A DNA stretch of 64,000 nucleotides, taken from assembly GCA_016871395.1 (NCBI GenBank), contig VFYV01000005.1:1-64000 (forward strand), read 5' to 3'. This DNA comes from Actinomycetota bacterium (lineage in GTDB: Bacteria; Actinomycetota; Acidimicrobiia; Acidimicrobiales; Ilumatobacteraceae). The position numbers and the translations under genes were made by a program. This document shows positions 1 through 64,000 of the stretch, one piece after another (the stretch's first letter is position 1; each line of letters begins with the position of its first letter). The notes beneath the pieces were generated by a model. It did not search any database and had not been told where the DNA came from. It worked only from the letters and a program-made list of their open reading frames with translations.

Positions 1-48
1 ATCGGCGGCCGTGACCAATTCGATGGGTGACGTGATCTCGGTGGTCAT
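1..48 (-). CDS. N-terminal fragment of an unidentified protein, cut by the window edge
   Basis: Sixteen codons read from an ATG at 48 down to base 1 (MTTEITSPIELVTAAD), continuing out of the window. The ATG overlaps the glpD stop codon as ATGA, a spacing typical of translationally coupled genes, so this is probably the next gene of a glpD operon. Too little is visible to assign a family; a glycerol-metabolism partner would fit the context but that is only inference. Confidence 0.5.
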   Translation of the reverse strand, partial: MTTEITSPIELVTAAD

Positions 49-1727
49 GGGTACATCTCGCTCTCGGTCACGAGCGCCGCGGTCGATTCGTGGGCGCAGA
101 TTTCGGTGAAAGTCGCGACCTCGGCGTTGATTCGTTCGCGATCCCATCCAGCCGCCGGGGCGACCAGTTCGGCCACCGATCGAGCGGCCGCCAGGGTCGC
201 CTCGCGATCGAACAAGAGACAGCGCGTGCGCCGCGAGAGGATGTCGTCCAGAGAGGTGGCCAACTCGTGCGTCACGGCATGGATCGCCTCGGCACGCACG
301 TAGGGAAGTCCGGGCACGAGCGGCTCGCCGAGATCGGGACTCTCGGCGACCAGGTCATGAATCGAACGAGCCTCCGTGCCGAACCGCGATTCGAGGTGGG
401 CCTCGCGCGATCCGTCGTTGCGGGGTTGCATCGCACCGCGCAACTTCAATCGCTTCGTCCGGCAACGTCTGACGCTCGTCGACCCGAGCAGATCGAGGAC
501 CGCATCGACCGTGTCCTCGGCCATTTTCCGGTACGTCGTCAATTTTCCGCCGGTCACCGTGATGATGCCCGACTCACCGCGGAGCACGAGGTGGCGACGC
601 GACAGGTCGGCGGTTCGAGCGGCCTTGCCACTCTGACCCGTTCCGTCAGCGGCGTTGATCTGTTTCACCAACGGACGCAACCCGGCCCACACTCCGGTGA
701 CGTCGTCGGCGGTTATGCCGGAGGTGACACTGGCGTTCAGAGCCCTCATGACGTAGTCGATGTCGTCCTTCGTGCATTGAGGATCGTCCACCGGGCCCTG
801 GTAATCAGTGTCGGTGGTTCCGACGTAGGTGTGGGTGAAGGTGCCATCGGGTCGGGGTCCCCACGGCACGACGAACAAGCTGCGTTTGTCCTTGGGTACG
901 GGGATCACGATGGCGATGTCGTTGCGAACCTTGTCCCAGGGAACGGTGACGTGAACTCCCTTGGCCGGGCGAATCGTGTCGGGGTCGACGCCGGTTTCCA
1001 ACCGGCGGATTTCGTCGGTCCAGACACCGGCGGCGTTGACGACGACCCGCGCCGTGACATCGAAGCGTTCGTCGTCGCATTGCACGGACACGCCGTTGGC
1101 GCGTCCTGATTCATCTCGTGTGATCGCCGTGACGGCACAGCGATTGACGATCGTCGCTCCGTGATCGGCGGCGGTGAGTGCGATGGACAGGCAGAGTCGG
1201 GCGTCATCGGCTTGGGCGTCGAAGTAGATGTATGCCGAAGCCAGTCGTTGCTCGGGCATTGTGGGCATGTGCGCGAGGGCCTTCCTCTTGCGCAAGCGCC
1301 GATGAATGCGTCCGATGCGCGCGCCTCCCGTGATGTCGTACATCCAAAGCGCCGACCCGAGGGCACGGGCGATCTTGCGCGACACGAGTCCGTCCTTGGT
1401 GAGGATGGGAAGCATGAACGGCAACATCGACACGAGGTGCGGTGCGTTGCGGCGTAGTCGCTGGCGTTCGTACAGTGCCTCGTACACCAGTCGCACCTCA
1501 CCCTGTTGCAGGTAACGCAGTCCGCCGTGGATCAACTTGGAACTCTTGGACGATGTTCCCGAGGCAAAATCGTCGCGTTCCACGAGGGCGGTTCGTAATC
1601 CCCGCGAGGCCGCGTCGAGGGCCACTCCGGCACCCGTGATGCCACCACCGACGACGACCACGTCGAAGTCCCCCTGCTTCAGACGGGAAACCTGGCTCGC
1701 GCGCACGATCGGTTCGGGGCGGGCCAT
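45..1727 (-). CDS. glpD: FAD-dependent glycerol-3-phosphate dehydrogenase
   Basis: Oxidises sn-glycerol 3-phosphate to dihydroxyacetone phosphate and passes electrons to the quinone pool at the inner membrane face. The 560-residue product has the normal length of the family. It shows an N-terminal dinucleotide-binding motif (VVVVGGGITGAGVALDAA), the conserved stretch SSKLIHGGLRYL, and the C-terminal GGKLTTYR motif followed by the alpha-helical cap domain. The reading frame is open for another 131 codons upstream, but the ATG at 1727 is chosen because it begins just before the FAD domain and lies 7 nt from a TACTGT -10 element. Divergent from the PerR-like gene; overlaps the next minus-strand gene by 4 nt. 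Confidence 0.95.
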   Translation of the reverse strand: MARPEPIVRASQVSRLKQGDFDVVVVGGGITGAGVALDAASRGLRTALVERDDFASGTSSKSSKLIHGGLRYLQQGEVRLVYEALYERQRLRRNAPHLVSMLPFMLPILTKDGLVSRKIARALGSALWMYDITGGARIGRIHRRLRKRKALAHMPTMPEQRLASAYIYFDAQADDARLCLSIALTAADHGATIVNRCAVTAITRDESGRANGVSVQCDDERFDVTARVVVNAAGVWTDEIRRLETGVDPDTIRPAKGVHVTVPWDKVRNDIAIVIPVPKDKRSLFVVPWGPRPDGTFTHTYVGTTDTDYQGPVDDPQCTKDDIDYVMRALNASVTSGITADDVTGVWAGLRPLVKQINAADGTGQSGKAARTADLSRRHLVLRGESGIITVTGGKLTTYRKMAEDTVDAVLDLLGSTSVRRCRTKRLKLRGAMQPRNDGSREAHLESRFGTEARSIHDLVAESPDLGEPLVPGLPYVRAEAIHAVTHELATSLDDILSRRTRCLLFDREATLAAARSVAELVAPAAGWDRERINAEVATFTEICAHESTAALVTESEMYP

Positions 1728-1734
1728 TCCCGAG

Positions 1735-1740
1735 ACAGTA
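1735..1740 (-). promoter_or_regulatory. -10 element of glpD
   Basis: TACTGT read on the minus strand, 7 nt before the glpD ATG, with no Shine-Dalgarno between. This geometry would place the transcript start at or next to the start codon (leaderless mRNA). No clear -35 hexamer is seen. Confidence 0.5.
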
Positions 1741-1834
1741 CCCCTGACCGGCCGATCGGGGAGGGGGAGCAGCGTTGAGACAGATTTCACGTCGTGCTCG
1801 TTCGCACAGCCTGCAGATTGACAACGCGTGCACC

Positions 1835-1840
1835 TAAGAT
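1835..1840 (+). promoter_or_regulatory. -10 element of the PerR-like gene
   Basis: TAAGAT lies 7 nt before the GTG at 1848, which supports that start and a leaderless transcript. The 120-nt divergent region shared with glpD shows no recognisable Fur or PerR box. Confidence 0.5.
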
Positions 1841-1847
1841 CACGGCC

Positions 1848-2291
1848 GTGAAGACACCGGCCGAACTCACGGAGACTTTCCGAGTCAACGGACTCAAGGT
1901 CACCCCTCAACGACAGTTGTTGTTCGGTTTGATGTACGGAAACACCGTTCATCCCACGGCGGAAGCCTTGTTCGCCGAAGCGAGCGCCCGGATGCCGGGA
2001 ATCTCTTTGCGCACGGTGTATCAGACCTTGGCCGATCTGGCGTCGATGGGAGAACTCCGTCTGATCGACGTCGGTGCCGGCGCCACACGATTCGATCCCA
2101 ACACCGACGACCATCACCACGTCGTGTGTTCGTCGTGTGGTGAGGTTCGCGACGTGTACGTCGCCGAATCCGATCGTTTGAAGATCGATGGCCTGAAGGG
2201 CTTTCTCGTCGACCAGACCTCAATTTTGTTCAACGGGACGTGCGTCTCATGTGCGTCCAACACGGTTTCCCGGGCCTCGGCTCGGGGATAG
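1848..2291 (+). CDS. Fur-family transcriptional regulator, PerR-type
   Basis: Metal-dependent repressor of 147 residues with an N-terminal winged helix (about 1-78) and a C-terminal dimerisation domain. Two CxxC pairs (C94/C97 and C132/C135) would hold the structural zinc. The five residues that bind the sensing metal in Bacillus PerR (H37, D85, H91, H93, D104) correspond without gaps to H35, D83, H89, H91 and D102 here. The last of these is Asp as in PerR rather than Glu as in Fur, so peroxide sensing is the better guess. The next gene, 35 nt downstream, is a rubrerythrin, a common PerR target. GTG start chosen from the -10 position and domain boundary. Confidence 0.88.
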   Translation: MKTPAELTETFRVNGLKVTPQRQLLFGLMYGNTVHPTAEALFAEASARMPGISLRTVYQTLADLASMGELRLIDVGAGATRFDPNTDDHHHVVCSSCGEVRDVYVAESDRLKIDGLKGFLVDQTSILFNGTCVSCASNTVSRASARG

Positions 2292-2326
2292 GCAAGTACA
2301 CCCATCAACCCGAAAGAGAGATTGTC

Positions 2327-2740
2327 ATGAGCCTCCACGGCACCAAGACACATGAAAACCTGAAGGAGGCGTTCGCCGGCGAGAGTCAGGCCAACCGCCG
2401 TTATCTCTGGTTCGCCCAGAAGGCCGATGTCGAGGGCTACCCCGACGCCGCCGCCCTGTTCCGCTCGGTCGCCGAAGGCGAGACCGGCCACGCCCATGGG
2501 CACCTGGAGTACCTCGCCGAGGTCGGTGACCCCGCGTCGGGCGAGCCCATTGGTGACACCGAAGCCAACTTCAAGGCGTCGATCGCCGGCGAGACCTATG
2601 AGTACACGCAGATGTATCCGGGCTTCGCCAAGACCGCCCGCGAGGAAGGATTCGCCGAGATCGCCGATTGGTTCGAAACCTTGGCCCGCGCCGAGAAGAG
2701 CCACGCCGGCCGCTTTCAGCAAGGCCTCGAGGCTCTGTGA
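2327..2740 (+). CDS. Rubrerythrin-like di-iron protein without rubredoxin domain
   Basis: Cytoplasmic ferritin-like four-helix protein of 137 residues that should reduce hydrogen peroxide at a di-iron centre. Iron-ligand motifs are visible in each helix pair ([41 protein letters not shown]). The C-terminal FeS4 rubredoxin domain of classical rubrerythrin is absent, so electrons must come from another protein; the CCG-domain Fe-S protein encoded next is the obvious candidate, by inference from position. A GAAAGAGAG Shine-Dalgarno precedes the ATG. Its last codons and stop lie inside the first unit of a 47-bp tandem repeat. Confidence 0.92.
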
Positions 2741-2842
2741 GTGTCGGAGTCGAGGGGCCGGTTCGTGGTGGCCTCGAGGCTCTGTGAGTGTCGGAGTCGA
2801 GGGGCCGGTTCGTGGTGGCCTCGAGGCTCTGTGAGTGTCGGA
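2724..2842 (+). repeat. 47-bp tandem repeat, two full units and a 25-bp partial
   Basis: Units start at 2724, 2771 and 2818; the first two are identical over 47 bp and the third matches for 25 bp. The unit begins inside the final codons of the rubrerythrin gene (GLEAL plus stop), so each copy repeats the gene's 3' end and stop codon. The arrangement suggests slippage or local tandem duplication rather than a mobile element or CRISPR. Confidence 0.9.
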
Positions 2843-2856
2843 CTTCGTCGTCCGAC
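2837..2856 (+). terminator. Hairpin downstream of the rubrerythrin gene
   Basis: GTCGGAC, a six-base loop TTCGTC, then GTCCGAC: a perfect 7-bp stem directly after the tandem repeat. There is no uridine tract, so it may act as an mRNA 3' end stabiliser or partial terminator. Confidence 0.45.
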
Positions 2857-2863
2857 TGATGAC

Positions 2864-2894
2864 GGGGGTGGTCGCCTTCGCGGAGGCGGCCCCC
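2864..2894 (+). terminator. GC-rich stem-loop before the CCG-domain gene
   Basis: An outer GGGGG/CCCCC stem encloses an inner GTCGCC/GGCGGC stem. It sits 24 nt before the next ATG, so it may attenuate read-through from the rubrerythrin gene into the Fe-S gene or stabilise the downstream message. Confidence 0.35.
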
Positions 2895-2917
2895 TTCGTC
2901 GGCAGTAAGGGATCCTG

Positions 2918-4222
2918 ATGACCATCACGTACGACCCCAAGCACCCGAAGTACCTCGACGAGAAGGACGTGCGCGACGAGCTGACTCGCGTGTACGACCT
3001 CTGTCACGGATGTCGTCTGTGTTTCAAGTTCTGCACGTCGTTCCCGACATTGTTCGACTTCATCGACCAGCACGACGATCAGGACGCCGGGCGATTGACC
3101 TCGGCCCAGCAGGATCAGGTCATCGACGAGTGCTTCCAGTGCAAGCTGTGTTACGTGAATTGTCCGTACATCCCGGGCCAGAGCGAGTGGGAACTCGATT
3201 TCCCGCGACTGATGTTGCGCGCCGACGCGATGCGTCACGCCAACGACCAAGTTTCCATGCGTGATCGCGTCACCACCAACGTGATGGGCCGCACCGATCT
3301 CCTGGGCAAGGTGGCCACCAAAGCCGCTCCGGTCGTGAACAAGATGATGGGTGCGAAGCCCGGGTCCCTCGTCCGAAAGGCCATCGAAATCACCGCCGGC
3401 GTGTCCAGCGAGCGGGTTTTACCGCCCTTCGCCAAGCAGCGCTTCACGACCTGGTTCAAGCGTCGTCCCAAGTTGCGCATCGGAAAGCGTCAAGGTCGAG
3501 TGGCGGTGTTCCCCACCTGTCTCGTGGAGTACCAGGCCCCCGGTATCGGCCACGACCTCGTGAAGGTGTTCGAGCGCAATGGTATCGAGTGCACCTTGGC
3601 CGACACCACGCAGTGTTGTGGGGCGCCCTTCTTGCACAGCGGCGACATCGAAAACTTCTCCAAGGTCGCCGAAAAGAACGTGGCGGCGTTGGCGAACTCG
3701 GTTCGCAAGGGTAACGACATCGTCGTACCGCAACCCACGTGCGGTTACGTGCTCAAAAAGGACTACCTCGATTACGTCGGAGGCGCCGATGCTCAACTTG
3801 TCGCCGAGCACACCTTCGACGCCAGCGAGTACCTCATCAGACTGCACAAGGCCGAGGGCACCTCGCTCGACACCGAGTTCGACGGGGACATTCCCGAGAC
3901 GATCACGTATCACACGCCGTGCCACCTGCGCGCTCAGAACGTCGGTCTGAAGAGCCGTGACCTCATGAAGTTGACCGGCGCCAAGATCAAGTTGGTGCAG
4001 CAATGCTCGGGTATCGACGGCATGTGGGGACTGCGTGCCGAGAACGCCGAGTTGTCCATTCCGATCGGTCGCAAGTTGGCCGACGAAATCATCAAGGCCG
4101 GCGGAGACGTCGTCACCGGTGATTGCCATCTGGCCAACGGCGCCATCAACGAGCAGACGGGGCAGATCGCGCTGCATCCACTGCAGGTGGTGGCTCGGGC
4201 CTACGGAATTCCCGAAGAATGA
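2918..4222 (+). CDS. CCG-domain Fe-S oxidoreductase (heterodisulfide reductase D / GlcF-like)
   Basis: A 434-residue cytoplasmic redox protein. The N-terminal ferredoxin part has two cluster motifs, CHGCRLCFKFC near residue 28 and CFQCKLCYVNCP near residue 71, for two [4Fe-4S] clusters. Two CCG domains follow, each with the paired-cysteine signature (QCCGAPF near 235, and QQCSG with a later GDCHLANG near 365-405). CCG domains are found in HdrB/HdrD and GlcF, where they bind non-cubane clusters or disulfide substrates. Located between rubrerythrin and DUF3501, an arrangement seen in many bacteria, so it may deliver electrons to rubrerythrin; the real substrate is not shown. Confidence 0.85.
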   Translation: MTITYDPKHPKYLDEKDVRDELTRVYDLCHGCRLCFKFCTSFPTLFDFIDQHDDQDAGRLTSAQQDQVIDECFQCKLCYVNCPYIPGQSEWELDFPRLMLRADAMRHANDQVSMRDRVTTNVMGRTDLLGKVATKAAPVVNKMMGAKPGSLVRKAIEITAGVSSERVLPPFAKQRFTTWFKRRPKLRIGKRQGRVAVFPTCLVEYQAPGIGHDLVKVFERNGIECTLADTTQCCGAPFLHSGDIENFSKVAEKNVAALANSVRKGNDIVVPQPTCGYVLKKDYLDYVGGADAQLVAEHTFDASEYLIRLHKAEGTSLDTEFDGDIPETITYHTPCHLRAQNVGLKSRDLMKLTGAKIKLVQQCSGIDGMWGLRAENAELSIPIGRKLADEIIKAGGDVVTGDCHLANGAINEQTGQIALHPLQVVARAYGIPEE

Positions 4223-4241
4223 CCAGAACAGGAACCACGTC

Positions 4242-4844
4242 ATGAGCACCATCACCCCCCGCAAACTCACCCTCGACGACATTGCTGACGTGCGCGCTTA
4301 CGAACGCGAACGTGAGGCCTTCAAGGCCAAGGTCATCGCCATGAAGCAACGCCGTCGCCTTGCACTCGGACCGTTCGTATCGGTCGTCTTCGAGAACCGT
4401 GACACGATCCGTCACCAAATCCAGGAGATGGCTCGTGTCGAGAGACTGGCTACCGACCAGGAGATCCAGACCGAACTCGACATCTACAACCCGATGATTC
4501 CCGAGGCCGGTCAGTTGTGCGCGACACTGTTCATCGAACTCACCTCCGACGAGCAGATGCGCGAGTGGCTACCCAAGTTGGTCGGTATCGAGTCGTCGTT
4601 GGTTTTTCGCCTTGCCGGGGGTCGCACGGTTCGTGCCATCACCGAACTCCAACACGCCAGCCAACTCACCCGTGAGACGATCACCGCCGCCGTTCACTAC
4701 GTTCAGTTCGATTTCACTCCGGAGGACGTCAATGCCTTGGATTCGGGCGAGGCGATGTTCGCCTGTGACCACCCGGCGTACCTCGAAGAAATCGTTTTGA
4801 CCGCCGGAAATCGCGAGGAATTCTTGACGGACTTGCTGCCCTGA
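4242..4844 (+). CDS. DUF3501 family protein
   Basis: A 200-residue protein of the uncharacterised DUF3501 family, recognised by the N-terminal ITPRKLTLDDI and the EIQTELDIYNPMIP block. No signal peptide or membrane segment and almost no cysteine, so it is a soluble cytoplasmic protein. It follows the CCG Fe-S gene by 19 nt and closes the module that begins with the PerR-like regulator and rubrerythrin. The family normally sits next to these same partners, so a role in peroxide or iron-related stress is inferred; no biochemical function can be read from the sequence. Confidence 0.85.
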   Translation: MSTITPRKLTLDDIADVRAYEREREAFKAKVIAMKQRRRLALGPFVSVVFENRDTIRHQIQEMARVERLATDQEIQTELDIYNPMIPEAGQLCATLFIELTSDEQMREWLPKLVGIESSLVFRLAGGRTVRAITELQHASQLTRETITAAVHYVQFDFTPEDVNALDSGEAMFACDHPAYLEEIVLTAGNREEFLTDLLP

Positions 4845-4851
4845 GGGGCAG
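4836..4851 (+). terminator. Rho-independent terminator after DUF3501
   Basis: CTGCCC-TGAG-GGGCAG forms a 6-bp GC-rich stem with a 4-nt loop overlapping the DUF3501 stop codon, and a TTTTT run follows 12 nt later. It would separate the stress module from whiB. Confidence 0.5.
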
Positions 4852-4919
4852 GTCAGGGGCACTTTTTCAGGGACCTCTTCCCAAGGGGACGCCCCCGCCC
4901 TATTGTCCGGCGCGGGGAG

Positions 4920-5168
4920 ATGCGCACGGACATGGTGAGCGACGTTATCTGGAGAGATTTGGGGGCCTGTCGGGGTTTGGACCCCGATGTGTTCTTCCCT
5001 GAAACCGACGACGAGGCCGAAGTGGCCAAGGGCATCTGCGGCGGTTGTGATGTGCGTGTCGCATGTTTGGAACACGCCTTGGCCAGCCGCGAAAAGGTGG
5101 GTGTGTGGGGTGGTACCACCGAACGCGAGCGCCGTCGCATCGTGCGTCAACGGCGGCGCACCGCCTGA
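4920..5168 (+). CDS. WhiB-family Fe-S transcriptional regulator
   Basis: Small actinobacterial regulator (82 residues) carrying an O2/NO-sensitive [4Fe-4S] cluster. The four ligands are C17, C40, C43 and C49 in the usual C-Xn-CxxC-X5-C order, followed by the GVWGG turn and a basic helix (ERRRIVRQRRR) that contacts DNA or sigma factor. A GGGGAG ribosome site precedes the ATG at 4920; an in-frame ATG at 4932 is an alternative start. WhiB proteins occur essentially only in Actinobacteria and their phages, so this gene helps place the organism. Which paralogue it is cannot be decided from the window. Confidence 0.93.
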   Translation: MRTDMVSDVIWRDLGACRGLDPDVFFPETDDEAEVAKGICGGCDVRVACLEHALASREKVGVWGGTTERERRRIVRQRRRTA

Positions 5169-5200
5169 TATTCACATCGGCTCGTTCGAGCGAGGCTCGC

Positions 5201-5206
5201 TAGCCT
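5201..5206 (+). promoter_or_regulatory. -10 element of trpD
   Basis: TAGCCT 9 nt before the trpD ATG, no Shine-Dalgarno in between. The same hexamer precedes the putative selenoprotein gene at 18254. Confidence 0.4.
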
Positions 5207-5215
5207 GACTGCCTC

Positions 5216-6286
5216 ATGGCCGAAACCCTCACTCTCGATGCGATCGGCGGATGGCCCTCGCTTTTGTCCTCGTTGCTCGAAGGTCAAGATCTGCCGGCCG
5301 GCCACGCGCGAGCGGCCATGACCACGATTCTCGAAGGAGAAGCCACCGCGGCGCAGTTGATTGGTTTCATCGTGGCCCTGCGCGCCAAGGGGGAAACCCC
5401 CGAGGAGTTGTCCGGGCTGTTGGACGCGGTGCTCGATGCCGCCTCTCTCGTGCCGCTCGAGGAGACGGTTCGCGAGCGGGCCATCGACATCGTCGGCACC
5501 GGCGGTGATCGCAGTCATTCGGTGAACGTCAGCACGATGGCAGCCCTCGTGGTGGCCGCTGCGGGTGTTCCGGTGTGCAAGCACGGGGCCCGAGCCTCGT
5601 CGTCGCAATGTGGCACCGCCGACGTCTTGGAGGCTCTCGGGGTGGTGGTCGAGCTTTCCCCCGAGGGGGTCAAGCGTTGTGTCGAGAAGGTGGGAATGGG
5701 GTTCTGTCTCGCCGCTCGTTATCACCCGGCTTTTCGATTCGCGGCCCCGGCCCGTCGCGAGATCGGAATTCCCACGGTGTTCAACCTTCTCGGGCCGATG
5801 GCGAACCCCGGTCGGGTGAAGCGGCAGCTCATCGGGGTGGCAGATCCGCTGATGGGCGAGCGTATGTTGGCGTCGTTGCGACTTCACGGATCGGTGTCGA
5901 CGTGGGTGGTACACGGCGGTGGCCTCGACGAGTTGACCACCACCGGAACATCGACCGTGCTCGAGTTGCGCGGGGAGGCAGTCCGAAACTTCGTGGTCGA
6001 CCCGGTCTCGCTCGGACTGGCACCGGCGATCATCGACGAGTTGGTGGGAGGAAGCCCGCAACACAATGCCGACGTGGTTCGTCGACTCCTCGGTGGAGAG
6101 CGGGGTCCCGTGCGCAACATCGTGTTGTTGAACGCCGCCGCCGGATTGGTGGTGGCCGACGTGGTCGACGGCCTGGAGGAGGGTCTCGAGCGAGCCTCCG
6201 AGGCGATCGATTCGGGCGCCGCTCGATCGGTGCTCGAGGGACTCGTCTCGGAGTCCCGAGCGGCGTTGGTCGACTGCGGTGCCTGA
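5216..6286 (+). CDS. trpD: Anthranilate phosphoribosyltransferase
   Basis: Second step of tryptophan synthesis: transfers phosphoribosyl from PRPP to anthranilate. The 356-residue product shows the PRPP-binding loop GTGGDRSHSVNVST, the KHGARASSSQCGTAD segment, and the NLLGPMANP motif, in the order expected for the family. No other trp gene is in the window. The 3' end overlaps the start of the homoserine kinase gene by 8 nt, so the two amino-acid biosynthesis genes are cotranscribed and probably translationally coupled. Confidence 0.95.
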   Translation: MAETLTLDAIGGWPSLLSSLLEGQDLPAGHARAAMTTILEGEATAAQLIGFIVALRAKGETPEELSGLLDAVLDAASLVPLEETVRERAIDIVGTGGDRSHSVNVSTMAALVVAAAGVPVCKHGARASSSQCGTADVLEALGVVVELSPEGVKRCVEKVGMGFCLAARYHPAFRFAAPARREIGIPTVFNLLGPMANPGRVKRQLIGVADPLMGERMLASLRLHGSVSTWVVHGGGLDELTTTGTSTVLELRGEAVRNFVVDPVSLGLAPAIIDELVGGSPQHNADVVRRLLGGERGPVRNIVLLNAAAGLVVADVVDGLEEGLERASEAIDSGAARSVLEGLVSESRAALVDCGA

Positions 6287-7142
6287 TCGAAGCGGGGCGA
6301 CCATCGTCGTCCCCGGCTCCTCGGCCAATTTGGGTCCGGGATTCGACGTCCTGGCGATGGCGCTCGACCGACACGTGCGCGTGGCTCTGGGAGGTGATGA
6401 ACACGAACTGTCCGACAAACACCCGGCGCGAGTTGCATTTCAGGCCGCGGGAGGGCGAGGCGTTTTTTCCTTCGAGAGCACGATTCCCTCGGGTCGTGGG
6501 CTCGGTTTCTCCGGAGCGTCGATCGTGGCCGGAACCATCATTGGGCTGATCTCCCGAGAGGGCGTCGAGCCGATCGATGTGAACAGTTTCATCGAGGAGA
6601 GTCGTGACGAGATTCTCGAACGAGCCGCCACCATCGAGGGTCACGCCGACAATGTGGCCGCCAGCTTGCACGGGGGAGTCGTGGGCGTCGCGGATCGCAC
6701 GGTGGTGAACATCCCGGTCGGGTTCGACGCGCGACTCGTGGTGTGGGTGCCCACATCGAGCACCTCGACGTCGAAGAGTCGGGGTGCGTTGGCTGACACG
6801 GTGAGCCGACAAGACGCGGTGTTCAACATGAGCCGGGTGGTGATGCTCACGCAGGGACTCCGGATCGGCGATCGACGACTGCTGGCCATTGGCGGGCAGG
6901 ACCGGCTTCATCAGGACCGGCGATTCGACGCCGAACCACGATCCCGAATGATGTGCGACGCCCTCGCTCGCAACGGAGCCATCGTCTCGTGGTTGTCCGG
7001 TTCGGGTCCGAGCGTCGCCGCCTTGACCACCGGCGAGGAGGCCGAGGGTCTCGTGCGCCGAATGCGGTCGATCATGGACGAGCAGGGCGGCCAGATGTTG
7101 AACGTGGCGATCGACGTCGCCGGGGCTCGTCAGGCGACCTGA
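6279..7142 (+). CDS. thrB: Homoserine kinase (GHMP kinase family)
   Basis: Phosphorylates L-homoserine on the way to threonine. The 287-residue protein has the GHMP layout: N-terminal VPGSSANLGPGFDVLAMALD, the ATP-binding motif PSGRGLGFSGAS (motif 2), the EGHADNVAASLHGG stretch typical of ThrB, and motif 3 LSGSGPSVAAL. GTG start overlapping trpD. The central part is slightly shorter than in typical ThrB, and other GHMP kinases are possible, but the N-terminus and EGHADN motif strongly favour ThrB. Converges on the exonuclease gene with a 13-nt overlap of coding ends. Confidence 0.88.
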   Translation: MPDRSGATIVVPGSSANLGPGFDVLAMALDRHVRVALGGDEHELSDKHPARVAFQAAGGRGVFSFESTIPSGRGLGFSGASIVAGTIIGLISREGVEPIDVNSFIEESRDEILERAATIEGHADNVAASLHGGVVGVADRTVVNIPVGFDARLVVWVPTSSTSTSKSRGALADTVSRQDAVFNMSRVVMLTQGLRIGDRRLLAIGGQDRLHQDRRFDAEPRSRMMCDALARNGAIVSWLSGSGPSVAALTTGEEAEGLVRRMRSIMDEQGGQMLNVAIDVAGARQAT

Positions 7143-8884
7143 CGCAGGATCGCTCCCCCCGGTTCCGGGATCGGACTGCGCGGCGAGAACAGACCTCCTG
7201 TGCATTCGACGATGTCGATGGATCGAGCCTGGGCCTCGAGGAATCGGGAAACGCACATCAGTTCGTCGTACAACTCACGGGACAACGGTTCACTTTGTGA
7301 CGTCGGTGGCGATGCGGGAACGAGCAGCGATTCGATGGCGCAGAGCACGGGACTCGGATTCGCGGTCAGGGGCGTGAACATCTGCTCATTCAGTCGGGTG
7401 CCGAGGAGGACTCCATGATCGAGTTCGAAAACCACGTCGTTGTGTCGGATCACCAGTCGTTCGGCACGACGCAATTGTTCGCAACGACGCTGGCGAGAGA
7501 GCGCCTGCGACAAGGCCTGCATCCGATCGCGCACGTTGGCGGCTTCTTCGTAGCGCTGGGCCGCGGCAAGCGCACGCATCTTTTCGTCGAGTATGCCGAA
7601 GAGTGCGGAGGAGTCGGCGGTGAGGGCCGAGGCGATGAACTGCACCACCTCGGAGTACTTCGCGGCATCGGCGGTACCCGAGCAAGGGCACATGGCGACG
7701 CCGAGTTGAGCCGCCGAGCAGACCGGTGCACCCGCGGGAGCGACGTAGGAGCGGCCCATGCGAACCGAGCACCGTCGCAGGGGAACCACCGACTCGAGCG
7801 CTTCCACCACCAGTCGCGCGGCGGTGCGACTGGGTAGAGGTCCGATGTGTATGCCCGCCGAGGCTCTCCCGGTGCCGGGGTTCTTGACGATCACGAGACG
7901 GGGCCATTCCTCCTCCAGCGTGAGTCGGACGTAGCAGTATTTGTCGCTCGTCGTTCCGGCACGGTTGTACTGAGGTAGCACGCGTTGGATCAGTCGCATC
8001 TCGAGAATTTCCGCGGTTACCGGGTCCGGAGTCTCGATGTGATCGACGCGGTGCACGACGCGCAACATCGATCCGACCTTGCGCCGACTCTCGGCGGTGC
8101 TGAAATAGCTCCGCACCCGTTGACGCAAATTGGTGGCCTTGCCGACGTAGAGGATGCGCCCGTTCACGTCCGAGAAGATGTACACACCCGGTGCGCGGGG
8201 AAGGTCCTCGGTGAGTCGCAACTTGGACGCTTGCGGGTGGGTGTCGAGCCGCGGGAGTCCGATGAGGTCGTCCAGACCGAGCACCCCGAACCCGGCGGCC
8301 CGCTCGAGCAGAAAGTGCAACAAATCGGCGGTCGCCAGTGCGTCATCCAGGGCTCGGTGGCTCGGTTGGTGGGCCAGACGCAGTCGTGATGCGAGGGTTC
8401 CGAGTTTGCAGTCCGGCACCTCGCTACCCAACAGTCGTCGGGCCAACGGGACCGTGTCCACCACTTTGTTGCCGAGAGGGTCGCGATCATCGTCGATCAA
8501 CGCGGCATTGAGGAAGCCCATGTCGAATCGGGAGTTGTGCGCGACGAGTACGGCATCACCGATGAAGTGCACGAGGGTCCCCAGCACCGACTCCATGCGC
8601 GGTGCCGGGAAGACCATCGATTCGGTGATTCCGGTGAGCATCGTGATGTACGGGGGGATCGGAACACCGGGGTTGACGAGCGTCTGAAAGGTTCCCAGGC
8701 ATTCGCCGCCGCGGTACTTGACCGCACCGATCTCGGTGATCCGATCGGTCTCGCAGGACCCACCGGTGGTCTCGAAGTCGATGACGCAGAAAGTGACGTC
8801 GCTCAGGGGCGTGCCCATGTCGTCGAAAGTGCGCTGAACGACGCGTCGTTCGCGCGACGAGGGAGAGACGATCGAATCAGGCAC
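7130..8884 (-). CDS. DEDDh exonuclease fused to a UvrC-like GIY-YIG nuclease
   Basis: A 584-residue fusion. The N-terminal DnaQ-type 3'-5' exonuclease (about 45-205) has D and E in CVIDFETTG, a third acid in HNSRFDMGFL and the HRALDDALATADLL motif of the DEDDh class. A linker leads to a GIY-YIG domain (PGVYIFSD...ILYVGKATNLRQRV, about 235-310) like the N-terminus of UvrC, then a UvrB-contact-like helix pair (EKMRALAAAQRYEEAANVRDR). The UvrC C-terminal RNase H and HhH domains are missing. The architecture matches actinobacterial DEDD exonuclease proteins such as mycobacterial Rv2191. GTG at 8884 is preferred because AACACT stands 6 nt upstream; an in-frame ATG at 8923 is possible. Confidence 0.88.
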   Translation of the reverse strand: MPDSIVSPSSRERRVVQRTFDDMGTPLSDVTFCVIDFETTGGSCETDRITEIGAVKYRGGECLGTFQTLVNPGVPIPPYITMLTGITESMVFPAPRMESVLGTLVHFIGDAVLVAHNSRFDMGFLNAALIDDDRDPLGNKVVDTVPLARRLLGSEVPDCKLGTLASRLRLAHQPSHRALDDALATADLLHFLLERAAGFGVLGLDDLIGLPRLDTHPQASKLRLTEDLPRAPGVYIFSDVNGRILYVGKATNLRQRVRSYFSTAESRRKVGSMLRVVHRVDHIETPDPVTAEILEMRLIQRVLPQYNRAGTTSDKYCYVRLTLEEEWPRLVIVKNPGTGRASAGIHIGPLPSRTAARLVVEALESVVPLRRCSVRMGRSYVAPAGAPVCSAAQLGVAMCPCSGTADAAKYSEVVQFIASALTADSSALFGILDEKMRALAAAQRYEEAANVRDRMQALSQALSRQRRCEQLRRAERLVIRHNDVVFELDHGVLLGTRLNEQMFTPLTANPSPVLCAIESLLVPASPPTSQSEPLSRELYDELMCVSRFLEAQARSIDIVECTGGLFSPRSPIPEPGGAILRQVA

Positions 8885-8890
8885 CCGCCC

Positions 8891-8896
8891 AGTGTT
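8891..8896 (-). promoter_or_regulatory. -10 element of the DEDDh/GIY-YIG gene
   Basis: AACACT on the minus strand, 6 nt before the GTG at 8884; no ribosome-binding site is present. Confidence 0.35.
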
Positions 8897-8947
8897 CCCG
8901 AACAAGTGTTCCCCGTCAAGCATCAGGAGGTGTGAACACGGGCAATC

Positions 8948-8953
8948 TACGAT
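8948..8953 (+). promoter_or_regulatory. -10 element of the small zinc-ribbon gene
   Basis: TACGAT 6 nt before the ATG at 8960, giving a leaderless geometry. Confidence 0.45.
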
Positions 8954-8959
8954 CGGGGC

Positions 8960-9199
8960 ATGATTCCGCGAATGCGCTGCACGTCATGCGGAAACCTCAC
9001 CCGCTTCGACGTCGTGCGCCGGACCCGGACGTCGGCGTTCCACCATTACAGCACCGCGGGACGACTCGAGATCGAAGACGTCGCGGTTCTGGAGGACGAG
9101 ATCGAATCCGTCACCTGCCGTTGGTGCGGACCCGCGGGGGAGGTGCAGGAAATCGATCCCGCCGACGAGGCGGTCGAGAACCCAAGCGGCGATTCCTGA
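8960..9199 (+). CDS. Small zinc-ribbon protein, function unknown
   Basis: A 79-residue soluble protein. CTSCGN near the N-terminus and CRWCGP near residue 53 form two CxxC knuckles that would bind one zinc. Between them lies a conserved-looking stretch TSAFHHYSTAGRLEIEDV. The C-terminus is acidic. It is transcribed divergently from the exonuclease fusion from a shared 75-nt region. Not assigned to a function; a nucleic-acid or protein-binding zinc ribbon is all the sequence supports. Confidence 0.8.
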   Translation: MIPRMRCTSCGNLTRFDVVRRTRTSAFHHYSTAGRLEIEDVAVLEDEIESVTCRWCGPAGEVQEIDPADEAVENPSGDS

Positions 9200-9274
9200 G
9201 ATCGTCGAACATCCACCTCCATGTCGACCACCGTTGCTCGGCTCTACCCGCCGGTCCCGACGTCGTGCAACCGT

Positions 9275-10012
9275 TCAGGCCGTCGGCGTCGACCGCGGCG
9301 GGAGGCGACGCAGGCTCCAACGGACGGCCAGCACCCACCCGACAGCGACGGCGGTGGCGAAGATCAACCATTGGATCGCGTACGACAGGTGTGGCCCGTC
9401 GCTGAGTCTCGGCCCCGCCACGGGGGTCAGCACCGGACTCTCGGAGGGATCGGAGTTCTCCAGCGCCAACACGATGTCGAGTAGATCGCCATCGATCTGT
9501 TCGTCGAGACGGTCGATGTCGAGTCGCAAGAACTCGTCGAGATCACCACTCGCCTCGGCGGGTTGACCCGTCCGACGCACCTCCGTGGATCTGACCGTGC
9601 CGATCAGCCGCACCTCTCCTTCAGGAGCCGGCGGGGCCTGGTCGCTGAGGGCGACGAAACCACGATTCACGAGGATCGTTCGACCGTCCTCGAGGCGAAA
9701 AGGCGTCACCACGTTGATACCCGCGCGACCGTTTTGGCTGCGGTTGACGATGGCCACCTGTTCGTCGACCAGGTAAACACCCTTGGCACCCAGCGAACGC
9801 CATTCGAGTTCGGCCGGATCCATGTCGGCGGTGTCGAGATCGGCGACGTCGACCAAAGGCAACGACGTCCGAGCACGAACCTCGTCGTTGAAGTCGCTTC
9901 GTTCGCCCTTGCGGTCGAATTGCCAGCGCGAGAGGAGCAACATCGCGATGATGCCGGTCAGGCAGAGCAGATGGAAGAAGATCCACTTGGGTCTGAGCAG
10001 GAACCGGAGCAC
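9275..10012 (-). CDS. SURF1-like cytochrome oxidase assembly protein
   Basis: Inner-membrane protein of 245 residues with one TM helix at each end (about 9-27 and 208-228) and a periplasmic domain between, the SURF1 topology. The N-terminal LLSRWQFDRK and the central INVVTPFRLEDGRTILVNRGF are family hallmarks. SURF1 helps insert haem a into subunit I of aa3-type cytochrome c oxidase, so its presence points to aerobic respiration. GTG start at 10012 is supported by a TACCTT hexamer 6 nt upstream. Divergent from the DUF4262 gene with only 33 nt between starts. Confidence 0.9.
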   Translation of the reverse strand: MLRFLLRPKWIFFHLLCLTGIIAMLLLSRWQFDRKGERSDFNDEVRARTSLPLVDVADLDTADMDPAELEWRSLGAKGVYLVDEQVAIVNRSQNGRAGINVVTPFRLEDGRTILVNRGFVALSDQAPPAPEGEVRLIGTVRSTEVRRTGQPAEASGDLDEFLRLDIDRLDEQIDGDLLDIVLALENSDPSESPVLTPVAGPRLSDGPHLSYAIQWLIFATAVAVGWVLAVRWSLRRLPPRSTPTA

Positions 10013-10018
10013 GAGAAC

Positions 10019-10024
10019 AAGGTA
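10019..10024 (-). promoter_or_regulatory. -10 element of the SURF1 gene
   Basis: TACCTT on the minus strand, 6 nt before the GTG. The divergent DUF4262 promoter must lie in the same 33 nt; AACGAT at 10034-10039 is its best -10. Confidence 0.4.
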
Positions 10025-10045
10025 GCGGTGTGGAACGATGTGGTC

Positions 10046-10552
10046 ATGGGTTCATCGCCGTCGGAGTTGCCGAATTTCCGCATCCCCCATGCCGAGAAAA
10101 TCGAGTGGATGATCGAGACGAAGGGATGGGCGCTCGAGCCGGTGTCGGCCGAGCCATCCGGTGACCCACCGACGCCGGGGTACTGCTACACGATCGGCTT
10201 GCCCGACTTGCACGGCTTTCCCGAGATCGTGGTGTTCGGGCTCACTCCGGTGGCCATCAGTGGATTGCTCGACATGGTCGTCGATCAGTTGGCATCGGGA
10301 GTCGTCATCCCTATCGACACCGAACTCGTCGGTTTGTTCGACAACGATCTGCGCTGTATCTTCGCCAGCGTCGACGTCACGACACGAGTCGACATGTTTC
10401 GCACCGGAGTGGCCTGGCATCGCAGCGAGTCCTTCGCGATGGTTCAGTTGTTGTGGCCCGATCGAAACGGCTGGTTGCCGAACGAGTCTGGTTTCGACCC
10501 CGCGGTACGCCTTGCCCAACCGGTGATCGGACGGGTCGAAGGGGAACACTGA
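10046..10552 (+). CDS. DUF4262 domain protein
   Basis: A 168-residue soluble protein of the DUF4262 family, recognised by the block around YCYTIGLPDLHGFPEIVVFGL and the later FRTGVAWHRSESFAMVQLLWPD. The family has no established function. The open frame extends far upstream on paper, but the ATG at 10046 is the start because the divergent SURF1 gene begins at 10012. Its stop codon shares a base with the ATG of the mannosidase gene (TGATG), so the two are translated from one message. Confidence 0.82.
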   Translation: MGSSPSELPNFRIPHAEKIEWMIETKGWALEPVSAEPSGDPPTPGYCYTIGLPDLHGFPEIVVFGLTPVAISGLLDMVVDQLASGVVIPIDTELVGLFDNDLRCIFASVDVTTRVDMFRTGVAWHRSESFAMVQLLWPDRNGWLPNESGFDPAVRLAQPVIGRVEGEH

Positions 10553-13500
10553 TGGCCCATCGTGTCACGGCCCCGGCGATGCAGCGAGCGCAACGACTCC
10601 TGACGCAGCGGATCCGGCCGCGGGTGCTGTCGTGTGAGACCGAGATGACGATCGAAGCCATCGACGAAGCATTCGAGGCTCCGCGATACGAGGATGCGGT
10701 GCGGGCACCTCGGCGGGTCGTCGCGTCGGGCGCCCCATGGGGGCGTCCTTGGTGCACCACTTGGTTTCGGCTCGCGGGCACCGTCGGCGAAGAGCACGCC
10801 GGACGGCGATTGGTGGCCACCATCGACATCGGTTTCAACGGCCGATACGACGGGTTTCAGGCCGAGGCAATCGCCTGGATGGATGGTCGGATCGTTCATG
10901 CCATCCAACCCGACCGACGCGCGATCGACCTCGGAGAGCGCGCGATCGGGGATCTCATCGAGATCTGGGTCGAGGCGGCCGCAACGCCGGTCATCGCCGG
11001 ACACGCGTCCGGATACGGCCCGACGTCGCTCGGAGATCCGCAGACTGCGCCGAATGTGCCTCTCTACGTGATGCGTCGAGCCGGCATCGCGGTTTTCGAC
11101 CCCGCCGTGGAAGAGTTGGCGTTGCGTCTGCAGGCGGTCATCGATCTCACCCTCGACTCGTCGGAGAGCGAGGCCGGTCGAGCGCGCCTGCTCGACGCCC
11201 TCGAACGAGCCGGGGATGCCATCGACGTGAACGACGTGTCGGGCACGGCCGGCGCGGCCATCGACGCGCTGTCATCGGTGTTCGACGGATCCGGGCCCCG
11301 GCCCCGCCATCGGGTCGTGGCGAGCGGTCATGCTCATCTCGACACGGCGTGGTTGTGGCCGATCCGCGAGACGCGCCGCAAGGCGGTGCGCACCTTCGCG
11401 AACGCGGTGCATTTGTTGCGGCTCAATCCCGATGTGGTGTTCACACACAGCCAGGCCCAGCATTACGACTGGGTGCGCGAAGACGCGCCGCAGGTGTTCG
11501 ATGAGGTGCGTCGACTGGCGGCCGAGGGTCGATGGGAACCGGTCGGAGGGATGTGGGTCGAAACCGACCTCAATCTGCCTTCGGGGGAGAGCCTGCTGAG
11601 GCAGATGGTTCATGGTCAACGGGCCTTCGAATCCTGGTTCGGTCGTCGATGCGATGGCGCGTTCCTGCCCGACGACTTCGGCTACCCCGGTTCGTTGCCC
11701 CAGATCATTCGACATGGTGGTGGTCGTTGGTTCTTCACGCAAAAGTTGAGTTGGAACGAAACGAACCGCATGCCGCATCACAGTTTTTGGTGGGAGGGCA
11801 TCGATGGCTCGAGGCTGTTCACTCACTTCAGTCCGGTGGACACCTACAACGCCAACCTCATGCCCTCCCAACTACGGTTCGCCGAGAGGAACTTCACCGA
11901 TCATGCGGGCGCGACGATGTCCTTGGCCTTGTTCGGTCACGGTGACGGCGGTGGGGGTCCGACGCAACAGATGATCGATCGCGGACGCATCGTGGGCCGC
12001 ATGGATTCGGTACCCGCGGTTACGTTCGGGACGGTGGCGGGCTTCTTCGACGATGCCATCGAGGAGTACGGCGCTCGCGCACCGGTTTGGGTGGGCGAGA
12101 TGTACTTCGAGAAACATCGGGGAACGTACAGCTCTCAGATCGGCACCAAGCAGGGCAATCGCAACTGTGAGCGACTGTTACACGAAATCGAACTATGGTC
12201 CTCGTCGACGACGGGAAAAACACTCGCGCTGGAGGTGTGGTGGCGTCGAGTTCTGACGCAACAGTTCCACGACATCATTCCGGGCTCCTCCATCGCCTGG
12301 GTACACCGGGATGCCGAGGCCGAGCATGCGGCGGTAGCGCGGGAGATCGAAGAAGCGATCGAGGAGGTGTTGTCGCCCCGTTCCGACGACACCTGCTGGT
12401 TGGCGAATCCGGCACCGGTCGATCTGGACGGTGTCGTCGATGTCGGTGGAAGACCCGAGCGAGTGATGGTTCCGGCCATGAGTATCGTCGATCTCGCTCG
12501 GGCCCGTCGTCCTCCCTCGAACCCGGTGCGGTTCGAATTCGGTGCCGACGGAAGGTCTCTCGTGGTCGAGAACGGATTGGTCCGTGTCACTTGGGCCGAC
12601 GACGGAGGAATCGTCTCACTCGTCCACGTCGACAGTGGTCGCGAGTTGGTGCGCCCCGGACTCCGCATCGGTTTGACGATCCGGCGGGACACTCCGGCCG
12701 AGTACGACGCGTGGGACATCGACCGGGCCGACGCCGATGCCCCGGCCACCTTCATCGAATCGCAGGGTCTCCCACGCGTCGAATCGGTCGACGAGCGACG
12801 AGTGGTCGTGGTCGGTGAGTTCGCCCACGGTTCCTCGCTTTTTCGAGTGCGTTGGTCCGTGGTCGCGGATTCGGCCCGGGTCGATGTGGCTTTGGATGCC
12901 GAGTGGCGCGAAGTCGAGAAACGCCTTCAACTGACGGTACCGATCGACGTGATGGCTCGCGAGGCCGTATGTGGCACTCAGTTCGGACATGTGCGTCGCG
13001 CTCGACACGGCAACACCTCGTGGGATCTGGCGCGTTTCGAAACCTGCGCGCATCGCTACGTCGTCGTCGGCGAACCCGGAGCCAGCATGGCGATCATTGC
13101 CGACGGTCCGCGAGGCTACGACACTCGTGGCGACACCCTGCGACTCACGTTGCTCCGCGCGCCACTCTTTCCCGACCCCGGGGCGGACCGCGGTGGTCGA
13201 CGTATCGAATGGTCCTATTTCGTGGCCGATCATGATGTGATTGCCGATGGTTCACTCGAGCGTGAGGCGGCGCTGGTGTCGCATCCGATCCGAGTGGTGC
13301 GTGGCACCCCCGACATCGCCCCGGTCGGCGTCCGCGTGGACTCCGGGGGTGTGTTGATCAGTTCCGTGAAGGCGGCCGATGACGCCTCGGCTGATCTCGT
13401 CATCCGGTTGTGGGAATCCCGGGGAGGACGGACCGCGGGTCGCTTGACCTTCGATCGCCCGGTGGCGACGGTGGTCGAATGCAACGCCCTCGAGGAGCCG

Positions 13501-13590
13501 TTCGACATCGCACCGATCATGGTGACGGGTGATTCGGTCGAACTGACTCTGCGTCCCTTCGAAATCAGGACCCTGCGCGTCAGGCGGTGA
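10552..13590 (+). CDS. GH38 alpha-mannosidase
   Basis: Glycoside hydrolase of family 38, 1012 residues, with no signal peptide, so probably cytosolic and acting on imported or endogenous mannosides. The catalytic domain has the zinc-binding HAHLDTAWLWP motif near residue 260, the nucleophile-bearing FLPDDFGYPG near residue 373 and the HGDGGGGPT loop near residue 463. Helical and C-terminal beta domains follow, with sites such as GMWVETDLNLPSGESLLRQ also conserved. It is coupled to DUF4262 by a TGATG overlap. Substrate linkage cannot be inferred; a PimB-like mannosyltransferase at 63 kb shows that mannolipids may exist in this cell. Confidence 0.93.
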   Translation: MAHRVTAPAMQRAQRLLTQRIRPRVLSCETEMTIEAIDEAFEAPRYEDAVRAPRRVVASGAPWGRPWCTTWFRLAGTVGEEHAGRRLVATIDIGFNGRYDGFQAEAIAWMDGRIVHAIQPDRRAIDLGERAIGDLIEIWVEAAATPVIAGHASGYGPTSLGDPQTAPNVPLYVMRRAGIAVFDPAVEELALRLQAVIDLTLDSSESEAGRARLLDALERAGDAIDVNDVSGTAGAAIDALSSVFDGSGPRPRHRVVASGHAHLDTAWLWPIRETRRKAVRTFANAVHLLRLNPDVVFTHSQAQHYDWVREDAPQVFDEVRRLAAEGRWEPVGGMWVETDLNLPSGESLLRQMVHGQRAFESWFGRRCDGAFLPDDFGYPGSLPQIIRHGGGRWFFTQKLSWNETNRMPHHSFWWEGIDGSRLFTHFSPVDTYNANLMPSQLRFAERNFTDHAGATMSLALFGHGDGGGGPTQQMIDRGRIVGRMDSVPAVTFGTVAGFFDDAIEEYGARAPVWVGEMYFEKHRGTYSSQIGTKQGNRNCERLLHEIELWSSSTTGKTLALEVWWRRVLTQQFHDIIPGSSIAWVHRDAEAEHAAVAREIEEAIEEVLSPRSDDTCWLANPAPVDLDGVVDVGGRPERVMVPAMSIVDLARARRPPSNPVRFEFGADGRSLVVENGLVRVTWADDGGIVSLVHVDSGRELVRPGLRIGLTIRRDTPAEYDAWDIDRADADAPATFIESQGLPRVESVDERRVVVVGEFAHGSSLFRVRWSVVADSARVDVALDAEWREVEKRLQLTVPIDVMAREAVCGTQFGHVRRARHGNTSWDLARFETCAHRYVVVGEPGASMAIIADGPRGYDTRGDTLRLTLLRAPLFPDPGADRGGRRIEWSYFVADHDVIADGSLEREAALVSHPIRVVRGTPDIAPVGVRVDSGGVLISSVKAADDASADLVIRLWESRGGRTAGRLTFDRPVATVVECNALEEPFDIAPIMVTGDSVELTLRPFEIRTLRVRR

Positions 13591-13649
13591 CGCCCCGAGA
13601 TGTCCTGCTTCGAAGTGCAAGGACCGTCGACGGCTGGCACACTGTGGCG

Positions 13650-14093
13650 GTGAGCACCTCGTCCACCAGCGACGCGATTCCCGTCTTGGTCTACGACGGT
13701 GACTGCGCGTTCTGCACCCGTTCGGTGCGCTTCATCGAACGTCGCATTTCGCGACACCCTCGTATCGTGGCCTGGCAGCACGCCGATCTCGAACCACTGG
13801 GTCTCACCGCCGAGATGTGTGAGACCGCAGTGCAGTGGGTCGGCACCGACGGTTCCGTGGCGTCGGGACATCGAGCCGTGGCGCGTACCTTGATCCATGG
13901 TGGTGGACTTTGGTGGGTGATGGGGCGCATCATCCTGCTCCCCGGCATCAGTTCGGTCTCGGCGTTGGTGTACCGCTGGGTGGCCAGGAATCGTCATCGG
14001 ATGCCCGGAGGAACCGCAGAGTGCGTCCTTCCGCAGGCCGAGCGAACCCCCAAGACCGGAGGCGGCGACGGCTCGGGTGGAGCATCGCCTTGA
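13650..14093 (+). CDS. DCC-family thiol-disulfide oxidoreductase (DUF393)
   Basis: A 147-residue protein with the family signature YDGDCAFCTRSVRF: a thioredoxin-like fold whose CxxC follows Asp. A hydrophobic stretch around 90-115 is typical of DCC proteins and may touch the membrane. The role is probably thiol-disulfide exchange, substrate unknown. GTG start at 13650 is chosen because the motif should lie near the N-terminus and a CACACT hexamer is 6 nt upstream. It lies between the mannosidase and the acyl-CoA mutase on the same strand, 20 nt before the latter. Confidence 0.8.
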   Translation: MSTSSTSDAIPVLVYDGDCAFCTRSVRFIERRISRHPRIVAWQHADLEPLGLTAEMCETAVQWVGTDGSVASGHRAVARTLIHGGGLWWVMGRIILLPGISSVSALVYRWVARNRHRMPGGTAECVLPQAERTPKTGGGDGSGGASP

Positions 14094-14113
14094 TTCCCCG
14101 ACACAATGGAGGC

Positions 14114-15748
14114 GTGAACTCCCCCCGACAACAGTGGCAAAAGGCCTTCGACGAATCTCGGCTTCGCGAAGGTCCTTTCCAGACGTTGTCGGGCATCCCG
14201 CTGGAACCCGTGTACGGCCCCGATGACGGCGAGTACCCCGGGCAGTACCCCTACGCCCGGGGTCCGTACGCGTCGATGTACCGCAGCAAGCTCTGGACGA
14301 TGCGCATGTTCGCCGGCTTCGGAACCGCTATCGACACCAACCGACGTTTCAAGGAGATCATCAAAGCCGGAGGTGACGGATTGTCGACCGCGTTCGACAT
14401 GCCGACCTTGTTGGGTCTCGACTCCGACGACCCAATGGCTCTGGGCGAGGTGGGTCGATGCGGCGTGGCCATCGACACCTTGGCCGACATGCGCGACCTT
14501 TTCGCCGACATCGATCTCGGACGAATCACCACGTCCATGACGATCAACTCGCCGGCTGCGGTGATGCTGGCCATGTTCGTGGCCCAAGCCGAGACCGCCG
14601 GCGTCCCCCGGGCCAACCTGGGTGGCACGCTACAGAACGACATTTTGAAGGAGTATCAGGCGCAGAAAGAATTCGTCTTCCCGCCCCGCCAGTCGATGCG
14701 ACTCGTGCGCGACACCGTGGCGTTCACCGCGGCCGAGATGCCACGTTGGCACTCCATCTCCATCTCCGGGTATCACATCCGCGAGGCTGGCTCCACCGCG
14801 GCCGAGGAACTGGCATTCACGTTGGCCAACGGATTCGCCTATGTGGAACTGGCGAGACAGGCCGGTCTGCCGGTGGACTCCTTCGCTCCGCGTTTGTCGT
14901 TCTTCTTCAACGCCCACATCGACTTCTTCGAGGAGATCGCGAAGTATCGAGCCGCGCGTCGGATCTGGGCCCGCTGGTTGAAAGATCGCTACGGCGCCAC
15001 CAGCGAGCGTTCGATGCAGTTGCGCTTCCACACCCAGACCGCTGGCGTGTCACTCACTGCCCAGCAGCCCGAGGTCAACATCGTCCGTACCGCGATCGAG
15101 GCCTTGGCCGGAGTGCTCGGCGGTACGCAGTCCCTGCACACCAACTCGATGGACGAGGCGCTCGCGTTGCCCACCGAGAAGGCTGCCCGCATCGCGTTAC
15201 GGACGCAGCAGGTGATCGCGTACGAAACGAACGTGGCTCATGTGGCCGACCCCCTCGGAGGTTCGCATTTCGTCGAGGCGCTCACCGACGAAATGGAACG
15301 TCGAGCCGAGGAGATCTTCGCCAAAATCGACGAAATGGGTCGAGGCTCGATCCTCGAGGGTTGCATCACCGGCATCGAGGAGAACTGGTTCCAAGGTCGT
15401 ATCGCCGACAGCGCATACGAATTGGAGCAGAACTTCAATCGGGGCGAGCGCATCGTGGTCGGAGTGAATCGCTTCTTGGAAGGCAACGACGACGACGACC
15501 TGGCGATCCTGAAGATCACGAACGAGGACGAGGCCAAGCAGAAGCAGAGATTGTCGAAAGTGCGGAGCGATCGAAACGATGCCGCGGTTCGAGACGCGCT
15601 CGATCGCCTGGCCAAGGACGCCGTGGACTCCGAGGTTAATTTGATGCCCGCATTGATCGACGCCTCGCTGGCGTACGTGACGGTGGGCGAGATGATGAAC
15701 ACCATGGCCGGCGTGTTCGGTCGTCACGTCGAAGTGCCGACGATCTGA
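14114..15748 (+). CDS. B12-dependent acyl-CoA mutase large subunit, isobutyryl-CoA mutase type
   Basis: Radical carbon-skeleton mutase, 544 residues, containing only the substrate-binding TIM barrel; the cobalamin domain is the next gene. That split is found in IcmA/IcmB and HcmA/HcmB. Numbering runs at a constant offset of 23 from Propionibacterium methylmalonyl-CoA mutase. The two residues that hold the carboxylate of methylmalonyl-CoA, Y89 and R207, are F66 and Q184 here, which is the isobutyryl-CoA mutase signature; H244 is kept as H221. The reaction is therefore probably isobutyryl-CoA to butyryl-CoA interconversion, linking valine and fatty-acid metabolism. Automatic labels would call it methylmalonyl-CoA mutase. 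GTG start; a GGAGG just before it is unusually close. Confidence 0.9.
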
Positions 15749-15767
15749 GAGTGAGCGGGGAGGGCCC

Positions 15768-16181
15768 ATGACTCGGGACTCGACGCCGGGTTCGTTGCGG
15801 GTGTTGGTGGCCAAGGTCGGCCTCGATGGTCATGATCGAGGAGTGAAGGTGGTCGCCCGTTTGTTACGCGACGCTGGCATCGAAGTGATCTACACCGGAT
15901 TGTTCCAGACTCCCGAGACCGTGGCCGCCGCCGCCGTGGACGAGGACGTCGATGTCGTCGGCCTGTCGATGTTGTCGGGGGCGCACATGACGCTGGCACC
16001 CCTGGTGGTCAAGGCCATTCGTGATCGGGGTTCGGACATTCCCGTCGTTCTGGGTGGGATCGTTCCCAGTCAGGACGTCGAAGAACTCGCCGCCGGGGGA
16101 ATCGCGGCAGTGTTGGGGCCGGGCGCACCGGCGGATCAGGTGGTCGAGGTCGTTCGCAAGGTCGCCGCTTCTCGAAGCTGA
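15768..16181 (+). CDS. Acyl-CoA mutase small subunit, cobalamin-binding
   Basis: A 137-residue Rossmann-like B12-binding protein. The DxHxxG motif that provides the lower axial histidine to cobalt is seen in [16 protein letters not shown], followed by the [13 protein letters not shown] and [11 protein letters not shown] loops of the same fold. Its length matches IcmB/HcmB and it lies 19 nt behind the large subunit, so the two form one holoenzyme. No MeaB/ArgK-type G-protein chaperone gene accompanies the pair in this window. Confidence 0.92.
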
Positions 16182-16184
16182 CTG

Positions 16185-16934
16185 TCACTGCAGTCCGCGT
16201 AACGCCCCACCGTCGAGAGGGATCGACGCGCCGGTCATGAAGCGTGCGTGCTCGGAACAGACGAAAGCGACCACGCGGCCGAAGTCGTCGGGGTCGCCCA
16301 GCCGCCCGGCGGGGATGGTCGTGGCCAGGGTCTGAGGGTCGGGGTACAACGCCGAGAGGCGATCCGTCAGGTGAAGACCCGGTTGAAGCGTGTTCACCGT
16401 GATGCCGTCTCCGGCGATCTCGCGGGCCAAGGTTTTGAGGAATCCGGTCACTCCTGCACGCGCGGTGTTGGACAAGATGAGGTGTTCGATGGGTTCGCGC
16501 ACCGAGGTGGAGGTGATGGCGACGATTCGACCCCACCCGTTCTCCTTCATGGTGGGAACCGCCGCTCGGCACATGGCGACCGTCGACAGCAGGTTCAGTC
16601 GGAGCGCCGTTTCGTAAGCGTCGAACGACGTCGAAGAAAAGGTTCCCGGCGGAGGTCCACCGGCGTTGGCCACCAAGATGTCGAGACCACCCAGGATCGT
16701 GCTCGCCCGATCGACCATGGTGGTCACTTGGTCCGGGTCGCTGACGTCGGCCACCAAAACCTCGACCATGGAGTCATCGGGGAAGTCGGATTTCGCCCGT
16801 GCCAGCCGCTCCGCATCGCGAGACACGATGACGACGCGAACCCCCTCGGCGGCCAAAGCTTTGGCGCTGGCCAAACCAAGTCCACTGGAGGCTCCGGTGA
16901 CGATGGCGCGTCGTCCGACGATTCCGAGTTGCAT
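16185..16934 (-). CDS. SDR-family oxidoreductase with altered active site
   Basis: Rossmann-fold short-chain dehydrogenase of 249 residues. The cofactor loop TGASSGLGLASA and the LVANAGGPPPG motif are intact. The catalytic Ser region is present (ITSTSV), but where a classical SDR has YxxxK this protein reads SNTAR (LILSNTARAGV). A subgroup of SDRs with this S-N-x-x-R pattern exists, so it is a natural family variant rather than a mutation, and it may use a different acid-base chemistry. Gene lies 13 nt after pfkB on the minus strand, probably in one operon; convergent with the mutase small subunit. Confidence 0.85.
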   Translation of the reverse strand: MQLGIVGRRAIVTGASSGLGLASAKALAAEGVRVVIVSRDAERLARAKSDFPDDSMVEVLVADVSDPDQVTTMVDRASTILGGLDILVANAGGPPPGTFSSTSFDAYETALRLNLLSTVAMCRAAVPTMKENGWGRIVAITSTSVREPIEHLILSNTARAGVTGFLKTLAREIAGDGITVNTLQPGLHLTDRLSALYPDPQTLATTIPAGRLGDPDDFGRVVAFVCSEHARFMTGASIPLDGGALRGLQ

Positions 16935-16947
16935 CGATGATCCTCTC

Positions 16948-17910
16948 TCAGCGGGGAGTCGACAAGAGTGCGCGTAGCCGACCGTCGGGTGAAGGTCGCG
17001 CCCCGACGTGTTCGATCACCCAGGCCGAGACTCGAGTGGCGAAGCGAGCGGCATCGACGGGGGAGTTCGAGGCGAGGTGGTGGGCGAGGAATGCGCCCGC
17101 GAAGGAGTCTCCGGCGCCGGTGGCATCGACCAGATTGTTCGTCGCCGGCGGAATGTGGGTGCTGGTTCGACCGTCGTGCACGAGAGCACCGTCGGCGTCG
17201 AGTTTCAACACGATGAGGGCGTCGGGGAAGATCTTGGTGAGACCCTCGACGATGCCCTCGGAGGAGGTCTCGCCCGTGAGCACTTGACCCTCCTCCTTGT
17301 TGGGAAGGACGATGTCGAACTCGAGGTCGGCGCACGTCGCCAAGAAGGCCGGCACTCCCATTTCCATGATCATCTGAAACGAGCCGGGATCGAAAGACAC
17401 CGTCGCCCCGCGCGAGCGGGCGATTCGGGCCGCCGTGCGCGCGGCCGAGCGCGGTGGGTCGGTGAAGAACGACCAGGCGGTGAGATGGAGGTGACGGGTC
17501 GATGAGATGGCCTCGATAGGCAACTCCGACGGCATCAGGTAGAAGTCGGCGCCGTGTCCGGACACCATCGAGCGCTGCCCCGTATGGTCCACGAACACCG
17601 CGACCGATCCGGTGGAGTGTGCCTCCGTCTCCACGAGGTGCGTCACGACGCGCTCGCTTTCCAGATCTTCCTGCGCCAATTGTCCGAAACGATCGTGACC
17701 GATCTTGCCGACGAATCGAGTCGGTGTTCCGCAACGACTGGCCCACACGGCGACGTTGGCCGCGCTTCCTCCGGGGGTCAGCATCACCTCCCCGAAGGTG
17801 TCACCCCCACGCAACAACTCCTTGTTGGTGCGAATGAGCACGTCCCACGCGAAGTCGCCCAGGACGCTCAGAACCGGGTTCGGGACGCTGAGGTCGGACA
17901 CGTCGGTCAC
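16948..17910 (-). CDS. PfkB-family carbohydrate kinase
   Basis: Ribokinase-fold sugar kinase, 320 residues. Visible are the N-terminal GDFAWDVLI strand, the GGSAANVAVWASRCG motif (PfkB signature 1), and signature 2 DATGAGDSFAGAF with the catalytic Asp and anion hole. The substrate cannot be told from sequence; the position upstream of an SDR suggests a small sugar or polyol pathway. Starts with GTG at 17910. A minus-strand frame opening upstream ends on this start as GTGA, but its composition is poor, so it is not annotated as a gene. Confidence 0.88.
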   Translation of the reverse strand: MTDVSDLSVPNPVLSVLGDFAWDVLIRTNKELLRGGDTFGEVMLTPGGSAANVAVWASRCGTPTRFVGKIGHDRFGQLAQEDLESERVVTHLVETEAHSTGSVAVFVDHTGQRSMVSGHGADFYLMPSELPIEAISSTRHLHLTAWSFFTDPPRSAARTAARIARSRGATVSFDPGSFQMIMEMGVPAFLATCADLEFDIVLPNKEEGQVLTGETSSEGIVEGLTKIFPDALIVLKLDADGALVHDGRTSTHIPPATNNLVDATGAGDSFAGAFLAHHLASNSPVDAARFATRVSAWVIEHVGARPSPDGRLRALLSTPR

Positions 17911-17937
17911 GGTATCGGCGAGGATTGTCGGACCGAC

Positions 17938-18258
17938 ATGGTCCCCGGCGAGAAAGCCCGCGTCTGCTTCCCGTTCGATTGGAAAGCCCCTGTCGTTGCT
18001 GACCGTCGCGAGGTGTCCGGCACGTTCGGGGCGTTCGCGGCTCTCATCATGTTCCCGATCTCCGACGGGAGCGACCCACGGGGGTCGAGTTGCGCCGACG
18101 TGGATCCACTGATCGCGGTTCTGTCGGGGGTCGTCCTCGCCGACGGGAGCGCGTCGACCAACGTGGACGTGGCTTTCTGGCGATTCGGGCCGGCGTGGCC
18201 GTCGTCACCGAGGCCTCCCACCCTCCCAACGCGACGGTGCCCCCGGGCGCGTCTAGCC
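17938..18258 (+). pseudogene. Possible frameshifted small gene of unknown family
   Basis: The 355-nt stretch between pfkB and the selenoprotein gene is not typical spacer. From an ATG at 17938 the frame has strongly coding-like codon use (G at position 1, G/C at position 3) to about 18172. Coding-like character then continues in the -1 frame, reading FLAIRAGVAVVTEAS, up to about 18258, just before the next start. This fits one ORF broken by a single indel, or a -1 frameshift near 18171-18176. No family is recognised, and a short minus-strand frame over the same bases has comparable GC3, so the call is weak. Confidence 0.25.
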
Positions 18259-18259
18259 T
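18254..18259 (+). promoter_or_regulatory. -10 element of the putative selenoprotein gene
   Basis: TAGCCT 6 nt before the ATG at 18266. It supports translation from that ATG upstream of the TGA codon, in the leaderless arrangement seen for many genes here. Confidence 0.45.
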
Positions 18260-18265
18260 TCGGCC

Positions 18266-18805
18266 ATGGATCGTCGAAGTTTGCGCCTACTGGTGGCGAT
18301 CATGGCGATCGTCGCGGCCTGTGGGAGTGACACGGCCGACACCTCCGGTCCGGCCGGCACTGCGGGCGCGCCGGGCACCACGGGCTTGGTGGCTGGTCCT
18401 GACACCGCAGTGCCGACGGGTGACTCGCTCCTGATCGACCCGACCACCGACGTCGTGTCGTCGGGGCGACCGGTGGTTCTGTGGTTCTGGGCCCCCGGTT
18501 GAACGCAGTGCAACATGGAAGCCCCCTCGGTCGAGGAGGCCCACCTCACCTACGGCGAGTCGGTGGACTTTTACGGCGTCGCGTGGAATGGTTCGACGGA
18601 GTACATGCTCGAATTCATCGATCGGCACGGGATCACTTTCCCGAGTCTCCTCGATGTTGCCGGTGACGTGTTCGCTCGCTACGAGGTTCCGTACCAACCG
18701 GCCTGGGTGTTCATCGACGCCGGTGGAGCGGTGACCAAGGTGCAAGGCAGCCTGGACCGAGATTCTCTCGAGCCGCTGATCGCGGATTTGATCGCCAACT
18801 CCTGA
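18266..18805 (+). CDS. Putative selenoprotein: DsbE/DsbF-like thioredoxin-fold lipoprotein with UxxC
   Basis: Reading TGA at 18500-18502 as selenocysteine gives a 179-residue protein. Residues 1-18 are a lipoprotein signal with lipobox VAAC, so C19 would be acylated and the protein anchored outside the membrane. After a Gly/Thr/Ala linker comes a TlpA-type domain whose active site reads VLWFWAPG-U-TQC: Sec replaces the nucleophilic Cys of the CxxC, with C82 as partner. The relatives known to me are mycobacterial DsbF and MPT53, which have VVLWFWAPWC or a close variant. The frame stays open for 100 codons after the TGA, with the cis-Pro loop VPYQPAWVF (P145). A GGUC-loop hairpin lies at 18521-18540. 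A nonsense mutation or base-call error is the alternative. The stop abuts the convergent LLM gene. Confidence 0.75.
18500..18502 (+). other. In-frame TGA read as selenocysteine (U79)
   Basis: Codon 79 of the thioredoxin-like gene. It falls exactly on the first Cys position of the family's CxxC active site; the second Cys (C82, TGC) is intact. Confidence 0.72.
18521..18540 (+). promoter_or_regulatory. Candidate bacterial SECIS element
   Basis: An 8-position stem (7 Watson-Crick pairs, one C-A mismatch at 18524/18537) closes a GGTC loop at 18529-18532. The first loop G is 26 nt after the TGA, within the range accepted for bacterial SECIS elements, and GGUC is also the apical loop of the E. coli fdhF element bound by SelB. 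The hairpin lies inside codons 86-92. Confidence 0.65.
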
Positions 18806-19840
18806 TCAGGCGAACCTCGGTTCGATGGAGCCGATGGCCCTCAGCGTCTCGCGAAAGCGAGAATCGAGCGCGGGATCTTCGGGAGGTTGGAGCAGCAGTC
18901 CGTCGACCAGACCGCCGTACCAGGCCTCGAGGATGTCGGGAAGTTGGTCCCAGGTCCCCGTGGGCAGAACGGTGTCGAGTACCTCGTCGGTCATGAGTGC
19001 GCCGAGCGATGTCCAATCGCCGTCACGGGTCATGTTTCGAAGTCGCGGTCCCAGGTCGGGCCAACCGAACAAATCGAGCGATCGTTGGTACGCGGGAGTG
19101 GAATAGAGGAACGCCAGCACTCCGCGTTGCGCCTGGCGACTTCGGTCCACCTCGTCGCTCGAGGGACCGGTGATGAGCGGCGAGGCAGTGATGATGAGGG
19201 GGACGTCGGACCGCTGGGCCTGGGCGGCTCCGTCGTCGAGAGCCGGCATCGCCAACTCGCGCACGAAGCGCGGATGCGAATTGGTCGGGTGAGTCACGAA
19301 CCAGTCGGCGCAGCGCCCGGCCAACTCGATCGCACCGCGATTCACGCCGCCGAGAAGAATCCTCGGTGGATCATGCGTCAGTGGACCGGGATTGAAGAAC
19401 GGTTGCAGTCGGTCGAGGGTGTAGGACGCGGTGTTCACCTTCAGTGGCGATCTCTCGGAGAACGACCTCCAAATGGCGCGCACGACCGTCACGTAGTCCT
19501 CCATCCGGCGCAACGGATCGCTCCAAGGGACGCCGAATCGACCCTCGATGTTTTGTCGGATCTGAGTGGCCAGCCCCAGATCGAAACGACCCGCACCGAC
19601 GGACGACGCGTCCCACGCTTGGAGTGCCAACAGCATCGGGCTACGGGGAAAGGCCAACGTGAGGCTGGTCTGGACCCGCAGCCGATCGGTGGCCATCAAT
19701 GCCAACGATGACACCGTCATGGAGTCGTGGATGGTCTCGGGAACGTGCAGGATGTCGAACCCCAACGCTTCGACTCGTTGGGCGTACGCACCCACGCTCG
19801 ACAAGGGAATGCGGTCGCTCATCCCCGAGACCAAAAGCAT
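18806..19840 (-). CDS. LLM-class (luciferase-like) F420-dependent oxidoreductase
   Basis: TIM-barrel flavin/F420 oxidoreductase of 344 residues. Seen are the N-terminal RVEALGFDILHVPETIHDS, TSLTLAFPRSPMLLALQAWDA, SVGAGRFDLGLATQ and RMEDYVTVVRAIW, the standard luciferase-like order. The AFPRSPM segment is typical of an actinobacterial F420-dependent subfamily. Substrate unknown. The frame continues open for hundreds of codons opposite the Rieske gene, but the ATG at 19840 is the last that fits the divergent neighbour. It is transcribed away from the Rieske oxygenase from a 57-nt intergenic region, so the two may belong to one catabolic function. Confidence 0.85.
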   Translation of the reverse strand: MLLVSGMSDRIPLSSVGAYAQRVEALGFDILHVPETIHDSMTVSSLALMATDRLRVQTSLTLAFPRSPMLLALQAWDASSVGAGRFDLGLATQIRQNIEGRFGVPWSDPLRRMEDYVTVVRAIWRSFSERSPLKVNTASYTLDRLQPFFNPGPLTHDPPRILLGGVNRGAIELAGRCADWFVTHPTNSHPRFVRELAMPALDDGAAQAQRSDVPLIITASPLITGPSSDEVDRSRQAQRGVLAFLYSTPAYQRSLDLFGWPDLGPRLRNMTRDGDWTSLGALMTDEVLDTVLPTGTWDQLPDILEAWYGGLVDGLLLQPPEDPALDSRFRETLRAIGSIEPRFA

Positions 19841-19885
19841 GGTGCAAGTCTGACCGATGCCATCCGCTAGACAAGCACCAGGTGT

Positions 19886-19891
19886 AGGAGG
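19886..19891 (+). promoter_or_regulatory. Shine-Dalgarno that decides the TTG start of the Rieske gene
   Basis: A perfect AGGAGG 6 nt before TTG at 19898. No ATG or GTG is placed as well, so TTG is the start. Confidence 0.6.
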
Positions 19892-19897
19892 TGGCCG

Positions 19898-21079
19898 TTG
19901 AGCGATCAGAAAATCGACCCCGCTGGCCGATCCCCCGTACACGTTCCGTCGAGAGGATCCCTCCCCGCTCGCATCGGTGGCGACGTGCCGAGCCTTCCCG
20001 AGTTCGGGCCGAGCGTGATGGACGCCAACGTGTACCGCGACCAGGTTCGCTACGAGTTGGAGCGTGAGCGGGTGCTGGGCCGTCATTGGATGATCGGTGG
20101 TCGCACGGAGCAGGTGGCCAATGCGGGGGACTGGATCTCCTATGAAGGTCACGACGAGACCATCGTGATGGTGCGTCAGGCCGACGGAACCGTGGCCGGC
20201 TTCCACAACGTGTGCAGTCACCGAGGGCCTTCGTTCGTCACCGCGAAGTCCGGTTGTGGGGCCCGCCGGTTCACGTGCCCGTACCACGGGTGGGTGTACG
20301 ACACCCGAGGTCGCTTGGTGGGTGTACCCGAGCGCGAGGATTTCGACGCTGTGGTTTTGGCGTCGGCGCACTCGCCGGCGGTTGCCGTCGAGGAGTGGGG
20401 CGGTTGGGTCTGGTTCAACCTCGCCGGACCCGATCGAGCGATTCCCTTGGCCGACTCCATCGGCCCCGAGATCTGCGACGATCTCGGCGCATATCGCATG
20501 CAGAACATGGCCGTGCACGAAGTCCTGGAATGGGACGTACCCGTCAACTACAAGGCCATCATCGACGGATTCAACGAGGTGTACCACGTCACCGAGCTTC
20601 ACCATGTGCCCGCCGAATTCACCAAGGCCGCCCGTTGCTCCGCGTTCCACGTTGTCGGTGACAACTTCATGTGCTTCGTACCCCGACCAACCCACCTCGA
20701 CCAGTTGTCCGATGACGATTTCGACCACCACCGCAACGCGATTTGCCACTATGTGGTCTTCCCGAACACCGTCTTCAATTGCAATCCCGAGCACATTCAG
20801 GTGTTCCAGCCCATCCCTTTGGGAGTCGACCGCACTCGCTTCCTGTGCTGGGAAATCGTCTATACGGGTGATCGATCCGACCCGGCCTATGCCGAGTATT
20901 GGTCGCGCACCATGGCCCACTGGGAGGAACTCAAGCGAGTGGTGGGTGAGGACATCAGGATCTACGAACAGATGGCGCGGTCCAAGAAGTCGAGTGCCTT
21001 CTCGCGTCAGATTCTCTCCGAGCGAGAGTTCAAAATCGCCTTGTATCACCAGAGCATGGATCGCAAGATTCGCCTTTGA
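19898..21079 (+). CDS. Rieske non-haem iron ring-hydroxylating oxygenase, alpha subunit
   Basis: A 393-residue oxygenase component. The N-terminal Rieske [2Fe-2S] domain has CSH near residue 107 and CPYHGW near residue 127 (CxH and CxxH). The catalytic domain carries the mononuclear iron site, with NYKAIIDGFNEVYHV and ELHHVPAEF giving the bridging Asp and the two His ligands. Such proteins hydroxylate or demethylate aromatic or other hydrophobic substrates with electrons from a reductase; no reductase or beta subunit is encoded nearby, so partners lie elsewhere. TTG start with a strong AGGAGG. Substrate cannot be assigned. Confidence 0.9.
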   Translation: MSDQKIDPAGRSPVHVPSRGSLPARIGGDVPSLPEFGPSVMDANVYRDQVRYELERERVLGRHWMIGGRTEQVANAGDWISYEGHDETIVMVRQADGTVAGFHNVCSHRGPSFVTAKSGCGARRFTCPYHGWVYDTRGRLVGVPEREDFDAVVLASAHSPAVAVEEWGGWVWFNLAGPDRAIPLADSIGPEICDDLGAYRMQNMAVHEVLEWDVPVNYKAIIDGFNEVYHVTELHHVPAEFTKAARCSAFHVVGDNFMCFVPRPTHLDQLSDDDFDHHRNAICHYVVFPNTVFNCNPEHIQVFQPIPLGVDRTRFLCWEIVYTGDRSDPAYAEYWSRTMAHWEELKRVVGEDIRIYEQMARSKKSSAFSRQILSEREFKIALYHQSMDRKIRL

Positions 21080-21182
21080 CCGAGCTCCGATCACGCGAAA
21101 ACAACGTGGTCACGGGCTGAAAACGTCGTCCCACGCGGATTTTCCGTAAAGGTGCGAAGACCAGGGGACGATACCGGTCTGC

Positions 21183-22127
21183 GTGAAACGAAGGATGTCC
21201 AACCTCGCACGCACGGCCCTGATGTCGCTGTCGGCCGCGATCACACTTGGTGTCGTTGGTGTGCCCGGTGCTCTCGCCCAGGGTGAGAAGGTGTCGTCCT
21301 CGTCTTCGTCGTCAGCCACCTCCTCACTCGGTCTCACCTACGTCGTGGTGAAAAACGACTCGTTGAGCCGCATCGCTTCGCGCGTCAACGTTCCGATGTC
21401 CGACCTCCTGGTGGTCAACGGCTTCGTTCGCACCAGCGTCATCGTCCCCGGACAGGTCATCAAACTTCCCGACACCGCCTCGATGGGTGGCGTACCGACG
21501 CGGGCGCCGTCGATCATTCCGACCCCGGGCGCGGCGACATTGTCAGGATCGACCTACGTCGTGCAACGCAATGACTCGTTGTCCCTGATCGCATCGCGGT
21601 CGAAGGTCGCCTTGGCTGCTCTTCTGTCCGCCAACAATTTCACTCGCACCAGTGTCATCGTTCCCGGGCAATTGATCGTGTTGCCCTCCGGCGCGGTGAC
21701 GCCCACGAACTCGGTTTCTTCCTCCGCGCCAGAGCCGGTGGTAAACGAAGGGCCCACCAAGTTGCAGATTGTTCTGGACTTCGCTCACGCCCAGGTGGGC
21801 AAGTCGTACAAGTTCGCCACGGCTGGGCCGACCACCTACGACTGCTCGGGACTCACGAGGGCCAGCTACGCGATGGTGGGCGTGAAGTTGCCCCACCAAA
21901 GCCTCCTCCAGTCCGAACTTGGCGTCGTCGTCGACTGGAAGTCGACAAAGATTCAGGCCGGCGATCTGGTCTTCACCTACTCGCGTAACAGCCCGACGCA
22001 GATCAGTCATGTGGGAATCGCCATCAGTTCCACTCATTGGATCGAGGCGCCCAACACCGGCTCGGTCGTGCGAATCGCCAAGCTGCCGTCGGCCAGCCAG
22101 ATCCAAGCGGTTCGTCGACTCCTCTGA
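21183..22127 (+). CDS. Secreted LysM-LysM-NlpC/P60 peptidoglycan endopeptidase
   Basis: Exported cell-wall hydrolase, 314 residues. A signal peptide ends near AQG (about residue 34), followed by a Ser-rich spacer and two LysM repeats (TYVVVKNDSLSRIASR..., TYVVQRNDSLSLIASR..., each ending TSVIVPGQ-IKLP or similar) that bind peptidoglycan. The C-terminal NlpC/P60 domain shows the catalytic Cys in YDCSGLTRASY, His in SHVGIAIS and a third polar residue near THWIEAP. The enzyme should cut stem peptides during growth or division. GTG at 21183 or ATG at 21195 may be the start; both give a full signal peptide. Confidence 0.92.
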   Translation: MKRRMSNLARTALMSLSAAITLGVVGVPGALAQGEKVSSSSSSSATSSLGLTYVVVKNDSLSRIASRVNVPMSDLLVVNGFVRTSVIVPGQVIKLPDTASMGGVPTRAPSIIPTPGAATLSGSTYVVQRNDSLSLIASRSKVALAALLSANNFTRTSVIVPGQLIVLPSGAVTPTNSVSSSAPEPVVNEGPTKLQIVLDFAHAQVGKSYKFATAGPTTYDCSGLTRASYAMVGVKLPHQSLLQSELGVVVDWKSTKIQAGDLVFTYSRNSPTQISHVGIAISSTHWIEAPNTGSVVRIAKLPSASQIQAVRRLL

Positions 22128-22305
22128 TCGCCTCGGGCGAGGGTTTCGAACGAGTTCCACCTCCGGTCGTGTTCTCGAATGGCGACTCGGCGGTGAGCGC
22201 CACGTGGAACTTCCGATGTCGGCAGGCCCCTGATGACGTATCGGTCGGAGAGACGGTAATAGGGTCGGGAAGGCGGTTCGGGGAACCGCCTAGCGGGGGG
22301 AAACC

Positions 22306-22494
22306 ATGCTCGATTACGTGATCACCGGTGGAACCAGCGTCGATGGCACAGGATCACCACCCCACCGCCGTGATGTCGCGGTGCGCGATGGACTGATTGC
22401 CGTGTCGGGTGACGTGGACCAACCGGCTCTCCGCAAGATCGATGCGGACACCGGCGCACGATCAGGAACCTCGCCCCGTCCGGGGAGATCGTGA
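22306..22494 (+). pseudogene. N-terminal stub of a D-aminoacylase-like amidohydrolase
   Basis: The first 48 or so codons match the start of the N-acyl-D-amino-acid deacylase group of amidohydrolases (LDYVITGGTSVDGTG, a DVAVRDGLIAVSG turn, then IDAD). In a complete enzyme IDA(D) is followed by the metal-binding HTHYD-type motif; here the frame runs into GTSPRPGRS and stops. The rest of the roughly 500-codon enzyme is not found downstream. A deletion that fused the stub to the next gene's leader is likely. The ribosome may still use its start and deliver translation to the following gene, with which it overlaps by 4 nt. Confidence 0.6.
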
Positions 22495-23495
22495 TGGAGC
22501 CCGAGATCACGCCGACGGTCGACGAGTTCGTCATTCGATTTTTGTCGGGCATCGTCGGCCACGAGACGAGCGTCGAGCGATTCGTCGACGCGGCGAGCGG
22601 ACTGAACGAGTCCGAGATGCTGGCGGCGTTGGGGCATCCTTCGCTCGGGCGCTCGGGTATCCAGATGATGGCCGACTTCATGCATCCCACGAATTCGCGT
22701 TATTTCGACGCCATCTACGGATCGTTCTTCGGGCAAAGGAACATCCGTCATTGGTTGGTGCCGACCATGGCTCAGATCGAGTTCATCGACTTCGTACCCA
22801 CCCAACCGTCGGCGATCCTCGACGATGGAGAGGGCGTCACCTCGGTCGACGAGTGGCAGATGTTCGCGAACCTGGCCGCGATCGGGGCCGGCGAGGGGAC
22901 GGTGCCCATGTCGAAAGGTGTGAGTGTGCGCCGCTATCGCGACGGCTGGATCACCTGGGCTTGCGACGTGTACGACACGAGTTCGTTCCGCACGCCGACG
23001 CCCGACGGTTCCGAGGTGGCACCGATTCCGAATTCACCGTCGCCTGCCGAATGGGATCGTCACGCGGCGACCCCGGTCACCGTTTGTGCGGAGGTCGATT
23101 TCGAAGCCGATTGCCACCAATTCCATCCCCACGACTCGGTGTACATCGATCCGATCTTCGGTGAGTTCCACGGCCGCGAAGAGATCACGGCGTGGATCAT
23201 GGACATCATGCCGCGGGTGGGCAACATCGAATTCGTGCCCGTGGGTCCCGAATTGAACGATGGCTCGGTGTACCTGCAGGAGTGGGTTCAGGTCGCAGTC
23301 ACCTCCGCGGGGGAGCGGGTGCCGATGACGCGAGGCACGAGTGTTCGTCGCTATCGCGACGGTTCGACGGTGTACGCCGCCGACTACTTCGACATCGCGA
23401 CGTTGACCCGACCGGAGGTGCTGGCCGCCAGCAAGGATTGCGGGTCGACGATCACGACCGACGACATCATGCGTTATCGTCTGCGAGGTCTCTGA
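22491..23495 (+). CDS. Protein with two NTF2/SnoaL-like domains
   Basis: A 334-residue soluble protein made of two related halves. Both end in the same block (VSVRRYRDG-W/S- followed by a YD or FD-rich strand: CDVYDTSSF in the first, ADYFDIATL in the second), and both have a SnoaL-like cone pattern with an acidic or His-lined pocket. SnoaL/NTF2-like folds serve as isomerases, hydratases or ligand-binding proteins, so no reaction can be stated. GTG at 22491 overlaps the amidohydrolase stub; ATG at 22494 is an alternative. The stop codon abuts that of the convergent DDAH gene. Confidence 0.65.
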   Translation: MMEPEITPTVDEFVIRFLSGIVGHETSVERFVDAASGLNESEMLAALGHPSLGRSGIQMMADFMHPTNSRYFDAIYGSFFGQRNIRHWLVPTMAQIEFIDFVPTQPSAILDDGEGVTSVDEWQMFANLAAIGAGEGTVPMSKGVSVRRYRDGWITWACDVYDTSSFRTPTPDGSEVAPIPNSPSPAEWDRHAATPVTVCAEVDFEADCHQFHPHDSVYIDPIFGEFHGREEITAWIMDIMPRVGNIEFVPVGPELNDGSVYLQEWVQVAVTSAGERVPMTRGTSVRRYRDGSTVYAADYFDIATLTRPEVLAASKDCGSTITTDDIMRYRLRGL

Positions 23496-24287
23496 TCACG
23501 GGAGTTCGCGGATGCGCACCGACAAGCAGGTGACACAGCCTTCGAGCTTGATGAACTCACTGATGTCCACCTCGATGGTGCGATAGCCACGTGCGCGATA
23601 ATTCGTAGCGACGCGGGGAGCATCAGCGGCCATCAGTATCAGGTCGGGTTCGAGCAACACGACGTGCGCCCCTGATTCCTGAGAGACCGCCTCGAAACGG
23701 GGAAAGGCGTCGGTCGAGTCGAGCCCGGGTTCCCAGCCGACGATGGTGCCGTCGGTCAGCGCGGTGGCGGCGGACTTCAGGTGCAGGACCTTGGTGAGCG
23801 GAACGCCGACCACCTTGGCGCCCAGCGGCTGGACGATGGCAGCGAATTGGCACAGACCCTCGGCATTGGTGCGAGCCCCGAGACCGACGAAAATCGTGTC
23901 GCCGTCGGGAAGAGGAACCTTCAACACGTCACCGCCGTCCATGGTTCCCGGGGCCACGATGCGCTCGACCCGGCAACCGAGCTCGGCCACGACCGGCTCC
24001 ACCGCGGTGGTTTCGGGCTTGCGCGCGTCGTCGCCGGGTCGGGTGATGATGGCCGTGCCCCGGTAGAGAACCACGGCGTCCTCGATGAACACGGCGTCGG
24101 GACAGTCATCGGCCGGAGGCACCTCGACGACTTTCCAGCCGGCGTCGCGCACAGCGTCCACGTAGTTGGTCCATTGCTTCATCGCGAGGTGGAGGTCGAT
24201 CGGTGAACGTCCGATGTGAGTGACGATGCCGTCACTGAGTCGTGGACCGGGACGACGGACGAGAGCGATGCGAGTCGAACGGGACAC
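23496..24287 (-). CDS. N(G),N(G)-dimethylarginine dimethylaminohydrolase (DDAH-like)
   Basis: Guanidino-group hydrolase of the pentein fold, 263 residues, expected to convert dimethylarginine (or a related guanidine) to citrulline and dimethylamine. It shows PDAVFIEDAVVLYRGTAII, the GTMDGGDVL motif, the catalytic His in VLHLKSAATAL and the catalytic Cys near the C-terminus in EGCVTCLSVR. GTG at 24287 is preferred: TATTCT lies 6 nt upstream, while the alternative ATG at 24332 lacks such context. Close relatives acting on arginine or agmatine cannot be fully excluded. Confidence 0.88.
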   Translation of the reverse strand: MSRSTRIALVRRPGPRLSDGIVTHIGRSPIDLHLAMKQWTNYVDAVRDAGWKVVEVPPADDCPDAVFIEDAVVLYRGTAIITRPGDDARKPETTAVEPVVAELGCRVERIVAPGTMDGGDVLKVPLPDGDTIFVGLGARTNAEGLCQFAAIVQPLGAKVVGVPLTKVLHLKSAATALTDGTIVGWEPGLDSTDAFPRFEAVSQESGAHVVLLEPDLILMAADAPRVATNYRARGYRTIEVDISEFIKLEGCVTCLSVRIRELP

Positions 24288-24293
24288 GAACAA

Positions 24294-24299
24294 AGAATA
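24294..24299 (-). promoter_or_regulatory. -10 element of the DDAH-like gene
   Basis: TATTCT on the minus strand, 6 nt before the GTG at 24287; leaderless geometry. Confidence 0.45.
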
Positions 24300-24320
24300 G
24301 GGGAGGGTTGGTGCGGGCCA

Positions 24321-24485
24321 TTGTCTCGCCATGATTTTGTCGAGCGGTGGGTCGAATTGTTCGCCGATCTCGGCTCTCCTGTCGATGATGATGAGTATCC
24401 CGGCGCCGAACGTCGCCCAGCCGACTTCTTGTCGGAGCAGGCAGTGGTGGCGGAGTCGCTGACCCTGTCCGTCTCGTGCAAGTAG
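24321..24485 (+). CDS. Small hypothetical protein, 54 residues
   Basis: An acidic ORF (RHDFVERWVELFADLGSPVD near its start, ending LTLSVSCK) with coding-like codon use fills the gap between the DDAH-like and DedA genes. Its start is uncertain: TTG at 24321 is the best candidate, 14 nt after a GGGAGG. No family is recognised. The stop codon contributes to the TAGGCT -10 of dedA, so if it is real the two genes have overlapping signals. Confidence 0.35.
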   Translation: MSRHDFVERWVELFADLGSPVDDDEYPGAERRPADFLSEQAVVAESLTLSVSCK

Positions 24486-24488
24486 GCT
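24483..24488 (+). promoter_or_regulatory. -10 element of the DedA-family gene
   Basis: TAGGCT 6 nt before the GTG at 24495; overlaps the stop codon of the preceding small ORF. Confidence 0.4.
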
Positions 24489-24494
24489 CACCAC

Positions 24495-25094
24495 GTGATC
24501 GAGTGGGCGACGGATGTCATCGACGCCATCGGGCTCGTCGGAGTCGCTGTTCTGGTGGCGCTCGAGAGCATCTTCCCGCCCATCCCGTCCGAACTCATTT
24601 TGCTGCTCGCCGGCTTCAACGTGAGCGAAGGGCGCTTCGGTTTCCTTGGTGGGGTGGTCGCTTCGACTGTCGGTTCGGTCGTCGGCGCCTACGTCCTCTA
24701 CGGGATCGGTCGCCTCGTGAGCGACGAGCGTCTGGAGCGATTCCTCGCCGGCATCGGGCGCTTCGTCGGTCTCAAGGAGGCCGACGTGCACAAGGGCTTC
24801 GCGTGGTTCGAACGGCACGGCACCACGGTCGTCTTGTTCGGTCGCCTCGTCCCCGTGGTGCGCTCCGTCGTCTCCATCCCCGCAGGCTCGGACAAGATGC
24901 CGCTTGCGCGGTTCACCTTGTTGACCGCAGCGGGCTCGCTCGCCTGGAACACGGCGTGGATCGCGATCGGATGGGGTCTGGGCGACCAATGGGAAAAGGC
25001 CGGCGAGTGGGGGGACTACCTGCAGTATGCGGTGGTGGCGGCCGCGGTGCTCGGCTCCGGCTGGCTTGTATACCGTTCTCGCCGATCTCGCTAG
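24495..25094 (+). CDS. DedA-family membrane protein
   Basis: Inner-membrane protein of 199 residues in the DedA/VTT superfamily, which includes undecaprenyl-phosphate flippases and proteins needed for proton-motive-force homeostasis. Family marks are the early reentrant loop ESIFPPIPSELILLLAG and the later GRLVPVVRSVVSIPAG with its paired Arg and Pro residues. About four membrane helices plus two reentrant helices. GTG start with the -10 element 6 nt before it. Confidence 0.9.
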   Translation: MIEWATDVIDAIGLVGVAVLVALESIFPPIPSELILLLAGFNVSEGRFGFLGGVVASTVGSVVGAYVLYGIGRLVSDERLERFLAGIGRFVGLKEADVHKGFAWFERHGTTVVLFGRLVPVVRSVVSIPAGSDKMPLARFTLLTAAGSLAWNTAWIAIGWGLGDQWEKAGEWGDYLQYAVVAAAVLGSGWLVYRSRRSR

Positions 25095-25474
25095 CACATC
25101 CGCGCAGGCGTCGCTCGAGGTCGAGGGTTCCAGCCTTGCGAGAGAGACAGTCTCACCAAAAACCAGAATCAACATTGGCTATCTGGTACTACTTTTTCCC
25201 CGAGTGTCCCTGACTTCGTGTACTCACGAATCCTCGGGTCGGAACGTCGGGTCCCACTTTCCAACACCGACAGGTCGTGTGCGCTTTTGGACGGGCTGGA
25301 ATGCCGAACTCACCATGACCGGCTGCAGGCAACCCGATTCCGATACCTGCTGACTCCCGGAGCTGAGTCCGACTGAGCGAGCCAACAGTGCCTGACCCGC
25401 CACAACATCGGTGGCACGAGATGAAACATCGGTAGCATGAGTGCTCGTCCCGTTGGCCGGGGTTCTTCACACAC
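25095..25474. other. Intergenic region before tRNA-Gly
   Basis: A 380-nt non-coding stretch. I see no credible ORF. It holds an imperfect 21-nt direct repeat (acatcggtggcacgag at 25405 and acatcggtagcatgag at 25426) just before the tRNA. The second copy contains TAGCAT at 25433-25438, which could be the tRNA promoter -10, about 37 nt before the mature 5' end. Confidence 0.4.
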
Positions 25475-25549
<75 letters not shown>

Positions 25550-25598
25550 GATCTCTCGTCACGTACGTCTCGAGACACGGACGTCGTGATTCGACTGT

Positions 25599-26258
25599 TC
25601 ACTTGGCGACGAAAGAAATCGAGCGCAAACGCAGCACGAATTCGCCGACCTGTTTGTCCACCAGATAGATCGACGTTTGGCGCACCGCTTCGGACATCAA
25701 CGGGGGTCGGTCGGGTATCGGACTCAGTCGCCAATCAGTGGCGACGAAGTCGGTGAGTTTTAAGATGGTCTCCGACATGGTTTCGGTGGGGGTGAATCGC
25801 TGGATGTAACTGTCGGTCGCGGTCCTGATTTGCATCAGATACGTCCGGCCGTCACCCAGCGCAACGACCGAAACAGCGTCCAACCCGGGGGCGGGGCTGG
25901 AAGACATCTCCGGTCCTCGCATCGAAGTGAAACCACCGTTGTTGTCGGTGGAAAGGTTCCCCGAGAAGACCAACTCACCCTCACTCCACGACAGCTCGCT
26001 GCTCGATACACCACCCATCACCGTGTCGTTCTGCACGTACCAGGCGTTCAAGGAGTCGGCAGAGCCAAACTCGGCCAGAACGAGATCGGGATCGACGGGG
26101 GCGACCGTAGTGGTGGTTTCGGCCGGCACAGTGTCCTCGACAATCGGGGGCGACGTCGACGTCACCACCGTGAGGCTCGACCCGGACGAATCGTCGGACG
26201 AGTCGCCGCAGGCGACCGAGATCAGAAGGACGGTCATCGGCAGAAGAAATCGACGCAT
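25599..26258 (-). CDS. CIA30-like domain lipoprotein
   Basis: A 219-residue exported lipoprotein: signal segment with lipobox SVAC (C17), a Ser/Thr/Pro-rich linker to about residue 55, then a beta-sandwich of the NADH:ubiquinone oxidoreductase intermediate-associated protein 30 (CIA30) type. The domain start is marked by WYVQNDTVMGGVSSSEL and the glycine-rich FSGNLSTDNNGGF. In bacteria this carbohydrate-binding-like fold occurs in proteins of unknown role at the cell surface. Divergent from another lipoprotein gene at 26376. The 3' end lies close to tRNA-Gly. Confidence 0.82.
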   Translation of the reverse strand: MRRFLLPMTVLLISVACGDSSDDSSGSSLTVVTSTSPPIVEDTVPAETTTTVAPVDPDLVLAEFGSADSLNAWYVQNDTVMGGVSSSELSWSEGELVFSGNLSTDNNGGFTSMRGPEMSSSPAPGLDAVSVVALGDGRTYLMQIRTATDSYIQRFTPTETMSETILKLTDFVATDWRLSPIPDRPPLMSEAVRQTSIYLVDKQVGEFVLRLRSISFVAK

Positions 26259-26314
26259 GGCGACTTCTATCACCAAATCGGTCGGATGCTCCAAGCCGGC
26301 ACACCAGTACGTGT

Positions 26315-26320
26315 TATATT
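26315..26320 (+). promoter_or_regulatory. AT-rich -10 element before the lipoprotein gene
   Basis: TATATT followed by a T tract, an exceptionally AT-rich island in this GC-rich window, 55 nt before the GTG at 26376. This gene has a real 5' leader with a GAAAGGGG ribosome site, unlike many neighbours. Confidence 0.45.
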
Positions 26321-26375
26321 TTTTTCGATGTGGGGGTTGTGAGCGACGCCCCGGATTCGAAAGGGGTGCTTCGAC

Positions 26376-26948
26376 GTGAAAATGTCGGTGAGGACTCGGT
26401 TCGGTGCCGTGGTGGTGGCGGTGGTGTCGATGGGCATCGTGGCATGTGGTGGCGACGACGGTGGCTCGACAGGTTCGCAGGAAGAGGCGTACTCCAAGGC
26501 CTTGGGGGTGTCCTTGGCCAGGCAAGCCGATTGGCCCTTCGGCGAAGAGGAAAACGTGTGCATCGCTGAACGAGTCCTCGACCTGTTGGGCGTCCAGATG
26601 TTCATCGACGCCGGATTATCCGCGGAGGACGTCGCCACGGTCGAGGAGTTCGACTTTCCCGAGCTCACCGAGGAGCAAGAGGCTGACTTCGTCGAGATCT
26701 TCCTCGACGGCGACTGCATCGACCTTGGAGCCTTCATCGCCGACGACCTGATCGAGTCGTCAGGGGGTGCTCTCTCCGAGGATCAAGCGGCCTGCATCGG
26801 AGACGGCGTGGCCGAGTCCGACGTCTACAAAGATGTGCTCGTCACCAGCGTCTTGGGTCAGGAAGACGCCGATTTGGATAATGCTGTCGAGTCCGAGATT
26901 CTCCGGCTGTTCACCGACTGCGATATTCCGCTCGACGTGTTGGGTTGA
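26376..26948 (+). CDS. Acidic lipoprotein with a duplicated Cys-containing segment
   Basis: A 190-residue exported lipoprotein (lipobox GIVAC, followed by GGDDGGS). The mature part is strongly acidic and contains two related stretches, one around CIAERVLDLLG with a later GDC, and one around CIGDGVAESDV with a later TDC; the paired cysteines probably form one disulfide per repeat. No known family is recognised. Its stop codon abuts that of the convergent exporter gene. Confidence 0.75.
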   Translation: MKMSVRTRFGAVVVAVVSMGIVACGGDDGGSTGSQEEAYSKALGVSLARQADWPFGEEENVCIAERVLDLLGVQMFIDAGLSAEDVATVEEFDFPELTEEQEADFVEIFLDGDCIDLGAFIADDLIESSGGALSEDQAACIGDGVAESDVYKDVLVTSVLGQEDADLDNAVESEILRLFTDCDIPLDVLG

Positions 26949-28433
26949 TCACGCCCTCTGCTCCTTCGGTCTTGGTTGCATGGTGCGCACCGCGTCGGAA
27001 TTCTTGATCCTGGTCCAACTCCACAGGGCTCCGAGCACGTAGATGATCGACGCGGCGACGAAGCCCCAGTGATAGCCACTGGACAGCGCCTCAGCGGGTT
27101 CGCGCCCGGCTCGAAGACCATGATTGGTTCGACTGACGAACACCGTGGCCAGAACGGCCACGCCGAGAGCGGCCGACGTCTGGCGTTGGGTGGAGAAGAT
27201 CGCCGCGGCGCGCCCGGTGTCCGGGGCGTCGATGTTGGCGTAAGTGGCGGTTTGAATCGGCATGAAGCAGAAGGCCATGAAACAGCCGCGTAGGAACATC
27301 AGCAATGCGACGATTCCCAGCGACGTGTTCTGGTCGAGGAGGGCGAAGGGCAAGGTGGCCAGGGCCGCCATGAGCATCCCGAACGTGACCAATCGTCGGG
27401 GCCCGACGGTGTGGTACCAGCGACCGACGAACTGGCTCATCGCGATGACCCCGATTGCCTGGGGAAAGGTCGCGAGTCCCGACTCGAAAGCCGAAGCATC
27501 GAGTGGTCCTTGGATGAACTGGGGCAGCAAGAAGATGAATCCGATGAAACTCCCGTAGGAAAGGGTCCCGGCGATGTTGCCGTTGCGGAATATCCGGTCT
27601 CGGTACAGACGCAACGCCAGCATCGGCTCGGCGACGGTGGTCTCGACCTTCACCATGAGGGCCAACAGGACGAGTCCCCCGAGTCCGGTCACCAGCACGG
27701 TGCCCGAAAGCCAGCCGTGAGTGGGCGCGTACGACAGTGCATACAGAAGTCCGGCCAGTCCGGCGCCCGACAGAACGAACCCGGTTCCGTCGAAGCGCGC
27801 CGATCGCATTTCGCAATGCTCTTTCAGGAACGTCGCGGCGAACAGGATGCCGAAGATACCTACGGGGATGTTCACGTAGAAGATCCAGCGCCACGAGAAG
27901 TGGGTGACGATGAATCCACCCACCAGAGGTCCAAGGGCGGGGGCGATCACCGTGGGGACGATGAGCACGGCCGACGCGCGAGCACGCTCCTCCGGAGGAA
28001 AGGCGCGGTAGAGCATGGCGGTACCGATCGGGGTCAGCATTCCGCCGCCGACGCCCTGCAGCAGACGGAATCCGATCAACTGTTCCAGCGACTGAGCGAA
28101 ACCGCACAGCACCGAGGCGCCGGTGAACATCGTGAGGGCGAACAAGAACGTCTTCTTGGTCCCGAAGCGGTCACCAATCCATCCCGACGCGGGGATGAAG
28201 ACCGCCAAAGCCAATAGGTACCCCAGAATGACCCACTCGATTCCGGCCGGGGAGGCGTCGAACTCTTCGGTGAGCGAGGGGATGGCGGTGTTGATGATCG
28301 TGGTGTCGAGGATCTCCATGAACAGGCCGGTGACGAAGCAGATCGCCACCAACCACTTGTATTCGATGCGTCCGTGGAGTCGTTTCACCGAGAGCACATT
28401 TCTTCGTCGAGGAGGGCTGAGGGGCCACGGCAT
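26949..28433 (-). CDS. DHA2-family MFS drug exporter (EmrB/QacA-like)
   Basis: Proton-coupled efflux protein of 494 residues with about 14 predicted membrane helices, the DHA2 pattern. Motifs visible: LDTTIINTAIPSL in helix 1, GWIGDRFGTKKTF (motif A) after helix 2, and VPTVIAPALGPLVGGF (motif C, antiporter signature). Substrates are probably lipophilic or cationic toxicants but are unknown. The start is uncertain: ATG at 28433 or GTG at 28397, both before the first helix. The divergent DinB-like gene begins 16 nt away. Confidence 0.9.
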   Translation of the reverse strand: MPWPLSPPRRRNVLSVKRLHGRIEYKWLVAICFVTGLFMEILDTTIINTAIPSLTEEFDASPAGIEWVILGYLLALAVFIPASGWIGDRFGTKKTFLFALTMFTGASVLCGFAQSLEQLIGFRLLQGVGGGMLTPIGTAMLYRAFPPEERARASAVLIVPTVIAPALGPLVGGFIVTHFSWRWIFYVNIPVGIFGILFAATFLKEHCEMRSARFDGTGFVLSGAGLAGLLYALSYAPTHGWLSGTVLVTGLGGLVLLALMVKVETTVAEPMLALRLYRDRIFRNGNIAGTLSYGSFIGFIFLLPQFIQGPLDASAFESGLATFPQAIGVIAMSQFVGRWYHTVGPRRLVTFGMLMAALATLPFALLDQNTSLGIVALLMFLRGCFMAFCFMPIQTATYANIDAPDTGRAAAIFSTQRQTSAALGVAVLATVFVSRTNHGLRAGREPAEALSSGYHWGFVAASIIYVLGALWSWTRIKNSDAVRTMQPRPKEQRA

Positions 28434-28448
28434 GGTAGACGGATAGGC

Positions 28449-28982
28449 GTGGAACGATGGGTGATCGAGAAGAAACTGAACGTCGACCGGGCTTGGTTGC
28501 TCGAAACCTATTCGGGACTGTCGCAGGCGCAACTGTTCGATGACCTGACACCCAGTGAGCACGATCCCGCCAACTACTGGTCGGCCTTGGACCATCTGGC
28601 GCATTTAGCCTTGATCGAGCACAACTTCGCGGCCATGATCCGTCGTCACCTCGCGGGTCATCCGAATCCGGTGGGTCTGCGCCGGGACGATGAGGGTCGG
28701 TCACGCACCGTGGAGCAGATCATGGCCTCGGTGCACACCATGACCGAGGAATGGCAACGAGCACATCACGGCAAGTCGTTCGACGAAGTCGTGGCCTTGG
28801 GGGCCGCCGCCCGCGCCGAGACACTGCAGTTGCTGGCGGAGTTGACCGACGAACAGTTGAACGAAACCCTTCCCGGTGCGCCCTGGGCCGATGGCACCAT
28901 CGGGGGAGTGCTGGCGGCCAACGCCGACCACGGTCGCATGCATTGGAAATGGGTCAAAGACGCCGGTGTCTCGGAGTTGTGA
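28449..28982 (+). CDS. DinB-like four-helix protein
   Basis: A 177-residue soluble protein of the DinB/YfiT metal-dependent superfamily. The His ligands of the fold can be placed in ALDHLAHLALIEHNF and the C-terminal NADHGRMHWKW. Family members include thiol transferases that use bacillithiol or mycothiol, so a small-thiol-dependent detoxification role is conceivable but not shown. Start GTG at 28449, with GTG at 28461 possible. Convergent with the SDR gene, with 3 nt between stops. Confidence 0.8.
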   Translation: MERWVIEKKLNVDRAWLLETYSGLSQAQLFDDLTPSEHDPANYWSALDHLAHLALIEHNFAAMIRRHLAGHPNPVGLRRDDEGRSRTVEQIMASVHTMTEEWQRAHHGKSFDEVVALGAAARAETLQLLAELTDEQLNETLPGAPWADGTIGGVLAANADHGRMHWKWVKDAGVSEL

Positions 28983-28985
28983 CGT

Positions 28986-29759
28986 TCAGTCCCCGAGATC
29001 GGGAGCCCATGCGGAGCCGTTGATATGGCTTCCACCATCGACGAACAAGGTGTTGCCGGTCATGTACCGACAGTCGTCACCGGCCAAGAACGAAACCACC
29101 GGCGCAATGTCGGTGTACGGATCACCGATACGACCCATCGGGTTGCTGGCGTCGGCGGCGGCAACCAACTCGGGATGGGCGCCCATGACTTTGTGGAAGG
29201 CCGCACTCTTGGCCGCCGGACACACCGCGTTCACCACCACCCCAGTGGGAGCCCACTCCCGAGCCGCAGTGCGGGTGAGGGCACGCAACGACTCCTTGGC
29301 CACGTTGTACTCCAGCGTGCCCATGTGGGCGTTCACTCCATTGAGCGAACACATGTTGATCACCCGCCCCCAACCACGGGACTTCATGTCGGGGAAGACC
29401 TCGCGCATGGCCCAAAAAGCTCCGTAGAAGGCGACGTCGAGTCCGTGCTGCAGAAGGTCGTTGGTCTTGCGCTCGACGCGTCCCATGCCGCCGCCACCCC
29501 ACGCGTTGTTCACGAGAACGTCGACCGGGCCGAAGGTCGCCCGAGCCCGAGCGATCATGTCCATCACGTCGGCCTCGCGGGAGACGTCGGCGCGCACGAA
29601 CGTCGCGCGATTTCCGTACTCGATGATCGACCGTGGACCGCGCTCCTCGTCGATGTCGGTCGCCACCACGCGTAATCCGTCTTCGATCAAACGTCGTACG
29701 ATGCCGGCCCCGATTCCGTCGGCGGCGCCAGTGACGAGGGCGATCCGTGATTCTCCCAC
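28986..29759 (-). CDS. SDR-family dehydrogenase
   Basis: Classical short-chain dehydrogenase, 257 residues. Cofactor motif TGAADGIGAG, acidic residue after strand 2 (ATDIDEERG, which suggests NAD over NADP), LVNNAWGG, and the intact catalytic set Ser in NMCSLNG, Tyr and Lys in YNVAK. Substrate unknown. GTG at 29759 fits the Rossmann start; a TTG at 29774 that overlaps the stop of the glutathione peroxidase gene is an alternative. The two genes form an operon. Confidence 0.87.
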   Translation of the reverse strand: MGESRIALVTGAADGIGAGIVRRLIEDGLRVVATDIDEERGPRSIIEYGNRATFVRADVSREADVMDMIARARATFGPVDVLVNNAWGGGGMGRVERKTNDLLQHGLDVAFYGAFWAMREVFPDMKSRGWGRVINMCSLNGVNAHMGTLEYNVAKESLRALTRTAAREWAPTGVVVNAVCPAAKSAAFHKVMGAHPELVAAADASNPMGRIGDPYTDIAPVVSFLAGDDCRYMTGNTLFVDGGSHINGSAWAPDLGD

Positions 29760-29770
29760 GGCTCTTATCT

Positions 29771-30259
29771 TCAAGCGTCGAGGAACTTCTCGATGGTGGC
29801 CACCAGTTTGGCGTCATCAGGGGCAACCATGGGACTGAAGCGCACGATGGTCCCTCCACCGTCGGCCACCACGAACTTCTCGAAGTTCCAACGAATGTCG
29901 CCACTGGTGCCGTCGGCGTCGGCCACCGCGGTCAATTCGTCGTAGATCGCATGTCGACCCGCGCCGTTCACGTCGATCTTCTCCATCAAGGGGAAGGTGA
30001 CTCCGTACTTGGTGGAACAGAAATGGGCGATCTCCTCCGGGGAGCCCGGCTCTTGTGCGCCGAATTGATTGCACGGGAAACCCACCACCGAGAGGCCACG
30101 TGGGGCGTACTTCTCGTGCAGTTGCTCGAGCCCGGTGTACTGCGGGGTCAGACCGCACTTGCTGGCGACGTTCACGACCAAGATGACCTTGGCCGAAATG
30201 TCGGCCAAGGTGGTCGGCTGGCCGGACAACGTGTTGATGGACAACTGGAAAATGCTCAT
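29771..30259 (-). CDS. Glutathione peroxidase family protein, Cys type
   Basis: Thioredoxin-fold peroxidase of 162 residues. The peroxidatic residue is cysteine in NVASKCGLTPQY, with the resolving-type region VVGFPCNQFG and the WNFEKF motif completing the catalytic set. Bacterial enzymes of this type usually take electrons from thioredoxin rather than glutathione. It is a useful contrast to the Sec-containing thioredoxin at 18.3 kb: selenocysteine is not used here. ATG at 30259 is preferred to the GTG at 30274. Confidence 0.93.
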   Translation of the reverse strand: MSIFQLSINTLSGQPTTLADISAKVILVVNVASKCGLTPQYTGLEQLHEKYAPRGLSVVGFPCNQFGAQEPGSPEEIAHFCSTKYGVTFPLMEKIDVNGAGRHAIYDELTAVADADGTSGDIRWNFEKFVVADGGGTIVRFSPMVAPDDAKLVATIEKFLDA

Positions 30260-30325
30260 GCTCCAGCCTGTCACATTCGCAGGCCCCGCAGGAAAGCGAT
30301 GAGTCCGAGATGCCCACCGACGACT

Positions 30326-30400
30326 TGGTCGGGGAGGGGAGATTTGAACTCCCGACCTCCTGCACCCAAAGCAGGAACGCTACCGCTGCGCCACTCCCCG
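30326..30400 (-). tRNA. tRNA-Pro (anticodon TGG)
   Basis: On the minus strand: acceptor CGGGGAG/CTCCCCG, anticodon stem CCTGC/GCAGG around loop TTTGGGT, T-arm GAGTTCAAATCTC, discriminator A and an encoded CCA. Confidence 0.95.
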
Positions 30401-30571
30401 GTTTTGGAAGCAGTCTACCGAGACCGACCCGCGAGTCCCTCGCGACATCCGGCATGGGCGAGTTTCGCGGGCGTACGATTTGGCATCGCCACATCCTCGG
30501 ACTCCGAACTGGTCGTCGAAACGGGGACGACCGACGCCTCTCGCCCCGAGTTTCGGTCGCGACTCCCCGCC

Positions 30572-32857
30572 TTGGTCGCTTGGTTCGTGGTCGCAGCCGG
30601 CGCGGGTCTCACCGCCGCGCTGGAATTCGACGCCCGCCCGGCGTTGGCGGTGGTCGTCGCGGCCCGGGTGTTACGCGGGGTTCCTGTCGGAGCCGCCTGC
30701 CTGGTGTCGGCGGGTGTCGTCACCTTCGTCGTGAGTGGCCACGTGGGTTCTTCCGAGCCGGACGTGCCGACGGCGGTCGTGGTCACGCTCGTGTTCATGA
30801 TCGAGGCGGTCGCTCTGTCGCATCTCGTGCTGGTGCTCATGAATCGACTCGACCGGAGGGAGAATCCGTTACGTCGATTCGCCGTTTTCTCGGTCGTGGT
30901 GGTCGTGGTATCACTCGTTCTGGCGGCGATCGAATCGGTGTTGGTGGGTGTGGCCATCGACGAATCGGTGACATCGTTCGGGGAGCGCGGAGCGGCCGTG
31001 ACGGTTGGTTCGTTGCTCGGTTTGTGTGCGGTGATTCTCGTTCGCGGCCGCTGGTGGCGCTACCAAGGACTGTTCGCTCAAGTCGACGAGTTGTTCGCCC
31101 CCCTGATGGCACTCGCGATCATGGTGTTGGCCCTGCAAGTCACCGGCGAGAATTGGCGCTCCCCGGTGAAGGAGGTCCGGGTGACGACCGCCATCGATGG
31201 CACGGTCGAGGAGACGAACGAAGAACCGGAAGTTGGCTTCGGCATGAACGGGCGACGGACCGCACTCGTCCTGACGTTCGAGGTTCTGCTCGGCGCGGCC
31301 GTCATCGCGGTCTTGTTGCTGGGAGCATCGGCGCAGGTGCGGGTGGAACTCGAACGTCGCCGTCGCGAGTCCTTGCTCGAGGCGGCCCTCGACGCGACAC
31401 CCGGTTTGTCGGTGGTGTTCGATCAGAACATGAGGGTGTTGGCGGGCAACCGAGTCGTTCGCGACGCTCATGCAGATCGGATTCCGGGCATCCCGGTCAT
31501 CGAGGTTCTCGGCTTCGGTCCCGAAACCGTGCGGGCCCGGATCGTCGCTGAACTGCTCGCCAAGGTTCTCGGTGGTGAGGGCGGTCACGCCGAGGTTTCC
31601 GGGGGCCAAGGTGAGGAAATGCGCATCTCCGAGCTCGAGGCGTATCCGGTGTCGGTGCCCGGCGACGAGCGCATCGGTTTCCTGCACGTCTCAGATACCA
31701 CCGAACGTCGCAGCGTGGCCATGCGCACCGCCCAGTCGGAGCGGATGGAATCCCTGGGCGCCTTGGCGGGAGGACTGGCGCACGACTTCAACAACCTGCT
31801 TTTCGTCACCTTGGGCAATTTGCAGTTGATGGCGATGAACGAGACCATCACCAAAGACGAAAAGTTGGCCAAGTTCCTGTCACGATCGATGGCCGCCGTC
31901 GAGCGTGGTGCGGAGATCACCAAATCGTTGCTGGCAGTGGCACGCAGTCAACCGCTGGAGGAAACCGCGGTGTCGCTGGCCGATCTCATCAAAGGTCTGC
32001 TGCCCTTGGTGAAGCAAGCGGTCGGGGCCGGTCGGACCGTGGAAGTGGACATCCCCGATCCGAATCTGCACCTCATGGTCGACGCCGGGCGTCTGCAGAG
32101 TTGCATCCTGAACCTGGCGTTCAACTCCCGCGACGCGATGGGGCCCAACGGTCGGGTGCGTATTTCGGCGCGTCGTCGCGAGGACATGATCGAGTTGTCG
32201 GTGGCCGACGATGGCGCGGGTATGCCCGCCGAGGTGGTGTCCCGGGCCTTCGAGCCCTTTTTCACGACGAAAAAGGCCGGTTCTGGGACCGGCCTCGGTT
32301 TGGCGACGGTGTACGCCTTCGCCCAACAGAGCGGTGGCACGGCGACGCTCGAAAGCCGTCCCGGGGTCGGCACCACGGTCACGCTCGTGTTGCCACTCCA
32401 TGTTCCCGGTGTCAAGTCTGAGCGAGTCGTTTCCACTCGCCGCGCAGGTCGACGCGTGGTGGTGGCCGACGACGAGCAGGCTTTGGCGGAGATGGTCGCG
32501 GCCTGGTTGATCGACGTCGGCATCGATGCTCGCTTCGCTCTGTCCCCGCGCGAGGCCCTGGAATTGATCTCGGAGTTCCGTCCCGACGTGTTGGTGTCGG
32601 ACGCCAACTTCGGATTGGAGCAGGACGGACTCGATCTGGCGCGACTGGCGACGGCCGACCAACCCGATCTTGCCGTGATCTTCATGACGGGTTACTCGTC
32701 GAGTATGAGGCAACTGCAGGAATTGGGGGAGCGAACGCTCGCCAAACCCTTCTCCCGGGAGGACCTGTACGTCGCGGTGCTTCCATTGGTGGCCAACGAC
32801 GGGGCCGCGGCGAATCACGCGCTCGATCGTTCCGAACGAGGTGAGGGACATGGCTGA
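30572..32857 (+). CDS. Membrane-bound hybrid histidine kinase
   Basis: Sensor kinase of about 761 residues. The first 250 residues contain roughly seven to eight membrane helices; a PAS-like segment follows (ATPGLSVVFDQNMRVLAGNRVV). The dimerisation domain has the phospho-acceptor His in GGLAHDFNNLL, then an HATPase domain with N box NLAFNSRD, G1 DDGAG and G2 GTGLGLATV, and a C-terminal receiver (VVVADDEQ, Asp in LVSDANFG, Lys in LAKPF). The start is unclear: coding character begins near 30486 but no ATG or GTG is there; TTG at 30572 or CTG at 30509 are candidates. Overlaps the REC-EAL gene by 8 nt, so the pair forms one signalling unit. Confidence 0.88.
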   Translation: MVAWFVVAAGAGLTAALEFDARPALAVVVAARVLRGVPVGAACLVSAGVVTFVVSGHVGSSEPDVPTAVVVTLVFMIEAVALSHLVLVLMNRLDRRENPLRRFAVFSVVVVVVSLVLAAIESVLVGVAIDESVTSFGERGAAVTVGSLLGLCAVILVRGRWWRYQGLFAQVDELFAPLMALAIMVLALQVTGENWRSPVKEVRVTTAIDGTVEETNEEPEVGFGMNGRRTALVLTFEVLLGAAVIAVLLLGASAQVRVELERRRRESLLEAALDATPGLSVVFDQNMRVLAGNRVVRDAHADRIPGIPVIEVLGFGPETVRARIVAELLAKVLGGEGGHAEVSGGQGEEMRISELEAYPVSVPGDERIGFLHVSDTTERRSVAMRTAQSERMESLGALAGGLAHDFNNLLFVTLGNLQLMAMNETITKDEKLAKFLSRSMAAVERGAEITKSLLAVARSQPLEETAVSLADLIKGLLPLVKQAVGAGRTVEVDIPDPNLHLMVDAGRLQSCILNLAFNSRDAMGPNGRVRISARRREDMIELSVADDGAGMPAEVVSRAFEPFFTTKKAGSGTGLGLATVYAFAQQSGGTATLESRPGVGTTVTLVLPLHVPGVKSERVVSTRRAGRRVVVADDEQALAEMVAAWLIDVGIDARFALSPREALELISEFRPDVLVSDANFGLEQDGLDLARLATADQPDLAVIFMTGYSSSMRQLQELGERTLAKPFSREDLYVAVLPLVANDGAAANHALDRSERGEGHG

Positions 32858-34037
32858 CGCCGCGCGTGTTTTGGTGATCGACGACGAGGAAGCCATCTGT
32901 GAACTCATCGAGGCGGTCGCGGAGTCCGCGGGTTTCAGCGCGCACTCGGCCAGCACACCCACCGACATCGAGCGTGCCATCGAGGGTCGCTTCGACTTGG
33001 TGGTACTGGATCTCTCCCTCGGAGATCTCGACGGCATCGAGGTGATGGGTCGATTGGGATCACTGCATCGAGGGATGCCGATCATTCTCGTGAGCGGGGC
33101 CGATCGATCATTGCTCGACACCGCTGGACGCATCGCCGCGATGCACAAGTTGCGGGTCATCGGCACGTTCGCCAAACCATTTTCCTTGGATGTTCTGCGC
33201 TCGGCGATGCTGGCGTGGGCGCAAGTGTCGGATCAGGCCCACGACCCCACCGGTCCCAAGATCCTGGTCGGACCCGACCAGTTGCTCGACCCCGAGTGCC
33301 TCCACCTCGTCTACCAACCAAAGGTGTCCACCACCTCGGGCGAGGTCACCGGCGTCGAGGCTCTCGTGCGTTGGCGACACCCCTCCCACGGCGACGTGTC
33401 GCCCTCGGTGTTCGTCGCCCTCATCGAGGGGGCCGGGCGGACGTCGGAGTTGCTCGACGCGGTGATGAACATGGCGGCCCGTGATCGAACACGCCACCGA
33501 GCGTTGAAGTCCATGCCTGACGTGAGTGTCAACATCTCCGTGCTGGATCTGATCGACGAGGAGTTGCCGCGACGCGCGCAGCGTACGCTCACCGAAGCCG
33601 CCCCGGCCGAGCAGTGGACCTTCGAGGTGACCGAGACCGCTCCCATCACCGATGCCGCTCCGGCGTTGTCGATTCTGACGCGACTGCGCCTCGTCGGCTT
33701 CCGTTTGGCTGTGGACGACTTCGGGACCGGCACCAGCAACTATGAACGGGTACTTGCGGCTCCCTTCACCGAGTTGAAGATCGATCGAGCCATGGTGAGC
33801 CGTCTCGACATCGAGGCGTCCGAGCCCGATCCGATCGTGAAGTCCGGAGTCGAAGTGGGACACTCGCTCGGCCTCCACGTGGTGGCCGAGGGAGTGGAGA
33901 CCCCCGACCAGTTTCGTATGGTTCGGGAGATCGGTTGCGACGCGGCGCAGGGTTACCTGATCTCGGCGCCCGTGGCACCCACGCAGATTGACACGGCCCT
34001 CGACGAGTGGCGTCGCCGATTCGAATTTCTCGGGTGA
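32850..34037 (+). CDS. Response regulator with EAL c-di-GMP phosphodiesterase domain
   Basis: A 395-residue protein: receiver domain (about 5-120; acidic pair in VIDDEE, phospho-acceptor Asp in LVVLDLSLGD, Lys in FAKPF) then an EAL domain (about 145-390). The EAL residues needed for metal binding and c-di-GMP hydrolysis are present: E in VEALVRW, N in VSVNIS, E in EVTET, the DDFGTG loop, K in LKIDRAM and E in AEGVET, so the enzyme is probably active. The kinase encoded just upstream is its likely phosphodonor. No GGDEF cyclase is in the window. ATG at 32850 is favoured over GTG at 32841. Confidence 0.92.
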   Translation: MADAARVLVIDDEEAICELIEAVAESAGFSAHSASTPTDIERAIEGRFDLVVLDLSLGDLDGIEVMGRLGSLHRGMPIILVSGADRSLLDTAGRIAAMHKLRVIGTFAKPFSLDVLRSAMLAWAQVSDQAHDPTGPKILVGPDQLLDPECLHLVYQPKVSTTSGEVTGVEALVRWRHPSHGDVSPSVFVALIEGAGRTSELLDAVMNMAARDRTRHRALKSMPDVSVNISVLDLIDEELPRRAQRTLTEAAPAEQWTFEVTETAPITDAAPALSILTRLRLVGFRLAVDDFGTGTSNYERVLAAPFTELKIDRAMVSRLDIEASEPDPIVKSGVEVGHSLGLHVVAEGVETPDQFRMVREIGCDAAQGYLISAPVAPTQIDTALDEWRRRFEFLG

Positions 34038-34043
34038 GGGTGA

Positions 34044-34063
34044 ACCGGGTTGTCGAACCCGGT
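34044..34063. terminator. Bidirectional terminator hairpin
   Basis: ACCGGGTT-GTCG-AACCCGGT, a perfect 8-bp stem with a tetraloop, between the convergent EAL and TetR genes. Confidence 0.7.
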
Positions 34064-34080
34064 CGGCAAAAGGAGTCTCG

Positions 34081-34686
34081 TCAGGTCAGTGCGAGACGTA
34101 GGGCCGTCGACAGAGTGTGGCGAGTACGGCTGCGCGACAGCCCCATGCTCGAGCGTAGGTAGTCGATGTTCTCGATACTCAAGGTGTAGTCGACGATGTG
34201 TGCCACGGCATCGGATCGAGAGTGGGCCGCGATCTCGGGAGCGAACTGTCCGACGGACTGAGCACGCAGGATCGATCGGCGCTGATTCATGGCGGTGGCC
34301 ACCGTGGCTGACCGCACCGACATGACCACGCAGGCTCGGCCGACGCCGCTGACCCGGTCGAAAAGTCGCAGCCGGTGATCGATCATCTTCTTGAGACGTT
34401 CATCGAAATCGCCGGAGCCATCGAGGCCTTCGTAAAACTGTCGGACTCGCTCCCATTGGATGACGATGGCATGGGCGGCCAAATCCTCCATGTCGTCGAA
34501 ATAGCGGAACACCGAGCGCTCCGAGACGCCGGCAACCTCGGCGACGCGCGCGGCCGACGGTTGAATCTCGCCCGCTTCGTAAAGCTGGAGGAGTGCCTCG
34601 ATGACCGCGGCTTTGTTGCGCGCCCCACGCTCTCGGCGTCCGTCAGGGGAGGCGGTGACGTGAAGGGACTTTGCGCTGGGGGACAC
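34081..34686 (-). CDS. TetR-family transcriptional regulator
   Basis: A 201-residue regulator with an N-terminal helix-turn-helix (about 20-70; RVAEVAGVSERSVFRYFDDMEDL is the recognition region) and a variable ligand/dimer domain. Target and ligand unknown. GTG start at 34686 is backed by a TACAAT hexamer 7 nt upstream. The neighbouring 88-codon gene lies upstream on the same strand. Confidence 0.9.
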   Translation of the reverse strand: MSPSAKSLHVTASPDGRRERGARNKAAVIEALLQLYEAGEIQPSAARVAEVAGVSERSVFRYFDDMEDLAAHAIVIQWERVRQFYEGLDGSGDFDERLKKMIDHRLRLFDRVSGVGRACVVMSVRSATVATAMNQRRSILRAQSVGQFAPEIAAHSRSDAVAHIVDYTLSIENIDYLRSSMGLSRSRTRHTLSTALRLALT

Positions 34687-34693
34687 CTCGGCG

Positions 34694-34699
34694 ATTGTA
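34694..34699 (-). promoter_or_regulatory. -10 element of the TetR gene
   Basis: TACAAT on the minus strand, 7 nt before the GTG; the closest match to the bacterial -10 consensus among the leaderless genes here. Confidence 0.5.
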
Positions 34700-34755
34700 C
34701 GGCTTGCCCTGTGCGTTCAGATCGCAGGGTCGCGCGACAACGACCGGTTCGAACG

Positions 34756-35022
34756 TCAGGTCCTTTTCGCCCTCTTGGCCAAGCGCTTGGCCGTGCGACC
34801 GATCGGGGACAGGTGGCGGTGATCGAGGTCGCCCAACTCGACTCCGTTCGTGAACAGGACGCGGTATCGCTGCCAGTTGAAACCGTTGGCGAGGATGACC
34901 TTGCCCTCGGTGCCGGCGGCCACATCGGCCAGTTCGACCGTGGAAACCACCTTGTCGCCGAGACGGAGGTCGAGTTGTTCGGGATGCGGTTTAGCGAGGG
35001 CGTGCGGTTTCCACGTGACCAT
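34756..35022 (-). CDS. Small conserved-type protein, SH3/KOW-like
   Basis: An 88-residue basic protein. The central part (DLRLGDKVVSTVELADV, GTEGKVILANGF, YRVLFTNGVELGDLDHRHL) has the glycine-rich alternating strand pattern of SH3 or KOW-type small barrels; the C-terminus is Lys/Arg-rich. Function unknown. ATG at 35022, upstream of TetR on the same strand and divergent from trigger factor with 60 nt between the two starts. Confidence 0.7.
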   Translation of the reverse strand: MVTWKPHALAKPHPEQLDLRLGDKVVSTVELADVAAGTEGKVILANGFNWQRYRVLFTNGVELGDLDHRHLSPIGRTAKRLAKRAKRT

Positions 35023-35067
35023 CCATCAATCATGCCTCACCGTGGGGCCACCACGCGACACCGCCGG

Positions 35068-35073
35068 TACACT
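35068..35073 (+). promoter_or_regulatory. -10 element of tig
   Basis: TACACT 9 nt before the GTG. It is embedded in a 15-nt sequence, CGCCGGTACACTTCG, that recurs exactly before the radical SAM gene at 46539. Confidence 0.5.
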
Positions 35074-35082
35074 TCGGCGGCT

Positions 35083-36543
35083 GTGAAGACGACATCTGAA
35101 ATCCTCGAGGGCAATCGCGTCAAGCTCTCCGTCGAAGTGGACGAGGCCGACTTTGCCCGTGACATCGACGCCGCTTTCTCCAAAATCGCGCGAGAAGTGC
35201 GCCTACCCGGCTTCCGCGCCGGCAAGGCCCCTCGCAAAGTGCTGGAGGCTCGTATCGGACTCGCCGCGGCCCGCGAGCAGGCCTTGCGGGACGGGGTTCC
35301 GCGTCACCTGGCTTCGGCCGTACGCGAGCTGAACGTGGACATCATCGCCACTCCGGAAATCGAGATCACCGGCGGTCAGGAGGCCGGTCCGGTGTGCTTC
35401 GACGCGACTTGCGAAGTGCGCCCCGTGATCACCGTTCCTGGCTATGGCGGACTGCGCGTCGAGGTGCAGTCCATCGAAGTGACCGAGGCCGAGGTCGACG
35501 ACGTGGTCGACGTCGAACGCCGACGTCTCGGCAAGCTCACCACCGTCGACCGCGCGGCCGTCGAGGGTGACTTCGTGGTGGTGGACCTCATCGGTCGTCG
35601 CGATGGCGAGCCGGTCGCCGGTTTGGCCGTCGACGAGTGGTCCTACGAGATCGGCAAGAAATGGGTGGCCCCGTCGTTCGACGATCAACTCGTCGGATCC
35701 TCCGCGGGCGTCGAACTCACCTTCACCGACGTCCCCTCGGGAACCGACATCCCGGCCGACTTCGAAGTGAAGGTCACCGCGGTGCAGGAGCTGGTGATCG
35801 CCGAGGCCACCGATACTTGGGTCGCGGAGAACGTCGACGGACACGACACGGTGGAGTCCTGGCGCGACTCGGTGCGCACCCGTCTTTCGAACAACCGTGT
35901 GAACCAGGTTCGCAACAGTGTCGTGGAACGGGTGACCGATGCCCTGGTGGCCTTGGTCGAGATCGACGCACCAGAGTCGATGGTGGCGGCCGATCTGCAA
36001 CGCCGCGTCGAGAACACCGTCCGACAGTTCCAGATGCAGGGCATCGACATCGAACAATGGTTGCAGGCCACCGGCCAGGACTCCGCCTCGTTCGTCGAGG
36101 GCATCCGCCCTCAGAGCATCAAGGCCTGCAAGGTCGATTTGGCGCTACGCGCAGTGGTGTTGGCCGAGGGACTCGGGGCCACCGAGGACGACATCGAACG
36201 CGAGTTCGAGAGCATGGCCGATCGCAGTAACGAGGCCGCCATTCGTCGAGCCGATCAGCAAGGAGGCGGAAAGAAGAAGAGGCCTCGCCTCTATTCGGTC
36301 GAGCAAGTGCGGGCCGCCTACCAAGCCAACGATGCCATCGTCGACCTGGCCGCCGAGATCGCCAAGTCGAAGGCTCTCGATTGGTTGATCCACCATGTCG
36401 AGTACGTCGACCCCGCAGGTACCGTGCTCGATCGAGGTATCGTGCTCGGTCTCACCGAGGCCGATGAGGCGGCCCACGATGACGACTCTGACGACCAGGT
36501 CGGGCATGATCGAGAGTCGTCTGATCTTGACGCACGCGACTGA
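35083..36543 (+). CDS. tig: Trigger factor
   Basis: Ribosome-associated chaperone and peptidyl-prolyl isomerase. The 486-residue protein has the N-terminal ribosome-docking domain with the signature [19 protein letters not shown] near residue 43, an FKBP-type PPIase domain (about 155-240; [19 protein letters not shown]) and the helical C-terminal cradle. The end is acidic and disordered, as is common. GTG start at 35083 comes right at the domain start. Directly upstream of clpP and clpX, the classic tig-clpP-clpX order. Confidence 0.95.
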
Positions 36544-36553
36544 TAGGAATGAC

Positions 36554-37186
36554 ATGAAACTCAACGCCTCCAACTACTACGTGCCCACGGTGGTCGAGCA
36601 AACCAATCGAGGCGAACGTGCCTACGACCTGTACAGCCGTCTGCTCAAGGAGAACATCCTCTTCCTCGGGACGCCCATCGACGACACCATCGCGAACCTG
36701 GTGTGCGCACAGTTGATCCATCTCGAGAGCGAGAATCCCGACAAGGACATCAACGTCTACATCAACAGCCCGGGTGGTGACATCACTGCATTGTTCGCGA
36801 TCTACGACACGATGCAGTTCATCAAGAACGACATCGCCACGATTTGTCTCGGTCAGGCGGCTTCTGCCGCAGCGGTGCTGTTGGCCGCTGGCACCAAGGG
36901 CAAACGTTTGGCGTTGCCCCACAGTCGCGTGTTGTTGCACCAGCCCTACGGTCAGGTCGGTTACGGACAGGTGACCGACCTCGAGATCGCCGCCAAGGAG
37001 ATATTCCGCATGCGGGACATCCTCGAGGAGATCCTCGCGCATCACACCGGCCAGCCCATCGAGCGAATCCATGCCGATACCGATCGTGATTTCGTGATGG
37101 AGGCCAGTGAGGCGTTGGCCTACGGAATCATCGATGACGTCATCTCGTCGCGAACGGTCGTGGACCGAACCGGTCCCATCCGCTGA
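36554..37186 (+). CDS. clpP: ATP-dependent Clp protease proteolytic subunit
   Basis: Serine protease that forms the tetradecameric chamber of ClpXP. At 210 residues it is full length and shows [11 protein letters not shown] (oxyanion region), catalytic Ser in GQAASAAA, catalytic His in [11 protein letters not shown] and the Asp near [16 protein letters not shown] Shine-Dalgarno before the ATG at 36554, 10 nt after tig. Only one clpP copy is here; actinobacteria often have two adjacent, so a second may be elsewhere. Confidence 0.96.
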
Positions 37187-37287
37187 CCAGCGGTTTCTCG
37201 ACTGTCCGGGATTTCTCAAGTCACGTCGGTATCCAACCGAAGATCGGTCATGATGTGTAAGGCTTACGACCTGAAGGGAGGGCGATC

Positions 37288-38571
37288 ATGGCGAAGTTCG
37301 GCGACTCGGGGGAAATCCTGAAATGTTCGTTCTGCGGAAAGTCGCAAAAACAGGTCAAGAAACTGATCGCCGGTCCAGGTGTCTACATCTGCGACGAATG
37401 CATCGACCTCTGCAATGAGATCATCGAGGAAGAGGTCGGCGAGGCCGCCGATCTTCGGCTCGAGGAGTTGCCCAAGCCACGCGAGATTTGCTCGTTCCTC
37501 GACGAGTACGTGGTCGGACAGGGACAAGCCAAGAAGGTTCTGGCTGTCGCGGTCTACAACCACTATCGCCGTCTCCAGTACCAAAAGGAAAGCGGAGCCT
37601 CCCGTCGAGATGAAGTGGAGTTGACCAAGAGCAACATCCTTCTGCTCGGTCCGACCGGTTGTGGCAAGACGCACCTTGCCCAGACGTTGGCGCGAATGCT
37701 GAACGTGCCCTTCGCCATCGCCGACGCCACCGCCCTCACCGAGGCCGGCTACGTGGGCGAGGACGTGGAAAACATCCTCCTCAAGTTGATACAGGCCGCT
37801 GATTTCGACGTGAAGAAGGCCGAGACCGGCATCATCTACATCGACGAGATCGACAAGATCGCCCGCAAGAGCGAGAACCCGTCCATCACTCGTGACGTCT
37901 CCGGAGAGGGGGTGCAGCAGGCACTGCTCAAGATTCTCGAGGGCACCGTGGCCTCGGTTCCCCCTCAAGGCGGTCGAAAGCACCCGCACCAAGAGTTCAT
38001 CCAGATCGACACCACCAATGTGTTGTTCATCTGTGGTGGCGCCTTCGCCGGTCTCGACAAGATCATCGAACAGCGCATTGGCCACAAGGGGGTGGGTTTC
38101 CACGCCAATGTTCGGAGCAAGGCCGAGAAGAACCCCGGGGATCTCTTCGCGCAGGTCCTCCCCGAGGACTTGTTGGCCTTTGGTCTCATTCCCGAGTTCG
38201 TGGGTCGACTGCCCATGGTCGGTGCGGTGCACAGCCTCGACAAGGAGGCTCTCGTGCAAATCCTCGTCGAGCCGAAGAACGCCTTGGTGAAGCAGTACCA
38301 GAAGTTCTTCGAGTTCGAGAACGTCGAATTGGAGCTCCTGCCCGCCGCTCTCGATGTCATTGCGGAGCAAGCTCTCGATCGCGGAACAGGCGCTCGCGGT
38401 CTTCGTGCCATCCTCGAGGAGACTCTTCTCAACGTCATGTTCGATCTTCCCGGTCGCTCCGACGTCGCCAAGATCGTCATCGACGAGGGCACGGTTCGCC
38501 ACAAATCGGCGCCTGAAGCAGTGTTGCGTTCGGCGACTCGTGCGTCGCGACCGCGCCGTGCGGCCAGCTGA
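37288..38571 (+). CDS. clpX: ATP-dependent Clp protease ATP-binding subunit ClpX
   Basis: AAA+ unfoldase of 427 residues partnering ClpP. N-terminal C4 zinc-binding domain (CSFCGKSQ and CDECIDLC), Walker A GPTGCGKT, Walker [12 protein letters not shown], the pore loop region GYVGEDVE and sensor 2 [11 protein letters not shown]. The ClpP-binding loop is in the expected IGF-like region. Strong GAAGGGAGGG Shine-Dalgarno. The 101 nt before it carries no ORF and possibly its own promoter. Confidence 0.96.
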
Positions 38572-38589
38572 CCCCCCGAGTTCGCCTCG

Positions 38590-39885
38590 ATGTCGTACGA
38601 GCAGGCGCTGAGCTATCTCGACGATCGGGCGTCGTATCAGAAGACTGGTCGTATCGAGTCTCCGTCACTCGACGTGATCACTCGTTTGTGCGAGTTGATG
38701 GGCGACCCGCAGCACTGTGCTCCCGTCGTGCACATCACCGGCACCAACGGCAAGGGTTCGACGGCCCAGATGATCACCCGTTTGCTCATGGCTAGTGGCC
38801 TGCGCGTGGGCACGTACACCAGCCCGCATCTCGAGCGAGTGAATGAGCGCTTCACCATCGATTGTTCGCCGATCTCCGACGACACGTTCGCCGAGCAGAT
38901 CGCTGCAGTTTCGGATCTCGAGATGCTGGCGGGCATACGACCGGGCTACTTCGACATCTGCACCGCCGCGGCCTTTCGTTGGTTCGCCGACGAGGCGGTG
39001 GATGTCATGGTGATCGAGGTTGGGCTACTGGGTCGATGGGACGCGACGAACGTGGTGAATGCGCAGGTCGCGGTGATCACCAACATCGGACTCGATCACA
39101 CCGAGTTCGCCGGGCCGACCAAGGCCGACATCGCTCGCGAGAAGGCCGGCATCATCAAGCCTCAGAGTGCGGTGGTCTGTGGGGAGACCGACCCCGAGCT
39201 GGTGTCGATCTTCGCCCGCGCTGGGGGGGCCTCGTTACTGGTGCGAGGGACCGACTTCGACGTGGATACGAACCAGTTGGCCCTCGGTGGGCGACTGGTC
39301 TCGGTGCGCACCCCGACGACCGTTTACTCCGACGTCGTCGTTCCCCTCCACGGTCATCACCAAGCCGACAACGCCGTGGTGGCCATCACCGTGGTGGAGA
39401 CCTTCTTTGCTCGGCCGCTCTCTCAGGACGTGATCGACGAGGGAATGATGGCAGTCACCATGCCCGGACGCTTCGAAGTGATGGGGTATCAACCGCTGGT
39501 GATCATCGACGGCGCGCACAACCCGGCCGGTGCCGACGTCTGTGCTTCGGTCTTCTTCGAGGACTTCGATCCGGCCGGTCGACGCGTGCTGTTGGTCGGC
39601 TGCCTGAAAGGGCGCGACCCGGACGACATGTTGTCGGCGTTGCGGGCCGACGAGTTCGATCTGGTGATCTGTTGTCCGGCGCCCTCACCGCGAGGGATGC
39701 CGGCCAGAGATCTGGTGGAGGCCGCCCGACGTCTGGGTTGCGACAACGTCGAGTCGGCGACATCGGTCGAGCGAGCCATCGATCGAGCATTGAGCGATGC
39801 CGGACCCGATGACGCGATCCTGGTGACCGGATCGCTGTACGTGGTGGGTGCCGCTCGTGCCCACGCGGCCCGCCGTTTGCCGTGA
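38590..39885 (+). CDS. folC: Bifunctional dihydrofolate synthase / folylpolyglutamate synthase
   Basis: Mur-ligase-like enzyme (431 residues) that adds glutamate to dihydropteroate and folates. ATP-binding loop ITGTNGKGST, the YTSPHLERVNERF motif, LLGRWDATNVVNAQVAVITNIG-type central region and IIDGAHNPAG in the C-terminal domain are all present. In related actinobacteria valS usually lies between clpX and folC; here they are only 18 nt apart. Confidence 0.95.
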   Translation: MSYEQALSYLDDRASYQKTGRIESPSLDVITRLCELMGDPQHCAPVVHITGTNGKGSTAQMITRLLMASGLRVGTYTSPHLERVNERFTIDCSPISDDTFAEQIAAVSDLEMLAGIRPGYFDICTAAAFRWFADEAVDVMVIEVGLLGRWDATNVVNAQVAVITNIGLDHTEFAGPTKADIAREKAGIIKPQSAVVCGETDPELVSIFARAGGASLLVRGTDFDVDTNQLALGGRLVSVRTPTTVYSDVVVPLHGHHQADNAVVAITVVETFFARPLSQDVIDEGMMAVTMPGRFEVMGYQPLVIIDGAHNPAGADVCASVFFEDFDPAGRRVLLVGCLKGRDPDDMLSALRADEFDLVICCPAPSPRGMPARDLVEAARRLGCDNVESATSVERAIDRALSDAGPDDAILVTGSLYVVGAARAHAARRLP

Positions 39886-39906
39886 GGACGCGTCGACACC
39901 CGCCGG

Positions 39907-39912
39907 TAACCT
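39907..39912 (+). promoter_or_regulatory. -10 element of ndk
   Basis: TAACCT 6 nt before the ndk ATG, no ribosome site between them. Confidence 0.45.
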
Positions 39913-39918
39913 GCAGTC

Positions 39919-40329
39919 ATGGCTGACCGCACCCTCGTCCTTCTCAAACCCGACACCGTCGAGCGAGGCCTCATTGGTTCGGTTCTGTCCCGTTTCGAGT
40001 CCAAGGGACTCACGATCGTGGCCCTGGAATTGCGCCACCTCGACGCCGACACACTGGCCCGTCACTACGAAGAGCACGTGGGCAAGGGCTTCTACGCCGA
40101 TTTGGTGGCCTTCATGTCGCGCGGCCCGGTGGTGGCTCTCGTGCTCGAGGGACCGGAAAACACCTGGGAGGTCGTGCGCACGATGATGGGTGCCACGAAC
40201 CCTCGTTCGGCCGCCCCCGGCACCATTCGGGGCGATTTGGGCATTCTTTTCACCGAAAACCTGGTGCACGGTAGCGATTCGTCGGAGTCAGCGGCCCGGG
40301 AGATCGGCATTTTCTTCCCCAATCTGTAA
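39919..40329 (+). CDS. ndk: Nucleoside diphosphate kinase
   Basis: Transfers the gamma-phosphate between nucleoside triphosphates and diphosphates. The 136-residue sequence is typical: N-terminal DRTLVLLKPD, the NPRSAAPGTIRGDLG loop and the phospho-histidine in NLVHGSDSSESAAREI. A TAACCT hexamer 6 nt before the ATG suggests a promoter of its own between folC and mreB. Confidence 0.97.
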   Translation: MADRTLVLLKPDTVERGLIGSVLSRFESKGLTIVALELRHLDADTLARHYEEHVGKGFYADLVAFMSRGPVVALVLEGPENTWEVVRTMMGATNPRSAAPGTIRGDLGILFTENLVHGSDSSESAAREIGIFFPNL

Positions 40330-40342
40330 CATTTCGGAACAG

Positions 40343-40383
40343 CCGGCTCGCCGGTGCCGGTCCGGCGCCGACTACCGAGCCGG
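40343..40383 (+). terminator. Nested GC-rich inverted repeat between ndk and mreB
   Basis: CCGGCTC (40343) pairs with GAGCCGG (40377), enclosing a second hairpin GCCGG/CCGGC (40350 and 40362). No U tract. It could terminate ndk or act as a leader structure for mreB, whose AGGAGG site follows. Confidence 0.35.
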
Positions 40384-40409
40384 TCTCGACTTCGTAGGAG
40401 GCTCTGGCC

Positions 40410-41441
40410 ATGGCCCGCAGTAACCCGCTGGCCCTCGGGCGCGACATTGCGATCGACCTCGGGACGGCCAACACCCTGATTTACGTGCGAGGACAGGGCG
40501 TGGTGCTGAACGAACCCTCCGTGGTGGCCCTCGACGTGGCCGACGGTCGCCCGGTCGCGGTGGGTGAGGAAGCCAAGCGCATGATGGGCCGCACTCCGGG
40601 GCACATTCGCGCGGTGCGTCCTCTGAAAGACGGTGTCATCGCCGACTTCGAGGTGTGCGAGAAGATGCTGCGGTACTTCATTCAGCGCGTGCACAGCAGT
40701 CGGTGGAGTAAGCCGCGCATGGTGATCTGCGTGCCGTCGGGAATCACCGGCGTCGAGCAGCGCGCGGTGCAGGATGCGGCCGAGTACGCCGGTGCCCGCA
40801 AGCCGGTTCACATCATCGAAGAGCCCATGGCGGCCGCCATCGGCGCGGATCTGCCGGTGCACGAACCCAGCGGCAACATGATCGTCGACATCGGGGGAGG
40901 TACCACGGAAGTGGCGGTCATCTCCCTCGGGGGAATCGTCACCGCGCAGTCGTTGCGAGTGGCCGGCGACGAACTCGACGAGGCGGTGGTGGCCTTCTTG
41001 AAAAAGGAGTTCTCGTTGGCCGTCGGAGAACGTACCGCCGAGGACATCAAGATCCAGATGGGGTCGGCCTGGCCTTTCGCCGAAGAGATGAAGGCCGACA
41101 TCCGCGGACGCGATCTGATCAGCGGTTTGCCCCGAACCATCACTCTGTCCACGGATCAGGTTCGCGAGGCGATCGCCGAGCCGGTGGCCGCCATCGTCGA
41201 CGCGGTACGCGCGACGCTCGACAAGACACCGCCCGAATTGGCCGCCGACATCATGCACCAGGGAATCACGATCACCGGTGGTGGCGCCTTGCTGGCCGGC
41301 ATCGATCGGCGGTTGGCCCACGAGACGGGCATGCCCATCAACGTTGCGCCCGATCCCCTGTATTCGGTGGTCATCGGATCGGGACGTGCGCTCGAGAACA
41401 TCGAGATGATGGGTGGATTCCTCTCCCAGAGCGGCGACTAG
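40410..41441 (+). CDS. mreB: Rod shape-determining protein MreB
   Basis: Bacterial actin of 343 residues that directs lateral wall synthesis. Phosphate-1 loop IAIDLGTANTLIYVRGQG, phosphate-2 MIVDIGGGTTEVAVISLGG and the adenosine motif TGGGALLAGIDRRL are all intact. TAGGAGG precedes the ATG. First gene of the elongasome cluster mreBCD-mrdA-rodA; the organism should grow as a rod or at least use lateral wall insertion. Confidence 0.97.
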   Translation: MARSNPLALGRDIAIDLGTANTLIYVRGQGVVLNEPSVVALDVADGRPVAVGEEAKRMMGRTPGHIRAVRPLKDGVIADFEVCEKMLRYFIQRVHSSRWSKPRMVICVPSGITGVEQRAVQDAAEYAGARKPVHIIEEPMAAAIGADLPVHEPSGNMIVDIGGGTTEVAVISLGGIVTAQSLRVAGDELDEAVVAFLKKEFSLAVGERTAEDIKIQMGSAWPFAEEMKADIRGRDLISGLPRTITLSTDQVREAIAEPVAAIVDAVRATLDKTPPELAADIMHQGITITGGGALLAGIDRRLAHETGMPINVAPDPLYSVVIGSGRALENIEMMGGFLSQSGD

Positions 41442-41455
41442 GAGAAAACGAACCG

Positions 41456-42547
41456 ATGCCGATCTACTCGGTCAGTCGTCGCCGAGCCGTATCCCTGCTC
41501 GCTTTGACGTCGATTCTCTTGATCACGCTCGATCAACAGGGAAACGGACTCGTCGGGAGAGCGCGCGACGGCTTCGGCTTCGTCTTCCACCCGGTGGAGG
41601 AGGCCACGCGGGTCGTCACCCGTCCGATCCAGAACGCGTGGCGCGGTGTCACCAACTACGGTGAACTGGAATCCGAGAACGAACGTCTCCGGGACCGACT
41701 CGATCAACAAGAGGGAGCGTTCATTGCGGCCTTGGCAATCGTGCGCGATGCGCAGGAATTGCTGGCTCTCAACGGAATCGACAACCTCGCCGATGTCTCG
41801 TCGGTGACCGCGCAGGTCATCGGCGCGTCGCCGTCCAACTTCTCGCAGACGGTGGAAATCAACCAAGGATCGGATCGGGGACTGCGGGTGGGCATGGCCG
41901 TGGTCAATGCAGCCGGATTGGTCGGCAAGGTAACCCAGGTGTTCGCGAACCGCTCGGTAGTGATGCTCACGAGCGACGTTCAATATGCCATCCCGGTGCA
42001 GATCGTGAATCAGATCGAGAATCCCGAAACGACGACCACGAGCACGACCACCACCACGTCGACGACGCTGTCGCCGACCACGAACGCGTCGGCACCTGCG
42101 GAGTCGGCGCCGGGGTCGCCCAGCACCACCACCCCGGGCGTCGACCAGGGCGGACTCGAGGTCGGCCCACCCACACCGACCTCGGTGGCGGTGTCCACCA
42201 TCGCGCCGGCAACGTCCGCCGAGGCCCCCACCACCACGATCGACATCAACAACCTTCCCTCGGTGGAGACCGGCATCTTCCGTGGTCGCGGACCCGACAA
42301 GGCGCCAGTGGTGGAGTTCATCGATCAGAACGCGCGCTTTGGCGAGGTGCGCGTGGGCGCTCTGGTCGTCACCTCGGGGGGATCGAGCAGCTTGGCGCCC
42401 CGCGGAATCGTCGTCGGTCGGGTGATCAAGATCGTGGAGCGGACCGGCACCTCGGGAGCCGTTCTCGAGGTCCGTCTCACCGCTCGTCTCAGCACGTTGA
42501 ATTTCGTGCGCGTGCTGCTCTACCAGCCGGTGGTGTCGGGCCGATGA
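41456..42547 (+). CDS. mreC: Rod shape-determining protein MreC
   Basis: Bitopic membrane protein linking MreB to the periplasmic synthetic enzymes. 363 residues: one N-terminal membrane helix (about 11-24), a coiled coil (ESENERLRDRLDQQEG) and the beta-barrel domain (IGASPSNFSQTVEINQGSDRG...). A long Thr/Ser/Pro/Ala-rich insert at about residues 190-265 splits the barrel region, longer than in typical MreC. GGAG ribosome site; the stop overlaps the mreD start by 4 nt. Confidence 0.93.
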   Translation: MPIYSVSRRRAVSLLALTSILLITLDQQGNGLVGRARDGFGFVFHPVEEATRVVTRPIQNAWRGVTNYGELESENERLRDRLDQQEGAFIAALAIVRDAQELLALNGIDNLADVSSVTAQVIGASPSNFSQTVEINQGSDRGLRVGMAVVNAAGLVGKVTQVFANRSVVMLTSDVQYAIPVQIVNQIENPETTTTSTTTTTSTTLSPTTNASAPAESAPGSPSTTTPGVDQGGLEVGPPTPTSVAVSTIAPATSAEAPTTTIDINNLPSVETGIFRGRGPDKAPVVEFIDQNARFGEVRVGALVVTSGGSSSLAPRGIVVGRVIKIVERTGTSGAVLEVRLTARLSTLNFVRVLLYQPVVSGR

Positions 42548-43080
42548 TCGATCTCGTCAATCGACCCTTGGTCCGGCTGCTGATGGTGGGCCTACCCGCC
42601 TTGGCACTGCAGACCACCCTGCTGTCGGAACTCACTCCTTTCGGAATCGTCATTCAGATGATGTTGTGCATGTCGATCGGTGCCGGGGTCGCCGCCGGAC
42701 CCGAAGGCGGCGCGCTAGCGGGCTTCGTTCTCGGATTGATGTTCGACTTCGTTCTCACGTCACCGTTGGGCTTGTCGGCACTGGTGTACGGACTGTGCGG
42801 CTTCGCCGGTGGATTCGCTTTCTCCACTTCCTTGGCCAACCCCCGGTGGCTGAATGCGGTCACCTGCGCCGGTCTGAGCGCGACGGCCATGTTCGTTCAA
42901 CCGGTGGCGGCGAACTGGATCGGGGTGGAGGGCTGGATTTCGGCCCGTCTCGTGAAGGTGATGATCGTGGTCGCGATCTTCAACGGGATCGCGAGTTACG
43001 TGGTGGTGCCGACGATGCGCTGGTGTCTCGCTGTGCGACGACTGCAACGACTGGCCCCACCATCAGAGGTGTTCCTGTGA
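42544..43080 (+). CDS. mreD: Rod shape-determining protein MreD
   Basis: Integral membrane protein of 178 residues with about five helices, partner of MreC. The family has low sequence conservation; identity rests on size, hydrophobic profile, motifs such as GPEGGALAGFVLGLMFDFVLTSPLG, and the fixed position between mreC and the PBP2 gene. ATGA overlap with mreC. Confidence 0.9.
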   Translation: MIDLVNRPLVRLLMVGLPALALQTTLLSELTPFGIVIQMMLCMSIGAGVAAGPEGGALAGFVLGLMFDFVLTSPLGLSALVYGLCGFAGGFAFSTSLANPRWLNAVTCAGLSATAMFVQPVAANWIGVEGWISARLVKVMIVVAIFNGIASYVVVPTMRWCLAVRRLQRLAPPSEVFL

Positions 43081-43125
43081 TTGGGCGTCGGGTGAACGCC
43101 ACGCCGGTGAAGACGATGGCAGGCT

Positions 43126-45336
43126 GTGGTCGTGGCAACTGATCGACGGTCATCGCGCTTGGTGGCGTTGGGGGTGGTTGCGACGGTCATTTTTTCGGCC
43201 CTCGTCATGCGCATGTGGTTCTTGCAGGTCGTCGACTCCTCGGCTCTCGAATTGAAGGTTCGGTCGAACAAGACGCGAACGGTGAAGTTGCTGCCCGAGC
43301 GTGGTCGTATCTTCGATCGCGAAGGTCGGATCATGGCCGACAATGAACGTATCGTCACGGTGACCGTGGCGTGGGAGTCGATGCGCAAGGACGATGATCG
43401 TTCGGAACTTTTCTCGCGTTTGGCTCCCGTCCTCGACATGGACGTCGAGGACATGGAGACTCGCTATGCCGGGCCGGTGGGTGTCACGGGTGAGCGGACC
43501 GGATCCCGGTACAGTCCGTTGTTGCCGATGCCGATTTCCGAGGGCGTCAGCGAGCAGACCGTCGCCTATTTGCTCGAGCGATCCGAGGACTTCCCCGGCG
43601 TGGACGTCACGATCCAATGGAAACGCGAGTATCCCTACGCCCCGTTGGCCGCGCACGTCGTCGGTTACCTCGGTGCCATCACCAAGGGTGACGCGGCCCA
43701 GTACAAGGACCTCGGTTACGACCTGAACGAACGAGTCGGTCAATTCGGGGTGGAGAAGATCTTCGAGCCGTATCTGAGAGGGACACCGGGTTTCGTTCGC
43801 TACGAGGTCGATTCGCGGGGAGCGATTCTGCGCGTTGTCGAGCGCGTCGAGCCCGTCTCGGGAAACGACCTGCAACTCGCCATCGACCTCGATTATCAAC
43901 AATTCGCCGAGCAGGCCCTCGAAACCCAACTTCGGCTGAATCGATTCATCGTCGCCTGTCAGGCCAAGGACGACAAGAAGCAATTGATCAAACCACAGTT
44001 CCCGGAATGCGCCAACCTGAAGGCTCCGGCCGGTTCGGTGGTCATGATGGACTATTCCAACGGAGAGGTTCTGGCGCTGGCGAGTTATCCCACCTTCGAC
44101 AATCGGTGGTTCAACTCGGGCATCTCCGGGGACAAGTTCGCTCAGATTTTTCCGAACACCAAGGATCCGGACCAGTCGTTGCTCGTGAACCGTGCCATCT
44201 CCGGCCAGTACAACCTGGGATCCAGTTTCAAGCCCTTCGTGGCTTACGCCGCGTTGGCCAGTGGCCAACTACCCGGTGGGGCGAGTTACCGATACGTCGA
44301 CCGCGGCTCGTACACCCTCGTCAGTATCGACCGCGAAACGTGTCAGATCGTGAAGTGCATCTATCGAAACGCGCTCTGTGGCGGTGGAAACTATGCCTGT
44401 CGATACGGCGTGGTCACGGTCGAGGATGCACTCGCGGTGTCGACCGACACGTTTTTCTACAAGATCGGCGAAGAAATCTTCTCCGAACGCGGTGGGCAGC
44501 CGATTCTGCAGGAGGAGGTTCGCAACTTCGGTTTCGGCTCCCGTACCGGCATCGACCTGCCCTACGAATCGGCGGGTCGGATTCCCGACAGAGAGAGCAA
44601 GCGACAACTCGTCGAGGACGGCGTGTTGATGGAGGGGGAGAGTCCGAACTATCTCGTCGGGGACAACGTTCAGTTGTCGGTGGGACAGGGTCTGCTCGCG
44701 GCATCACCTCTGCAAGTGGCGCAGGCATACGGGGCCTTGGGTAACGGTGGTGACGTCAATCGTCCACTGATCGCCTTGGCACTGTTGTCGCCCGGGACGC
44801 CCAACTCACAACAAGTCGGCGTTGCGGATCTATCACAATCGACGGTGGTGCTGAACCTCGGATTGAAGAACACGATTCGCTCGTTGAACATTCCGCCCGA
44901 CGTTCTCGACCCGATCGTGAGAGGCCTCACGCGGGTGATCACCGGTCCGGGAACCGACAATGGCACGTACCACGCCACCACCGGTGAGAGACTGTTCAGA
45001 AGTTATCCGTACGAGGATCTTCCGATCGCTGGCAAGACCGGGACGGCGCAAGGTGCGGCCAGTCTGCCGTGGAACGACTCGTCGGCCTTTGGCGCTTTCA
45101 GCCTCGACCCGACGCGCCCGATCGTGGTGTCGGCGTATCTGGAGAAGGCCGGTTACGGAGCCAAGGCTGCCGCTCCCGTGGTGAAGTGCATCTTCATGGC
45201 CATCGCGGGGGCTGCTTCGATGGGTCCGGTTGTTCCATCGAACCCGCTGAATACCGAATCTCTGGTGGCTGCTCCCGAGCGCCGACTACCGAGTACCCGC
45301 TGCCTGGGTGGCGCGGCCTACGGCGGACGCGACTGA
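43126..45336 (+). CDS. mrdA: Penicillin-binding protein 2, elongation transpeptidase
   Basis: Class B PBP of 736 residues that cross-links lateral-wall peptidoglycan together with RodA. N-terminal membrane anchor (about 12-33), pedestal domain (LLPERGRIFDREGRIMADN), and transpeptidase domain with the active-site serine in GSSFKPF, the SxN-type motif SVDTFFY-like region (STDTFFYKIGEE) and KTGTAQG. GTG at 43126 or 43132 begins it. The TGATG junction to rodA shows translational coupling. Confidence 0.95.
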   Translation: MVVATDRRSSRLVALGVVATVIFSALVMRMWFLQVVDSSALELKVRSNKTRTVKLLPERGRIFDREGRIMADNERIVTVTVAWESMRKDDDRSELFSRLAPVLDMDVEDMETRYAGPVGVTGERTGSRYSPLLPMPISEGVSEQTVAYLLERSEDFPGVDVTIQWKREYPYAPLAAHVVGYLGAITKGDAAQYKDLGYDLNERVGQFGVEKIFEPYLRGTPGFVRYEVDSRGAILRVVERVEPVSGNDLQLAIDLDYQQFAEQALETQLRLNRFIVACQAKDDKKQLIKPQFPECANLKAPAGSVVMMDYSNGEVLALASYPTFDNRWFNSGISGDKFAQIFPNTKDPDQSLLVNRAISGQYNLGSSFKPFVAYAALASGQLPGGASYRYVDRGSYTLVSIDRETCQIVKCIYRNALCGGGNYACRYGVVTVEDALAVSTDTFFYKIGEEIFSERGGQPILQEEVRNFGFGSRTGIDLPYESAGRIPDRESKRQLVEDGVLMEGESPNYLVGDNVQLSVGQGLLAASPLQVAQAYGALGNGGDVNRPLIALALLSPGTPNSQQVGVADLSQSTVVLNLGLKNTIRSLNIPPDVLDPIVRGLTRVITGPGTDNGTYHATTGERLFRSYPYEDLPIAGKTGTAQGAASLPWNDSSAFGAFSLDPTRPIVVSAYLEKAGYGAKAAAPVVKCIFMAIAGAASMGPVVPSNPLNTESLVAAPERRLPSTRCLGGAAYGGRD

Positions 45337-46499
45337 TGGCGCTTCCGGTCGTGAGACGTCGACCCAACAGCGGGTTGGGCAACATCCGTTCCAGTTTGGG
45401 CTCCCCCCGACGAAACATCGACTGGGTGTTGATCTCGACCGTGGTGATTCTGGCCGTCGTGGGGGCCTTTTCGATCTACAGCGCCACCTTCTGGAAGATC
45501 GACAACGACCCCTATTGGTTCGCCACGCGGCAGGTCGTCTTCCTCATCGTGTCCGCGGTGGCGCTGGTGGTCGTCATGTCCTTCGACTACACGCTGTTGA
45601 ACGATCGTGCCTATTTCTTGTACGGCACCGCGATCATCGCCTTGCTTCTCGTTCTTTCCGCCGGTGCTTTGCGTGGGGGTGCACGACTGTCGTTCGATCT
45701 GGGACCCGTCTCGTTCCAGCCCGCCGAATTCGCCAAACCGGCGGTGCTCGTCGCCTTGGCCGCCTTTTACAGCGAGTCGAGAGAGTCGGTCATGGGTTAT
45801 TCGCAGTTCATCAGAGGCCTGATGTTGGTCGGCGTACCTGTGGCTCTCATCATCGTGCAGCCCGACCTGGGTTCGGCCTTCGTGATGATCGTGAGTGCCA
45901 TCTGTGTCATGGTCATGGCTGGAGCGAAACTCCGGTATCTGGCGCTGATTTCGATGCTCACGTTGGCGACGATCGCGGCCGCGATCGTCGCTGGCATCGT
46001 CGACCGTTACCAGTTGCGCCGCATCGAGGCCTTCATCAACCAGAACTCCTCGGAGGAGAGTCTGCAGCAATACGTGTTCCAGGTGCGCTACGCCAAGCGA
46101 GCGGTGGCCACCGGAGGATGGTTCGGGAAGGGTTACCTACAAGGGCCGTTGACGAACGGCAAGTTCATTCCGGTGCAGCAGAGTGACTTCATCTTCTCGG
46201 CCGTGGCCGAGCAGTTCGGGATGCTCGGCGGGGGACTGGTATTGGGCTTGTTCGGACTGATGTTGTTCCGAATCTGGCGCGTCGCCAATCTGGCTCGGGA
46301 CACCTTCGGTTCGTACCTTTGCGCGGGGGTCTTCGGTCTCATCCTCTGGCACGTCTTTCAGAACATCGGCATGACGATGGGCATCATGCCGGTGACCGGG
46401 GTGCCCTTGCCCTTCGTCAGTTACGGGGGGTCTTCCCTCATCGCCTTCGCCGTCATGATCGGCCTGGTCGAAAGCGTGCACATGCGGCGGCTTCGATAA
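45336..46499 (+). CDS. rodA: Rod shape-determining SEDS glycosyltransferase RodA
   Basis: Peptidoglycan polymerase of the SEDS family, 387 residues with about ten membrane helices. Diagnostic pieces are SFDLGPVSFQPAEFAKPAVLVALA, the conserved VQPDLGSAFVM that carries the catalytic Asp, and near the end GMTMGIMPVTGVPLPFVSYGGSSL. Works as a complex with the PBP2 encoded just before it. FtsW is the close alternative but the genomic position fixes RodA. Confidence 0.95.
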   Translation: MALPVVRRRPNSGLGNIRSSLGSPRRNIDWVLISTVVILAVVGAFSIYSATFWKIDNDPYWFATRQVVFLIVSAVALVVVMSFDYTLLNDRAYFLYGTAIIALLLVLSAGALRGGARLSFDLGPVSFQPAEFAKPAVLVALAAFYSESRESVMGYSQFIRGLMLVGVPVALIIVQPDLGSAFVMIVSAICVMVMAGAKLRYLALISMLTLATIAAAIVAGIVDRYQLRRIEAFINQNSSEESLQQYVFQVRYAKRAVATGGWFGKGYLQGPLTNGKFIPVQQSDFIFSAVAEQFGMLGGGLVLGLFGLMLFRIWRVANLARDTFGSYLCAGVFGLILWHVFQNIGMTMGIMPVTGVPLPFVSYGGSSLIAFAVMIGLVESVHMRRLR

Positions 46500-46543
46500 C
46501 CGGTTATCCACAGGTCAGAGGTCCGGCCGTCCACTGTCGCCGG

Positions 46544-46549
46544 TACACT
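46544..46549 (+). promoter_or_regulatory. -10 element of the radical SAM gene
   Basis: TACACT 9 nt before the ATG, in the same 15-nt context as the tig promoter. Confidence 0.5.
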
Positions 46550-46558
46550 TCGAAGGTC

Positions 46559-48511
46559 ATGTCATCGCTTTGGTCGCGGCTCGAACCGCTCCTCGCGAGG
46601 GTGCGCAAACCAGCCCGCTACATCGGCTGCGAGGATGGGGCGGCGTCGCCCCAGCACGGTCACGGCAAGGTGGCCTGGCTTCTCGCTTACCCCGATGTGT
46701 ACGAGGTCGGTCTGCCCAACCAGGGCCTGCAGATCCTCTACGAGATCCTGAACGAGCGCGCCGACGCCGTCGCCGAGCGCACGTACGCGCCGTGGGTGGA
46801 CCTGGAGGCGCTGATGCGCGAGCGAGACATTCCGTTGTTCTCGGTCGACACGCATCGCTCCGCCGACGAGTTCGACATACTGGCGTTCAATCTGTCGGCC
46901 GAACTCGTGTACACGAACGTGCTGAACATGATCGATCTGGCCGGAAGTCCGGTGCGGACCACGGATCGTCGCCCCAGTGATCCGCTCGTGATCATCGGCG
47001 GCCACGCCGCGTTCAACCCCGAGCCCATGGCGGACTTCATCGACTGCGCCGTTCTCGGAGAGGGTGAAGAGGTCGTCGGTGAGATCACCGAAATCGTGCG
47101 CGAGTGGAAAGCGGCGGGGCGCACCGAGGGTTCGCGACGTGCCGTGCTGCGCGAATTGTCCAAGATTCGCGGCGTGTACGTGCCCTCGATGTACGACGTG
47201 GCCTACGAGGGCGATCGGGTGGTCGGCATCACCCCGATGTTCGTCGACGTGCCCGAGTTGGTGACCAAGCGCACCGTCCACGATCTTGGCCAGTGGCAGT
47301 ATCCCAAGAGCCCGTTGGTGCCGCTCACCGAGGTGGTTCACGATCGTCTCGCCGTGGAGGTGTTCCGAGGGTGCACCCGCGGATGTCGTTTCTGCCAAGC
47401 CGGCATGATCACCCGCCCCGTTCGCGAGCGCCCGGCCGAACAGGTACGCACCATGATCTCCGAGGGTCTGAGGCGTACCGGCTACAACGAGGTGAGTTTG
47501 ACATCGTTGTCCACCGCCGACTTCAGTGGGATCGAGTCGGTGGTCACCTCGATCGTGCCGGATCCGACGGCCTGCGGTTCTCCCACGGTGAGTCTGCCGT
47601 CGTTGCGGGTCGACGCATTCACGGTCGGCTTGGCAGCCAAAGTGGCCAGCGGACGACGCAGTGGCCTGACCTTCGCGCCCGAGGCTGGCACGTGGCGCCT
47701 GCGCACGGTGATCAACAAGCTCATCACCGAAGAGGATCTCTACGGAGCGGTCGAATCGGCGTTCTCGTCGGGTTGGTCGCGCATGAAGTTGTACTTCCTC
47801 ACCGGGCTTCCCACCGAGACCGACATCGACACCGCGGGCATCGTCGATTTGGCCGCGGGTTGCGTGTCGATCGGCAAGAAGTACACGAGCCGTGCCAGCG
47901 TGACGGTGAGCGTGGGTGGTTTCGTGCCCAAGGCGCACACTCCGTTCCAGTGGTTCGGTCAGAACGGGGTCCCGGAACTGCGACGCAAGATCGGCCTGGT
48001 GCGAGAGGCGGCCGGCCGGACCCGCGGTGTCCACGTGAAATGGCACGACCCGGCAGCGACACTGGCCGAGGGCATCGCCAGTCGTGGCGACCGTCGTGTC
48101 GGTGCGGTCGTCGAACGTGTGTGGCGTGAGGGTGGCGTGTTCCAGGAGTGGTCCGAGTTCTTCGTGCTCGACCGTTGGCTCGACGCCATGGCCGCCGAAG
48201 GACTCTCGCCCGACTGGTTCGTCACGCGGCATCGTGACGAGGACGAGGTTTTCCCGTGGCATCATCTGTCCGCCGGTCTGCATCGTGATTTCCTCTGGCA
48301 GGACTGGCGCGCAGCGCTGGCCGAAGCCGGCCTCGAGGATTGTCGATGGACTCCGTGTTACGACTGTGGCGTGTGCACCGGTGACGGCCTGGAGCACATC
48401 GTCGCCTCGCCGGTCGCCCCCGCAGGTGGCAGTCAGGGCACGGGCCAGAATTTGGCCTGGGGTGGCTCGGTGCCCGTCAGTCTGGGATCGAAGCCGATGG
48501 TGACGTCGTGA
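46559..48511 (+). CDS. B12-binding domain radical SAM protein (TIGR03960-type)
   Basis: A 650-residue protein with an N-terminal B12-binding-like domain and a radical SAM core. The [4Fe-4S]-SAM motif is CTRGCRFCQAG near residue 278. The second half has FAPEAGTWRLRTVINK and LYFLTGLPTETD, typical of this family. A C-terminal motif CYDCGVCTGDG may bind another metal or cluster. The family is widespread and almost always paired with the DUF2344 protein that follows, next to the RNase E/G gene; an RNA modification role is often suspected but not shown here. Confidence 0.9.
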   Translation: MSSLWSRLEPLLARVRKPARYIGCEDGAASPQHGHGKVAWLLAYPDVYEVGLPNQGLQILYEILNERADAVAERTYAPWVDLEALMRERDIPLFSVDTHRSADEFDILAFNLSAELVYTNVLNMIDLAGSPVRTTDRRPSDPLVIIGGHAAFNPEPMADFIDCAVLGEGEEVVGEITEIVREWKAAGRTEGSRRAVLRELSKIRGVYVPSMYDVAYEGDRVVGITPMFVDVPELVTKRTVHDLGQWQYPKSPLVPLTEVVHDRLAVEVFRGCTRGCRFCQAGMITRPVRERPAEQVRTMISEGLRRTGYNEVSLTSLSTADFSGIESVVTSIVPDPTACGSPTVSLPSLRVDAFTVGLAAKVASGRRSGLTFAPEAGTWRLRTVINKLITEEDLYGAVESAFSSGWSRMKLYFLTGLPTETDIDTAGIVDLAAGCVSIGKKYTSRASVTVSVGGFVPKAHTPFQWFGQNGVPELRRKIGLVREAAGRTRGVHVKWHDPAATLAEGIASRGDRRVGAVVERVWREGGVFQEWSEFFVLDRWLDAMAAEGLSPDWFVTRHRDEDEVFPWHHLSAGLHRDFLWQDWRAALAEAGLEDCRWTPCYDCGVCTGDGLEHIVASPVAPAGGSQGTGQNLAWGGSVPVSLGSKPMVTS

Positions 48512-49254
48512 AGGTCCGCCTCAGTTACTCCAAGTTGGGCAAGATCCGTTTCACGGGTCATCGAGACGTGGCGCGCATCTGGGAACGCAGCCTTCGCAAA
48601 GCGGCGATTCCGGTCGCCGTATCGACCGGGTTCACACCGCGACTCAGGGTGGCCTTCGGCCTCGGCCTACCCACCGGAGCCGAGTCACTGGTGGAGTTGC
48701 TGGACATCACGCTGGCGGACGATTCAGACGTGGGATCCATCGAACTCGACGAGATCGCCCGGCGTCTCGACACGACTCTTCCCGTCGGCATGGCGGTCAC
48801 CGGAATTCGTGAGTGCGCTCTGTCGGAGGCGTCAGCGCAGGAGGATGTGGTGGCCACGACCTGGGTGATGGGTGTCGAGGCCCCGGGTATCGTCGACCAG
48901 ATAGATCGAATCAACCAGTCGACCGAGGTCTGGGTCGAACGCGAACGCAAGGGCGAAAAACGACGCGACGACATTCGCGCCGGTATCTTGCACCTCGGGC
49001 TCATCGCACCGGAGCAGTCCGAAGTTCTTCCGTCATGGTGGCTGGGTGAGTCCCGTGGCGTGGTCATCGAAGCAGTTCTCACCACCGCTGGCCGCGGAAT
49101 CAGGCCGACCGAGTTAGTTCAAGCCTTGGTGCCCGGATGTGAGCCCTGGAATCACCTCACCCGAGTGCTCCGAATCAACCAATGGATCGAGCGGGACGGA
49201 GAGCGCGTCGACGTGCTCTCGGCCCGCCCCGCGCACTCTCAGGTGTGCCCATGA
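48508..49254 (+). CDS. DUF2344 / TIGR03936 radical SAM-linked protein
   Basis: A 248-residue partner of the preceding radical SAM enzyme; in many other bacteria the two are fused. Family hallmarks are the N-terminal RLSYSKLGKIRFTGHRDVARIWERSLRKA and the GFTPRLRVAFGLGLPTGAES segment. Start GTG overlaps the radical SAM stop as GTGA. Function unknown, presumably substrate recognition for the radical enzyme. Confidence 0.9.
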   Translation: MKVRLSYSKLGKIRFTGHRDVARIWERSLRKAAIPVAVSTGFTPRLRVAFGLGLPTGAESLVELLDITLADDSDVGSIELDEIARRLDTTLPVGMAVTGIRECALSEASAQEDVVATTWVMGVEAPGIVDQIDRINQSTEVWVERERKGEKRRDDIRAGILHLGLIAPEQSEVLPSWWLGESRGVVIEAVLTTAGRGIRPTELVQALVPGCEPWNHLTRVLRINQWIERDGERVDVLSARPAHSQVCP

Positions 49255-49269
49255 GAGAGGAACGACAAC

Positions 49270-51213
49270 ATGTCCAACGTCCCCGAGACCCCCGACACCC
49301 CTGACTCGCACGACTCGCCCGACGCGTCCGAGCCGGCCGATTCGCCGGTGAGGCAGAGCGGTGGTGCCTCCGACGGCGCCACCGAGGCCCGGTCGGCGGC
49401 GGCGCGCAAGAAGCGACGTCGCGGTTCGCGGGGAGGGCGCAATCGTCCTCGCTCGTCCGGAGAGTCGTCTCCGGGCGACCCCGTCGATGAACATGACGTC
49501 GACAGTGGTCATGACGCCGACCGTGACACCTCCACCCCTTCGGGCGGGGAGGTTCCCGGAGTGGGTGCCAACCCGTCGGAGTTGCCCGAGCGCCTGAGCG
49601 AGGGCCGTCCCTCGCCCGAGGTCGCCGCCCGTGCCGTGGTTCAACGGCCCAAGATCGGCGACACCCGCCCCGCTCCGACCACGGGTCCCTCGGTCACCAT
49701 GCCCGGGGGGACCCGCGTTGGGGCCCCGAACCCCGGCCGCGGCAAGAGCGCGAAGGGTTCCAAGTCCGCGCCGACCAATGCGACGAACCCGGCGTCAGGC
49801 GACTCGGCGGGCTCGAGTGTCGGTGGGCGCAAGAAGCGTCGTCGTACCGGACGTGGCCGGGTGAGCGGATCCGACGATCGTGGTGCCACCCGTTCGACTG
49901 ATGCCGACGTCGTGGAGCGACGTCGGGGTCGCGAGCGCAACGGACGTCCTGTCGGTCGTCACTTCATGTGCGTCCAGGTGCGGCCCAACCTCACGCAAGT
50001 GGCGGTGTTGGAAGGGCGCAGCCTGATCGAGCACTACGTCAGTCGACCCGCCGATGACGTGGCACAGATTCACGGGAACATTTACGTGGGCAAGGTGCAA
50101 AACGTGTTGCCGGGCATGGAGGCGGCCTTCGTCGACATCGGAACGCCGAAGAACGCGGTTCTGTATCGCGGTGACGTGCAATACGACCAAGAAGACATCG
50201 TCGACAGCCAGCCCCGCATCGAGCAGATTCTCAAGGGTAAGCAACTGATCGTGTGTCAAGTCACCAAGAACCCCATCGGGGTGAAGGGAGCGCGTCTGAC
50301 CCAGGAAGTTTCCTTGCCCGGCCGGTTCGTGGTGTTGATCCCGAACTCCCGAACCTACGGAATTTCCAAGCGCTTGCCCGATGCCGAGCGCAAACGGCTG
50401 CGCGGCATCCTCGATCGGGTGAAGCCGGCCGAACACGGCTTGATCGTTCGTACCGCCGCGGAGACGGCCACCGAGCACGAATTGCTCGCGGACATGACCC
50501 GCCTGGTCGAACAATGGAACGCCATCGAGGCCAAGGCCCGCAAGGCGAACGGTCCGACGTTGCTCTATCGCGAACCTCTGCTGGCGGTGCGCGTCATCCG
50601 CGAAGAATTCAACAACGACTACCGCGGTGTCGTCATCGACGACCGGCAGTTGTTCGAGGACGTGCGTGATTACGTGCAGGCCTTCAATCCCGAGTTGGCT
50701 GATCGCGTCGAGTACTACGACACCTCCACGGAGGGTCTACCGATCTTCGAGAAACATCATGTCCACGAGCAGATCCACAAGGCCCTGGATCGCAAGGTGT
50801 GGCTACCCTCAGGAGGCTCCTTGATCATCGAGCACACCGAGGCCCTCACGGTCATCGACGTCAACACGGGTCGCAACGTGGGCACCTCGAACCTCGAAGC
50901 CACCGTCTTCCAGAACAATCTGGAGGCTGCCGAAGAGGTGGCTCACCAGTTGCGTCTTCGCGACATCGGAGGAATCATCGTGATCGACTTCATCGACATG
51001 GAGATCAAAGAGAACCGCCGAAAAGTGTTGGAGGCCTTCCGCACGGCCTTGGCCCGGGACAAGACCCGTACCCAGGTGTTCGACATCTCCGAATTGGGGT
51101 TGGTCGAGATGACGCGAAAGCGGATCGGGGAGGGACTCCTGACCAGCTTCGCCGAACAATGCTCGAATTGCCAAGGGCGTGGTGTGCTGGTGAATCACGA
51201 CCTGTTGCTCTGA
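49270..51213 (+). CDS. rng: Ribonuclease E/G
   Basis: Endoribonuclease for rRNA maturation and mRNA decay, 647 residues. The first 230 residues are low-complexity, rich in Arg, Ser, Gly and Pro with RKKRRRGSRGG-type basic patches, as in other actinobacterial RNase E proteins that place the disordered part at the N-terminus. The catalytic half has the S1 domain (GKVQNVLPGMEAAFVDIG), the DNase I-like site with Asp in VIDVNTG and IIVIDFIDM, and the zinc-link cysteines CSNCQGRG. Sits upstream of rplU-rpmA. Confidence 0.93.
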   Translation: MSNVPETPDTPDSHDSPDASEPADSPVRQSGGASDGATEARSAAARKKRRRGSRGGRNRPRSSGESSPGDPVDEHDVDSGHDADRDTSTPSGGEVPGVGANPSELPERLSEGRPSPEVAARAVVQRPKIGDTRPAPTTGPSVTMPGGTRVGAPNPGRGKSAKGSKSAPTNATNPASGDSAGSSVGGRKKRRRTGRGRVSGSDDRGATRSTDADVVERRRGRERNGRPVGRHFMCVQVRPNLTQVAVLEGRSLIEHYVSRPADDVAQIHGNIYVGKVQNVLPGMEAAFVDIGTPKNAVLYRGDVQYDQEDIVDSQPRIEQILKGKQLIVCQVTKNPIGVKGARLTQEVSLPGRFVVLIPNSRTYGISKRLPDAERKRLRGILDRVKPAEHGLIVRTAAETATEHELLADMTRLVEQWNAIEAKARKANGPTLLYREPLLAVRVIREEFNNDYRGVVIDDRQLFEDVRDYVQAFNPELADRVEYYDTSTEGLPIFEKHHVHEQIHKALDRKVWLPSGGSLIIEHTEALTVIDVNTGRNVGTSNLEATVFQNNLEAAEEVAHQLRLRDIGGIIVIDFIDMEIKENRRKVLEAFRTALARDKTRTQVFDISELGLVEMTRKRIGEGLLTSFAEQCSNCQGRGVLVNHDLLL

Positions 51214-51278
51214 TCGGGCGAGAGATCGCAAGCGGGCGTTGGATGCCCGTAAAGCGCCAGGTAGCGTCGGGGTTCGCT

Positions 51279-51590
51279 ATGTACGCAGTGATCGCAACCG
51301 GTGGCAAGCAGGTTCGGGTGACCGAGGGCCAGCAAGTGCACGTCGAACTTCTCGGCGCCGAACAGGGTGCCGTGGTGAACTTCACGCCCGTTCTGGTCGT
51401 CGATGGTGACACGGTTCTGGCCACTCCATCCCAACTCGCGGGCTCGAGCGTCTCGGGACGTATCGTCGGGGCGGCCACCGGACCCAAGATCGACGGCTTC
51501 ACCTACAAGCGACGCACCAACCAACGTCGCCGGTACGGTCATCGCCAGCACTACCAGGTGGTCGAGATCACCTCCATCGCGAAAGGCTGA
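51279..51590 (+). CDS. rplU: 50S ribosomal protein bL21
   Basis: Complete 103-residue bL21. N-terminal MYAVIATGGKQVRVTEGQ and the C-terminal RRRYGHRQHYQVVEI are diagnostic. It lies 65 nt after the RNase gene and 3 nt before rpmA. Confidence 0.97.
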   Translation: MYAVIATGGKQVRVTEGQQVHVELLGAEQGAVVNFTPVLVVDGDTVLATPSQLAGSSVSGRIVGAATGPKIDGFTYKRRTNQRRRYGHRQHYQVVEITSIAKG

Positions 51591-51593
51591 GAC

Positions 51594-51848
51594 ATGTCCA
51601 AGACGAAGGGTGGCGGCTCGACCCGAAACGGCCGCGATTCAAACGCCCAGCGCCTCGGTGTGAAGACCTTCGCCGGCACTCTCATCACCGCGGGCACCAT
51701 CGTGGTTCGCCAACGCGGCACCAAGTTCCACCCCGGTAAGAACGTCGGTCGCGGTGGCGACGACACCCTTTTCGCCTTGGTCGATGGTGTCGTGAAGTTC
51801 GGTGAGCGCAAGGGACGTCGCATCGTCGACGTCATCCCTGCTGACTGA
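51594..51848 (+). CDS. rpmA: 50S ribosomal protein bL27
   Basis: Complete 84-residue bL27, recognised by [18 protein letters not shown] and [20 protein letters not shown]. The N-terminus begins MSKTKGGGS without a cleavable Firmicutes-type extension. Converges on dgt; a CGACGT/ACGTCG inverted repeat (51849 and 51868) lies at the junction and may be a weak terminator. Confidence 0.97.
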
Positions 51849-51863
51849 CGACGTTTGGCGGGC

Positions 51864-53000
51864 TCAGACGTCGATTCCGCGCGGAAGGCGGTCGGCGTCC
51901 CAGCCGAGCACTGCCGTTGCTTGACGACAAGCAAACCGGTCGGTCATCCCCGCGACGTAACTGACGGCGGCGAAGCGCGCGGCATCGGACCCGGCGTCCA
52001 TGTGTTGGCCCGCTGGTAGCAACCTCGGTGCGGTGATGTAACACTCGACCAGGGCCCGCAGGAGGTCGATGACGGCGCGGGCTTGGGCTTTGCTCGCCGG
52101 TCGCAAGTAGACCTGCTCGTAGTTGAAACGGCGGAAGACCGCCAGGGCCTCGGCGATGGCGGGTTCCATTCCGATCCGGCCGGTGTTCATGGCGGCACGG
52201 ATCATCGAGGTGATGAAGGTGCTCAGTTGGGAGCCGCGCGTCGCGCCGCATCGTGAACTGACGAGGGCGGGCAGGTGCTCCGTGCTGACGATGCCAGTGG
52301 CGACGGCGTCCTCGAAGTCGTGGCACACGTAGGCGATGCGGTCTGCCCAACTGACGACCTCGCCCTCGGGGGTGCCCGGAGCGGGTCGACTCCATGAGTG
52401 ATTGCGAATGCCGTCCAGAGTTTGGCGACACAGATTGAGGTGACTCAACGTGACGTCGGCACCCCAGACCGCATGATCGAAACCGTTGGCAACGTACGGA
52501 GCCAAAGCATCCTCGGACGCGTGACCCCCCGGGCCGTGTCCGCAATCGTGACCGAGTGCGATGGCCTCGGTGAGAGCCACGTTCAACCCCAAAGGCCGCG
52601 CGACCGCCACGGCTACCTGAGCGACTTCGAGAGCGTGCGTCAGGCGCGTGCGTTGGTGATCGTCGGGAAACACGAACACCTGGGTTTTGCCGGCCAAGCG
52701 CCGAAACGCCGGTGCGTGCAGGATGCGATCGCGGTCACGTTCGAAACACGTTCGGAAGGGATCGGCCTCCTCGGCTCGCTCGCGGTCACCTGCACCCAAC
52801 GATCGGGTGGCGAGGCGACTGAGAACGGAGTCCTCGGTGTGTTCGCGAACCTCGCGGGGCAGTGTGGAGGTTTCCCCGGTTCCCGCCCACGAGTCGGCGT
52901 GAGCGAGGGTGATGCCGTCGGCCGAAATGGAGCCCGACATCGTCCCGGCCCAGCGCTCGGCCCGCTCCTGCATGTCACGATCGATGTCGGGGGAACTCAC
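51864..53000 (-). CDS. dgt: Deoxyguanosinetriphosphate triphosphohydrolase-like protein
   Basis: HD-domain dNTP triphosphohydrolase, 378 residues. The HD metal site is visible as the His in RTRLTHALEVAQ, the His-Asp of LGHDCGHGPGGH and the later Asp in WADRIAYVCHDFED. It releases tripolyphosphate from dNTPs and affects dNTP pools. GTG at 53000 is preferred: TATCGT stands 6 nt upstream. It interrupts the otherwise plus-strand rng-rplU-rpmA-obgE cluster. Confidence 0.88.
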   Translation of the reverse strand: MSSPDIDRDMQERAERWAGTMSGSISADGITLAHADSWAGTGETSTLPREVREHTEDSVLSRLATRSLGAGDRERAEEADPFRTCFERDRDRILHAPAFRRLAGKTQVFVFPDDHQRTRLTHALEVAQVAVAVARPLGLNVALTEAIALGHDCGHGPGGHASEDALAPYVANGFDHAVWGADVTLSHLNLCRQTLDGIRNHSWSRPAPGTPEGEVVSWADRIAYVCHDFEDAVATGIVSTEHLPALVSSRCGATRGSQLSTFITSMIRAAMNTGRIGMEPAIAEALAVFRRFNYEQVYLRPASKAQARAVIDLLRALVECYITAPRLLPAGQHMDAGSDAARFAAVSYVAGMTDRFACRQATAVLGWDADRLPRGIDV

Positions 53001-53006
53001 GGTGAC

Positions 53007-53012
53007 ACGATA
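53007..53012 (-). promoter_or_regulatory. -10 element of dgt
   Basis: TATCGT on the minus strand, 6 nt before the GTG at 53000. Confidence 0.45.
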
Positions 53013-53097
53013 CGACACCGTTGTGGCATCGGTACGGCGTCGGGACTCACCGGCAAACATCGTTTCGGATAGATAGCGTTGGGTGTGAGGTCGTCCC

Positions 53098-54348
53098 ATG
53101 AGTCAGTTCGTCGATGAGTGCCAGTTGAACGTGAAGGCCGGCGATGGTGGGGCCGGGTGTGTCTCGTTCCGTCGCGAGGGACCGGTGGCAATGGGGGGTC
53201 CCAACGGTGGCGATGGTGGGCGGGGAGGCGACATCTGGATGGTCGCGGACCGCAACGTGGCCTCGCTGCTGGCCTTCCGAGACCACCCGCACCGAATCGG
53301 AGGCAACGGCGTGCACGGGATGGGCAAGGACCAACACGGCAAGCGCGGAGAGACCCTCGAGGTGAAGGTGCCCGAGGGAACGGTCGTGCGCGACATGTAC
53401 TCAGGTGAGGTGTTGGCCGATCTCCTCGATCACGGCGACAAGTGGCTCGCGGCCCACGGCGGTCGGGGTGGCCGCGGCAATGCTCGCTTCCTCACCAACC
53501 GGCGTCGCGCACCGTCGTTCGCCGAGCAAGGCGAGCACGGCGAGGAGCGGTGGCTGAAACTGGAATTGAAGTTGATGGCCGATGTGGCCCTGGTCGGGTT
53601 CCCCAATGCCGGAAAGAGCACCTTGATCTCGGTCATCTCGGCGGCCAAGCCCAAGATCGCCGCCTACCCTTTCACCACCCTCGAGCCCCACCTGGGCGTG
53701 GTGCGACTCGACGGCGACACCGAGTTCGTGGTGGCCGATATCCCCGGCCTCATCAAGGGAGCCGCCGAGGGCAAGGGTTTGGGCCATCGATTCCTGCGTC
53801 ACATCGAGCGGGCCCGGGCGCTGTGCGTACTGATCGACCTGGCCCCCGTCGACGCCACCTCGCCTTCGGAACAACTGGAGACCCTGTTGAGCGAGTTGGA
53901 GTCGTACGACTCATCGTTGTTGGAGCGCCCGAGGGTGATCGTGGGCACGAAAACGGACTCCGCGACCGCGGAAATGATCGCCTCGTGGGACGGCATGATG
54001 ATTTCGGCGGTGACCAATCAGGGAGTGCGCGAACTGGTCGGTCGCCTGGCCCGTTTGGTGCACGAGGTCCGCCAAGAGCAGCCGGTCACCGAGGGGCGGG
54101 TCATCGTGAGGCCCGAGTCCGACGGCGCGTGGGTCGAACGCCTCGCCACCGGTGGCTTTCGGGTTCATGGTCGAAAGGCCGAGCGGGCGGTGCATCTGAA
54201 CGATGTGACGACCCCCGAGGCGATGACCTACATCGAGGAGCGCCTGAAGAAATTGGGTGTGCCGCGTTTGTTGGCGCGTGCGGGAGCGCGCCAAGGTGAC
54301 GTGGTCTGGATCGCCGACTTCTCATTCGACTATTCGCCTGACAACTGA
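53098..54348 (+). CDS. obgE: Obg-family GTPase
   Basis: Ribosome-associated GTPase (CgtA/ObgE), 416 residues. N-terminal glycine-rich Obg fold (GDGGAGCVSFRREG, NGGDGGRGGDIW), a G domain with P-loop GFPNAGKST, DIPGLIKGAAEGKGLG and GTKTD, and the C-terminal OCT domain ending in WIADFSFDY. Involved in 50S subunit assembly and growth control. Follows rplU-rpmA in most bacteria; here dgt lies between on the other strand. Confidence 0.96.
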   Translation: MSQFVDECQLNVKAGDGGAGCVSFRREGPVAMGGPNGGDGGRGGDIWMVADRNVASLLAFRDHPHRIGGNGVHGMGKDQHGKRGETLEVKVPEGTVVRDMYSGEVLADLLDHGDKWLAAHGGRGGRGNARFLTNRRRAPSFAEQGEHGEERWLKLELKLMADVALVGFPNAGKSTLISVISAAKPKIAAYPFTTLEPHLGVVRLDGDTEFVVADIPGLIKGAAEGKGLGHRFLRHIERARALCVLIDLAPVDATSPSEQLETLLSELESYDSSLLERPRVIVGTKTDSATAEMIASWDGMMISAVTNQGVRELVGRLARLVHEVRQEQPVTEGRVIVRPESDGAWVERLATGGFRVHGRKAERAVHLNDVTTPEAMTYIEERLKKLGVPRLLARAGARQGDVVWIADFSFDYSPDN

Positions 54349-54361
54349 TCGGCCCAACCGG

Positions 54362-54367
54362 TACCGT
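54362..54367 (+). promoter_or_regulatory. -10 element of proB
   Basis: TACCGT 7 nt before the proB ATG; leaderless geometry. Confidence 0.4.
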
Positions 54368-54374
54368 CCTCGTC

Positions 54375-55478
54375 ATGCGCATCGTGGCCAAGATCGGAAG
54401 TTCGTCGCTCACCGACGACATGGGGGTCATCGACCGTGCGATCATCGCCGACGTCTGTCGCCAGATCGCTCGATTGCGCTCGCACGGTCACGAAGTAGTC
54501 CTGGTCACCTCTGGTGCGGTCGCGGCCGGAGTGTCGGCTCTGGGTCTCTCCGAACGACCGAGCGACATGCGCACGCTGCAAGCCCTGGCGGCGGCGGGAC
54601 AGAGTCGTCTGATGGAGGTGTACAACTCCGAGTTCGCCGGCCACTCGTTGGTGGCCGCGCAGGTGTTGCTGGTTCCCCACGACTTCATCGATCGAACCCA
54701 ATACCTGCACGCTCGAAGCACGCTCGAGCGACTGCTGGAGTTGGGTTGTGTGCCGGTGGTGAACGAAAATGACGCCATCGCGAACGACGAGATCCGTTTC
54801 GGTGACAACGACCACATCTCGGCTCTGTTGTCGCACCTGTTGAACGCAGATCTTCTGATACTTCTCACCGACACCGAGGGGCTCTTCACGAGCGACCCTC
54901 GGGTCGATTCTTCTGCCACCCTCATCACCGATGTTCACGAGAGCGACCCCTTGATGAGCGTCTCGGCCGGCGCCGGCGGGTCGAATCGCGGAAGCGGCGG
55001 CATGGCCTCCAAGCTCTCGGCGGCGCGTATCGCCTCGTGGTCCGGAATTCGTGCGGTCATCGCCCGCGCCACCATCGCCGATGTACTCGAGGTGGTCACG
55101 GCCGCGGCGGTCTCGGGTTCGACGGGAGTCGGAACCACCTTTCACGGGTCCGATCGGGCCTTGTCGGCTCGTCAGCTGTGGGTGGCGTTCGCCAGCGAGG
55201 TGCGCGGGGCCGTGATCATCGACGATGGGGCGGCGGGGGCGTTGCTCAAAGGGACGGTCTCGCTGTTACCGGCGGGCGTGGTGGAGGTGGAGGGTTCCTT
55301 CGAGCCCCGCGAGACCGTCGACATCCGCCGCACCGATGGCCGGGTTCTGGCTCGAGGACTCGCCATGATGTCGGCGGCGCAGGCTCGTGCGGCCCGCGGT
55401 CGACGAAGCTCCGACCTCGACGATGATTCGCCGACGGTTGTCGTTCACCACGACGAGTTGGTGCTACTGCCCCGTTGA
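54375..55478 (+). CDS. proB: Glutamate 5-kinase
   Basis: First enzyme of proline synthesis, 367 residues: amino-acid kinase domain (KIGSSSLTDD at the start, VTSGAVAAGVSAL, NENDAIANDEIRFGDND, the GSGGMASKLSAARIAS lid) plus a C-terminal PUA domain (LPAGVVEVEGSFEPRETVDI). proA is not in the window. The 3' end overlaps the convergent murJ gene by 15 nt. Confidence 0.95.
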   Translation: MRIVAKIGSSSLTDDMGVIDRAIIADVCRQIARLRSHGHEVVLVTSGAVAAGVSALGLSERPSDMRTLQALAAAGQSRLMEVYNSEFAGHSLVAAQVLLVPHDFIDRTQYLHARSTLERLLELGCVPVVNENDAIANDEIRFGDNDHISALLSHLLNADLLILLTDTEGLFTSDPRVDSSATLITDVHESDPLMSVSAGAGGSNRGSGGMASKLSAARIASWSGIRAVIARATIADVLEVVTAAAVSGSTGVGTTFHGSDRALSARQLWVAFASEVRGAVIIDDGAAGALLKGTVSLLPAGVVEVEGSFEPRETVDIRRTDGRVLARGLAMMSAAQARAARGRRSSDLDDDSPTVVVHHDELVLLPR

Positions 55479-57185
55479 ACCGGCGCGGAGCAACCGCACG
55501 CGGTCGCGCAGGACACGCAAGTGTTCGACCTCAGGTGCTCGTAACACGGTGAGCGCCCCGATGTAACTGAGCGAGCCGACTGCCGAGCCCACCATCACCT
55601 TGACGACGGCACCGACACCGGCGTTCGCGCCGATGGGTCGAACCACGACCCACATCACGAAGCCCATGCTCGCCGCGGCCACCACCAGGCGGGCTATTCC
55701 CCTCAGAAGGTCGACGGCTGAGAACCCTCGGACCTTGATGTTCAGAACGTACAGGGCGGCGATGGCGGCGACGACGTACGAGATGGAGAAGGCGATTCCC
55801 AGTCCGAGAACGTCGTAGGCGGGGGACAGGGCAAAGGCGAGAGCGACGTTGAGAACGTTCTGGAAGCAGTTGATGACGAACGGGGTGCGGGTGTCCTGGT
55901 GCGCGTAAAAGCCTCGAAGAGCGAAGAGATAAACGGAGTACCCGATCAGCCCCAAAGCCAAGCCGGCCAGCGCACGAGCGGTGTTGTCGGCGGCCGTGCT
56001 GTCGAACTCACCGTGCTGGAGCAACAGGCCGATAATGGGGCGAGCGAGCACGAGGAAGGCGAAGGCGGCTGGGAACGTGAGCAAGCCCACCAGTCGGATC
56101 CCGAGGTTGGTGCGTTCGATGAAGGCGGCCTTGTCGCGCCGCGACACCGCCCGCGCCATTTCGGGGATGAAGGTGGTGGCGATACTCATCGCCAGCAAAC
56201 CATGAGGAAAGTAGAAGAACACCGAGGCCTTGGCGAAGGCGTCTTGCCCCCCCGACCCCGGCTCGGCCAAGTTCTTCACCACGATGATGGTCAGCTGATT
56301 GGCCATCACGTATCCGAAGGTCCAACCGGACAATTCGACGAGCCGTTTCACCGCCGGGTGTCGAGGTTGGAATCGAAATCGCAAGTTCAACCCGGCGCGA
56401 TGGATCGCCGGGAGGAGAACGAGGGCCTGCAACGCGATGCCTCCGGTGGCACCGAGTCCGAGGAGCCAGCGGAAAGATGGACTATTGAGCACCTCGGCCA
56501 GCGGAATACGGTCATCGGGGTGATGGAGGAGAATCGGCACGTAGAGCAACGTGGAAATGATCACGATGTTGGACAACACCGGTGACCAAGCCGCAGCGAA
56601 GAAACGTCGCTGCGCGTTGAGCAACGAGCCGAGCAACGCCGACACTCCGTAGAAGAAGATCTGCAACAAGAAGATTCGGGTGAGGGCCGTGCCGACGGTA
56701 CGGAACTGGTCGACATCGAGACCCTCGGCCGGATTCAGCGAGAAAACGCGGAAGACCCATGGTGCGAAGAAGGTGGCGATGGCGGTGAGTATCGCCAGAG
56801 CGATGATGGCAGTGCCGACGACCGCCTCGGCGGACTCATGGTCGTCCTCTTCGAGCATCCGACTGAACATGGGAACGAGCGCCGCCGAGAGCACGCCCCC
56901 GAGGAGAAGTTCGTAGACGGCGTTGGGGGAGTTGTTCGCCCCGTCGTAGGCGTCGGCCAAAGCGGTCTGGCCGATGACGACGCCGAAAACGATCACCCGC
57001 AGCATGCCCGTCAAGCGCGACAGGCCGGTGCCGAGAGCCACGATGGCGTTGTTGCGCAGGATGTGACTCATTCCGTCTTGCTCGTCAGATCCGGTCACCC
57101 CGCTGTCCGACCCGGTGGTCGTTACGGGGTCATCGTCACCGTCAGGTGCGACGATGTTGGTGGCTTCTGACTCGGTCTCCCCCAC
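55464..57185 (-). CDS. murJ: Lipid II flippase MurJ
   Basis: MOP-superfamily transporter of 573 residues with about 14 helices that moves lipid II across the membrane. Seen are the first-helix NNAIVALGTGLSRLTGMLRVIVF, FFAPWVFRVFSL, the segment LGSLLNAQRRFFAAAWSPVLSN and GLAIGLIGYSVYLFALRGFYAHQDTRTP-like region. A 40-residue acidic N-terminal extension comes before helix 1. GTG at 57185 is supported by TAATCT 7 nt upstream. No pseudokinase domain is attached, unlike mycobacterial MurJ (MviN). Confidence 0.92.
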   Translation of the reverse strand: MGETESEATNIVAPDGDDDPVTTTGSDSGVTGSDEQDGMSHILRNNAIVALGTGLSRLTGMLRVIVFGVVIGQTALADAYDGANNSPNAVYELLLGGVLSAALVPMFSRMLEEDDHESAEAVVGTAIIALAILTAIATFFAPWVFRVFSLNPAEGLDVDQFRTVGTALTRIFLLQIFFYGVSALLGSLLNAQRRFFAAAWSPVLSNIVIISTLLYVPILLHHPDDRIPLAEVLNSPSFRWLLGLGATGGIALQALVLLPAIHRAGLNLRFRFQPRHPAVKRLVELSGWTFGYVMANQLTIIVVKNLAEPGSGGQDAFAKASVFFYFPHGLLAMSIATTFIPEMARAVSRRDKAAFIERTNLGIRLVGLLTFPAAFAFLVLARPIIGLLLQHGEFDSTAADNTARALAGLALGLIGYSVYLFALRGFYAHQDTRTPFVINCFQNVLNVALAFALSPAYDVLGLGIAFSISYVVAAIAALYVLNIKVRGFSAVDLLRGIARLVVAAASMGFVMWVVVRPIGANAGVGAVVKVMVGSAVGSLSYIGALTVLRAPEVEHLRVLRDRVRLLRAGSTGQ

Positions 57186-57192
57186 GCCCGTC

Positions 57193-57198
57193 AGATTA
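57193..57198 (-). promoter_or_regulatory. -10 element of murJ
   Basis: TAATCT on the minus strand, 7 nt before the GTG at 57185. Confidence 0.45.
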
Positions 57199-57266
57199 GG
57201 TCGTCCGGCGAGTGCCCGGCTCGGCGTTGCGCGCCCTCGAAATGGAGGCCGGTTCGAGAGGGGCAG

Positions 57267-57272
57267 TAGAGT
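57267..57272 (+). promoter_or_regulatory. -10 element of the MoxR-like gene
   Basis: TAGAGT 7 nt before ATG 57280; it is too close (1 nt) to ATG 57274, so it argues for 57280 as the start. Confidence 0.4.
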
Positions 57273-57279
57273 CATGAGA

Positions 57280-58149
57280 ATGGTTCCTCGATTCACGTCG
57301 GTTCAACAGGTTCGCGATGGTTTGCGGGGGGTCAACTATCTCGCTGATGACGGCATTGCCGGGGTCGCGTTCCTCGCGGATCGCCTCGCCAAGCCGATCT
57401 TGGTCGAGGGTCCGGCGGGAACCGGGAAGACCCAATTGGCCAAAAGCATCGCCGACATGACCGGGGCCCGACTGATCCGTCTGCAGTGCTACGAGGGTCT
57501 CGACGAATCCAAGGCCCTGTACGAGTGGAACTACAAGAAGCAGCTTCTTCGAATTCAGGCCGACAAGAAGAGCGATGGGTGGAGCGAAATCCACGACGAC
57601 ATCTTCAGTCGTGAGTTCCTCCTCACGCGGCCGCTCCTCGAGGCCATCAGTGCCCCCGATCCGGTGGTGTTGCTGATCGACGAGGTGGACCGCGTCGAGG
57701 TGGAGACCGAGGCTCTCCTGTTGGAAATCTTGTCGGAGTATCAGATCTCCATCCCCGAATTGGGGACCGTCACGGCGACCCAGATCCCGATGGTGCTGCT
57801 GACGTCCAACAACACCCGTGAGCTCTCCGAGGCCCTGAAGCGACGCTGTCTCTACTTGCACGTCGATTACCCGTCGATGGAACGCGAGAAGGAGATCGTG
57901 CTCACCAAGGTCGAGGGCATCACCGAGAACCTGGCCGATCAGGTTGCTCGTATCGTGCGCAGTATCCGACAGCTCGACCTCAAGAAGGCTCCGAGCGTGA
58001 GTGAGACCCTCGACTGGGCCCGCACCATCATGTTGTTGAACATCGAGACCATCGACGCTCAAGTGGCCAAGGATTCCTTGCACGTTCTGCTGAAGTATCA
58101 GACGGACATCGCCAAGGCCGCCAAGGAACTGTCCGTCGACCTCGTCTGA
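57280..58149 (+). CDS. MoxR-family AAA+ ATPase
   Basis: AAA+ ATPase of 289 residues: Walker A VEGPAGTGKTQLAKS, the LQCYEGLDESKALYEWNY segment typical of the CoxD/MoxR branch, Walker B VVLLIDEVDRV, sensor 1 LLTSNNTRELSEALKRR. MoxR proteins act as chaperones that insert metals or remodel complexes together with a VWA-domain partner, which is the next gene. Related CoxD/CoxE pairs serve CO dehydrogenase maturation, but no coxMSL genes are near, so the client is unknown. Confidence 0.9.
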   Translation: MVPRFTSVQQVRDGLRGVNYLADDGIAGVAFLADRLAKPILVEGPAGTGKTQLAKSIADMTGARLIRLQCYEGLDESKALYEWNYKKQLLRIQADKKSDGWSEIHDDIFSREFLLTRPLLEAISAPDPVVLLIDEVDRVEVETEALLLEILSEYQISIPELGTVTATQIPMVLLTSNNTRELSEALKRRCLYLHVDYPSMEREKEIVLTKVEGITENLADQVARIVRSIRQLDLKKAPSVSETLDWARTIMLLNIETIDAQVAKDSLHVLLKYQTDIAKAAKELSVDLV

Positions 58150-58165
58150 GGCCGGGACTGCCAAC

Positions 58166-59602
58166 GTGCTCGATCTTCTCGCCGGTTTCGTCGTCGAGCT
58201 CCGCAACGCCGGACTCCCCGTGTCGCTGACCGAGAATCTCGACGCCATGCAAGCCGTTCAGCACATTCCCATCGAGGACCGCGAGGCATTCAAGTACGCG
58301 TTGGGGGCGACGTTGGTCAAGAACAGTTCGCACTGGCGTTCGTTCGAGACCGTTTTCGAGGTCTACTTCTCGATGCGGGGTCCGGAGTACAAGTTGGTCG
58401 AGGGTTCCGAGGACGAGCTCGAGCGAATGTGGCGCGAGATGCAAGAGCAGATGAAAGAGGGTGACGGCCGAGGCTCGTCCGGCGGTATGGACGCCCTCAC
58501 ACCCGAAGAGATCGCCCAAATGTTGCTGCAGGCTCTCCTGAACGGTGACCAGGCCCTCATGCGCGCCCTAGCCAAACAATCGGTGCAACGTTTCGCCGGA
58601 ATGGAGCCGGGGCGCCCGGTAGGTGGCACGTATTACCTGTACCGAACCCTGCGGAACCTCGATCTCGAGGGGATGCTGCAAAAGTTGATGGAAGCCAGTC
58701 GCCAGGAGGTGGGTGGTGAACTGACCGCCCTCGAGGAACGTCTGGAAAAGGACGAGTACGAGAGTCGCATCGACCAGTTCAAGAAGGAGATCGAGGCCGA
58801 GATCCGTCGACGTCTGGTCGCCGACCGTGGCGCCGAGGCGATGGCCAAGACCTTGCGCAAGCCACTACCGGAGGACGTCGAGTTCATGCACGCCAGTCGG
58901 GACGAGATGCAGGCCCTGAAGAAATCGCTGTATCCGCTCACCCGCAAGTTGGCCGCCCGTCTGGCCCGCAAACGGCGCCACGGACGCAAGGGACCGCTCG
59001 ATTTTCGCAACACGGTGCGCCACTCTCTGTCGTACGGTGGTACGCCGGCGGAGCCCAAATTCAAGTATCCCCGTCCGGCCAAACCCGAACTCATGGTGGT
59101 AGCCGACATCTCCGGCAGTGTGGCGGCCTTCGCCCGCTTCACCTTGATGCTGGTCTATGCGATCCAGAACCAATTCTCCAAGGTTCGCTCGTTCGTCTTC
59201 ATCGACGGGATCGACGAGGTGACCGACTTCTTCAAGGGCACCGAGGACATCAGCGAGGCCATCCATCGTGTCAACACCGAAGCCGATGTGGTGTGGGTCG
59301 ACGGGCACAGCGACTACGGCCATGCGTTCGAGGTTTTCTGGGAGAAGTACGGCAAGGATGTGGGTCCCAAGACCACGGTGCTGTTCCTGGGCGATGCGCG
59401 CAACAACTACCACGCGTCGCAGGCTTGGGTCATCAAGGAGATCCGGCAGAAGGCTCGTCAGGTGTACTGGCTGAATCCCGAACCTCGCTCGTACTGGAAC
59501 ACCGGTGACTCCATCGTCGGCGAGTACGGCACGCACACCGACGGCACCTACGAATGCCGCAACTTGCGGCAGTTGGAAGCCTTCGTCGAGAAGTTGGTCT
59601 GA
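58166..59602 (+). CDS. VWA domain protein, CoxE-like
   Basis: A 478-residue cytoplasmic protein. The N-terminal 200 residues are helical and charged; residues from about 280 form a von Willebrand A domain with the MIDAS motif DISGS and a later Asp in FLGDARNNY. The conserved VWVDGHSDYGHAF and the run AARLARKRRHGRKGPLD match the CoxE-like family. It is encoded 16 nt after the MoxR ATPase, and the two should work as a metal-dependent chaperone pair. The last base of its stop is the first of the next ATG. Confidence 0.88.
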   Translation: MLDLLAGFVVELRNAGLPVSLTENLDAMQAVQHIPIEDREAFKYALGATLVKNSSHWRSFETVFEVYFSMRGPEYKLVEGSEDELERMWREMQEQMKEGDGRGSSGGMDALTPEEIAQMLLQALLNGDQALMRALAKQSVQRFAGMEPGRPVGGTYYLYRTLRNLDLEGMLQKLMEASRQEVGGELTALEERLEKDEYESRIDQFKKEIEAEIRRRLVADRGAEAMAKTLRKPLPEDVEFMHASRDEMQALKKSLYPLTRKLAARLARKRRHGRKGPLDFRNTVRHSLSYGGTPAEPKFKYPRPAKPELMVVADISGSVAAFARFTLMLVYAIQNQFSKVRSFVFIDGIDEVTDFFKGTEDISEAIHRVNTEADVVWVDGHSDYGHAFEVFWEKYGKDVGPKTTVLFLGDARNNYHASQAWVIKEIRQKARQVYWLNPEPRSYWNTGDSIVGEYGTHTDGTYECRNLRQLEAFVEKLV

Positions 59603-60249
59603 TGACGCGGGTGATTCTCGTGCGACACGGCGAGTCGCAGGTGTCGGTGGGGCGCTTGGTCGGGGGTCCGCGCAGTTGCGTCGGCTTGTCCGATCTCGGT
59701 CGCCTACAAGCCGAGCGTCTGCGCGACCGGTGGTCGAAGCACCCCGAGATGGAAGCCGACGTCGTCTACGCGAGTCAGTATCCGCGCGCGAGGGAGACCG
59801 GTGACATCGTGTTGCCGGCGCTGGGACATTCGGAGATGGTGATCGACGCTAATTTCGGCGAGCACGACCCAGGTCCGATCTGCGATGGTCTGACCTACGA
59901 CGAATTCGAACGACGATTCGGTGATCCGGACTGGGAGAACGACCCTCACGGCGAGACCTTCCCCGGCGGTGAGACCATCGCGGCATTCCAGTTGCGGGTG
60001 GGTGGCGCCGTGCGCGGGTTGATCGAACGCCATGGTGGTGGTCGCGTCGTGGTCTTCTGCCATGGTGGCGTCATCGACACCGTCTTGCGTCAATCGTTGC
60101 GCACGTCGGGTACGGGTATCTTCGAGGTATGGACCAAGAACGCCTCGATCACCGAGGTCGAACTGGTGAGACCAGGCCGGTGGAGACTCGTTCGTTACAA
60201 CGATGCGGCGCATTTGGCCGGTTTACCGGCATCCACGAACTCGCCGTGA
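59602..60249 (+). CDS. Histidine phosphatase (phosphoglycerate mutase-like)
   Basis: A 215-residue member of the histidine phosphatase superfamily: catalytic LVRHGES at the N-terminus, second Arg in SQYPRARETGDI, acid residue in FGEHDPGPICDG, and second His in VVVFCHGGVID. Probably a broad phosphatase acting on small phosphoesters; too short and divergent to be the glycolytic mutase. TGATG-type coupling with the VWA gene. Confidence 0.88.
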   Translation: MTRVILVRHGESQVSVGRLVGGPRSCVGLSDLGRLQAERLRDRWSKHPEMEADVVYASQYPRARETGDIVLPALGHSEMVIDANFGEHDPGPICDGLTYDEFERRFGDPDWENDPHGETFPGGETIAAFQLRVGGAVRGLIERHGGGRVVVFCHGGVIDTVLRQSLRTSGTGIFEVWTKNASITEVELVRPGRWRLVRYNDAAHLAGLPASTNSP

Positions 60250-60286
60250 GTCCACGGCGTCGCCCATCGATCCCGGAGCGCACCCG

Positions 60287-61705
60287 ATGATCGACGTCGT
60301 GGTGGTGGGGGCCGGTTCGGCCGGTTGTGTTCTCGCTGACCGGTTGTCGGCCAAGGGTCTCTCGGTGTGCGTCGTGGAGGCCGGTCCCGACCTGCGCCCG
60401 GATTCCACGCCCGAATCGATCAGAGGCGACTCGTTTTACGATGCTCTGGCCGAGCCCGGGCGTACGCACGGTGATCTTCTGGCGCGTCGGGTGGCGGGCC
60501 AGACCCCTCGCGGGTACGCCCGTGGCCGGGGAGTCGGGGGCTCGTCGGCGGTGAACGCCATGCTCGCGTTATGGGGTGAGATGGATGACTACGACGCGTG
60601 GGAGCGTGATCACGGGTGTGTCGGATGGGGTTGGTCGTCCGTCGAACGATATTTCCGGCGTCTCGAGGTTCCCCTTCATCGCGCCTCACCCGAGGGACCC
60701 GAATCAGTGTCGGGGGCGCTGGTGGACGCCTGCATGATGGATGGCTGGTCGCTGCACCGAGGGCCGTATCCGCTGTCGGGCGTCCCCGCCGACGCCGGAC
60801 CGGCGATGCTGACCCGGGACGCGAACGCGCGACGGGTCACGGTCGCCGACGTTCACCTCGAGCGGGCCCGTGGTCGCGACAACGTGGAAGTGCGAACCCA
60901 CGGTGTGGTCGATCGCGTGATGATCGAAAAGGGCCGGGCGATGGGCGTGGTGTTGGTGGATGGAACCGAGATCGGCGCGCGGGAGGTCGTCGTGGCCGCC
61001 GGGGCCATCCACTCGCCGACGATCCTGTTGCGCAGTGGCATCGAGCGCCCCGGGATCGGCGCGGGTCTGCAGGACCATCCCTCGGCGCCGATCACGGTGG
61101 CGTTGAAGAATCCACGGGACCCCCACTCGTTGGCGGTGTCGGCTGTGGCTCGTTTCAGCAGTGGACGTCACGTCGCCGACCTGCAGTTCTTGCCCATCAA
61201 CCACCTCGGCCCTGATGCCGTGGGATACGGGTCGATCAACGTGGCCCTGATGAAGGTGTCATCACGGGGAACGGTGAAACTGAATGCGGGCGATCCCATG
61301 GGTGCACCGATCGTCGACTTCGATCTGCTGTCGAACGACGAGGATCTGGAATCGCTGACGGTCGGAGTCGGCGTGTTGTTGGATCTGCTGGATTCGCCCG
61401 CGGTGTCGGCCATGGCCAGCGGGTTCTACGTCGACGATCGTGGAACTCCGTTGGCCGAGGTCGCTGGTTCGTCGGATTCGGTGCGCGAGTGGTTGAGGGT
61501 GTCCGCGGGGGACTACGTCCATGCCGCCGGCACCTGTGCGATGGGCGACCCCCGGTCGCCGGAGACCGTCGTGGATCCCCGTGCCCGCGTGGTCGGGGTC
61601 GCCGGGCTGCGGGTGTGCGACGCCTCGATCTTTCCCTGTCTGCCCCGAGCCAACACCCACCTCCCGGTGATGATGGCGGCTGAATTGGTCGCCGACTGCT
61701 GGTAG
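60287..61705 (+). CDS. GMC-family FAD-dependent oxidoreductase
   Basis: Alcohol dehydrogenase of the glucose-methanol-choline type, 472 residues, short for the family. The ADP-binding motif VVVGAGSAGCVLADRLS, the GMC signature GRGVGGSSAVNAML and the C-terminal catalytic region with HAAGTCAMGD are present; a second His/Asn position is in RANTHLPVMM. Electrons would go to a quinone or other carrier. Short actinobacterial GMC enzymes include mycofactocin-linked MftG, a possible identity that the window does not prove. GGAG site before the ATG. Confidence 0.87.
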   Translation: MIDVVVVGAGSAGCVLADRLSAKGLSVCVVEAGPDLRPDSTPESIRGDSFYDALAEPGRTHGDLLARRVAGQTPRGYARGRGVGGSSAVNAMLALWGEMDDYDAWERDHGCVGWGWSSVERYFRRLEVPLHRASPEGPESVSGALVDACMMDGWSLHRGPYPLSGVPADAGPAMLTRDANARRVTVADVHLERARGRDNVEVRTHGVVDRVMIEKGRAMGVVLVDGTEIGAREVVVAAGAIHSPTILLRSGIERPGIGAGLQDHPSAPITVALKNPRDPHSLAVSAVARFSSGRHVADLQFLPINHLGPDAVGYGSINVALMKVSSRGTVKLNAGDPMGAPIVDFDLLSNDEDLESLTVGVGVLLDLLDSPAVSAMASGFYVDDRGTPLAEVAGSSDSVREWLRVSAGDYVHAAGTCAMGDPRSPETVVDPRARVVGVAGLRVCDASIFPCLPRANTHLPVMMAAELVADCW

Positions 61706-61742
61706 TCGAATTCCCGGCACACCCCTGTGGCACGGTGAGTTC

Positions 61743-62006
61743 ATGAGCAGTTTCCCGCGCCACCTTCCCGTCCGATCGGGCGACCCCGTCCACGAGGTCG
61801 AACCCGCCGATGCGCTCGTGATCGATTGCGACACCTGCGTCATGCAGGAATCCGACGCCTGCTCCGACTGTGTCATGTCGTTCCTCTTGGATCATGAACC
61901 ACCCTCGTCGACGGTGGTCATCCTCGACTTGAACGAGATTCGTGCTCTGAGGGCACTCGGTGACGCGGGTTTGGTGCCTACGCTTCGTCACCGTGCCTCG
62001 GGATGA
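61743..62006 (+). CDS. Small protein with a Cys-rich CxxC-CxxC motif
   Basis: An 87-residue acidic protein with cysteines in CDTCVMQESDACSDCVMSF, two CxxC pairs separated by a short loop, which would hold zinc or an Fe-S cluster. The family is unnamed to me. It overlaps the first 14 nt of the queG gene and lies 37 nt after the GMC gene on the same strand. Confidence 0.75.
   Translation: MSSFPRHLPVRSGDPVHEVEPADALVIDCDTCVMQESDACSDCVMSFLLDHEPPSSTVVILDLNEIRALRALGDAGLVPTLRHRASG
61979..61984 (+). promoter_or_regulatory. -10 element of queG
   Basis: TACGCT 8 nt before the GTG at 61993, inside the end of the preceding small gene. Confidence 0.35.
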
Positions 62007-63153
62007 TCAGAACCCTCGTTCGGAACCGGTGTCGGCCGAGTATGCCGAATCCATCGTCGAGATGGCGCGGGAGTTGGGTCTCGACCGCGTGGGTTTCACC
62101 GACGCAGCGGTTCTCGAGCGGGCCCGAGTCGCTCTTCATGACCGCGTCGACCGCGGGCTGTCCGACACCATGGGCTTCACGTTTCGTAATCCGGAACGTT
62201 CCACCGATCCGCGGCGTGCGGTCGAGGGAGCACGCTCAGTCATCGTGGCTGCGCGCAGTTACAACGTGCCCGACGAGGAACGTCCCACCCACCTGAGCGC
62301 CACCGTTGCCCGCTACGCCCGCATCGATCAGTACACGCCCCTACGCCAGGCACTGCAAAGGATCGCGCTTCGGCTTCGTGCCGACGGGCACCGTGCGGTG
62401 GTATTCGCCGACGAGAACGACCTCGTCGATCGCGAGTTGGCCCATCGCGCGGGCCTCGGTTGGTTTGGCAAGAACGCGAACCTGTTGCTGCCCGGTAGGG
62501 GCAGTTTTTTCAGCCTCGGTTCGATCGTGACCACCGCCGTGTTCGCGCCGGCGACTCAACCGGCACCCGACGGGTGCGGTTCTTGTCGCATCTGTGTCGA
62601 TGCCTGTCCCACCGCGGCCATCGTCGACAACGGAGTGGTCGACGCCCGTCGTTGTCTGGCCTGGTTGGTGCAAAAGCCGGGAGTCTTCCCCGCCGAGTTC
62701 CGCGCGGCGTTGGGAGATCGCATCTACGGCTGCGACGACTGCCAGAGCACGTGTCCGCCCAACGTTCGATTGGCCCCGCGCCATCGCCCCCGGGACGCCA
62801 CCGAACTGCCGGTCGCCATCGGACCGGGCCAACACGTGGATCTGCTCGAGATCCTGCGCGTCGACGACGACCGTTTGATCGAGATGTACGGACGCTGGTA
62901 CCTCGCTGACCGCGATCCGATGTGGTTGCGACGCAACGCGCTCATCATCTTGGGCAACGTGGCACCCGTCCCCGTGGATGACTCGGTTCGTTCGCTTCTG
63001 CGCCACTACCTTGACAACTATGAGCCGATTTTGCGCGCCCACGCACTGTGGGCGGCGAGGCGGCTCGGCCTCGAGGACATGGCCGCATCGTTGCGAGACG
63101 ATGCCGACGTCGTCGTTCGGGCCGAGTGGACCACAGCGGTGAGCCCGAGGTGA
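61993..63153 (+). CDS. queG: Epoxyqueuosine reductase
   Basis: Cobalamin- and Fe-S-dependent enzyme for the last step of queuosine synthesis in tRNA, 386 residues. Family marks: GFTFRNPERSTDPRRAVEGARSVIV, the catalytic/B12 region ARYARIDQYTP, HRAGLGWFGKN, two [4Fe-4S] motifs (CGSCRICVDACPT and CDDCQSTCPPN, with CLAWLVQKPG between), and C-terminal HEAT-like helices. No tgt or queA in the window. With the acyl-CoA mutase and the B12-type radical SAM protein it shows that the cell uses B12 cofactors. Confidence 0.93.
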   Translation: MPRDDQNPRSEPVSAEYAESIVEMARELGLDRVGFTDAAVLERARVALHDRVDRGLSDTMGFTFRNPERSTDPRRAVEGARSVIVAARSYNVPDEERPTHLSATVARYARIDQYTPLRQALQRIALRLRADGHRAVVFADENDLVDRELAHRAGLGWFGKNANLLLPGRGSFFSLGSIVTTAVFAPATQPAPDGCGSCRICVDACPTAAIVDNGVVDARRCLAWLVQKPGVFPAEFRAALGDRIYGCDDCQSTCPPNVRLAPRHRPRDATELPVAIGPGQHVDLLEILRVDDDRLIEMYGRWYLADRDPMWLRRNALIILGNVAPVPVDDSVRSLLRHYLDNYEPILRAHALWAARRLGLEDMAASLRDDADVVVRAEWTTAVSPR

Positions 63154-63160
63154 GCGACGC

Positions 63161-64000
63161 GTGAAGCATCTGTTGGTCACCAACGATTTCCCGCCCAAAA
63201 TCGGGGGGATCCAATCGTTGTTGTGGGAGTGGTGGCGCCGTTTGCCTCCCGCGTCCTTCGCCGTATTGACCAGTCCTCATGACGGGGCGGCCGCGTTCGA
63301 CGACGCCCAGCCGTTCCACATCGAGCGCACCCGAGAACCGGTGCTGTTGCCTCAGCCGTTCATGGTGCGGCGGATCAACGAGATGGCCGAACGGGTCGGA
63401 GCCGAGCGGGTCGTGCTCGACCCGGCGATCCCGCTCGGTCTGGTCGGCCCGTGGATCGAGCGCCCCTACGACGTGGTGTTGCACGGGGCCGAGGTGACGG
63501 TCCCGGGACGCTTGCCGGGTTCCAAGCAACTACTCGGACGGGTGTTGCGCGGAGCACGCCACGTGATCGCGGCCGGTGGCTATCCGGCGAGCGAGGCCGT
63601 GCGTGCCGCGGGACGGGATCTGCCGATGACGGTGGTGCCTCCCGGCGTCGACGTCGAGCGGTTCCATCCGCTGACCGAGGTCGAACGACTCGCCGCGCGG
63701 GAACGCTTCGGATTCGACGCCGACGCCGAGATCGTCGTGGGCATCAGTCGCCTCGTTCCCCGCAAGGGCTTCGACACGATCATCCGAGCGGTGGCAGCAC
63801 TGTCACCGGTGCGCCCCCGTTTGGTGCTGGTCATCGCCGGCGAGGGCCGTGACCGCGAGCGTCTCGAGAAACTCGCTCGCTCGCTGTCGGCCCCCGTACG
63901 TTTCATGGGTCGGGTGTCCCATGACGATCTGCCTCTTGTATACGGATGCGCCGATGTGTCGTCGATGATGTGCCGGAACCGTTGGGGCGGCCTCGAGCAG
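63161..64000 (+). CDS. GT4 glycosyltransferase, PimB-like, truncated by the window end
   Basis: The first 280 codons of a GT-B glycosyltransferase. The start KHLLVTNDFPPKIGGIQSLL, the acceptor-domain loop VLHGAEVTVPGRLPG and the donor-domain ISRLVPRKGFDTII are typical of actinobacterial phosphatidylinositol mannoside mannosyltransferase PimB; the last visible residues, MMCRNRWGGLEQ, lead into the EGFGI donor-binding motif outside the window. GTG start with a GAGGTGA site 7 nt before it, 7 nt after queG. Mannosyl transfer to a phosphatidylinositol mannoside is the likely reaction, but other GT4 acceptors are possible. Confidence 0.85.
   Translation, partial: MKHLLVTNDFPPKIGGIQSLLWEWWRRLPPASFAVLTSPHDGAAAFDDAQPFHIERTREPVLLPQPFMVRRINEMAERVGAERVVLDPAIPLGLVGPWIERPYDVVLHGAEVTVPGRLPGSKQLLGRVLRGARHVIAAGGYPASEAVRAAGRDLPMTVVPPGVDVERFHPLTEVERLAARERFGFDADAEIVVGISRLVPRKGFDTIIRAVAALSPVRPRLVLVIAGEGRDRERLEKLARSLSAPVRFMGRVSHDDLPLVYGCADVSSMMCRNRWGGLEQ

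Follow-up and report, generated by a model that had tools for sequence, protein, structure and literature searches.

A predicted selenoprotein of the MPT53/DsbE-DsbF type: an actinobacterial lipoprotein with an in-frame UGA at the first position of its UxxC redox motif

Results

Gene structure and protein domains

The gene lies on the forward strand at positions 18266 to 18805 of the window, by which we mean the whole 64,000-nucleotide stretch of DNA analysed. Its reading frame starts at ATG 18266, meets a single TGA at codon 79 (18500 to 18502), and then runs through 100 open codons to a TGA stop at 18803 to 18805, exactly as the initial annotation had described. Read through with selenocysteine (Sec) at codon 79, the product is a protein of 179 residues with a lipobox, a linker, and a thioredoxin-like domain. 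Based on the reading frame, Pfam matches, homologues, and dN/dS, we assign it as a selenoprotein gene for a lipoprotein thioredoxin-like oxidoreductase of the MPT53/DsbE-DsbF type. Pfam models AhpC-TSA (PF00578, 45.3 bits against a cutoff of 26), Redoxin (PF08534, 34.2 bits against 26.6), and Thioredoxin all matched the read-through protein above their cutoffs; no NCBIfam model passed its cutoff with this protein.

The N terminus carries a predicted signal peptide and lipobox (VAAC-GS; 18266 to 18322, forward strand), visible in the sequence, in which Cys19 (18320 to 18322) would be the residue to be lipidated. In an alignment of 23 members (A1), this cysteine was kept in all 17 rows that cover the column, the other 6 rows being gapped there. 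The active-site context is WFWAPG-U-TQC-N-MEAPSVEE, with the TGA as the predicted Sec at the first position of the UxxC motif and the presumed resolving cysteine, Cys82 (18509 to 18511, forward strand), at its last. Cys82 is invariant in A1, as is the QPA loop (Q144-P145-A146; 18695 to 18703, forward strand), and the invariant residues further include W-F-W, P77, U79, N83, E85-A86, and GVAW. By likeness to thioredoxin folds we take P145 to be the presumed cis-Pro facing the active site, a cis proline being typical of the fold. Both the lipobox and the presumed cis-Pro loop named in the initial annotation are present.

The flanking genes lie on the opposite strand; the upstream one encodes a PfkB-like kinase and the downstream one a luciferase-like monooxygenase. 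Comparison of 15 loci showed the gene divergent, in 8 of them, all belonging to other genera, from genes that by eye resemble lpd and sucB, with lipB there too in 7. No operon partner was seen in the 15 compared loci.

Structural and family relatives

The best-matching solved chains were 1lu4 (MPT53/DsbE, E value 4e-21) and 3ios (DsbF, E value 3e-19), with matches spanning residues 64 to 173. The window protein resembles MPT53/DsbE and DsbF of Mycobacterium tuberculosis in the WFWxPxCxxCxxEAP pattern, the QPA loop, and the single thioredoxin-like domain. It differs from them in having predicted Sec for the first active-site Cys and Gly rather than Trp before it, and no VKOR was found in the window's genus. 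Models for the thiol-disulfide oxidoreductases ResA and StoA each matched all 23 members of A1 at E values up to 0.01; these proteins, however, have Cys rather than Sec, and the window protein fell below both cutoffs (49.7 versus 170 and 33.3 versus 210, respectively). NF041054 (WAxxUGC_long) describes a ResA-like domain with, going by its name, a Sec motif, but the window protein scored only 18.8 bits against its cutoff of 300, and its motif is UGC where ours is UxxC.

Conservation of the TGA and selection on downstream codons

A protein search of 100 genomes, including the window's own, listed 48 matches scoring 79 bits or more, distributed over 47 genomes. Of these 48, 47 carried the TGA, one per genome, and the remaining match was a Cys copy, the first of a tandem pair in genome G055. 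Loci were retrieved for 30 of the best matches and, with the Cys copy (L033) set aside, 29 copies were read directly, 28 from relatives plus that of the window. In all 29, which come from ten genera of one family, the TGA encoded the first residue of UxxC; for the other listed matches, its placement was checked where another search supplied the locus. Position 79 of the homologue alignment is thus TGA in every copy read, and the initial annotation's view that a TGA falling on the active site is more than chance holds. Elsewhere in the phylum, other families and classes have TGA copies as well.

Named bacterial genomes were scanned with search patterns that omitted the Sec/Cys residue itself, which gave 80 loci, the best of 420 confirmed stretches. 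All 80 loci belong to metagenome-assembled genome (MAG) records. Their titles give an Acidimicrobiia taxon in 34 cases, no more than actinobacteria in 38, Bifidobacterium breve in 7, and bacterium in 1. Searching these loci for the motif gave 79 matches, comprising 78 TGA copies and 1 Cys copy, the latter being the upstream member of the G055 tandem (locus L121). Two loci missed by the motif (L164 and L168) proved to be of the TGA type under a looser motif, so that a TGA copy was present in 80 of 80. The copies on the seven B. breve-titled records (L102, L106, L107, L117, L120, L122, and L166) group with Acidimicrobiia-type sequences, and the species names on those records look wrong.

Over the 94 codons past the TGA, dN/dS was 0.05 to 0.29 in 17 chosen pairs within the genus. 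By this measure, the downstream codons are under purifying selection, in line with the earlier claim that the gene is not decaying.

A SECIS-type hairpin follows the TGA

Just downstream of the UGA lies a putative SECIS-type hairpin (18521 to 18540, forward strand), identified by conservation and covariation, with the sequence GCC-C-CCUC-GGUC-GAGG-A-GGC. Its 12-nt core, CCTCGGTCGAGG (18525 to 18536), starts 25 nt past the first base of the TGA and was identical in all 29 rows of alignment A2 and in 74 of the 78 TGA copies of the named loci. The core folds as CCUC-GGUC-GAGG, with GU in the apical loop, and is extended by a GCN/NGC stem in which the third position of codon +7 pairs with that of codon +12. 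We take the loop to resemble that of E. coli fdhF. Among the 29 directly read copies, third-position identity was 1.0 at codons +8 to +11, synonymous positions included; at 14 other invariant degenerate codons used for comparison, it was 0.31 to 0.62 in 12 and 0.87 and 0.93 in the other two.

Covariation was computed on the 73 distinct rows of a larger alignment (A3, 79 rows). There, 97.3% of cells paired in the hairpin, compared with 27 to 61% in slid controls. The pair between the third positions of codons +7 and +12 occurred as CG, UA, GC, UG, AU, and GU and was unpaired in 8 of 73 rows, and in 3 rows one inner stem pair had UA in place of CG. Changes on both sides affected 13 cells, against a shuffled mean of 1.4, and none of 500 shuffles reached as high. 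The number of pairs with a change on both sides did not go beyond shuffles (43 of 500 in A3 and 237 of 500 in A2); for the remaining four covariation measures in A2, the corresponding counts were 0 to 6 of 500.

Hairpin energy was compared with synonymous resampling: a value of 0.05 or lower was reached by 55 of the 95 distinct TGA copies and by 0 of 11 Cys copies. All 55 belong to the 76 copies that carry the 12-nt core, and none of the 19 core-less TGA copies reached 0.05; the window's own copy, at 0.037, was only moderately unusual. Of the 19 core-less copies, 15 lie outside the window's family and entered through the searches of the phylum and the class. The SECIS support thus does not extend to those outside-family copies, whose SECIS may lie elsewhere. 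No SECIS family was matched in Rfam at this site; the two matches it gave were to unrelated families, both below cutoff. A search of the window's own genome for the 12-nt core behind a TGA returned this gene and one other place (contig C18), and a reversed control pattern returned one match. The same search covered 50 other genomes, where some hits fell in genes outside this family.

Selenocysteine machinery and its co-occurrence with the gene

The window's own genome encodes SelA (429 aa) and SelB (569 aa, with a SelB-wing_3 domain) side by side on contig C4 and SelD, without a TGA, on contig C26. The machinery expected by the initial annotation is therefore present as selA, selB, and selD, but selC was not found in the assembly, an 87% complete draft. 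Of the 3 kb flanking selC in one congener, the assembly showed no more than a weak 89-bp match at another place. Because the assembly is incomplete to this degree, selC is likely missing through an assembly gap. We rejected the own-genome matches to the tRNA-Sec model (RF01852) as selC candidates. One is a tRNA-Gly in the window (25475 to 25549, forward strand) that scored 47.7 against the cutoff of 47 and is a false positive; the four others were below the cutoff, and none is selC, since ARAGORN calls them tRNA-Cys, tRNA-Trp, tRNA-Ser, and tRNA-Gly.

Across the 100 genomes, tRNA-Sec was found above cutoff in 73, and in 20 of 23 congeners; the anticodon was UCA in all five congener tRNA-Sec genes checked. 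Sec use is thus common among these relatives, contrary to the initial remark that selenoproteins are sparse in Actinobacteria. Among the matches listed at 79 bits or more, TGA copies came from 47 of the 81 genomes that have tRNA-Sec or SelA and from 0 of the 19 with neither (Fisher p = 9.5e-7 over the 100 genomes, uncorrected for relatedness).

A congener with a 97% complete genome (G008) has SelA, SelB, SelD, and tRNA-Sec, and among the matches listed it has no TGA copy of this family, which suggests that the genus has other selenoproteins. Among the SelD matches listed, the copies from the genus lack a TGA, and 19 from other genera and families have one. None of the listed formate dehydrogenase-like matches from the genus carries a TGA; TGA-bearing ones came from the other genera in its family (G042, G044, G051, and G052) and from other families (e.g., G028, G035, G040, and G083). 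Given these SelD and formate dehydrogenase-like matches without TGA, the gene described here is the clearest case found in the genus of the Sec machinery in use.

When the window was scanned by GC3 for further read-through TGAs, six places came up, none resembling a selenoprotein. Some of these are by eye ordinary neighbouring genes (L21/L27-like at 51588 and WhiB-like at 4842). The scan missed the gene under study and is therefore not exhaustive. The window also encodes a glutathione peroxidase (PF00255; 29771 to 30274, reverse strand) with Cys, not Sec, at its likely active site (NVASKCGLTPQ).

Sec and Cys forms

In G055, a Cys and a Sec paralogue stand in tandem (L121/L178; contig C154, 60460 to 61728), and the hairpin is found only in the Sec copy. 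A tree built from 103 Sec and 11 Cys rows, on few columns and with many open forks, requires at least 4 changes of the Sec/Cys label, compared with 10.7 in shuffles; 2 changes are forced by well-supported branches. The G055 Cys copy forms a long branch among Sec rows of named Ilumatobacteraceae. Its position tentatively suggests a change from Sec to Cys after duplication.

Discussion

Decoding of the UGA

We propose, with a probability of about 0.95, that the gene encodes an exported, lipobox-anchored, thioredoxin-fold oxidoreductase in which UGA codon 79 would be decoded as Sec by SelB and tRNA-Sec under the direction of the hairpin. The proposal rests on sequence evidence: TGA conservation, the hairpin, signs of purifying selection, and the presence of selA, selB, and selD. 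From these we infer the actual insertion of Sec, lipidation, and redox direction. Together with the co-occurrence of gene and machinery, the same evidence supports the initial placement of Sec at the first position of the CxxC motif of a DsbE/DsbF-like lipoprotein.

Conservation of the TGA, selection, and co-occurrence effectively rule out the other readings of this codon. Decoding as Cys, Trp, or Gly, through an altered code or near-cognate read-through, is very unlikely. One tandem paralogue and distant homologues do have Cys at this site, which would fit such decoding, but TGA terminates other genes of the same genome (e.g., selA and selB) as well as this gene itself, and the hairpin and the link to SelA and tRNA-Sec point to Sec. 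We give hardly any weight to a pseudogene or sequencing error, in which the TGA would be a nonsense mutation or a miscalled TGC or TGT. A lone TGA in an otherwise open frame of a draft assembly fits either, yet the same TGA stands in all 29 read copies and in each of the 80 named loci, and the codons after it evolve at the low dN/dS reported above. A true stop, with a short protein ending before the active site and a separate open reading frame of 96 aa from ATG 18515, where the mechanically called frame begins, is just as improbable: that ATG is not conserved (of 29 copies, only the window's own has Met at codon +5), the conserved domain extends across the TGA, and among the matches listed none with a TGA and 79 bits or more comes from the 19 genomes that lack tRNA-Sec and SelA.

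Proposed mechanism and redox direction

In the Sec reading, the hairpin, beginning 21 nt past the first base of the UGA, would direct SelB and tRNA-Sec to decode codon 79, and the protein would be exported and held at the membrane via its lipobox. The selenol at the first position of UxxC could then attack envelope proteins at their disulfides or oxidised thiols, after which Cys82 would resolve the mixed selenenylsulfide, as in DsbE/ResA-type proteins.

MPT53-like oxidases are usually recycled by VKOR. VKOR, the normal partner of such an oxidase, turned up in 5 of the 41 genomes searched and in none of the 24 from the genus; we therefore lean toward a role as a reductase or isomerase. In four of the five VKOR-bearing relatives, tRNA-Sec and SelA are both missing. 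An MPT53-like oxidase forming disulfide bonds in exported proteins is the less probable alternative, though one we take seriously. The closest solved relatives of the protein are MPT53/DsbE and DsbF, and PMC10808063 suggests that MPT53 catalyses disulfide oxidation. Against this, the usual recycling partner seems to be missing from the genus; an oxidase here may use a partner other than VKOR. In a version that we consider improbable, Sec itself would replace the membrane partner: peroxide or oxygen products would oxidise the selenol directly, and the selenenylsulfide so formed would oxidise exported proteins. If that were true, selenium would drive disulfide formation in the envelope without a recycling enzyme of the DsbB/VKOR type.

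Placement among known selenoproteins and significance

Selenoproteins with a UxxC active site and the domains PF00578, PF08534, and cd02966 appear in PMC13188914 (Table 1) and PMC2398784 (Table 2). These Prx-like thiol:disulfide oxidoreductase, redoxin, and thiol-disulfide isomerase-like selenoproteins share the UxxC motif and Pfam domains with the window protein; as presented there, they are broad domain classes, compared here by description rather than by sequence. The initial annotation's "undescribed" thus holds in part. We found no name for this actinobacterial lipoprotein branch in the literature searched, and the portions of PMC5029168, PMC1794560, PMC12013277, and PMC9402790 available to us do not name it, but UxxC selenoproteins of Prx-like/TlpA-like type are a class already listed. 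Since that class is known, the protein would be an added member, a Sec form of the MPT53/DsbE-DsbF family, and judged from the sequences compared here, its gene belongs to a widespread actinobacterial branch of the class.

Although present in dozens of actinobacterial genomes, this protein would be truncated or split by gene finders that treat TGA as a stop. The near-invariant SECIS-type hairpin may be of use for studying SelB recognition in Actinomycetota. The pairing of Sec and Cys forms within the MPT53/DsbE family, including tandem copies in one genome, would offer a test of what selenium contributes to an exported thiol oxidoreductase.
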